Positions 1 through 28,380 of a stretch of DNA of 28,380 nt are shown piece after piece. Origin of the DNA: a virus; the IMG/VR virus record IMGVR_UViG_3300032087_004365, positions 1 to 28,380 of that record; one strand, 5' to 3'. The notes beneath the pieces were generated by a model that ran no database searches, had not been told where the DNA came from, and saw nothing but the letters and a program-made list of their open reading frames with translations. The stretch's first letter is position 1. Every line of letters starts with the position of its first letter. The position numbers and the translations under genes are program-made.

Positions 1-91
1 AAAATGTCTTTACAACATTTATTGTAGAATCACATGAAAACTTTGCACTATGGCAGCGTATGATTCAAAACAAAGATCGTTACTATCTACT
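1..91. repeat. Terminal direct repeat, left copy
   Basis: These 91 bases are identical to the last 91 bases of the window (28290-28380). The copy lies inside a reading frame that continues without interruption across the join, as expected when a circular assembly is written out with an overlap. It is shorter than usual packaging terminal repeats and sits in mid-gene, so an assembly overlap on a circularly permuted genome is the simplest reading. Confidence 0.95.
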
Positions 92-284
92 AACAAACCT
101 AAAACTTAAAAAAGTTAGAAGTGGTCCAAATGCAGGCAACTATTATGTAAATGGTGATAGTCGTGTAAGGATTGCTGCAGAGATAGATGATCAAAACTAT
201 TTTGATTTTGTAGTAAAAAGTATGCGTGGTGAAGCATTGCCACCTCATTTAAACACAGCATTATGGGAGCCAAAACATGCCTAG
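1..284 (+). CDS. Unknown 132-aa early protein, 3' part (continues from 28175)
   Basis: This is the C-terminal part of a gene that starts at ATG 28175 and crosses the circular join. Joined, it encodes 132 aa. An internal ATG at 60 would give only 74 aa and is not the preferred start, because the upstream codons stay open back to a proper start with a GAGG-type ribosome site. This part carries an alternating beta-like stretch (YYLLTNLKLKKV, then GNYYVNGDSRVRIAAEI). That pattern could suit a small beta-barrel or OB-like fold, but this is a guess. The stop overlaps the start of the next gene (277) by 8 bases, so the two are probably translationally coupled. Function unknown. Confidence 0.8.
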   Translation, partial: NVFTTFIVESHENFALWQRMIQNKDRYYLLTNLKLKKVRSGPNAGNYYVNGDSRVRIAAEIDDQNYFDFVVKSMRGEALPPHLNTALWEPKHA

Positions 285-675
285 AAAACCAGCAGTGCCT
301 TATAAAAGAGAATTCAATATGCAAAAAGCCGCAGCCAAATTTCATGGATGTGAGTGGGAACTTACATTTGAAGAATGGCGTGACTGGTGGGGAGATGATA
401 TCGAACGCCGTGGCAGACGCAAACATGATCTTGTAATGGGCAGAATTGATACCACAAAACCATACAGATTAGACAATATTGTAAAGCGTGAACATGCTGA
501 TAATATTGATGTAGGTAGAGATAAAAAACCAGGTTGTAAACGAGCAGTTAAAACACCATTAGGCGAATTTCCAACACTTAGAGCCGCTGCAGATGCACAC
601 GGTGAACGTTGGACTATGAATATGGCAAGATGGTGTGGAGATCCAAGACATCCAGGTTTCGAATACCTAAATTAA
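277..675 (+). CDS. HNH/NUMOD-like DNA-binding protein
   Basis: This encodes a 132-aa basic protein. Residues 29-77 contain LTFEEWRDWWGDD, then RRGRRKHDLVMGRID, then KPYRLDNIVKREHADNI. This is the pattern of small phage HNH-endonuclease-like proteins in which 'R.d...pY.ldNi' precedes a helix ending in an Asn. Residues 92-110 (VKTPLGEFPTLRAAADAHG) look like a NUMOD1-type helix-turn-helix found at the end of homing endonucleases. I do not see a full His-Asn-His catalytic set, so it may bind or nick DNA, or be a domesticated DNA-binding remnant. It overlaps the preceding gene by 8 bases and is the last gene of the operon starting at 27798. Family assignment comes from motif recall only. Confidence 0.6.
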   Translation: MPRKPAVPYKREFNMQKAAAKFHGCEWELTFEEWRDWWGDDIERRGRRKHDLVMGRIDTTKPYRLDNIVKREHADNIDVGRDKKPGCKRAVKTPLGEFPTLRAAADAHGERWTMNMARWCGDPRHPGFEYLN

Positions 676-718
676 AAAAGTGATGGGCGAGCGTAAGTCA
701 GAATTGCCCACCCATCAC
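672..718 (-). terminator. Hairpin with A-run, leftward terminator candidate
   Basis: GTGATGGG (680-687) pairs perfectly with CCCATCAC (711-718) around a 23-nt loop. The stem is preceded on the plus strand by a run of six A (674-679), which is a U-run after the stem for leftward RNA. No T-run follows on the plus strand, so it suits termination of antisense transcription better than of the upstream gene. The loop is long, so efficiency is uncertain. Confidence 0.45.
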
Positions 719-727
719 AAGCACAGC

Positions 728-757
728 AGTAGGGTATAAAACCCTACTCTTATATTT
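728..757 (+). terminator. Rightward hairpin terminator candidate
   Basis: AGTAGGGT (728-735) and ACCCTACT (741-748) form a perfect 8-bp stem with a 5-nt loop, followed by the T-rich stretch CTTATATTT. It lies between the end of the early operon (675) and the start of the fibre operon (783). It may end early rightward transcription or act as a processing hairpin. The tail is not a clean T-run. Confidence 0.5.
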
Positions 758-782
758 ACTAAATAATAGCAAGGAGCACAGC

Positions 783-932
783 ATGAAATTACCTGACGAG
801 GTTCAAGAAAAAGCACAACTGAGAAAATTGCAAATCAGTTGTTTTAAAATGATAAACGGATTACTTGCATTCACATATATTGCAATTCTAGTGTGGATTT
901 TAGCAAAAACCGTTGAAATGATAACAGGATAA
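783..932 (+). CDS. Small single-span membrane protein (holin-like size)
   Basis: This 49-aa ORF has a clear ribosome site (AAGGAGCACAGC just before the ATG). Residues 1-18 are charged (MKLPDEVQEKAQLRKLQ) and residues 24-41 (INGLLAFTYIAILVWILA) form one transmembrane helix, with a short polar tail. It ends 5 bases before the next gene at 938, so it is the first gene of the tail-fibre operon. The same AGC-rich leader (GGAGCACAGC) precedes the methyltransferase at 10406. A single-span protein of this size could be a holin, antiholin or spanin-like helper. Nothing in the sequence settles this. Confidence 0.65.
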   Translation: MKLPDEVQEKAQLRKLQISCFKMINGLLAFTYIAILVWILAKTVEMITG

Positions 933-937
933 AGACA

Positions 938-1312
938 ATGGCCAATAGTCTAACAATAATTGACAGCACTACAAATGAAGTGCTAATAAAGGTTGATCAA
1001 GGTAGTGACTTTGGTCAAACTCTTCGTTTTTACACAGACGATACAAACACAACACCTAAAGATATTACAAATTACAGTTTTGCTGCAAAGGCTCGCTATG
1101 GAACACACAAAAACGACAATGATGTTGTAAGTTTTACAGCACAAATTACCGATGCAACAAATGGTATAGTCAACTTCGCACTTACTGATACACAGACAGC
1201 CGCAATGAAAGCAGGCAAATGGGTATATGATTTGGAGATGACAGATGCGGGTGGCACAGTAAGTAGAATTATGTTTGGTGAACTTGAAGTTGCACCGGAG
1301 GCTACTTACTAA
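938..1312 (+). CDS. BppU-N-like tail-fibre base protein
   Basis: This encodes a 124-aa, mostly beta protein. The pattern 'qGsDFgqtLrFytdd...ItnYsFaAkaRyg...v.sFta.ItDatnGiVnfaLtdtqTaamkaGkWVYDLemtdaggtvsRimfGelev' matches the small immunoglobulin-like domain found beside phage fibre and baseplate genes (BppU N-terminal type). It is probably a structural adaptor that attaches the fibre encoded next to it. AGGA lies 8 bases before the ATG. The stop overlaps the start of the 904-aa fibre gene by one base (TAATG), so production of the two is coupled. Assignment rests on pattern and position. Confidence 0.65.
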   Translation: MANSLTIIDSTTNEVLIKVDQGSDFGQTLRFYTDDTNTTPKDITNYSFAAKARYGTHKNDNDVVSFTAQITDATNGIVNFALTDTQTAAMKAGKWVYDLEMTDAGGTVSRIMFGELEVAPEATY

Positions 1313-4026
1313 TGACAAGCGTGACACTTACAGATTTAACACAGGAACAAAATATTACACTATCTATTGATAGTGCAAATAACAGTGTAGCAATCTCACA
1401 AACAGTTGTTACACCAACACTTAGTATTAGTTTAAGTGCAGCAGGTGAAGTAAACACCATTAGCAACGTAGGAACTGGTGCTGGTGTTTACAAAGAAAAA
1501 GTCGGCACTGACCTTAGACTGCGTTCAATTGTAGGTGGAACAGGCATAACAGCCACGCAAAATACTGATGATATTACACTTACACTAGGTGATAGTATAG
1601 GTCAAATTGACACTGACCTTGTGCCAGATGGCAATGAAACTAGAGACTTAGGTAGTTTAACCAATCGCTGGCGTGACTTGTATTTGAGTGGCACCAGTAT
1701 TGACTTGGGCGGTGCAAGTATTACCAGTGATGGCAGTGTTGTTGCACTACCAGCAAGTTCAACTGCAGGTGGTTTTAGAATACTAACCACAAATGACGAC
1801 ACTGATAGTATTGGTGAAGGCACAACAAATTTATTTTATACAGATGCTAGAAGTAGAGGTGCAATAAGTGTAACACAAAACGCCGCAAGTGGCAGTGGGA
1901 CACTAGCATATAACAGCACAACAGGTGTGTTAACATATACACCTCCAGCACCTGCAAGTGAAACACTAACAAGTTTAAGTTTTGCAACAAACACACTTTC
2001 ATATACAGATGAAAATGGTGCAACAACAAACATTGATTTAAGTTTATACTTAGATGACACAAACCTAGCAAGACTAACAAGCGGCACATTGGATGGTGCA
2101 ACAGGTATTGCTACATTTACAAGAGATGATGCAACTACATTTACTGTAGACTTTTCAGACTTGTTAAACATTACATTTGCTGACTTGAGCGTCACGCAGA
2201 ACATTGCAAGTGGCAACGGAACACTTACATACAACAATACAAATGGTGTTTTCACATACACACCTCCAGATTTAAGTGGATACTTAACTAGTTTCACAGA
2301 AACAAACGACCTAACAAGTGCAGTTACTTGGGCAAATGTGCCTGATGCAAACATTACGCAAACAAGTGTTACACAACACCAAGCAGCACTTAGTATAACA
2401 CAATCACAGATTACAGATTTAGATCATTACACCGACAGCGATGTAGATGCACATTTGAATACGTCAACAGCAACAACTAACCAAATACTAAGTTGGACAG
2501 GCACAGATTATGCTTGGGTTGCAGACAGTGACGTAAGTGGTATTGAACTAACAGACCTAAGTGTAACAACAACTGCAGCAGGCAGTGCTGCACTAAGTTA
2601 TAACAACACAACAGGTGTGTTTACATATACACCACCAGATCTAAGTTCATATCTAACAGCAGAAACAAACGATTTGACATCAGCAGTTACTTGGGCAACA
2701 GTTCCAGATGCTTATATCTCACAAACAAGTGTAACACAGCACCAAGCCGCACTGTCAATTACACAAAGTCAAATCTCAGACTTGGATCATTACACTGATA
2801 GTGATGTTGATACACACTTAAACACCAGCACTGCAACAACTGGACAGCATTTACAATGGAATGGTGTTGATTATACGTGGGCAGATGATGTTGCAGGTAT
2901 TGAACTAACAGATCTAAGTGTAACAACAGACACAGCCGCAAATGGCGGTAGTTTAAGTTATGATAACACAACTGGTGTGTTTACATTTGCACCAGCAGAT
3001 TTATCAACTGCAGATGCGGCAACAGCACTCAATGTTGTATATACAGCAGTTAACAAAGACACAGTAAGCCTAGCAAAAGGCACACCTGTTTATGCAAGCG
3101 GTGGCACAACTAGTGGACAAACTGTTGAAGTTAAAGCAGCAGACGCAAGTGATCCTGCTAAAATGCCAGCAATTGGTGTTCTAGGTGAAACACTCGCAGT
3201 AGATGGCGAAGGTGAGTTGTTAATTGTAGGACAAATACAAGGTGTTGATACAGATACACCTGGATTTAGCATAGGCGATGTTATCTATGTTGCAGCAGGT
3301 GGTGGTTATACAAATACTAAACCTACTAGCGAAAGTAACTTGATACAAAACTTAGGTGTTGTTACAAAAGTTCATAGCAGTAACGGCGGAGGACTTATTG
3401 AAGGTTCAGGTCGTGGTGCAGCAACACCAAACTTAAACAATGGCAAAATCTTTATTGGTAATGCAAGCAACCAAGCAACAACAGCAACACTAGACACAAG
3501 CATTGTTCCAGAAAACACAAACTTGTATTATACTGATGCACGTGTAGATACTTGGTTAACAGGTGGCAGTGCAACTGGACTAACAACAACTGGTGATGTT
3601 GTAGTAGGCGGCGACCTAACTGTATCAGGCACAACAACTACTGTAAACACAGAAACAGTTACAATTGCAGATAACCAAATTGTTCTAAACAGCAATTACA
3701 GTGGATCAACACCAACCGAAAATGCTGGTATTGAAGTAAACAGAGGCGGTGGAACAGCACCAAATAAAACACTTGTATGGGATGAAACTGCAGACAAGTG
3801 GACAGTAGGAACAGAAACATTTGTAGCCAACACATTTGAAGGAAACTTAACTGGTAATGTTACAGGAACAGTTAGCAGTCTCGCAAATCACGACACAGAT
3901 GCACTCGCAGAGGGTGTAACAAACTTATATTATACAGACGCAAGAGCCAACTCGGCGATAGATGCCCGAGTAGATGCCACTTTCGTAGAAGGTCTCAATA
4001 TTGAGATTGATGGTGGGACATATTAA
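1312..4026 (+). CDS. Large repeat-rich tail fibre protein
   Basis: This 904-aa protein is rich in Thr, Ser, Gly and Asn and has almost no Cys, as is typical of a trimeric beta-structured fibre. Two repeat families are visible. One is 'LSVTqnaasG.gtLsYNnTtGVfTYtPPdLs', in four copies at about residues 185-210, 290-325, 410-445 and 530-560. The other is '(E)G.TNLyYTDAR', near residues 172, 735 and 875. A 70-residue unit running from DLTSAVTWA..P through QTSVTQHQAALSITQSQI.DLDHYTDSDVD is duplicated. Residues about 560-700 form a non-repeat domain (VYASGGTTSGQTVEVKAADASDPAKMPAIGV). The C terminus is DGGTY, shared with the 135-aa protein at 25118. It probably contacts the host surface. No intramolecular chaperone domain is visible. 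Confidence 0.8.
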   Translation: MTSVTLTDLTQEQNITLSIDSANNSVAISQTVVTPTLSISLSAAGEVNTISNVGTGAGVYKEKVGTDLRLRSIVGGTGITATQNTDDITLTLGDSIGQIDTDLVPDGNETRDLGSLTNRWRDLYLSGTSIDLGGASITSDGSVVALPASSTAGGFRILTTNDDTDSIGEGTTNLFYTDARSRGAISVTQNAASGSGTLAYNSTTGVLTYTPPAPASETLTSLSFATNTLSYTDENGATTNIDLSLYLDDTNLARLTSGTLDGATGIATFTRDDATTFTVDFSDLLNITFADLSVTQNIASGNGTLTYNNTNGVFTYTPPDLSGYLTSFTETNDLTSAVTWANVPDANITQTSVTQHQAALSITQSQITDLDHYTDSDVDAHLNTSTATTNQILSWTGTDYAWVADSDVSGIELTDLSVTTTAAGSAALSYNNTTGVFTYTPPDLSSYLTAETNDLTSAVTWATVPDAYISQTSVTQHQAALSITQSQISDLDHYTDSDVDTHLNTSTATTGQHLQWNGVDYTWADDVAGIELTDLSVTTDTAANGGSLSYDNTTGVFTFAPADLSTADAATALNVVYTAVNKDTVSLAKGTPVYASGGTTSGQTVEVKAADASDPAKMPAIGVLGETLAVDGEGELLIVGQIQGVDTDTPGFSIGDVIYVAAGGGYTNTKPTSESNLIQNLGVVTKVHSSNGGGLIEGSGRGAATPNLNNGKIFIGNASNQATTATLDTSIVPENTNLYYTDARVDTWLTGGSATGLTTTGDVVVGGDLTVSGTTTTVNTETVTIADNQIVLNSNYSGSTPTENAGIEVNRGGGTAPNKTLVWDETADKWTVGTETFVANTFEGNLTGNVTGTVSSLANHDTDALAEGVTNLYYTDARANSAIDARVDATFVEGLNIEIDGGTY

Positions 4027-4044
4027 CCTATATAGGAGTAAAAC

Positions 4045-6033
4045 ATGCCAAACAAGATAAAATTAAAACGTAGTAATACTGGTGGTAGTGCACCAACAGC
4101 AGCACAACTAGACACAGGTGAAGTAGCACTTAACATGGCTGACAGGCTATTGTATTTTAAAGATCCAAGTGCTAACATCAAATCATTAGACATTGCAGAT
4201 CTAAACAGTTTTACTACTTCAGATCTCACAGAAGGCACAAATTTATATTACACTGATGCTAGATTTGATTCAAGATTAGCAACAAAAACTACAGACAACT
4301 TAACTGAAGGCACTAACCTTTATTACACAGATGCTAGATTTGATGCAAGATTATCAACTAAAAACACAGGTGATTTAGCAGAAGGTCTTAATTTATATTA
4401 CACAGATGCACGTGCAAGAGGTGCAATCAGTGCAACAGGTGATTTAAGTTACAACTCAACAACTGGTGTTCTTTCATACACAGAAAGTGTAAACAGCGTA
4501 AATGGTGCAACTGGCGTAGTTGTGCTAGACACAGATGATGTAAGTGAAGGTGCAACTAATCTTTATTATACAGATGGTCGTGTAGATGCACATTTAAACA
4601 CACCAACTGCCGCAAGTGGCGAATTTTTAAGTTGGACAGGCACAGATTATGATTGGGTTGCTGGCGGCGGAGGAGCAACTGATTTAGACAGTTTAACAGA
4701 TGTTACAATTACAACTGTATTAGATAATCAATTGCTTGCATATGATTCAGGTAGTAGTCAATGGTTAAACACAAGTTCAATTACAACTGTAGGATTTGAA
4801 AACGCAGCAACTACTTTTGGAACAGCATTGATTGCAAGTCGCACAAACAGCAGTGGTAACTATGGTGCAAGTTTTCAAAACAGTAAATCATCTACACTAG
4901 CAGATGGTGATTTTTCAACTGCAGCAGGCTTTGCAATTAAACCAAGCACAGGTAGCACTGCATATCCTGGTTTTATTCACGGTGAATATCATGGAACACT
5001 TGGCAACCGTTTACATTTTAAATTATACAACGATGGTGTAAGCACATTTGGAACTAACACAGGTTTAAAGTTAGGTGAAAATGACGCAGAATTTTTTGAT
5101 GGTGATTTAACTTTGCTTACAGCAGGTGGCAGTCAAACTATTGGTAGTGCAACAGGTAATATTATACTTTCACCATTTACATCAAGTCAAGTATCCATTG
5201 ACCAAGTAGATACTAATGCAACACTAACCTTAAACAATGCTAATCCTACAATTGCAAACAATGATTATCTAGGTTCACTCAACTTTGCAAAATCTGGAAC
5301 AAGTTTATCAAGAATTGATACTAAAATAACTGATACTGGATCTGGCACAGAAGATACACAACTTGAATTCTACATAAGAAACAATGGTGGTGATAACGTT
5401 ATAATGGTTATGGATCCAAGTCGAACAAATGTAAGCAGCAATCTTGATGTGCAAAGCAAATGGTTACAAGTTCAACACAGCAGTGCTACGCCAACACAAT
5501 ACATGTTTAGAAGTCACAATCACGGTAGCGGACAACTAGTAGGTCAAATTGAATTCTGGGGACAGGATAGCACTGCTAGTTCTCTACGTTATAGTAGAAT
5601 TAGCAGTCGTGCAGATGATAATACTGCTGGTTCTATAGATAGTAGTATCGAGTTTCAAGTATCAGATAACGGATTTTTGTTCACTGCAGCCAAGATTGAC
5701 AAAAGCGGTATTGAATTAGTAGGCTACAGAGAAACTGCAAACACACCAGCAAGTTCAGGCACAATTGCACCAGATCCCGCAGGCGGAACATACGGTGTAA
5801 TTACATTGAGTGGTAACATTACGTTTAACGGCTTTACAAATCCAATTGCAGGACAAAGTTATACACTAGTAATCAAACAACCAAGCAGTGGTGGTCCATA
5901 CACACTAACTTCAAGTATGTTGTTCTCAGGTGCTGGTAAAACACTAAGTGTCGCAGCAAACGCAGTAGATGTAATGACTGTGTTTTATGATGGCACAAAT
6001 TACTATGCAAGTTTAACACTAGGATACGCATAA
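4045..6033 (+). CDS. Second tail fibre / receptor-contact protein
   Basis: This 662-aa protein has AGGAG before its ATG. It opens with MPNKIKLKRSNT, a start common to phage fibre proteins that bind the tail. Residues 60-190 hold four NLYYTDAR/NLYYTDGR repeats of the same type as in the neighbouring 904-aa protein. Near residues 213-241 is one copy of 'LtDVtI..vldnQlLaYdSgSsqWlN', the unit that occurs three times in the protein at 25118. The middle is beta-rich and resembles phage fibre shaft or head segments. The last 85 residues (ITLSGNITFNGFTNPIAGQSYTLV, then DVMTVFYDGTNYYASL) match a C-terminal beta domain common in phage fibres. It probably acts with the 904-aa fibre in adsorption. Confidence 0.78.
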   Translation: MPNKIKLKRSNTGGSAPTAAQLDTGEVALNMADRLLYFKDPSANIKSLDIADLNSFTTSDLTEGTNLYYTDARFDSRLATKTTDNLTEGTNLYYTDARFDARLSTKNTGDLAEGLNLYYTDARARGAISATGDLSYNSTTGVLSYTESVNSVNGATGVVVLDTDDVSEGATNLYYTDGRVDAHLNTPTAASGEFLSWTGTDYDWVAGGGGATDLDSLTDVTITTVLDNQLLAYDSGSSQWLNTSSITTVGFENAATTFGTALIASRTNSSGNYGASFQNSKSSTLADGDFSTAAGFAIKPSTGSTAYPGFIHGEYHGTLGNRLHFKLYNDGVSTFGTNTGLKLGENDAEFFDGDLTLLTAGGSQTIGSATGNIILSPFTSSQVSIDQVDTNATLTLNNANPTIANNDYLGSLNFAKSGTSLSRIDTKITDTGSGTEDTQLEFYIRNNGGDNVIMVMDPSRTNVSSNLDVQSKWLQVQHSSATPTQYMFRSHNHGSGQLVGQIEFWGQDSTASSLRYSRISSRADDNTAGSIDSSIEFQVSDNGFLFTAAKIDKSGIELVGYRETANTPASSGTIAPDPAGGTYGVITLSGNITFNGFTNPIAGQSYTLVIKQPSSGGPYTLTSSMLFSGAGKTLSVAANAVDVMTVFYDGTNYYASLTLGYA

Positions 6034-7223
6034 TGCCTTTAGGATTTGGTAAAGCAACACAAATATCCGCTGCCAACAGTATTTTTAGTGGCGGCAGCGG
6101 TGAATCACTACAACAAGCCGGCGGTGATCCTCTAAGCACTGGCAATCCAATGGGCACACTAGAATATACACTAACAAACCCAGACATAGATGGTGATGGA
6201 TTTGACTACTTTGGTGGTAGTGAAATAGCATTTACACCAGATGGACAGTATCTTGCAGTAGGTGCAAAACTACAAGACAATACTGCAGGAACTACTAGTA
6301 GCATTGGTGCACTGTATCTATATGATGCTATAACTGGTTCATTAGAATGGACTGTATACGGTGGTGCAGGAGATGATAGACTAGGCACTAAAGTTGCTTG
6401 CACCAACAATTATGTATATGTAAACCACGAACGCTGGGACAATGGCGGGCGAAGTAATGTTGGTAAAGTTACTTCATATAACATAAGCAATGGATCAGTA
6501 AATCAAACATTTACACCACAATTCAATACAACCAATAGATATTTTGGATTTGACATTGCGGCTGAAGCCACTAATGATCATGTTGCAATATATGAAAGAG
6601 GAACCGACACAGTTTATATCTATAACGCAAACGGCACAGTTGACCATACTATTACCAGTGTATTAGGAACAACTGCCGCAAGTATTATGGATATGGATGG
6701 CCAACAAGATTATTGGGCAATCGGCACAGCAGTTGGTGATGTTGCAAAATACTATAATTGGTCTGGCACACTGCAATCATCATTCTCACAACAAGCAAGT
6801 GCAAACTACTGGGGTGAAAAGATGGCTGTAAGCAATAGTTATGTAGCAGTTGGTGATCCTTCATATGATACAAACAATGGTCGTATTAGTGTATACAATG
6901 CAGCCAATGGTAATCATATTAGAAACATAACTGGTGGATCAAACTGGAGATTTGGTGATACAATTGATATTGCAGATGGCACAGACTTTTTGATTGCTGG
7001 TTCTCCATGGCAAGATGGCATGTGGCAACCAGACGGATCACACGATGACAATGGTTATGCATATTTGTATGATATGAGTGATGGATCATTGTTGTATACA
7101 TTCGAACCTACAGTTCAAGTAAAGAATGGTTACTTTGGATTGAATGTTGATGCAACTAGACATAGAATTGCAATAGGTGCACCTGGCGAAGAAAACGTAA
7201 GAGTTTACAGCACAGGACAATAA
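6033..7223 (+). CDS. Beta-propeller (FG-GAP-like) tail protein
   Basis: This 396-aa protein overlaps the previous gene by one base. It shows about six or seven related blades of the form 'y.FG..ia...dylaiGap..d...GrvyvYn..nGsl...'. Examples are FGGSEIAFTPDGQYLAVGA, LGTKVACTNNYVYVN, FGFDIAAEATNDHVAIY, WGEKMAVSNSYVAVGDPSYD, FGDTIDIADGTDFLIAGSPWQD and FGLNVDATRHRIAIGAPGEE. This is the FG-GAP / integrin-alpha style propeller signature, and several blades carry Asp-rich loops (DIDGDGFD, DNDGY-like) that could bind calcium. Position after two fibre genes suggests a receptor-binding or fibre-tip role. The exact blade count needs a structure prediction. Confidence 0.7.
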   Translation: MPLGFGKATQISAANSIFSGGSGESLQQAGGDPLSTGNPMGTLEYTLTNPDIDGDGFDYFGGSEIAFTPDGQYLAVGAKLQDNTAGTTSSIGALYLYDAITGSLEWTVYGGAGDDRLGTKVACTNNYVYVNHERWDNGGRSNVGKVTSYNISNGSVNQTFTPQFNTTNRYFGFDIAAEATNDHVAIYERGTDTVYIYNANGTVDHTITSVLGTTAASIMDMDGQQDYWAIGTAVGDVAKYYNWSGTLQSSFSQQASANYWGEKMAVSNSYVAVGDPSYDTNNGRISVYNAANGNHIRNITGGSNWRFGDTIDIADGTDFLIAGSPWQDGMWQPDGSHDDNGYAYLYDMSDGSLLYTFEPTVQVKNGYFGLNVDATRHRIAIGAPGEENVRVYSTGQ

Positions 7224-7241
7224 TATAGAAAGGGTATACTG

Positions 7242-7613
7242 ATGACCGATAATCAGGTAGAGAAGGACACCAACTCAGAGGTGGAAGAACCAAAAACTAG
7301 AAGAGGCCGTCCCAAAATTGAGATGGACTATGAAAAAATAGAGCGTATGGCAGAAGTGGGCTGCACTAAAAGGGAAATTTCCTTTATATTGGACATACAC
7401 GAAGATACGCTTGCAAGACGCCCAGAAGCAGTAGAAGCATACGACAGAGGTGCTGAGAACAGTAAAGTTAGACTACGCCGTGCAATGATGTTTAACGCTA
7501 TTGACAAAGGCAATCCAACTATACAGATATTCCTAGCAAAGAATATGTTGGGAATGAGTGATCAAGGTATGACAAGCAGTGACTCAAATGGTGTGCTGCC
7601 GTGGGAGGATTGA
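7242..7613 (+). CDS. terS: Probable terminase small subunit
   Basis: This 123-aa protein has an acidic N terminus, then a basic hook (KTRRGRPKI) and a helix-turn-helix-like segment at about residues 28-55 (MDYEKIERMAEVGCTKREISFILDIHEDTLAR). After it comes the stretch 'SKVRLRRAMMFNAIDKGNPTIQIFLAKNMLGMSDQG', which closely follows a pattern (LRr..f..A.kGN..m.IfLgK..LG..D) common in phage small terminase or Nu1-like proteins. TerS normally binds the pac/cos site and loads TerL. It is unusual here that TerL lies 3.6 kb away at 11173, beyond a minus-strand cluster. AAAGGG precedes the ATG. It is the last gene of the fibre operon and ends 22 bases before a strong terminator. Confidence 0.65.
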   Translation: MTDNQVEKDTNSEVEEPKTRRGRPKIEMDYEKIERMAEVGCTKREISFILDIHEDTLARRPEAVEAYDRGAENSKVRLRRAMMFNAIDKGNPTIQIFLAKNMLGMSDQGMTSSDSNGVLPWED

Positions 7614-7634
7614 TTTAATCTGCCCAATCAAACA

Positions 7635-7658
7635 AAAAGCCCCAATTACGGGGCTTTT
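7635..7658. terminator. Bidirectional rho-independent terminator
   Basis: AAAAGCCCC (7635-7643) and GGGGCTTTT (7650-7658) form a 9-bp stem around AATTAC. It has a T-run on the right for plus-strand RNA and a T-run on the other strand for leftward RNA. It sits between convergent genes. The stop codon of the minus-strand gene (7646-7648) lies in the hairpin loop. Confidence 0.92.
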
Positions 7659-8080
7659 ACTTTCAACACTACCTCTTTCTCTCGCCTACCATTGATGATA
7701 GTAATCACTTCATCTTTGGACACCAAACGCTCGTGTATAACTTTACTTTCGATTCTACGCATAGCAAAAAATTCGGCAACCTTTCGATCAAATGTCCAAG
7801 ATTGTCCACGAGGATCACCTGCTCTATACAATACACGAGGCTGTTTAAACAACCGTGCAATTAAACGTTTTTTAACGGGCGGTGCTTGATAGTTATTCCA
7901 ATGTTCTTCCCATACATCAGGACAGGTCCAAATATTTTCACTATCTTCCCATACATCGATAATTAATTCATTTATTTCATCTTGATACAACGGTTGATTT
8001 GATATTATATCTTGAAGCACGTGCGGTCTATCAATACGATTACTTTTGAATATATCACAGTAGATATCTTCAAATGTCAT
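7646..8080 (-). CDS. Probable ADP-ribosyltransferase-like effector
   Basis: This 144-aa protein is the last gene of the minus-strand cluster. Residues 83-107 read VLYRAGD, then GQSWTFDRKVAEFFAMR. Residues 128-139 read IINGRREKEVVL. This order (Arg on a first strand; a Ser-x-Thr followed by an 'sWT.dr..Ae.FA.r' helix; then an ExE before a strand) is that of R-S-E type mono-ADP-ribosyltransferases, the fold of the T4 Alt/ModA/ModB group. Candidate catalytic residues are R86, S94 or T96, and E134/E136. The N-terminal 80 residues are not recognised. An early phage ART could modify host RNA polymerase, ribosomes or RNA. The assignment is by motif order only. Confidence 0.55.
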   Translation of the reverse strand: MTFEDIYCDIFKSNRIDRPHVLQDIISNQPLYQDEINELIIDVWEDSENIWTCPDVWEEHWNNYQAPPVKKRLIARLFKQPRVLYRAGDPRGQSWTFDRKVAEFFAMRRIESKVIHERLVSKDEVITIINGRREKEVVLKVKAP

Positions 8081-8499
8081 TACGCTGCCTCCTCTTCAGA
8101 ATCGCATTCTATAATACAATCATATGCAATACCAGTGTCAAATATATCTTCAAAAACGACAAACATATCTTGATCTGCTTCTGCAATACACTGTTTGATA
8201 ATCTCAATACACTTCATTTCTTCACAGTGAGCCTCACACATAATTTCAAATTTGTGTTGTGTTCCATAGCACCAGTCTTCACTAACTGATATTGCAATGT
8301 CATCTACACTTATGTCATATCCTTCAAGTTTAGCAAGCATAATTTTTGGTTCAATTATTTTGATCCAACATTGCTTTGCCATTTCTTCAATGTCACTAAC
8401 ATCACCGATTGTCATTGCTTCTTCTGGAATAAAAGACCAAGCACACGCTTGAATTGTATAATCACCGAAATGATCACGCTCTGATTTATGAATACGCAT
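8080..8499 (-). CDS. Unknown acidic, Cys-rich 139-aa protein
   Basis: This is in the middle of the minus-strand operon and its stop shares a base with the next start (TAATG). The protein is strongly acidic, especially the last 40 residues, and has seven Cys in its C-terminal two thirds (WCYG, MCEAHCEEMKC, QC, DCIIEC). That may indicate metal binding, though I see no standard zinc-finger spacing. The final residues EEEAA are partly imposed by the embedded ribosome site (GAGGAGGCAGCG) of the next gene. No family recognised. Small acidic early proteins often bind host proteins, but nothing here proves that. Confidence 0.7.
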   Translation of the reverse strand: MRIHKSERDHFGDYTIQACAWSFIPEEAMTIGDVSDIEEMAKQCWIKIIEPKIMLAKLEGYDISVDDIAISVSEDWCYGTQHKFEIMCEAHCEEMKCIEIIKQCIAEADQDMFVVFEDIFDTGIAYDCIIECDSEEEAA

Positions 8500-8834
8500 T
8501 ACGCTGTCTCCTCTACAATATGTTTGCCATGCTGTTTGATGAAATCAACTGATACGCAATGTTCACCAACTTTTAGATTTGCTGGATCATATTCAAAGTA
8601 ATCAACTGTAAGGTATTGACTACCATAACCATCAGTTACATCATCCAATGCTTTCTTTACTACATCAAATGTTATTACATCCCAATTTAATTCTGTAACA
8701 ACAAAAGATGATTCTGTTGTTCCCCAAGCAGTATTATTGCTGTTGATAGCAACACCCTGTGGCATATTATTGTAAAACTCTACAACATCACCAAACACTT
8801 GACTTTCAAATTTGTATACTGCAACTTTTTTCAT
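8499..8834 (-). CDS. Unknown 111-aa protein
   Basis: This is the first gene behind the promoter at 8870-8898. The leader carries GGAGACAGCGTAATG. The protein starts MKKVAVYKFESQVFGDVVEFYNN and appears to be a mixed alpha/beta domain with several aromatic residues and no Cys motif apart from one Cys. It ends HIVEETA, where EETA is encoded by the ribosome site of the following gene. The one-base overlap with the following gene implies translational coupling. I do not recognise a family. Confidence 0.7.
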   Translation of the reverse strand: MKKVAVYKFESQVFGDVVEFYNNMPQGVAINSNNTAWGTTESSFVVTELNWDVITFDVVKKALDDVTDGYGSQYLTVDYFEYDPANLKVGEHCVSVDFIKQHGKHIVEETA

Positions 8835-8869
8835 TACGCTGTCTCCTTGTTTAACTAACTTACACTATT

Positions 8870-8898
8870 AATATAGTGCGTATTGGCCCTAATTACAA
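8870..8898 (-). promoter_or_regulatory. Leftward sigma70-like promoter (weaker copy)
   Basis: On the minus strand, TTGTAA (8893-8898) and TATATT (8870-8875) are separated by 17 bp. TGTAAGTT follows the -10 box by 5 bp (8857-8864), at about the start of transcription. The -10 and leader match the two stronger copies at 9123 and 9648, but the -35 box has diverged. A TTGGC/GCCAA dyad (8883-8887, 8901-8905) overlaps the -35 region and could be an operator. Confidence 0.65.
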
Positions 8899-8917
8899 GA
8901 GCCAACTCAATCTTTTT

Positions 8918-9085
8918 TTATTTTTTTTCCATATTGTCTGCTATTCTTTTTAGTTGTTCGCTTATCTCACCTAGGGAGTAGCATAGCATGTTGTATGTGT
9001 CTACATCAAAACTAACTGTAGATTCTGATTTTGTATAGATATCACTTTCTAGTGCGTCTGCGATTTTTTCAAGTTGTTCTTGCAT
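8918..9085 (-). CDS. Unknown 55-aa helical protein
   Basis: This short ORF has its own promoter (9123-9151), and GGAG lies about 9 bases before the ATG. The sequence is amphipathic and probably helical (MQEQLEKIADALESD, then LGEISEQLKRIADNMEKK). 'LEKIADALES' and 'LKRIADNMEK' look like an internal repeat, so it may be a short coiled coil or helical hairpin. It is the only gene in the cluster whose leader lacks the CAGCGTAATG junction. Function unknown. Confidence 0.65.
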   Translation of the reverse strand: MQEQLEKIADALESDIYTKSESTVSFDVDTYNMLCYSLGEISEQLKRIADNMEKK

Positions 9086-9122
9086 TGTTTGTTTCTCCGT
9101 TGTTTAACTAACTTACATTATT

Positions 9123-9151
9123 AATATAGTATACTTATTTATACTTGTCAA
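9123..9151 (-). promoter_or_regulatory. Leftward sigma70 promoter, strong consensus
   Basis: On the minus strand, TTGACA (9146-9151) and TATATT (9123-9128) are separated by 17 bp, and TGTAAGTT lies at 9110-9117 near +1. The spacer contains two AAGTATA repeats and a GTATAC palindrome. It is almost identical to the copy at 9648-9676 across the promoter and the first transcribed bases. It drives the 55-aa gene. Confidence 0.85.
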
Positions 9152-9179
9152 CACCTAAATGCATCTTTTTTTATCTTTT

Positions 9180-9195
9180 TTTACGCTGTCTCCTC
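9180..9195 (-). repeat. Orphan copy of the gene-junction ribosome-site cassette
   Basis: The end of the 73-aa gene reads GAGGAGACAGCGTAA on the minus strand, exactly the module that elsewhere in the cluster ends in ATG of the next gene. Here the ATG is missing and only an A-rich stretch and the next promoter follow. The other copies are at 8078-8094, 8497-8513, 8832-8848, 9400-9416 and 9612-9628. The orphan suggests that a gene once followed and was lost or replaced. Confidence 0.8.
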
Positions 9196-9402
9196 TAGCA
9201 AATCATGAGCATCTGAAATGATATCCCACATACGAACTTCACTCATATACCAGTTATCTTCACTTGTTTTCTTTTCAGGGAACGCTTTGAAGCATTGTTC
9301 CCATACTTCTTCAATAAAGTATTCACGCTCAAGTGATTGTGGCATCTTTTGAAGTTTGTCAGACATTTTTAGAAGTTTTTTCTTTGCTTGAATATTTTCC
9401 AT
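9181..9402 (-). CDS. Unknown 73-aa protein
   Basis: This is the second gene of the transcript from 9648-9676. Its start shares a base with the stop of the 70-aa gene (TAATG). The N terminus is basic and helical (MENIQAKKKLLKMSDKLQKM). The middle contains FIEEVWEQCFKAFPEKK and the C terminus MWDIISDAHDLLEETA, suggesting an all-alpha protein. The last four residues are encoded by a ribosome-site module that no longer has a gene after it. No family recognised. Confidence 0.7.
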   Translation of the reverse strand: MENIQAKKKLLKMSDKLQKMPQSLEREYFIEEVWEQCFKAFPEKKTSEDNWYMSEVRMWDIISDAHDLLEETA

Positions 9403-9614
9403 TACGCTGCCTCCTCTACATAATGAACCCAGTGTGATTCATAATATCCATCTTGGTTTGGACGTTTTTCTACACAATCATAATAGTATAAATCTTCTAT
9501 GATTCGATTAGGAGCAGTTATACTATCTTTTCCGAAAGTATACAACTTACCTGTATACATATCAATCCATGCTTTACGATATTGTATTGTTCCATCTGAA
9601 AGTGTTTGTTTCAT
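9402..9614 (-). CDS. Unknown 70-aa protein
   Basis: This is the first gene behind the strong leftward promoter, with the leader AGGAGACAGCGTAATG. The sequence is rich in Tyr and Trp (IQYRKAWIDMYTGKLYTFGKD, DLYYYDCVEKRPNQDGYYESHWVHYVEEAA) and looks like a small beta-sheet domain. It ends in the EEAA dictated by the next gene's ribosome site. Its position as the first gene from the best promoter fits an early role. No family recognised. Confidence 0.7.
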   Translation of the reverse strand: MKQTLSDGTIQYRKAWIDMYTGKLYTFGKDSITAPNRIIEDLYYYDCVEKRPNQDGYYESHWVHYVEEAA

Positions 9615-9647
9615 TACGCTGTCTCCTTTTAACTAACTTACATTATT

Positions 9648-9676
9648 AATATAGTATACTTATTTATACTTGTCAA
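9648..9676 (-). promoter_or_regulatory. Leftward sigma70 promoter, strongest copy
   Basis: On the minus strand, TTGACA (9671-9676) and TATATT (9648-9653) are separated by 17 bp. An A-rich UP-like stretch lies upstream of the -35 box (AAAAAAAGTG), and TGTAAGTT lies at 9635-9642. The 16 bases at 9670-9685 recur exactly at 27719-27734, in the leftward promoter of the structured region. It drives the 70-aa and 73-aa genes. Confidence 0.88.
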
Positions 9677-9697
9677 CACTTTTTTTAATCTTTTTTC

Positions 9698-9739
9698 AAA
9701 AAAAAATCCCCCACTAGGACCTACTCTAGCGAGGGATTT
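9698..9739 (-). terminator. Leftward rho-independent terminator
   Basis: AAATCCC (9704-9710) pairs with GGGATTT (9733-9739), and an inner CTAG/CTAG pair (9714-9717, 9726-9729) closes the loop. Nine A on the plus strand (9698-9706) give a U-run for leftward RNA. It lies just upstream of the leftward promoter at 9648-9676 and would insulate it from antisense transcription of the 9846 operon. Confidence 0.7.
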
Positions 9740-9746
9740 CTGCATC

Positions 9747-9776
9747 TTGCCCTAGATGGTATACTCTGTGTATACA
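9747..9776 (+). promoter_or_regulatory. Candidate rightward promoter with paired GTATAC palindromes
   Basis: Two GTATAC palindromes (9759-9764 and 9770-9775) are spaced 11 bp centre to centre, one helical turn apart, upstream of the 9846 gene. A weak promoter reading is TTGCCC (9747-9752), 18 bp, TATACA (9771-9776). The paired palindromes could be operator half-sites. GTATAC also occurs in the spacers of the leftward promoters at 9123 and 9648. Confidence 0.35.
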
Positions 9777-9845
9777 CTGATACTTATAGCACATAACAGG
9801 TGAATCACTAATAATAAATACACATGAACGACAGGAGATACATCA

Positions 9846-10034
9846 ATGGATGATCAATACAAAGAAAAAATTGCAAAAATTGAAAATGATATTGGTGTTA
9901 TTAAGAACAACCACCTAGCACACATAGAGTCAAGTATGACCCGTATAGAAAAAACTATGGACAAATTGGACAACCGTATGTGGGCTATAGTTGCAATAAT
10001 TGTTGCAGCCGCAGTAGCGAGTATGTTTACATAA
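9846..10034 (+). CDS. XhlA/holin-like coiled-coil membrane protein
   Basis: This 62-aa protein has ACAGGAG about 10 bases before the ATG. Residues 1-43 form a heptad-like helix (YKEKIAKIENDIGVIKNNHLAHIESSM, then IEKTMDKLDNR). Residues 45-61 (MWAIVAIIVAAAVASMF) form one transmembrane span at the C terminus. This layout is that of haemolysin XhlA-type phage lysis proteins. It probably takes part in membrane permeabilisation at lysis, though no endolysin gene is recognisable nearby. The stop overlaps the next start by one base (TAATG). Confidence 0.6.
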   Translation: MDDQYKEKIAKIENDIGVIKNNHLAHIESSMTRIEKTMDKLDNRMWAIVAIIVAAAVASMFT

Positions 10035-10297
10035 TGGGACATAGACTAGGACATCCATACAGAACACCAGGGCAAAGCAAAAAGTTTGCAGTCAAGGTTA
10101 AGAACAGAGAAACAGGACGCATCAAAACTGTGAGATTTGGTGATCCTAAATTAAGTATCAAACGTAAAGATCCAAAGCGTAGAGCAGCCTTTCAAGCAAG
10201 GTTTGGACCACGCTTTCGTAATCTAAAAGGACAAAAGAACCTAAGCCCGCTATACTGGTCATGGCAGGCTTGGAAGCCCGGAACAAAGTGGGTGTGA
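10034..10297 (+). CDS. Conserved basic phage protein (KTVRFGDP family)
   Basis: This encodes an 87-aa, strongly basic protein. I chose the ATG at 10034, which overlaps the previous stop, over an upstream in-frame start that lies inside the previous gene. The sequence contains VKVKNRETGRIKTVRFGDPKLSIKRKDPKRRAAFQARFG, then SPLYWSWQAWKPGTKWV. This pattern (ktv.FGDp.m.ikrd...rr.sFrar....ar.WscraW) is a small family I recall from marine tailed phages, usually annotated hypothetical (DUF5872-like). No enzyme motif is visible. High charge suggests nucleic-acid or virion-interior binding. Confidence 0.65.
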   Translation: MGHRLGHPYRTPGQSKKFAVKVKNRETGRIKTVRFGDPKLSIKRKDPKRRAAFQARFGPRFRNLKGQKNLSPLYWSWQAWKPGTKWV

Positions 10298-10330
10298 GTG
10301 AGAGTGACCACAGACAGAGGAGTGACTTCA

Positions 10331-10381
10331 ATGCCAAAACATATGAAGAAAAAGAAGAAATCAAAAAAAAGAAGTAGATAA
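10331..10381 (+). CDS. 16-aa lysine/arginine-rich micropeptide
   Basis: A strong AGAGGAG lies 8 bases before the ATG, followed by MPKHMKKKKKSKKRSR and a TAA stop. It sits in an otherwise gene-free 108-base gap between the 87-aa basic protein and the methyltransferase. The peptide has 11 basic residues (8 Lys, 2 Arg, 1 His), so it could bind DNA or RNA, for example as a packaged condensation peptide. It could also be a chance A-rich ORF, but the ribosome site argues against that. Confidence 0.4.
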   Translation: MPKHMKKKKKSKKRSR

Positions 10382-10405
10382 TAGTAAAACAATGGAGCAC
10401 AGCAT

Positions 10406-11182
10406 ATGATTTACAACCTGGACTGCATCGAATGGATGCGATCACAACCGTCAGAGATTGTGGATGTAATTATAACTTCACCGCCATACAACAGAGGCAT
10501 CAAATACAACAGTTATCAAGATCGCAGAGCAGACTATTTGTCGTGGATGAGTGATGTGTTTGCGGAATGCTGCCGTATATTAAAACCGTCAGGACACCTG
10601 TTCGTAAATATAGCAGGCAATAGCCGAGATCCTTTTTTAGCATACGAAGTTGCTCAAACTGTGCCTTGGCGAGTGCAGAATAATATTGTGTGGGCAAAGG
10701 CCATAGAGTTCAAAGGACACATATATGGTCGCAGCACCGTAAATATCAATGCCCAATATGTGCTACCACACGGACACGAAACTGTATGGCATTTTACAGA
10801 AAAAGGCAAAACGCCTATATCGCTTGAACAGAGTAGTGTGCCTTATAGACCAGAATATGCAGAAGATAATTTTAAACGCACAGGAAGAACACACAGGCCC
10901 ACAACAACCTGTTGGCATATACCATATGAAACCACAGGTTATATGGGACACGATGCAAAGCAATTCAAAGGTGAAAAATCACATCCAGCGATATTTCCAA
11001 GAGATTTGGTTAGACACTGTTTAAATGTTGCTGGTTCACAACCAGGTGATGTATTATACGATCCTTTCGCAGGCACAGGCACAACACTTGTTGTGGCAAA
11101 AGAACAGGAACTTACAGGCATAGGCACAGAAATAGATGCCGATTATGTTGATTTTATTAAAGAAAGATTAGAATGCCTTTAA
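10406..11182 (+). CDS. DNA methyltransferase (N4-cytosine / N6-adenine, beta-type motif order)
   Basis: This 258-aa protein carries the catalytic motif TSPPY (residues 24-28) near the N terminus. DPFAGTGTT (219-227) is the S-adenosylmethionine-binding motif I near the C terminus, giving the beta-class order. HPAIFPRDL (193-201) is also typical. A proline-proline catalytic motif occurs in N4-cytosine and some N6-adenine enzymes, so the base cannot be assigned. No restriction enzyme gene is nearby, so it is an orphan enzyme. It probably protects phage DNA from host restriction or alters promoters or packaging sites. The last 10 bases overlap the large terminase gene. The leader GGAGCACAGC matches that of the 783 gene. 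Confidence 0.92.
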   Translation: MIYNLDCIEWMRSQPSEIVDVIITSPPYNRGIKYNSYQDRRADYLSWMSDVFAECCRILKPSGHLFVNIAGNSRDPFLAYEVAQTVPWRVQNNIVWAKAIEFKGHIYGRSTVNINAQYVLPHGHETVWHFTEKGKTPISLEQSSVPYRPEYAEDNFKRTGRTHRPTTTCWHIPYETTGYMGHDAKQFKGEKSHPAIFPRDLVRHCLNVAGSQPGDVLYDPFAGTGTTLVVAKEQELTGIGTEIDADYVDFIKERLECL

Positions 11183-12411
11183 GCACAGCACAGCAAGCAA
11201 TTGGCGACGACAATACTAGATTTAGAGTAATCATAGCAGGTCGTCGCTTTGGCAAAACTTACCTTAGTGTAAGAGAGATGGCCAAATTCGCAAGACATCC
11301 CAAAAGAAAAGTAGTTTACATTGCACCCAGTTATAGACAGGGCAAGCAAACCGTATGGACAGACCTTAAAGAAAGGCTGGGTAAACTAGGATGGATCAAG
11401 CGTGTAAATGAAACTGAACTTACAGTTAGTCTAATAAACGGTAGTTTAATTATGCTACGCTCCGCAGATAACTACGATAGTATGCGAGGCTTAGGCATTG
11501 ACTTTGTTGTGTTTGACGAGTTTGCAGACATTGCAGTTCAAACTTGGACAGAAGTAATCAGACCAGCATTGTCAGACCGTGAAGGCCACGCTATGTTTAT
11601 AGGCACACCCAAAGGAATGGGTAACTGGGCAAAAGACCTGTGGGACCAAGGACAAAATCCTGCAGTAATAGATTGGAGTTCGTATCAATACACTACACTA
11701 GACGGTGGTAATGTTAGTGAAGAAGAAATAGAAGCCGCAAAACAAGATTTGGATGAAAGAACTTTCAGACAGGAATATATGGCAACCTTCGAAACATATA
11801 GTGGAATTTGTTATTTTGCGTTCGACAGAAGTCAACTATTTGATGTAAAACAACTTAGCCCAGCAGTTGCTGAAAATGAAACTATGCACATTGGATGCGA
11901 TTTCAACGTGAATCCGATGAGTGCAGTTGTCTCGGTAAAGCGTGGTGAACGCTTGTATGTAGTAGATGCTATAGAAATATATGGATCTAACACTCAAGAA
12001 CTATGTGATGAGATTCATATGAAGTATGGCACAGAACGCAAATACTTTGCTTATCCAGACGCAAGTGGTGGTGCTCGTAACACTAAAGGTGCAAGTGACC
12101 ACAACATACTTAGACAAAATGGATTTCTAGTTAAATCGCCAGGACGCAATCCACCAGTTAAAGATAGAATAGCCGCAGTCAATAGTGCATTTAAATCCTC
12201 AAATGGCCAGATAAAACTTTGTATAAATAACACTGCACGAAGATTAATTGAATGCGTTGAAAAGCAAACATATAAGGGTGATACTCGAATACCAGATAAA
12301 GAAAGCGGATTCGATCACCTATTGGATGCATTGGGATACTTGACTGTGTATCATTTCCCAATACAGCGTCCAATAAAACAAGATACAACAAGTGTGTTCG
12401 GACACTTCTAA
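11173..12411 (+). CDS. terL: Terminase large subunit
   Basis: This 412-aa protein has all the expected parts. The ATPase has Walker A AGRRFGKT (22-29), Walker B FVVFDE (111-116) and coupling motif FIGTPKG (142-148). The RNase-H-like nuclease has acidic residues D243 (GCDFN), D296 (YPDASGG) and D381/D385 (FDHLLDALGYL). It powers DNA packaging and cuts the concatemer. Length is normal for compact large terminases. It starts inside the methyltransferase gene, so the two are probably co-translated. The portal follows after 10 bases. Confidence 0.95.
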   Translation: MPLSTAQQAIGDDNTRFRVIIAGRRFGKTYLSVREMAKFARHPKRKVVYIAPSYRQGKQTVWTDLKERLGKLGWIKRVNETELTVSLINGSLIMLRSADNYDSMRGLGIDFVVFDEFADIAVQTWTEVIRPALSDREGHAMFIGTPKGMGNWAKDLWDQGQNPAVIDWSSYQYTTLDGGNVSEEEIEAAKQDLDERTFRQEYMATFETYSGICYFAFDRSQLFDVKQLSPAVAENETMHIGCDFNVNPMSAVVSVKRGERLYVVDAIEIYGSNTQELCDEIHMKYGTERKYFAYPDASGGARNTKGASDHNILRQNGFLVKSPGRNPPVKDRIAAVNSAFKSSNGQIKLCINNTARRLIECVEKQTYKGDTRIPDKESGFDHLLDALGYLTVYHFPIQRPIKQDTTSVFGHF

Positions 12412-12421
12412 GGATTAACAA

Positions 12422-13972
12422 ATGCTTACTGAAAAAGAATTAAAACAAGTCCACCCAGAATACAGCGATATGGCTCCAGAGTGGGACTACTACTGGAGAA
12501 GTTACGCAGGTGGCAATGAATACCGTGAAGGAGCATACCTTCGCAAATATTTGAACGAAGATGCAGCCCCCGGTGATCAATATGGACAGCGATTACTAAA
12601 CACAGCACTGCAAAACCATGTGAAATCAATTGTTCACATCTATCGCAGTTATTTGTTTAGAACAGCACCAACTAGAGTGTTGAGTAATCTACTTGCATTG
12701 CAAGATGTAAATTCATTTATGGTTGATGTAGATCTTAAAGGCACAGACCTAAATGCGTTTATGAAAAAGATTCAAGACAGTCTAATGGTATATGGCAGTA
12801 TGTGGTTGGTAGTTGATAGACCAGCATATAGAACACTTACACGTGCAGAAGAATTACAAATGGGCATTCGTGCTTATGTAAACGCTTATGTTCCAGGCAA
12901 TGTGTTAGATTGGGAATACACACCAACTATTACTGGTAAACAAGAACTAACTTATTTGAAACTAATCGAACATTCAGGTGATGAATATGATCAAATCGTT
13001 GTTTGGAAGCCAGAAGTAGTAGAACGCTACTGGGTAGAGAAAAAAGGTTTCAAACAAAAGATTGTAAGCAAAGGCAGCATAGGAGCCTACGAATACGCAT
13101 ACAACGATGAGATTGAATATGGTAAAATACTTCGTGCAGAAGAGTATCTTAACCCACTAGGCTATGTGCCAGCATTCAGAGTAAGCACTGATGATGGACA
13201 CAGCCAAATTGCAGATATCGCTGACACACAGCGTCAAATCTACAACAGACTATCCGAACTAGAGCAAAGCATTCGTATTAGTGGTCATCCCACGCTCGTG
13301 AAGACTGCGGATACACAAGCAGCGGCTGGAGCAGGTGCAGTGATTACTGTCCCAGAAGATTTACCCGCTGATAAGAATCCATACTTGCTTCAGCCAAGCG
13401 GTGCTACAATCCAAAGTATACTAGACAGTATTCAAATGGATATAGATGCTATTGACAAAATGGCACATGTATCAGGTATTAGAGGCACTGTAGGTAGCCC
13501 AATGTCAGGAGTGGCACTACAAACAGAAATGCAAATGCTCAACAGTAGACTTTCAGACTTTGCTGAAGTGCTACAAGAAGCAGAATATAAAATATGGGAA
13601 CTATTCACACAATGGCAAGGTATACAGCCAGATGGTGACTTTGAAATTGTTTATGAGAAAAGTTTCGATATTAGAGATAAGCACAGTGATTTAGAACTAT
13701 TGCGTAAGGCAAACGAATTTGTCAATGTGCCAGAACTTGGTATGGAAATCCAACGCCAAGTTGCTAAATTGTTGATTGAAGATGAAGCAACACTAGAACG
13801 AGTGTTGTCAAGCATTGATCAACCCGTGTTGGAACAACATGCAACACAAACACCGGAAACTGTGCTAGAGCACATTGACCAAATGATTGCAGAAGGTTAT
13901 ACAGATGAGCAAATTCAAGAGATGCATCCTGAACTTGCTGGTGCTGTAATAGCCCGTCTACGCAATCAATAA
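12422..13972 (+). CDS. Portal protein
   Basis: This 516-aa protein lies directly after TerL and before a scaffold/capsid pair, which is the portal position. The sequence has a long alpha/beta core, a stretch 'ISGHPTLVKTADTQAAAGAGAVITVPEDLP', and later 'SPMSGVALQTEMQMLNSRLSDFAEVLQEAEYKIWELF', which fits the tunnel and stem helices of portals of the DUF4055 or SPP1-gp6 types. The last 40 residues include 'PETVLEHIDQMIAEGYTDEQIQEMHPEL', a small helical tail also seen in portals. It forms the dodecameric DNA entry ring. AAGGA precedes the ATG. Confidence 0.88.
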   Translation: MLTEKELKQVHPEYSDMAPEWDYYWRSYAGGNEYREGAYLRKYLNEDAAPGDQYGQRLLNTALQNHVKSIVHIYRSYLFRTAPTRVLSNLLALQDVNSFMVDVDLKGTDLNAFMKKIQDSLMVYGSMWLVVDRPAYRTLTRAEELQMGIRAYVNAYVPGNVLDWEYTPTITGKQELTYLKLIEHSGDEYDQIVVWKPEVVERYWVEKKGFKQKIVSKGSIGAYEYAYNDEIEYGKILRAEEYLNPLGYVPAFRVSTDDGHSQIADIADTQRQIYNRLSELEQSIRISGHPTLVKTADTQAAAGAGAVITVPEDLPADKNPYLLQPSGATIQSILDSIQMDIDAIDKMAHVSGIRGTVGSPMSGVALQTEMQMLNSRLSDFAEVLQEAEYKIWELFTQWQGIQPDGDFEIVYEKSFDIRDKHSDLELLRKANEFVNVPELGMEIQRQVAKLLIEDEATLERVLSSIDQPVLEQHATQTPETVLEHIDQMIAEGYTDEQIQEMHPELAGAVIARLRNQ

Positions 13973-14006
13973 ATACTAACACTACTCATTAGGAGGTTAC
14001 GGGACA

Positions 14007-14714
14007 ATGACCGACACTACATTGGACACAGCAGGCGAAACTACTGGAGTTGAAACCAACATTGCTGAAGAATCAAACATCCAGGACCAGGCTCAAAGCG
14101 AGCGTATGTTTACTCAAGAAGAAGTAAATGCTATGATCGCAAAAAGAGCAGAAAAGATGGCCAAACAGAAGTTTGGTGACATCGATGTTTCAGAATATCA
14201 AGAACTGAAAGCACAAAAGGAAAAGGCTCAAAGAGATGAGTTGATCCGCAAGCAGAAGTTCGAAGAAGTTTTGAAGCAACAAAAAGAAACATACGAGCAG
14301 GAAGTTAACACACTACGCTCACAACTAACAGGCGTGAAAGTAGATGGTGCTGTGTTAGATGCTGCAACAAAATATGGTGCTGTAAGCCCAGGTGATGTTG
14401 CACAACTAATGAAAAACAGTATCAAGTTAGACGAAACTGGTAATCCTGTTGTATTAGATGATACTGGCAATGTCAGATATGATCCTACTACAGCAGAACC
14501 AATGACAGTAGAGTTGGCAGTTAAAGAATTTTTAGAAAACAAGCCATACTTCCGTGCAAGCAATCCAGCAGGTGCAGGAACACAAGCAAATCCTCGTCCT
14601 GTAAAAACAGAGCAATTGACTATGAGTGATTTAGATATGAAAAATCCAGAACACCGTAAGATATATGCAGAAATGATGGATCCACGCAGAACTCGTAAGT
14701 TTTATTCATCTTAA
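14007..14714 (+). CDS. Capsid scaffolding protein
   Basis: This 235-aa protein is acidic at its N terminus, then strongly helical and charged. A predicted coiled coil spans about residues 34-107 (MFTQEEVNAMIAKRAEKMAKQKFGD, then KAQKEKAQRDELIRKQKFEEVLKQQKETYEQEVNTL). It has a basic C terminus (DPRRTRKFYSS). Placement between portal and major capsid, together with this composition, is typical of a separate scaffolding protein. It guides procapsid assembly and is lost before packaging. No protease domain is seen. AGGAGG lies 10 bases before the ATG. Confidence 0.85.
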   Translation: MTDTTLDTAGETTGVETNIAEESNIQDQAQSERMFTQEEVNAMIAKRAEKMAKQKFGDIDVSEYQELKAQKEKAQRDELIRKQKFEEVLKQQKETYEQEVNTLRSQLTGVKVDGAVLDAATKYGAVSPGDVAQLMKNSIKLDETGNPVVLDDTGNVRYDPTTAEPMTVELAVKEFLENKPYFRASNPAGAGTQANPRPVKTEQLTMSDLDMKNPEHRKIYAEMMDPRRTRKFYSS

Positions 14715-14734
14715 TATAGCAAAGGAAAATATAG

Positions 14735-15592
14735 ATGGCAAACGAAATCGACACAGGTGTAGGTAACGGCGTATTATATGAGAACATCTCAATGGCCGCT
14801 CAATACACATTCCAAGAAAATGCTATGCTTCGTAACCTGGTTACAATGTATGATATGACAGGCACACCAGGCTTAACAGCAAGTATTCCAGTATGGCCAG
14901 CGGCAACAGCCGTAACGGCTCTAACAGCAGGTGCAGACCTATCAAACGATAGTGCAATGGCATCAGTAACATCAGTAGACATTACAGCGGCTGAATATGG
15001 CAACATGTCAACAATCCAAGACATCGTTATCGAAGCAAGCCCAAGTGATGTTGGTGCAGATGTAGGTCGTCAACTAGGCGGTGCATTAGCAGCAGCAATG
15101 GACACAAGTGTAACAGGTCTATTTGGCTCATTCTCAAGTGAAGTCGGAGCGGCAGGAACAGAAGTAACTGTTGAAACACTAATGAAAGCGGCAGCAACAC
15201 TACGTAACAACAGTGTTCCAATGCAAGGTCTAGTAGCAGTTCTACACCCATTCCAAGCATTCAACCTTAAGAAAACATTCTTGAACGCAGGTGGTAACTT
15301 CGGTGCATCACCAGACGCAGCCAACAATGCAGCCCGTGAATACTTCATCGGTCGTGTTCATGGTATTGATGTATACGAATCAGCAAGCCCAGCAATCGAT
15401 ATAAACGATGACGCAGTTGGTGCAGTATTCCACCCAGCGGCACTAGGTATGGCTCTTAAGCGTGACATCCGCATTGCTCTACAGCGTGATGAATCATTAC
15501 GTGGTTTTGAAGTTGTTGCATCAGCAGCATGGGGTGCAGGAATCATTGATGACGCAAAAGGCGTTAAAATCACAGGTGATGCGGCTCTTTAA
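14735..15592 (+). CDS. Major capsid protein
   Basis: This 285-aa protein is rich in Ala, Gly, Thr and Val and follows the scaffold gene. It starts MANEIDTGVGNGVLYENISMAAQYTFQEN and has an N-arm helix, a beta/alpha core (VTSVDITAAEYGNMSTIQDIVIEASPSDVGADVGRQLGGALAAAMD) and a late segment 'EYFIGRVHGIDVYES...AVGAVFHPAALGMALKRDIRI', which is the general arrangement of HK97-fold coats without a cleaved delta domain. Its codons look less AT-rich than those of the fibre genes, consistent with high expression. AAAGGA precedes the ATG. Confidence 0.88.
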   Translation: MANEIDTGVGNGVLYENISMAAQYTFQENAMLRNLVTMYDMTGTPGLTASIPVWPAATAVTALTAGADLSNDSAMASVTSVDITAAEYGNMSTIQDIVIEASPSDVGADVGRQLGGALAAAMDTSVTGLFGSFSSEVGAAGTEVTVETLMKAAATLRNNSVPMQGLVAVLHPFQAFNLKKTFLNAGGNFGASPDAANNAAREYFIGRVHGIDVYESASPAIDINDDAVGAVFHPAALGMALKRDIRIALQRDESLRGFEVVASAAWGAGIIDDAKGVKITGDAAL

Positions 15593-15613
15593 TTGATATA
15601 GAAGGATAATACT

Positions 15614-16060
15614 ATGGCATTCGCAACAACAGCAGACTTGGTAGAATATGTTCCAGACATTGTAGAACACGGTGTTGAGAACTATGATGACCAGTTGACC
15701 AAAGCACAAGCGGACATCGAAAAGATGATCAAAGTGCGTTGGTTTGACCAGGAATATGCAAGCAATACAATCTACCGTTTGCACAGAGTTGGAGCGGAAT
15801 GGGACGCAACTAAGTTAGATGAAACACAGTGGACCAAGTGTTGTGTTTACAGAGCACTTGCAAACTACATCTTTCCAATGTTGAGTAACTTCCGTCCAGA
15901 GGGCGATGCTTTCCGTGAGCAGATTGACTTCTATCGTGAAAAGTTTAACGAAGAGATAGACTTAGAATTTGGGTTTGGTATCAAATACGATAGCAACGAC
16001 GACGGCACATACGCTGAAGGGGAAACACACGAATTTGTCCAGGATAGGTTAATTAGATGA
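15614..16060 (+). CDS. Head-tail adaptor (connector) protein
   Basis: This 148-aa protein follows the capsid gene. The start 'FATTADLVEYVPDIVEHGVENYDDQLTKAQADIEKMIKVRWF' is the helical pattern of head-completion adaptors (HK97 gp6 / SPP1 gp15 type), which dock under the portal. It then has a conserved-looking 'WTKCCVYRALANYIFPML' helix. The C terminus overlaps the next gene by four bases (ATGA). Confidence 0.75.
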   Translation: MAFATTADLVEYVPDIVEHGVENYDDQLTKAQADIEKMIKVRWFDQEYASNTIYRLHRVGAEWDATKLDETQWTKCCVYRALANYIFPMLSNFRPEGDAFREQIDFYREKFNEEIDLEFGFGIKYDSNDDGTYAEGETHEFVQDRLIR

Positions 16061-16482
16061 GCAAACGAGAAGACATTGCAAATGATATTGTAAAGGCACT
16101 TAAAAACATAAACTCACCGAGATTAGGTATGGTGACTAGAGAACCGATCGTTATCGAAGAAATTAGTCGCCAAGCCATTCCGGCAGTATTTGTTGAAAGT
16201 GCAGACGAGGAGCGTGAACAGTTAACTGCTGGGACCGCACGCCTCGGTAGAATATCATATAACTTGGATATACTAGTTAAATCAGATATGCGTGATACTG
16301 ATCGCAATCGTTTAGTAGAAGCCATTGAAGAAAAACTAGAAGAAGATGTAAGACGAGACAGCAAAGCACTAGATGGCGAAGTTGTTGTAGTTGAAGTCAT
16401 TGATCCAGGTGAAGCGGTGCCATACGCTACCATGAGAATGGTATATCTTGTAACATATCGATATGAAAGAGGAGCGACATGA
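16057..16482 (+). CDS. Tail terminator / neck protein
   Basis: This 141-aa protein starts with a helix (REDIANDIVKALKNI) and then has beta strands separated by a charged helix (DRNRLVEAIEEKLEED). It ends VPYATMRMVYLVTYRY. This is the usual layout of tail-terminator proteins (lambda gpU / HK97 gp10-gp12 neighbourhood), which cap the tail tube. Position between connector and tail tube supports this. It overlaps both neighbours by four bases, so translation is tightly coupled. Confidence 0.65.
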   Translation: MSKREDIANDIVKALKNINSPRLGMVTREPIVIEEISRQAIPAVFVESADEEREQLTAGTARLGRISYNLDILVKSDMRDTDRNRLVEAIEEKLEEDVRRDSKALDGEVVVVEVIDPGEAVPYATMRMVYLVTYRYERGAT

Positions 16483-16643
16483 TGATTGAAATGATCAGCC
16501 CTAACGGAGATACTGTGCAAGTTCCAGAAGGCAAAGTTGATAGAAACTTAGCCCGAGGATACAGTATTTCTAAATCAAAACCCGAACCTGAAGAGGTTCA
16601 AGATTCTCACGAAGAGATCGAGCATAATGAGGAAGAAGCATAA
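16479..16643 (+). CDS. Small 54-aa neck-region protein
   Basis: The start ATG overlaps the stop of the upstream gene (ATGA) and the stop overlaps the start of the tail-tube gene (TAATG), so it is firmly inside the late operon. Residues 5-31 (MISPNGDTVQVPEGKVDRNLARGYSIS) follow a short pattern (sp.G.tv.Vpe..v...la.Gy...) found in small phage morphogenesis-region proteins. The C terminus is very acidic (EPEEVQDSHEEIEHNEEEA). It may be an adaptor or a chaperone-like helper. Role unknown. Confidence 0.7.
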   Translation: MMIEMISPNGDTVQVPEGKVDRNLARGYSISKSKPEPEEVQDSHEEIEHNEEEA

Positions 16644-17047
16644 TGGCAACATTACTAGGAAAAGACGGTTTTGTTGATATAGGCGGAACAGCAGTTGGTG
16701 AACTTCGTGGGTTCTCAGTAGAACATACTGCAGAAACTATTGACGACACTGTAATGGGTGAAACATCACGTGGTTACAAAGTAACTTACAAAGGTTTCAC
16801 TGCAACTGTAGATGTATTATATGATCCAGCAGACGCAGGACAAGATGCATTCGCAGTTGGAACAACTGTAACACTAAACCTGTATCCAGAAGAGCAAACT
16901 GTTTACGGAACACCAGACGTAGGTGATGAAAAAATCACAGGCAGTGCAATTGTAACTGGTAAAACAATTACAAGTGCATATGATGGTATCGTAGAAGCAA
17001 GTATCTCTTTGCAAGGTTCAGGCGACCTTACATTTACAACCGTATAA
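16643..17047 (+). CDS. Major tail tube protein
   Basis: This 134-aa, almost all-beta protein reads MATLLGKDGFVDIGGTAVGELRGFSVEHTAETIDDTVMG, then SRGYKVTYKGFTATVDVLYDPADAGQ, then ITGSAIVTGKTITSAYDGIVEASISLQGSG. This is the standard pattern of siphophage tail-tube proteins (a start with a specified 'v.g...ldls.e...idvT.mg', then a strand-rich core). It polymerises around the tape measure. The start overlaps the upstream stop by one base. Confidence 0.85.
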   Translation: MATLLGKDGFVDIGGTAVGELRGFSVEHTAETIDDTVMGETSRGYKVTYKGFTATVDVLYDPADAGQDAFAVGTTVTLNLYPEEQTVYGTPDVGDEKITGSAIVTGKTITSAYDGIVEASISLQGSGDLTFTTV

Positions 17048-17063
17048 TATAACAGGATTGACG

Positions 17064-17378
17064 ATGGCAAAATTTAGAAATTCAAAGGCAGCATATGCTG
17101 ACATCGAGGATACTCTAAACGCTGTCGTCAATCATTTTCTTGACGACTTTTATAATGAAGTCAAACGCACTACCCCAGTCAGAGAAGGCCGTGCTAAAAG
17201 GGGGTGGCGTAAACGCAATAAATACGATATAGGGCGTAAAGGTGAAACCGTAGTAATGGACAACCAAGTGCCTTACATTGGAATACTAGATGAAGGATCA
17301 AGTAGTCAAGCAAAACAAGGCATGACAGATCCAGCATTTAGAAAACTAAGCAAAAGAAGATATAGGAAACGACTATGA
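17064..17378 (+). CDS. HK97 gp10-like neck protein
   Basis: This 104-aa basic protein uses ATG 17064, seven bases after ACAGGA, rather than the TTG at 17058. Residues include TPVREGRAKRGWR, then NQVPYIGILDEGSS, then MTDPAFRKL. This matches the HK97 gp10-like pattern (tPv.tG.lr.sw.......v.n...Ya..lEyG......g....). Such proteins join head and tail. Usually the gene precedes the tail-tube gene, and here it follows. It overlaps the next gene by four bases. Confidence 0.75.
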   Translation: MAKFRNSKAAYADIEDTLNAVVNHFLDDFYNEVKRTTPVREGRAKRGWRKRNKYDIGRKGETVVMDNQVPYIGILDEGSSSQAKQGMTDPAFRKLSKRRYRKRL

Positions 17379-17734
17379 GCACAGTATTAGAAAAAGCAAA
17401 ATCACACATGAGAGATAAAATCGGTGCAGGCCTTAAAGGTCCTATCGCCGTGTCTGAATGGGAAACAGAGATTTGGTATAAACCAGCAACTACTTTCCAT
17501 CAGGAGTCCAAAGTTATTGAGTTACAGCAATCGGGTAAGACTGTCGAGGCTTTGGTTCAAACATTGATCAACAGAGCACTAGACAAAGATGGTAAAAACA
17601 TCTTTAGACTTGCAGACAAGCAAGACCTAATGCGTGGCGTTGATCCAGCCGTTATTCTTCGCATCATTTCAGAAATGAACGACGAAGATAATTATGATGG
17701 TGAAAACCTTGAAGAGGTTGCACTAAAAAACTAA
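17375..17734 (+). CDS. Tail assembly chaperone, short form (G-like)
   Basis: This 119-aa protein lies between tail tube and tape measure, the position of lambda G/T-type chaperones. It contains WETEIWYKPATTFHQESKVIELQQSGKTVEALVQTLINRALDKDGKNIFRLADKQDLMRGVDPAVILRI in short, which is the usual tail-chaperone helical core preceded by a beta element. It ends in CTA AAA AAC TAA, where the last codons form a canonical -1 slippery heptamer, so a fraction of ribosomes should make the longer form. It binds the tape measure protein during tail assembly. Confidence 0.85.
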   Translation: MSTVLEKAKSHMRDKIGAGLKGPIAVSEWETEIWYKPATTFHQESKVIELQQSGKTVEALVQTLINRALDKDGKNIFRLADKQDLMRGVDPAVILRIISEMNDEDNYDGENLEEVALKN

Positions 17735-17895
17735 GGGGCGACGCTGAACTTATGATGCTATATCGCATAGCACAAGAATTAGGTAAAAGTGTCGCAGAAG
17801 TTATGCAGTTTAGTGCCACTGAAGTCAGAGGATGGGGCGAGTTTTTGAAGATCCAACACGAGGAACAGAAAAAAGCCGCTAAAAAGAAAACATAG
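17375..17895 (+). CDS. Tail assembly chaperone, -1 frameshift product (GT-like)
   Basis: A shift of -1 at A AAA AAC (17725-17731) extends the 119-aa protein by 54 residues, to 173 aa, ending at TAG 17893-17895. The extension begins LRGDAELMMLYRIAQELGKS and contains 'VMQFSATEVRGWGEFL', the pattern of lambda gpT-like C-terminal domains (a Tyr/Leu-rich helix, then E...W..yl). The tail of the extension is Lys-rich. The long form usually recruits tail-tube subunits to the tape measure. No independent start is needed, though two adjacent ATG codons lie at 17752 and 17755. Confidence 0.8.
17712..17731 (+). promoter_or_regulatory. Programmed -1 ribosomal frameshift site
   Basis: The slippery heptamer A AAA AAC (17725-17731) is in the correct phase and is followed at once by the TAA stop. 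An SD-like AAGAGG (17712-17717) lies just upstream at a spacing known to stimulate -1 shifting. A weak 6-bp hairpin, TGCTAT/ATAGCA (17756-17761 with 17767-17772), lies about 25 bases downstream and is probably too far to matter. Confidence 0.85.
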
Positions 17896-17907
17896 AGGAC
17901 GCAAACT

Positions 17908-20541
17908 GTGGCAAATACATATGAGTTGATAGTTAAAACGGTAGACCAAAGTAGTCGAAGTTTACGCAACATTGACAGTAGTCTACAAAAACTAGGTAGA
18001 ACAGCAAAAACTGTAGGTGTTGCACTTGCAGGTATTGCAGGTGGTAGAATAGCCGCTGGTATTGTAAACCAATACAGAGAGTTTGAAAAGTATAGAACTG
18101 TTTTAACAACTTTTTTAGGTAGCCAACAAAAAGCCAATGCTGAATTAGATAGATTGCAAGTATTAGCAAATAGTTTGCCACAAGATCTGCAAGACATTAC
18201 ACAAGCCTTTACGATATTGTCTCGTAATGGTATTGATACTAGTAGCGAATCACTAACAGCATTTTCAAACATTGCAACTGCCAATGCTAAGTCATTTACA
18301 CAACTTGGTGAAGCAGTTGCTGATGCACTTACTGGTGAGTTTGAAAGACTCAAAGAGTTTGGTATCAAAGTATCAAGAGAAAATGATCAATTTGTTGCTA
18401 GAATTGGTGATCAGCAAGTTGCAGTAAGTAAATCAAGCACAGACTTAGTAAGACAATTGCAATCACTAGGTGAAGAAGGTGGTAGATTTGGTGGTGCAGC
18501 CGCAGCCAATGCAGATACACTTAACCAAAGTTTCAGTAACTTGCAAGGTGCAATATTTGAAACAAGTGTTTCATTTGGTGAAGAACTAAAACCAGCACTT
18601 AAAGAAGTTACTGACCTTACATCACAGTTGTTGAGAGATAATCAAGAACTTGCCGCAACGTTAGGCAGAGGAACTGGTGAAGCAATTAGAACACTTGCCG
18701 CAGGTGTAAAATTACTTGCTGAAAACTTTAATCTAATCAGAGATGTTGCTATTGCATTGATCTTTATTAGAATTGCAAGTAGTGTTGCAACACTTATAGG
18801 TAGTATTGCACGAGCAACCGCAGCCGCTAAAACTATGGGTGGTATTTTCAGTGGTATAAGCAAAGTATTTGCAAGAGTCAGTGTTGGTATTGGTGGTATA
18901 ATCGGCAGAATAACAGGTCTTAGTGGTGCAATTAAAGCAATTGCCAGTCTAACACCAATCGGTCGTGTTGTTAGTGTTGGTTTAACAGCGGCTACTGCAG
19001 CAATGATACTGTTAAGAAATAGAACATTCGAAGTAGGACAAACTACAACTACACTTGCAGAAGTTGCACAAGCAAGTTTTTATGCAATAAGCCAAGTTGC
19101 ACAAGATGTTGCAAACTTTATTGGTCAAGCATACAGAGGTGCAGTTGAACAAGTTGTAGGTTTCTTCCAAGGTTCATTTGGTGTGCAAATTGGTGATGCA
19201 CTTAAAGCAGTAGGTGCATTTGCACTTGAAGTTGCTAATGCGTTTATTGGATATTTTGTTGTTGCATATCGCAGTATTGTTGCTATATTCACAGGATTGC
19301 CAGAAGCATTTGCTGTAATATTCAAAGCAGTAGGTGCAACTGCAATGGACTTTGGTAAAAGATTAGTTTCACAGTTTACAAGTATTGGTAGTGCATTGGT
19401 TATGGCAATTCAAGCACCGTTCAGTGATGTTACATTTGAAGATGCGTTCAATGAACTAACAACAAGTGCATTTGATGGCTTTGGAGCCGCTATTGCTGAA
19501 AACTTTACACCTGTTACAGAAGGTATAAATGAAGCACTTGCTAGTGCAAAACAAGCATTGAGTGAAAACTATATCGAAGATGCAATTAGTAGTGTAGGCG
19601 GTGCAGTTGAATCAACTGTTCTAAACTTCAGAGAATATCAACAAGAATTAGCACTAAAAACTTTCAAAGAAATAGAAGCCGCAACAGTTATTGATGATTT
19701 GAGTGGAGCACAAACAACTCTAAACGAAGAAGTCAACAAAGGAACTGAAGAAGTAACTAAAAACACAGCCGCAGTTACAAAACAACTTACAAAATACCAA
19801 GAAGCAATCAAAGCAATCAATGATTATAACACAAATCAAAAACTAACAGCACAAGGTATGAGTCAACTAGAAGCAGACTTTGCAGCAGGCAAATACAGTT
19901 TAGATGAATTCCGTATTGGTATGGAAGGCATGGGTGCGGGAATGGATGACATTCAAAACCGCAGTATTGCAATGGGTCTAAGTATAAGTGAAAGTTTCAA
20001 ATCAGCAGGCGACAGTCTAGCACGTGGACTAGCAAGTGGTATTGTGCGTGGTGAAGGCATTATGAATTCATTCAAAAACTTCATGCAAAGTATACTAGAA
20101 GAAATACTATACCAAATTGTTCAACAAGCGTTTATCAAACCGTTGATTAGCAGTATGAGTGCAGGACTAAGCACAGCGTTCAGTGCGTTTGGAATGGGCG
20201 GTGCAGGTGCATTTGCAGGTGGCTTATTTGGCGGAGGCACTGGTATCTTTGGATTGCTAGGTGGCTTCTTAGGCTTTGCAAACGGTGGTGTTGTCCCAGG
20301 TATGCCAACAGCAGGTGACAGTGTTCCTATCCTAGCAACCCCTGGAGAAGTTATATTAAATAAAAGACAACAGGCAGATGTTTTACAAGGTGGCGGTGAA
20401 GAACCAGTTACAGTTAACTTCAACATCAGTGCAATTGACACACAAACAGGAACAGAGTTTATACTCAAAAACAAAAAACAAATTACAGGTGTTATTCAAC
20501 AAGCGTATAACACTAGAGGCCAATCAGGACCATTAGGATAA
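17908..20541 (+). CDS. Tape measure protein
   Basis: This 877-aa protein starts at GTG 17908, eight bases after AGAGGA. The first 230 residues form a helical TMP N-domain (TYELIVKTVDQSSRSLRNIDSSLQKLGRT, then LANSLPQDLQDITQAFTILSRNGIDTSS). Several hydrophobic, Ala/Ile-rich segments follow (about 270-370 and 425-500). A charged helix comes next, and then a Gly/Phe-rich stretch. The end carries FANGGVVPGMPTAGDSVPILATPGEVILNKRQ in short, a conserved C-terminal motif of tape measures (aGG.v.g....Dsvp.llTPGE.viN). Its length sets tail length, about 130 nm by the usual 0.15 nm per residue rule. Confidence 0.93.
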   Translation: MANTYELIVKTVDQSSRSLRNIDSSLQKLGRTAKTVGVALAGIAGGRIAAGIVNQYREFEKYRTVLTTFLGSQQKANAELDRLQVLANSLPQDLQDITQAFTILSRNGIDTSSESLTAFSNIATANAKSFTQLGEAVADALTGEFERLKEFGIKVSRENDQFVARIGDQQVAVSKSSTDLVRQLQSLGEEGGRFGGAAAANADTLNQSFSNLQGAIFETSVSFGEELKPALKEVTDLTSQLLRDNQELAATLGRGTGEAIRTLAAGVKLLAENFNLIRDVAIALIFIRIASSVATLIGSIARATAAAKTMGGIFSGISKVFARVSVGIGGIIGRITGLSGAIKAIASLTPIGRVVSVGLTAATAAMILLRNRTFEVGQTTTTLAEVAQASFYAISQVAQDVANFIGQAYRGAVEQVVGFFQGSFGVQIGDALKAVGAFALEVANAFIGYFVVAYRSIVAIFTGLPEAFAVIFKAVGATAMDFGKRLVSQFTSIGSALVMAIQAPFSDVTFEDAFNELTTSAFDGFGAAIAENFTPVTEGINEALASAKQALSENYIEDAISSVGGAVESTVLNFREYQQELALKTFKEIEAATVIDDLSGAQTTLNEEVNKGTEEVTKNTAAVTKQLTKYQEAIKAINDYNTNQKLTAQGMSQLEADFAAGKYSLDEFRIGMEGMGAGMDDIQNRSIAMGLSISESFKSAGDSLARGLASGIVRGEGIMNSFKNFMQSILEEILYQIVQQAFIKPLISSMSAGLSTAFSAFGMGGAGAFAGGLFGGGTGIFGLLGGFLGFANGGVVPGMPTAGDSVPILATPGEVILNKRQQADVLQGGGEEPVTVNFNISAIDTQTGTEFILKNKKQITGVIQQAYNTRGQSGPLG

Positions 20542-20545
20542 TAAT

Positions 20546-22744
20546 ATGAGCAATGTTTTCAAATACCCACTTAACCAAAACAACAGTTATCTAACTACAG
20601 ATGATAGTTTATTGTTAGGTGCACTGCAAAGAGCAAATGATTTTTTAACAAGTGACAACAGTGCTACAACACCATACACTGCACCATACAAAGGTGAAGC
20701 AGGTCCTACAGATAGATTTGCAGGTTTATCTCCAAGAACAGCACAAAATACATTAACACACATCAGTAAGTTTAGAACTTACTATGGTGTTGCTAGTGGT
20801 TCAGGCTTAGATGGTTATCCAACTTATCAAAGTATTTGGGAACAGCCTAGCATATACTGTTATTTTCATATTATCAAGTTTAGAATTACAAATGCTTATC
20901 CTAATGCAACAACAGGCACACTAACACTAGAATGTCGTAGAGATAGTAGCAGTCACACAGGTTTAAGTTTCACTGGCACTAGCACACATGGCATGGGCAA
21001 CGCAACTACAAAATACACTGACACATATGGTCTAAGTTTTGATTTATCAGGCTTTGATACTGCAGTTGCAGGTGAATGGGGCAACTATCTAAATGGCAAC
21101 ACATATGGTCTAAAAGTTATTGACGCACTAACAGTTGAAGTATATACTGATGATACATATGCAACACCAGTTAATATTGGTCCAAGTGGTCTTAATTGGA
21201 GTGCATATACAAGCGGTGGCTTCTGTGTTAGTGATGAAAGTAATCCAGCCTCTTTCCAACTATTGTATGTTACCCTTGTAGATCGTGGCAACAAACAAAT
21301 GTATGCATATGATAAAGATTATTATTCAGGTGCAGGCAACGAAGTAAACAACGACTTCGGTGCAAACATTGTTGGTGCAAGACCAAGTTACTATGTGAGT
21401 AAACTTGCATCTACTTCAACATTTTACAGCAACCCACCAGTTGATTATTTGTCAGTTACTGATTGGCAATATGATAGTGCATTCAATCCGGCTGTTACAA
21501 TTCAGTGTAGTGGTGATGGCGGTGTGTTTACAGGAGCAGGTGCAAATGGTTGTGTAACAGGTGTAACATTTGATGTTGAATTTGGCGGTCTTATGCTGCA
21601 AGGTGGCACTGCTTCAAGTCCATTTAGTGATTATGCAGAATGTATACTACTGCCAGCAGATAACGAAAGTGATGCAAGTGCAGGTTATGATTTTAGTATC
21701 AGCAACATTACACAAGCAAATCCAGCAGTTGTTACATTTACAAACAGCATATATGCACAAACTGGCAATCCTGTAACATTTGATGGTATTGTGGGAATGA
21801 CAGAATTAAATTCACAACTTTTATGGGCAAGAAGTATATCACATAATCAAATTGAATTGTATGAAGATGCAGCACTTACAACAGGTGTTGATTCAACTGC
21901 TTACACTGCATACACAAGTGGTGGCAGTATGCAAGACTATGATAACAATAGTTTTGGACAAATAGATGTTTTCAGTGCAGACTTTACAGGTAGAGACTTT
22001 TCAGGATCGTATGCAAACTATGCACCTATGCCATTAGATGCAACTAACGCAGGTAGTTTTGATCAAGTATGGCCAACAACTGTAAGTCCTGCTAAAATGG
22101 ATATTACAGTAATTCATCCAACACGCAAAACATATGCACAAGACCTAACACGCTACACAAACAGCACAGGTGCTTATGGTTATAGAATTAGTTTAACATA
22201 TAACAATATCAGTAAAAGTGCATGGCGTGAATTAGATGGCTTTATCAAAGCAATAAGAGGTGCAACTGCTCCATTTAAGTTTGAATATTCAAGTGGCATA
22301 GATGGTGGTGGTTACACAGTGTTTGACAATGACAGCACAACAACTGCAACTTGGAGTGGATCATCGCCAAGACTTGCAAAAGATGTTGCACTAGGTGATA
22401 CTGCAGTTTATTTCACAGGATTTAAACCAAACACTACACCAGGCACAGCAGATAGTAAAGTATCAACTTTTAACGATGTATTCACAAATTTACAAACATA
22501 CAGAGGCATATTCACATACAACAATGTTGCATATGCAGGTGGTAATTTTGAAACAAATGCATATGGTGAAGCAATTATAAGATTTACTGCACCGGTTAAA
22601 ACTGCAATGAGTGCACTGGACAACAGTATTGCACCACACAATTATACATACTTCCAATGTATGTTGTCGGATGATGAAGTTGAATATGACTTCCACCCAA
22701 TTGGTGAGACAGTAAGTTTTAAAATAGATATGGATGTAGTATAA
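20546..22744 (+). CDS. Distal tail / tail-tip protein with FCCH-like repeats
   Basis: This 732-aa protein lies directly after the tape measure. Two central regions end in a similar unit: 'ALTVEVYTDDTYATPVN...WSAYTSGG' (about residues 190-225) and 'HNQIELYEDAALTTGVDSTAYTAYTSGG' (about 430-460), an FCCH-type beta module often inserted in phage tail proteins. The last 230 residues carry 'WRELDGFIKAIRGATAPFKFEYSS' and 'GEAIIRFTAPVKTAMSALDNSIAP', then a Phe-x-Met-rich end. This is the order seen in siphophage Dit-like proteins (w..l..f...lrG....F; G.a.i.f.pplr....). It probably joins the tube to the tip complex. It is long for a Dit because of the insertions. Confidence 0.7.
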   Translation: MSNVFKYPLNQNNSYLTTDDSLLLGALQRANDFLTSDNSATTPYTAPYKGEAGPTDRFAGLSPRTAQNTLTHISKFRTYYGVASGSGLDGYPTYQSIWEQPSIYCYFHIIKFRITNAYPNATTGTLTLECRRDSSSHTGLSFTGTSTHGMGNATTKYTDTYGLSFDLSGFDTAVAGEWGNYLNGNTYGLKVIDALTVEVYTDDTYATPVNIGPSGLNWSAYTSGGFCVSDESNPASFQLLYVTLVDRGNKQMYAYDKDYYSGAGNEVNNDFGANIVGARPSYYVSKLASTSTFYSNPPVDYLSVTDWQYDSAFNPAVTIQCSGDGGVFTGAGANGCVTGVTFDVEFGGLMLQGGTASSPFSDYAECILLPADNESDASAGYDFSISNITQANPAVVTFTNSIYAQTGNPVTFDGIVGMTELNSQLLWARSISHNQIELYEDAALTTGVDSTAYTAYTSGGSMQDYDNNSFGQIDVFSADFTGRDFSGSYANYAPMPLDATNAGSFDQVWPTTVSPAKMDITVIHPTRKTYAQDLTRYTNSTGAYGYRISLTYNNISKSAWRELDGFIKAIRGATAPFKFEYSSGIDGGGYTVFDNDSTTTATWSGSSPRLAKDVALGDTAVYFTGFKPNTTPGTADSKVSTFNDVFTNLQTYRGIFTYNNVAYAGGNFETNAYGEAIIRFTAPVKTAMSALDNSIAPHNYTYFQCMLSDDEVEYDFHPIGETVSFKIDMDVV

Positions 22745-23154
22745 TGACAGAAATGACACCATTAACAGTATTCATAACACAACAAATGAGCAATGAATTC
22801 CAATGGGGTTGGAAAGATTGCAATACTTTTATTGTAGAATACGTAGACTGGGTAAAAGGCACTGAAATCATAAAAGAAGTGCGTGGAAAATACTGGGATG
22901 CACGTAGTGCATTCCGTTTTACAAGAGATTATAAAAAATTAGATGCAGGACTTGAAGAACAAGGATTCACACAAGCAGAAGAATTACAAGATGGTGATAT
23001 TGTCACTTATGAAAAACTTGGTTTTGTATGCGGTCACATTTATGCGTTCAATCGTATGCATAGCATGGACATGGATAACGGCTATATGTCTATTCCTGTT
23101 GATCGTGTAAACCTAAATGATCCAAAACTAAAGATTTGGAGATACGATGGCTAA
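22744..23154 (+). CDS. NlpC/P60-like tail peptidase (DUF6950-like)
   Basis: This 136-aa protein has WGWKDCNTFIVEYVDWVKG (residues 21-39) with a Cys (C26) at the start of a helix, QDGDIVTYE (82-90) and VCGHIYAF (95-102) with His98. These are the expected catalytic Cys and His of a small papain-fold family found before the tail-hub genes. In alphaproteobacterial gene transfer agents and related phages, such a protein opens peptidoglycan or processes the tip. The start overlaps the upstream stop by one base and the end overlaps the next gene by eight bases. Confidence 0.75.
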   Translation: MTEMTPLTVFITQQMSNEFQWGWKDCNTFIVEYVDWVKGTEIIKEVRGKYWDARSAFRFTRDYKKLDAGLEEQGFTQAEELQDGDIVTYEKLGFVCGHIYAFNRMHSMDMDNGYMSIPVDRVNLNDPKLKIWRYDG

Positions 23155-23701
23155 TCGTGATATGTCTGCAGCAACCCAAACAGAGGTTGCAAAAAATAAC
23201 ATAACTGGATATGAATTACTGGAGATCGAATTAGATGCAGCCACTTATTATTTTACCAACGGCTCCTTTGATGCCGTTTATAATGGAAATACTTACTTGG
23301 CTCTCGGCAACTTTTTAGGTTTTTCCGACATTCAAGAAAACACACAAATGCAAATTGCAGAAGTTACTGTAACACTTACAGGACTTAGACAAGAAGACTT
23401 TGGATATTTTGTTAATGAAAACTTTATCGATAGAGCAATTAGAATTTATAGACAACTATGGAATGACACTGATGGTATTGTTGGCACCTTTAAGATATTT
23501 GAAGGTAGACTAAAAAATGCAGCAGTTGAAGATTCAGGTGAAGAACTTACTATTGGCGGAACTGCAGCAAATCAATTTGTAGACTTTGAACGCACAGCAG
23601 GCAGACGCACAAACGATGATGAACAGCAATTTTACTATACAGGAGATCGTTTTTTCCAGTATGCAAAAGAAGTGTTAAAAGAAATTAAATGGAGGCCCTA
23701 A
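23147..23701 (+). CDS. Tail hub protein, DUF2163-like
   Basis: This 184-aa protein contains LLEIELDAATYYFTNGSFDAVYNGNTYLALGNFLGFSDIQENTQMQIAEVTVTLTGL in pattern form, then 'DRAIRIYRQLWN...GTFKIFEGRLKNAAVEDSG'. The sequence of beta strands 'leI...ty.yt.g...v.y.G.tY.a......g.i......', then 'v.v.l.G' and 'G.i....' matches the DUF2163 / gene-transfer-agent hub family. It is shorter than full DUF2163 proteins. It lies between the peptidase and the tip protein, and GGAGG for the next gene lies in its last codons. Confidence 0.7.
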   Translation: MANRDMSAATQTEVAKNNITGYELLEIELDAATYYFTNGSFDAVYNGNTYLALGNFLGFSDIQENTQMQIAEVTVTLTGLRQEDFGYFVNENFIDRAIRIYRQLWNDTDGIVGTFKIFEGRLKNAAVEDSGEELTIGGTAANQFVDFERTAGRRTNDDEQQFYYTGDRFFQYAKEVLKEIKWRP

Positions 23702-23702
23702 C

Positions 23703-25121
23703 ATGGCAGTAGCACTCCCGATACTAGGTGGACTTGGAGCAGGTGCAGCCGGCTTCTTTGGGATCAGCCTCGCAGCCACATCACTTACAGCAATCTTAAT
23801 TGGTGGATTAATTGTTGTTGGTGGTGCATTGCTTGTAGGCAAGATGATGAAAGCAAAACAAGCAGCAAGACAAGACCCTGGTATGCTTGTTAACAAAAAC
23901 TCTAACAATGATCCAATTCCAATTGTATATGGTGAACGCAGAGTAGGTGCTACTAGAACATTCATGCGTAGTGCTGCAGCAGATGGCAGTGCAGGCACAG
24001 AATACTTGCACATTGTTTACACAATTTGTGAAGGTCCTATTGAAAGTATTGAAAAGATATACTTTAATGACGTAGAAGTATGGGATGTAAGCACAGGTAT
24101 TTCAACCAGTGCAGGTGAGGACAATATTGACTTTAGCCCACTGTTAGAAATAACTAATCATTTAGGTGATCAGACTACAGCGGACTCGAACCTTACGACT
24201 CGCTTTAGCAGTGAATGGACCAGCAATCATGTTGGTTATGGCATTGTATATTCCTATATCCGAATGAAATATGACAGAAACGCATTTAGTGGGCTACCCA
24301 CTGTTACATTTCAAGTAAAGGGTCGTAAGGTTCGTAGTGTAGACAACTTATCAAATCCAGAAACATATTCAAAAGACCCTGCAAACATTGTGTATGATTA
24401 TTTGACACATCCAATTTACGGCAGAGGCTTTACTAGTGATTTGATTGACATTACAAGTTTCCAAGACGCACAAGATTACTATGAACAAACACATTCATAC
24501 TTAGGTGCGGCTAGATATATCTTAGATGGTGCTCTTGCAACAGATGACAACACATATGAGAATACACAGCGTATACTTGCTTGCTGTAATAGTGCACTAA
24601 TATTCTCAAATGGACGTTATAAACTTATACCATTTAAAACAGCCAATAGCACAGATACAATCAACGAAAGTCACATTGTAGACAATTGGAACATGGCTTT
24701 TGGTTCCAAAGATAATCGTTTCAATAGAGTTAAAGTTCGCTTTACAAATGAAGCAGATGATTATCAACAAGGCAGTGCAGTTATAGAAAACACAACATTC
24801 AAAACAGCAGACAATGGACTTGTGTTACAAAAAGAAATAGGTTTGGATTTGGTTGTTGATCCAGATCGTGCAAAACTTATTGCATATGAATTAATGAAAC
24901 AAAGTCGTTATGATACAACTGTAGAACTAACACTGCCACACACTAAACAAACAATTGAGCCTATGGATGTGATTACATTTGAACATCCATACTTGCCCGA
25001 CGACACACCAACATTATACAGAGTATTAGATGTTGCACTAAGAGCAGATGGAACACTGCAAGTGCAACTGCAACAATATGATGCAAGTGTGTATACCGAA
25101 GAGGATCCAGCAACGTTATGA
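23703..25121 (+). CDS. Tail tip / host specificity protein (TipJ-like)
   Basis: This 472-aa protein has a hydrophobic, Gly-rich N terminus, about residues 5-48 (LPILGGLGAGAAGFFGISLA, then LTAILIGGLIVVGGALLVG). The classic motif 'SNNDPIPIVYGERRVGATRTF' follows. Then come 'LHIVYTICEGPIESIEKIYFNDVEV' and 'VGYGIVYSYIRMKYD..AFSGLPTVTFQVKGRKV', the pattern of J-like central tip proteins. It is much shorter than lambda gpJ, as in compact TipJ variants. It forms the tail tip that reaches the membrane. It overlaps the next gene by four bases (ATGA). Confidence 0.85.
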   Translation: MAVALPILGGLGAGAAGFFGISLAATSLTAILIGGLIVVGGALLVGKMMKAKQAARQDPGMLVNKNSNNDPIPIVYGERRVGATRTFMRSAAADGSAGTEYLHIVYTICEGPIESIEKIYFNDVEVWDVSTGISTSAGEDNIDFSPLLEITNHLGDQTTADSNLTTRFSSEWTSNHVGYGIVYSYIRMKYDRNAFSGLPTVTFQVKGRKVRSVDNLSNPETYSKDPANIVYDYLTHPIYGRGFTSDLIDITSFQDAQDYYEQTHSYLGAARYILDGALATDDNTYENTQRILACCNSALIFSNGRYKLIPFKTANSTDTINESHIVDNWNMAFGSKDNRFNRVKVRFTNEADDYQQGSAVIENTTFKTADNGLVLQKEIGLDLVVDPDRAKLIAYELMKQSRYDTTVELTLPHTKQTIEPMDVITFEHPYLPDDTPTLYRVLDVALRADGTLQVQLQQYDASVYTEEDPATL

Positions 25122-25525
25122 GCAAAATTATTATCAACCAAGATGCAACCTTTGTTAGTGACGGCAATGACATTGTTGATACACTGGGCGAATTACAAGA
25201 TGTTAGTATCTCAGGTGTCACAAACAATCAAATACTCAAATACGACTCAGGCACAAGTAAATGGGTCAACGCTACAAACAGCGAACTAGTTTCACTAGAT
25301 GGCTTAAGCGATGTATCTATTGCTGGTGTTACAAATGGACAAGTTATTGCTTACAATAACGTATCAGGCGAGTGGGAAAATACAACACTTGCAGGTGGCG
25401 TAACAGCAATTGATGATTTATCAGATGTTACAATTAGCAGTGTAGCAGATGGTGATTTACTTGTATACAATTCAACAACTAGTCAGTGGGAAAACACTGA
25501 CGGTGTCGATGGAGGCACATACTAA
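25118..25525 (+). CDS. Small fibre-like protein of three repeats
   Basis: This 135-aa protein contains three copies of 'LsDVsIsgvtngQlL.YnS.tsqWeN' at about residues 26-51, 63-88 and 101-126. One further copy is in the 662-aa fibre (around residue 213). This unit is common in marine phage fibre shafts. It ends DGGTY, as does the 904-aa fibre. It is translationally coupled to the tip protein by an ATGA overlap. It probably attaches to the tip or links it to the large fibres encoded 4 kb away across the join. Confidence 0.75.
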   Translation: MSKIIINQDATFVSDGNDIVDTLGELQDVSISGVTNNQILKYDSGTSKWVNATNSELVSLDGLSDVSIAGVTNGQVIAYNNVSGEWENTTLAGGVTAIDDLSDVTISSVADGDLLVYNSTTSQWENTDGVDGGTY

Positions 25526-25547
25526 ACATTGAACCCTGCGAGGAAGA

Positions 25548-26150
25548 ATGAAACTTATAAAAGGCAAACGACATTTAGTCGAATACCAATATAATTGGAT
25601 GCGACAATCTACTTCACCCTGGAGATTACTATCTGGATATGCTGATCCACAGCATATTGTCTGTGCGGTAGCAGGCACACGCCCAATGTTATACGGCGAA
25701 TGTGTATACGGCAATATACCCAATAAAGCAGGCATCATAACATTTTATACAGACTGTGAAGGTGTATATGAATTAGCCAAACTAACTGATGGTATACACT
25801 ATTATTGGGAAAGACCAAAAACAAAACGCAGTCAAAACAAAAAACAACGACTTCCTACAGCAACCAAAAGAACAAAAGCAACAGCGGATGAACCTTGGCA
25901 TGTGTGGGACGAGCAACAAATCAAACAAAAAATATATGATATATGTGTAGATGCAGTAGAACAACCAGATGAACCATTGGAGTTCATTTGTTATCAAAAT
26001 CAAATAACACATTACGGATTTCTTGCACTGTTTGAAATGTATGGAGTAGAATACTATGAGTTCACGAATTATAAAAAGATACCTAAAAAATTTAACAGTA
26101 GAGAAAGAATGGTTGGGTGGATTCCCCCTATGTCCTGCGTTAGTGGGTAA
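25548..26150 (+). CDS. Unknown 200-aa protein
   Basis: CGAGGAAG stands close to the ATG. The protein has a basic start (MKLIKGKRHLVEYQYNWMRQ) and a beta-rich first half with many Tyr, Trp and Gly (GECVYGNIPNKAGIITFYTDCEGVYEL). A Lys-rich linker spans about residues 85-112 and is followed by a helical half with WHVWDEQQIKQKIYDICVDAV. No family recognised. Place just after the tip genes would suit lysis, tail completion or host takeover. The last 95 bases are shared with the next gene in another frame. Confidence 0.75.
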   Translation: MKLIKGKRHLVEYQYNWMRQSTSPWRLLSGYADPQHIVCAVAGTRPMLYGECVYGNIPNKAGIITFYTDCEGVYELAKLTDGIHYYWERPKTKRSQNKKQRLPTATKRTKATADEPWHVWDEQQIKQKIYDICVDAVEQPDEPLEFICYQNQITHYGFLALFEMYGVEYYEFTNYKKIPKKFNSRERMVGWIPPMSCVSG

Positions 26151-26472
26151 TGTAGATCGTGTCGACATATATGACATAGATACCATTGATATCGATACTG
26201 TATGTAGCCTGCATTTGGCTCTAAAGTCTTTTGCCGCCGCAATATCTTGTGCCCATTTTACAGAGATACAGTTAGATACACTAGCAGAAGAAATCGAAGA
26301 AAATTATCCAGAATTAGCGGTATTATGGCATCATCCAGCATCACCTAGATACATAGCAGGACACAAAACACCTACACCAGGTATACCACTACTAATCATA
26401 CAAAGTCGAGCAGATCTAATAGCGGAAAAAGCCCGCTTACGAGAAGCAGGCTACTACAAGCATTGGCGTTAG
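26056..26472 (+). CDS. Unknown 138-aa protein overlapping the previous gene
   Basis: The ATG at 26056 has GGAG nine bases upstream and lies 95 bases before the end of the preceding gene. The N-terminal 31 residues are therefore encoded twice. The overlap stretch is basic (MSSRIIKRYLKNLTVEKEW). The rest contains an acidic repeat-like segment (DRVDIYDIDTIDIDTV), a helix (HLALKSFAAAISCAHFTEIQLDTLAEEIEENYPELAVLWHH) and a basic end. If the real start were a later GTG, the overlap would vanish, but that start lacks a ribosome site. Convergent with the minus-strand gene, overlapping it by four bases. Confidence 0.65.
   Translation: MSSRIIKRYLKNLTVEKEWLGGFPLCPALVGNVDRVDIYDIDTIDIDTVCSLHLALKSFAAAISCAHFTEIQLDTLAEEIEENYPELAVLWHHPASPRYIAGHKTPTPGIPLLIIQSRADLIAEKARLREAGYYKHWR
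26426..26452 (-). terminator. Strand-specific leftward terminator inside a coding region
   Basis: In leftward RNA, the nine bases from 26452 down pair with nine bases ending at 26430 (AGCCUGCUU with AAGCGGGCU, including one G-U pair) around a 5-nt loop, followed by UUUUU. In plus-strand RNA the same position gives a C-A mismatch and no U-run. It lies 17-43 bases beyond the stop of the minus-strand 200-aa gene, within the last codons of the convergent gene. Confidence 0.75.
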
Positions 26473-27071
26473 TCATCTAATTCAAATGTGCCTTGCCATA
26501 AAATCATATTGTTATGAACACGTTTATCTTCTAATACGAGTCTTTCACTAAATCCGTCTATAAAGATATTATCTTCGGAATCTAGCATTGCTTCACCCAT
26601 CTGTAGTAGTATAACTGGATCTTCATCTTCATCCCATGCTAAACTGGCTACTGCTCCTAATACACTGCGGAACGCAACACTCTCACCTACACGCAATCTC
26701 GTTCCTAATTTACAGTGAGTCGTTGCTATTGGATGATCAATTTCAAACATTTGCATTTCATTGAATGCTTCATTATACCAGTTTTGGTATTGCTCACTTG
26801 CACTTGCTGGTAGTTTGTATTTGATGTTAGTGAGTTGACTTGTTCTATTTCGTAATTGGATCTGTGTTTGGTTTTGCCAGTTTTGCTGAGGAGTATCAAA
26901 CTCCGTATTGACTTCAATTACGAAACGACCAGTTGAGTTTTCACTTTTTGGTTTTAGCGGAGCGTTGTCATATAACGCAATTCGTATTGAGTTCATTTCA
27001 GTGACGGGGAACGGCACTTCTGCGTAAGCAGTATCTTTGATTTGTTTCTTAGTTGATTTTTTGAGTTTCAT
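26469..27071 (-). CDS. Unknown 200-aa protein
   Basis: A strong AAGGAAAC precedes the ATG. The N terminus is basic (MKLKKSTKKQIKD). The middle contains 'TPQQNWQNQTQIQLRNRTSQLTNIKYKLPASASEQYQNWYNEAFNEMQM', Gln/Asn-rich and probably helical. The C-terminal half is beta-like with 'LGTRLRVGESVAFRSVLGAVASLAWDEDEDPVILLQMGEAMLDSEDNIFIDGFSE', which could be a small beta-barrel. The end is acidic. It is the second gene of the leftward unit started at 27396-27424 and ends at a strand-specific terminator. No family recognised. Confidence 0.75.
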   Translation of the reverse strand: MKLKKSTKKQIKDTAYAEVPFPVTEMNSIRIALYDNAPLKPKSENSTGRFVIEVNTEFDTPQQNWQNQTQIQLRNRTSQLTNIKYKLPASASEQYQNWYNEAFNEMQMFEIDHPIATTHCKLGTRLRVGESVAFRSVLGAVASLAWDEDEDPVILLQMGEAMLDSEDNIFIDGFSERLVLEDKRVHNNMILWQGTFELDD

Positions 27072-27136
27072 TTGTGTTTCCTTTTTTGTCTTTGTAAGCG
27101 AAGCGAAAGAAAGAAGAAGTAGTAACTATTGTTTCT

Positions 27137-27346
27137 TTATTTCTTTAACTTCGTTAAATTCTTTAATTTCTTTAATTCGTTAATAGCGGCAAATGTTAGA
27201 TGTCTTGCCGCAACGAAGTATTGAGATTTGCTCAGCCAAGCAATATGAACATTACAATCTTTACATCGCAATGAAGCATAATGCGGACCAGAGCCAGCAC
27301 CGATTTCTACAGTGTGTTTGTCATGTTTGTGAGATAGATTTTGCAT
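27137..27346 (-). CDS. Small Cys/His zinc-ribbon-like protein
   Basis: This encodes 69 aa from ATG 27346. The frame is open further upstream to 27460, but that start would lie ahead of the promoter at 27396-27424, so the internal ATG is preferred. Residues about 3-38 read NLSHKHDKHTVEIGAGSGPHYASLRCKDCNVHIAWLSKSQ. 'HyasLrC.dCn.hIaWLsk' is a pattern I recall from small phage proteins near recombination or single-strand DNA genes, with a CxxC metal-binding pair and nearby His residues. The C-terminal tail is repetitive and Lys/Leu-rich (NELKKLKNLTKLKK). It is the first gene of its transcript. Function unknown. Confidence 0.65.
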   Translation of the reverse strand: MQNLSHKHDKHTVEIGAGSGPHYASLRCKDCNVHIAWLSKSQYFVAARHLTFAAINELKKLKNLTKLKK

Positions 27347-27373
27347 ATTGTTTTTCTCTTTGTTATTTTCCCT

Positions 27374-27388
27374 TAAACTTAACTTACA
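27374..27388 (-). repeat. 15-bp inverted repeat, left arm (leader motif)
   Basis: TAAACTTAACTTACA is the exact inverse complement of TGTAAGTTAAGTTTA at 27475-27489. Its core TGTAAGTT (minus strand) lies at about +1 of the leftward promoter here, just as in the three promoters at 8870, 9123 and 9648. It may be an operator or a fixed 5' end sequence of early RNA. Confidence 0.8.
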
Positions 27389-27395
27389 TAGTTTA

Positions 27396-27424
27396 TTTAT
27401 ACAATAAGCGTCATTTTTTGTCAA
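27396..27424 (-). promoter_or_regulatory. Leftward sigma70 promoter for the 69-aa/200-aa genes
   Basis: On the minus strand, TTGACA (27419-27424) and TATAAA (27396-27401) are separated by 17 bp, preceded by an A/T-rich stretch. TGTAAGTT follows at 27381-27388. A leftward terminator ends just upstream of it. Confidence 0.85.
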
Positions 27425-27426
27425 CC

Positions 27427-27468
27427 AAAAAAAAGAGGCAGTGTGAAAGGTAAAAAACACACTGCCTC
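27427..27468 (-). terminator. Leftward rho-independent terminator, strong
   Basis: GAGGCAGTGTG (27435-27445) pairs perfectly with CACACTGCCTC (27458-27468) around a 12-nt loop. Eight A on the plus strand (27427-27434) give a U-run for leftward RNA. No minus-strand gene lies upstream, so it should end a non-coding leftward transcript. Confidence 0.85.
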
Positions 27469-27474
27469 AGAGCC

Positions 27475-27489
27475 TGTAAGTTAAGTTTA
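27475..27489 (+). repeat. 15-bp inverted repeat, right arm
   Basis: TGTAAGTTAAGTTTA is the inverse partner of 27374-27388. Here it points rightward and lies immediately beyond the leftward terminator, with no clear -10 box at the distance seen for the other copies. The pair brackets a leftward promoter and terminator, so it could be a two-site operator. Confidence 0.8.
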
Positions 27490-27537
27490 TGTTTCTAACA
27501 AAAAGAATTATAAACAATTTTTAAAAAGGAGATCTTA

Positions 27538-27588
27538 ATGTCTACTCATAAAGATCGGATCTATTTGTGTGCCGGATCAGTTTGGTAG
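27538..27588 (+). CDS. Possible 16-aa leader peptide
   Basis: AAGGAG (27526-27531) precedes ATG, giving MSTHKDRIYLCAGSVW and TAG. GATCTT (27531-27536) can pair with AAGATC (27551-27556), placing the start codon in a hairpin loop and part of the ribosome site in the stem. That resembles translational control. It may be a real leader peptide or a side effect of an RNA on the other strand. Confidence 0.25.
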   Translation: MSTHKDRIYLCAGSVW

Positions 27589-27654
27589 GTTGAGAGAACC
27601 AGTAGGCATCGACACTGCAAATAGGATAGTATTAATAATTACGGAGAACTTCTA

Positions 27655-27753
27655 ATGGCTAAGAAGTTCAAACTGATCTTTAGTGCCTACACAAGTATTT
27701 ATACACAAAAAAACACCTTTGTCAACACTTTTTTATTGACAAATGATAAATAA
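27655..27753 (+). CDS. Possible 32-aa peptide with start codon in a hairpin loop
   Basis: GGAG (27643-27646) precedes ATG 27655, giving MAKKFKLIFSAYTSIYTQKN and 12 more residues. The start lies in the 8-nt loop of the GAACTTCT/AGAAGTTC hairpin, an arrangement like that of the 16-aa ORF upstream. The frame runs through both divergent promoters, so coding is doubtful. Confidence 0.25.
   Translation: MAKKFKLIFSAYTSIYTQKNTFVNTFLLTNDK
27698..27725 (-). promoter_or_regulatory. Leftward sigma70 promoter of the structured region
   Basis: On the minus strand, TTGACA (27720-27725) and TATAAA (27698-27703) are separated by 16 bp. The -35 box and its upstream A-run share 16 identical bases (27719-27734) with the strong promoter at 9670-9685. 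Transcription should begin near 27690. Confidence 0.8.
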
Positions 27754-27764
27754 AAGTGTATAAC
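27736..27764 (+). promoter_or_regulatory. Rightward sigma70 promoter of the early operon
   Basis: TTGACA (27736-27741) and TATAAC (27759-27764) are separated by 17 bp, upstream of the 27798 gene. Its -35 box faces that of the leftward promoter across 10 bp, forming a palindrome. Confidence 0.85.
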
Positions 27765-27797
27765 ATTTATAGTTATATTGCAAATAGGAGAAAAAAT

Positions 27798-28004
27798 ATG
27801 AAACAAATAGCAAATATATCAAAAGAAGATCGTGAACGCATAGCGAATCTTGCACGATCAAACAAAGAACAAGAATCAAAAATTGTAATTGATTTCTTAT
27901 ACAATCGTGTAATTGAATTAGAAAAACGAATTCAAGAAATACACAATGATTACTGTAACAAAATCCACTACCTTAAAAAGGAGGCTGGACATGGAACTGA
28001 ATGA
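27798..28004 (+). CDS. Unknown 68-aa coiled-coil-like protein
   Basis: I chose ATG 27798, with AGGAG eight to twelve bases upstream, because the earlier in-frame start lies within the promoter. The protein is charged and helical (MKQIANISKEDRERIANLARSN, then KIVIDFLYNRVIELEKRIQEIHNDY). Residues about 30-52 show a heptad pattern, so it may dimerise. It is the first gene behind the rightward promoter and overlaps the next by 14 bases. A small early DNA-binding or regulator protein is possible, but there is no clear helix-turn-helix. Confidence 0.7.
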   Translation: MKQIANISKEDRERIANLARSNKEQESKIVIDFLYNRVIELEKRIQEIHNDYCNKIHYLKKEAGHGTE

Positions 28005-28173
28005 AGCACAGATCAGATATCTAAACGGAACAGCACTACAAATGTTGATGCAATTAGATCCAGAATATACTGAAGCAAACAAACGTAAAATATATCACAA
28101 AACAATCAAAGCATTGAGTCTTGATGTAATTGATATGTATTGGGAATCAAAAATAGCACAGCGAGGACACTAA
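27991..28173 (+). CDS. Unknown 60-aa helical protein
   Basis: A near-perfect AAAAAGGAGG precedes ATG 27991. The frame is open upstream to 27946 but that start has no ribosome site. The sequence (MELNEAQIRYLNGTALQMLMQ, then NKRKIYHKTIKALSLDVIDMYWESK) looks all-helical. The ribosome site lies in the upstream gene, and the 14-base overlap implies coupling. The next gene starts two bases after its stop. No family recognised. Confidence 0.72.
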   Translation: MELNEAQIRYLNGTALQMLMQLDPEYTEANKRKIYHKTIKALSLDVIDMYWESKIAQRGH

Positions 28174-28174
28174 T

Positions 28175-28380
28175 ATGTTACCAAATATCAGCACAGAAGT
28201 ATTCACAATCACAGAAATTCAGAATAGAACAAGTAGAAACAATGATGAAGAAATGTATGTAATAGAACTTACTGATATTGTAAATGATGAAAATGTCTTT
28301 ACAACATTTATTGTAGAATCACATGAAAACTTTGCACTATGGCAGCGTATGATTCAAAACAAAGATCGTTACTATCTACT
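28175..28380 (+). CDS. Unknown 132-aa early protein, 5' part (continues at 1-284)
   Basis: ATG 28175 lies two bases after the previous stop and has GAGGA upstream. The first residues are MLPNISTEVFTITEIQNRTS, then beta-like strands with many acidic residues (MYVIELTDIVNDENVFTTFIV). The frame passes into the terminal repeat and continues in the same phase from position 3 of the window, ending at 284. Together 115 unique bases here plus 284 at the start give 133 codons including the stop. Function unknown. Confidence 0.8.
   Translation, partial: MLPNISTEVFTITEIQNRTSRNNDEEMYVIELTDIVNDENVFTTFIVESHENFALWQRMIQNKDRYYL
28290..28380. repeat. Terminal direct repeat, right copy
   Basis: These 91 bases are identical to 1-91. 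Removing one copy leaves a 28,289-bp circle with an intact gene across the join. Confidence 0.95.

Follow-up and report, generated by a model that had tools for sequence, protein, structure and literature searches.

A candidate regulatory RNA with a conserved intertwined pseudoknot in uncultivated marine phages

What might a small phage transcribe from a stretch of about 265 nt that lies between divergent promoters and has no evident gene? The question arises in the virus record IMGVR_UViG_3300032087_004365, whose whole length of 28,380 bases we analysed and call the window. Because identical copies of a 91-base direct repeat lie at its two ends (1-91 and 28290-28380), we take it to be a probably complete genome of a phage, cut open at an arbitrary position. 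The terminase shares 46% identity with the terminases of HTVC026P-type cultured phages of Pelagibacter. Among the 30 window proteins that were scanned against PHROGs, head, tail, packaging, and DNA methyltransferase genes and a probable terminase small subunit were recognised; neither a replication gene nor a clear transcription regulator was. (As for weak matches to DNA-binding proteins, one is the gene for the probable terminase small subunit and one lies inside a tail fibre protein.) Since PHROGs recognised no replication gene, this phage must rely for its replication on host functions or on genes that escaped recognition.

A preliminary description of the sequence had proposed that the locus encodes a new structured RNA, perhaps a decoy, an antisense RNA, or a riboswitch-like element. 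The elements around the RNA are:

27736..27764, + strand: divergent promoter (TTGACA-17-TATAAC), read directly; points toward small genes and then the structural genes
27698..27725, - strand: sigma-70-type promoter (TTGACA-16-TATAAA); transcription expected to start near 27691
27427..27691, - strand: predicted non-coding RNA of ~265 nt; 5' end placed from the promoter, 3' end from the terminator
27427..27468, - strand: intrinsic terminator with an 11-bp stem and 8 U, from sequence and fold
27397..27424, - strand: second leftward promoter (TTGACA-17-TATAAA) for the next leftward gene, from a promoter scan
27137..27346, - strand: gene for a 69-amino-acid protein of unknown function, the first gene past the RNA

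An independent strict scan agrees with the leftward consensus promoter of the preliminary description: on the minus strand, the -35 element (TTGACA) is at 27725-27720 and the -10 element (TATAAA) is at 27703-27698, with a 16-nt spacer. (A simple promoter scanner that demands a T at the last position of the -10 misses this promoter.) The terminator is indeed strong, with a perfect 11-bp stem (GAGGCAGTGTG/CACACTGCCTC, 27435-27468) that is followed by 8 U on the minus strand. From these signals we predict a transcript of ~265 nt, close to the earlier estimate of 260 nt, and no open reading frame in it is conserved on either strand. So the own promoter, the own intrinsic terminator, and the absence of a conserved open reading frame that characterise a phage-encoded sRNA are all found in the window. 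The second leftward promoter, directly past the terminator, had been overlooked; because of it, we view the RNA as a free-standing unit and not as the next gene's leader. The riboswitch-like guess is unlikely: a terminator closes the unit, and a separate promoter serves the gene that follows. A riboswitch or cis-acting leader in the strict sense is excluded, since the terminator at 27427 and the separate promoter at 27424-27397 mean that the RNA is not in the 5' UTR of a controlled gene.

Within the RNA, in 5' to 3' order, the parts of the fold are:

27684..27690, - strand: A (GUAGGCA), at the RNA's 5' end; 7-bp pairing with A'
27669..27678, - strand: B (GAUCAGUUUG), after the linker CUAAA; 10-bp pairing with B'
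27646..27669, - strand: hairpin C, 8 bp (arms 27646-27653/27662-27669), with loop UAGCCAUU
27610..27624, - strand: 5' strand of stem D, CUAUUUG (27618-27624) and GUGUCG (27610-27615)
27602..27608, - strand: A' (UGCCUAC), within the loop of D; partner of A
27588..27600, - strand: small hairpin E (GGUU/AACC), between A' and B'
27575..27584, - strand: B' (CAAACUGAUC), partner of B; crosses A/A' and abuts the 3' strand of D
27561..27574, - strand: 3' strand of stem D, CGGCAC (27569-27574) and CAAAUAG (27561-27567)
27469..27560, - strand: A+U-rich 3' tail with an anti-Shine-Dalgarno-like UCUCC; ends in UAAACUUAACUUACA (27475-27489)

The complementary segments that had been noted are all present, with 10 bp (27575-27584/27669-27678), 8 bp (27646-27653/27662-27669), and 7 bp (27602-27608/27684-27690), and the 10-bp and 7-bp helices do cross, as in a pseudoknot. 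They turn out to be part of a larger fold: a five-base linker separates A from B, then come hairpin C, the 5' strand of D, A', the small hairpin, B', the 3' strand of D, the tail, and the terminator. The crossing helices A/A' and B/B' are tied together by stem D, which encloses both A' and B'. Stem D had been missed; it has 6+7 bp (GUGUCG/CGGCAC plus CUAUUUG/CAAAUAG). (B and C have base 27669 in common, so one of the two must be 1 bp shorter.) The nested fold of the RNA has a z-score of -5.0, and 0 of 200 shuffles are as stable, with the terminator contributing to this value.

Is this fold conserved? Relatives were gathered with protein anchors around the locus, with gene order as in the window, and the useful contigs came via the terminase, a tail protein, and a 124-amino-acid tail-region protein. 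(As an anchor, the 69-amino-acid protein gave few relatives among viral contigs. The 124-amino-acid protein had no match in genome contigs, and the locus itself had no BLAST match among 50,697 phage records.) Three other IMG/VR phages have the same locus: L039 (from contig G001, with 94% identity of the terminase across piece L032), with its near-twin L046 (97% identical to L039 across the RNA region); L001 (contig G002; 77% for the terminase); and L030 (contig G006; 79% for the terminase). The distant L034 has it less surely. Only four of the sequences are both clearly homologous and distinct.

In L039, L046, L001, and L030, the strand opposing the structural genes carries a promoter and then a gene-free stretch of ~170-265 nt, which a terminator closes; a further promoter and a gene come next. 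All of these phages also share the -10 element TATAAATA, with A beginning 4-7 nt downstream; L034 has GATAAATA. (Promoters comparable to the divergent one at 27736..27764 are present in L039 and L030.) The gene behind the RNA varies: it encodes the 69-amino-acid protein in the window and in L001 (71% identical), and L039 and L030 have other open reading frames there. (More distant homologues of this protein are found in L034 and in phage DSL-LC06.) That the RNA unit persists whereas the following gene changes was counted toward a conserved structured RNA.

The helices recur as follows:

L039: A GUAGGCA/UGCCUAU, B GAUUAGGU/GCCUAAUC, D AGUAUGAUG/CAUCAUACU
L001: A AGACAG/CUGUCU, B GAUUAGGU/ACCUAAUC, D AAUGUAACC/GGUUACAUU
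L030: A GUAAGCAU/GUGCUUAC, B AAACAG/CUGUUU, D ACAAG/CUUGU

Across these phages most of the primary sequence has been lost, and the fold persists. Smaller details recur as well. The linker between A and B is CUAAA in the window and UUAAA in L039 and L001, and in these three the gap between B' and the 3' strand of D is 0 nt. The sequence GCCAU lies within a hairpin loop in the window (hairpin C), L039, L001, and L034. A 4-bp hairpin at the position of E is also found in L039 and L001, which is weak evidence since 4-21% of shuffled loops have one. In L034, the relative of the 69-amino-acid protein is preceded by a similar unit that starts with TTGTGCGGGCAGTAAGG (vs TTGTGTAGGCACTAAAG in the window). 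There, the promoter, 5' motif, A/A', GCCAU hairpin, and terminator agree and B and D are weak, so L034 is a possible member only.

To ask how often chance would give such an architecture, we added up the stacking energies of the helices A, B, and D with only loose limits on their spacing, left the terminator out, and compared the score with those of dinucleotide shuffles. The scores were -40.9 for the window, -39.7 for L039, and -36.9 for L001 (0 of 2000 shuffles each). With A and B alone, 0 of 1000 shuffles reached the score in each of these three. These tests are partly circular, because the spacing limits were set after viewing these sequences. L030 and L034 give fairer, more independent tests, and their results are weaker yet still significant: L030 scored -27.8 (4 of 2000 shuffles; 1 of 1000 for A and B alone) and L034 scored -34.3 (6 of 2000; 8 of 1000), with only A being strong in L034. 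The locus also ranks first among the 4720 windows of its own genome (both strands) by this score. Across 49 viral loci (465 kb of related phage DNA), 90 places combine a -10 element with a suitably spaced terminator, and the top six of these are the loci of the window, L039, L046, L001 (represented twice), and L034; L030 is also above the cut.

The changes between the relatives also fit the helices. In a four-row alignment, 83.8% of the cells are paired, vs 31-42% after sliding by 1-3 columns, and double-sided changes affect 8 of 21 pairs, vs 1-4 in the slid controls. The pairing and covariation values were reached by 0-1 of 500 shuffles, and the covariation score by 0 of 500. (The counts were made on alignment A7, because the three-row alignment A8 had stem A of L001 off by one; L030 is slightly misplaced in A7, which partly counts against the structure.) The strongest single fact is that the pairing of stem D is kept with quite different letters (GUGUCG, AGUAUGAUG, and AAUGUAACC), that is, with a full replacement. 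With four sequences, we judge the covariation evidence to be good, not overwhelming. Seven G-U pairs on the minus strand would be A-C mismatches on the other strand, which favours a leftward RNA, with the caveat that the helices were sought on the minus strand. Overall, the proposal of a new structured RNA holds up: conservation and covariation are both found in the collected relatives, where compensatory changes keep the crossing helices. We are highly confident that this is a real, conserved structured RNA.

The RNA does not resemble known classes. In line with the preliminary description, which recognised no known class, the Rfam check was negative: with Rfam 15 (4227 families), nothing reached the gathering threshold in the window, L001, L030, L005, L017, L003, or L008, and permissive searches gave only scattered sub-threshold matches. 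The best of these, to sbrA in L001, has 27.9 bits (vs a gathering threshold of 45). It extends over just the 3' tail and the terminator (4495-4542) and is absent from the relatives. ARAGORN found no tRNA or tmRNA. A search of open-access papers turned up no account of an RNA like this one, which is not proof that none exists.

We also looked for further members. An architecture scan of the cultured pelagiphages HTVC026P, HTVC202P, HTVC111P, and HTVC112P (which have a related terminase), DSL-LC06, and more distant contigs found L034 again and no other convincing case. A match in L003 to the L039 promoter was just a promoter-like stretch. In GTDB genome contigs, the pattern TATAAATA-N8-20-TAAAGATYAG occurs in at least 114 stretches, which look like chance because they are scattered over unrelated phyla. 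L052 has a unit of promoter, short RNA, terminator, and promoter (~2630-2470, - strand), whose fold differs from that of the window RNA. Also, two non-homologous genes, at 4580-4645 (+) in L001 and 2792-2733 (-) in L030, have a common leader (UGUAGGGUUAAAACAAC...CACCCUAC) directly past the RNA unit and second promoter. It folds into a multi-branched junction in both phages and is possibly a second structured leader, perhaps riboswitch-like.

What might the RNA do? Among the decoy, antisense, and riboswitch-like suggestions, antisense seems the best, and one further feature bears on it:

27374..27388, - strand: segment of the next leftward gene's leader (UGUAAGUUAAGUUUA), complementary to the RNA tail

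The tail at 27475-27489 (UAAACUUAACUUACA) is complementary at 15 of 15 positions to this segment, which forms the first bases of the next leftward mRNA, and 0 of 300 shuffled tails do as well. This perfect 15-nt inverted repeat had been missed. The tail is also complementary over 9 bases to each of the related UGUAAGUUAGUUAA leaders at 9642, 9117, and 8864. (The leftward genes at 9676-9600, 9151-9071, and 8890-8830 have near-identical UGUAAGUUAGUUAA leaders (...GGAGA...AUG), and two of them have identical promoters. Contig G001 has such leaders too, in L182 near 8289, 7603, and 6343.) L039 and L046 have a 9-nt complement to a different neighbouring leader (CUUAAUACA vs UGUAUUAAG), with p ~0.03, and their tail (UUUGUCUCC) against leftward leaders with GGAGACAA gives p of 0.007-0.03; both values are uncorrected for the number of leaders tried. 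In these two phages the tail has changed together with the neighbouring leader, the pattern expected of an antisense RNA following its targets. Tail-leader pairing was not found in L001 or L030. A duplex search with the whole RNA against all translation starts gave no excess over shuffled RNA in the window, L001, or L030, a slight one in L039, and no convincing target common to the phages. The inverted repeat in the window could instead be a protein site or the stem of a read-through transcript.

We can sketch how an antisense RNA of this kind would work. Host RNA polymerase would make it early and in large amounts. The knotted 5' domain would shield its 5' end and may present the GCCAU loop, and the A+U-rich 3' tail and U-tract would act like the Hfq-type sRNA tail that they resemble, perhaps with Hfq-like help. 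The tail would base-pair with the leaders at the 5' ends of the leftward genes of the phage itself, or with their translation starts, the neighbour being the foremost target, and translation of these genes would be damped as infection proceeds. That a phage sRNA restrains its own leftward genes by base-pairing is a tentative proposal that draws on sequence complementarity. For the combination of a conserved structured RNA with this antisense mechanism, we estimate a probability of about 0.4.

The main rival is that the knotted 5' domain is the active part: as a decoy or inhibitor it would bind a protein of the host (RNA polymerase, a ribonuclease, Hfq, or a ribosomal factor), and the tail would only terminate transcription. 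This is possible, if doubtful. What is conserved is the structure of the 5' domain, in four phages, with the A-UAAA-B linker fixed in three and a zero-nt junction between B' and D; the GCCAU loop recurs, and the tail pairing is not conserved. But a stabilised antisense RNA would likewise have a conserved fold, no known protein-binding motif was recognised, and Rfam gave no resemblance to 6S RNA. A related idea, to which we also give a rather low chance, is that the RNA represents a new structural class in which the work is done by the intertwined pseudoknot itself (A-B...D[A'-B']), for instance by capturing a host protein or by using the GCCAU loop as a guide. The RNA would then be a takeover factor of small marine phages that lack recognised replication and regulator genes.

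An improbable reading is cis-acting antitermination or attenuation, in which the 5' fold modifies RNA polymerase or switches and allows some read-through into the leftward genes. The arrangement would suit it, since a leftward transcript would begin with the structured RNA, and a terminator and then genes on the same strand follow. In L034, moreover, pairing is conceivable between the terminator's first arm and the segment that follows A (AGGGCUUU). However, read-through is not needed, because the next gene's own promoter is close behind the terminator in the window, L039, L001, L030, and L034. Also, the fold leaves the terminator out in the window, L039, and L001.

Still less probable is a replication or packaging RNA (a primer, an origin transcript, or a pRNA-like RNA). 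Such an RNA would suit a phage in which PHROGs recognised no replication gene among 30 proteins, and the locus does lie between divergent promoters. But the GC skew does not switch at the locus and follows gene direction, the terminator is strong, the genes for the terminase large subunit and probable small subunit are ordinary, and no conserved DnaA-box-like or iteron array was seen by eye.

Opposite the RNA, on the + strand of the window, 27643-27660 and 27528-27541 resemble the phage's translation starts (GGAGA-N6-8-AUG), and L039 has similar sequences of the GGAGACAA type. These may be anti-translation-start segments of the RNA or leftovers of an inverted leader. That they start small peptides (a ribosome binding site with ATGGCT at the first and with ATG at the second), the complementarity being a by-product, is hardly credible: although GGAGA-N6-8-ATG occurs at two places in both the window and L039, no reading frame is kept between the relatives on either strand, the frames encode 16 and 32 amino acids in the window with no common peptide (the first is ATG-TAA in L039 and 9 amino acids in L046; the second is 9 amino acids in L001, with no well-placed ribosome binding site), the promoter scan gave no + strand promoter, and the compensatory changes and G-U pairs fit a minus-strand RNA.

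How does the RNA compare with known systems? Type III toxin-antitoxin systems have ToxI, a pseudoknotted RNA that is followed by a terminator and then a gene. The window RNA has the same order of parts. But ToxI has tandem pseudoknot repeats, and the RNA region has no such array (it has three short direct repeats, 163-302 nt apart). Also, the downstream gene differs between phages and is not a recognised nuclease; in Pfam and PADLOC, no toxin family, ToxN/AbiQ-type nucleases included, matched the proteins encoded downstream. The put RNAs of phage HK022 are antitermination RNAs with two simple hairpins. Like them, the window RNA would place a structured element at the start of an early leftward transcript and ahead of a terminator. 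Unlike them, it has an intertwined pseudoknot, and the genes behind it have their own promoter, so antitermination of the put kind is possible but unneeded.

Lambda OOP and P22 sar are short phage RNAs that are thought to act on phage mRNA (OOP on cII, and sar on antirepressor synthesis; reviewed in PMC12197685). The window RNA is likewise short, with its own promoter and terminator. But OOP and sar are encoded opposite their targets, whereas the window RNA has no conserved gene opposite it and its proposed targets are elsewhere. Its conserved intertwined pseudoknot also sets it apart; to our knowledge, OOP, sar, and similar older phage antisense RNAs have none. Trans-acting sRNAs of phages and prophages include AgvB (PMC12197685) and svsR (PMC12803456). 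The window RNA is similar to these in its intergenic position, its U-tract, and a tail that is proposed to base-pair, but it has a conserved pseudoknot domain and, with no Rfam match, no sequence relation to them was shown.

The class of RNA appears to be new, while phage sRNAs as a kind are already known. In all likelihood this regulatory RNA is real and had not been described before; what it would regulate is a guess. It may be a main life-cycle regulator of phages without a recognised replication gene or a dedicated transcription regulator. A search pattern is now available: TATAAATA, 4-7 nt, A, UAAA, B, a GCCAU-loop hairpin, and D[A' B']. Most of the phage small RNAs that have been described are from a few model phages; here, comparison alone brought to light one that is conserved, knotted, and free-standing, in marine phages yet to be cultivated.
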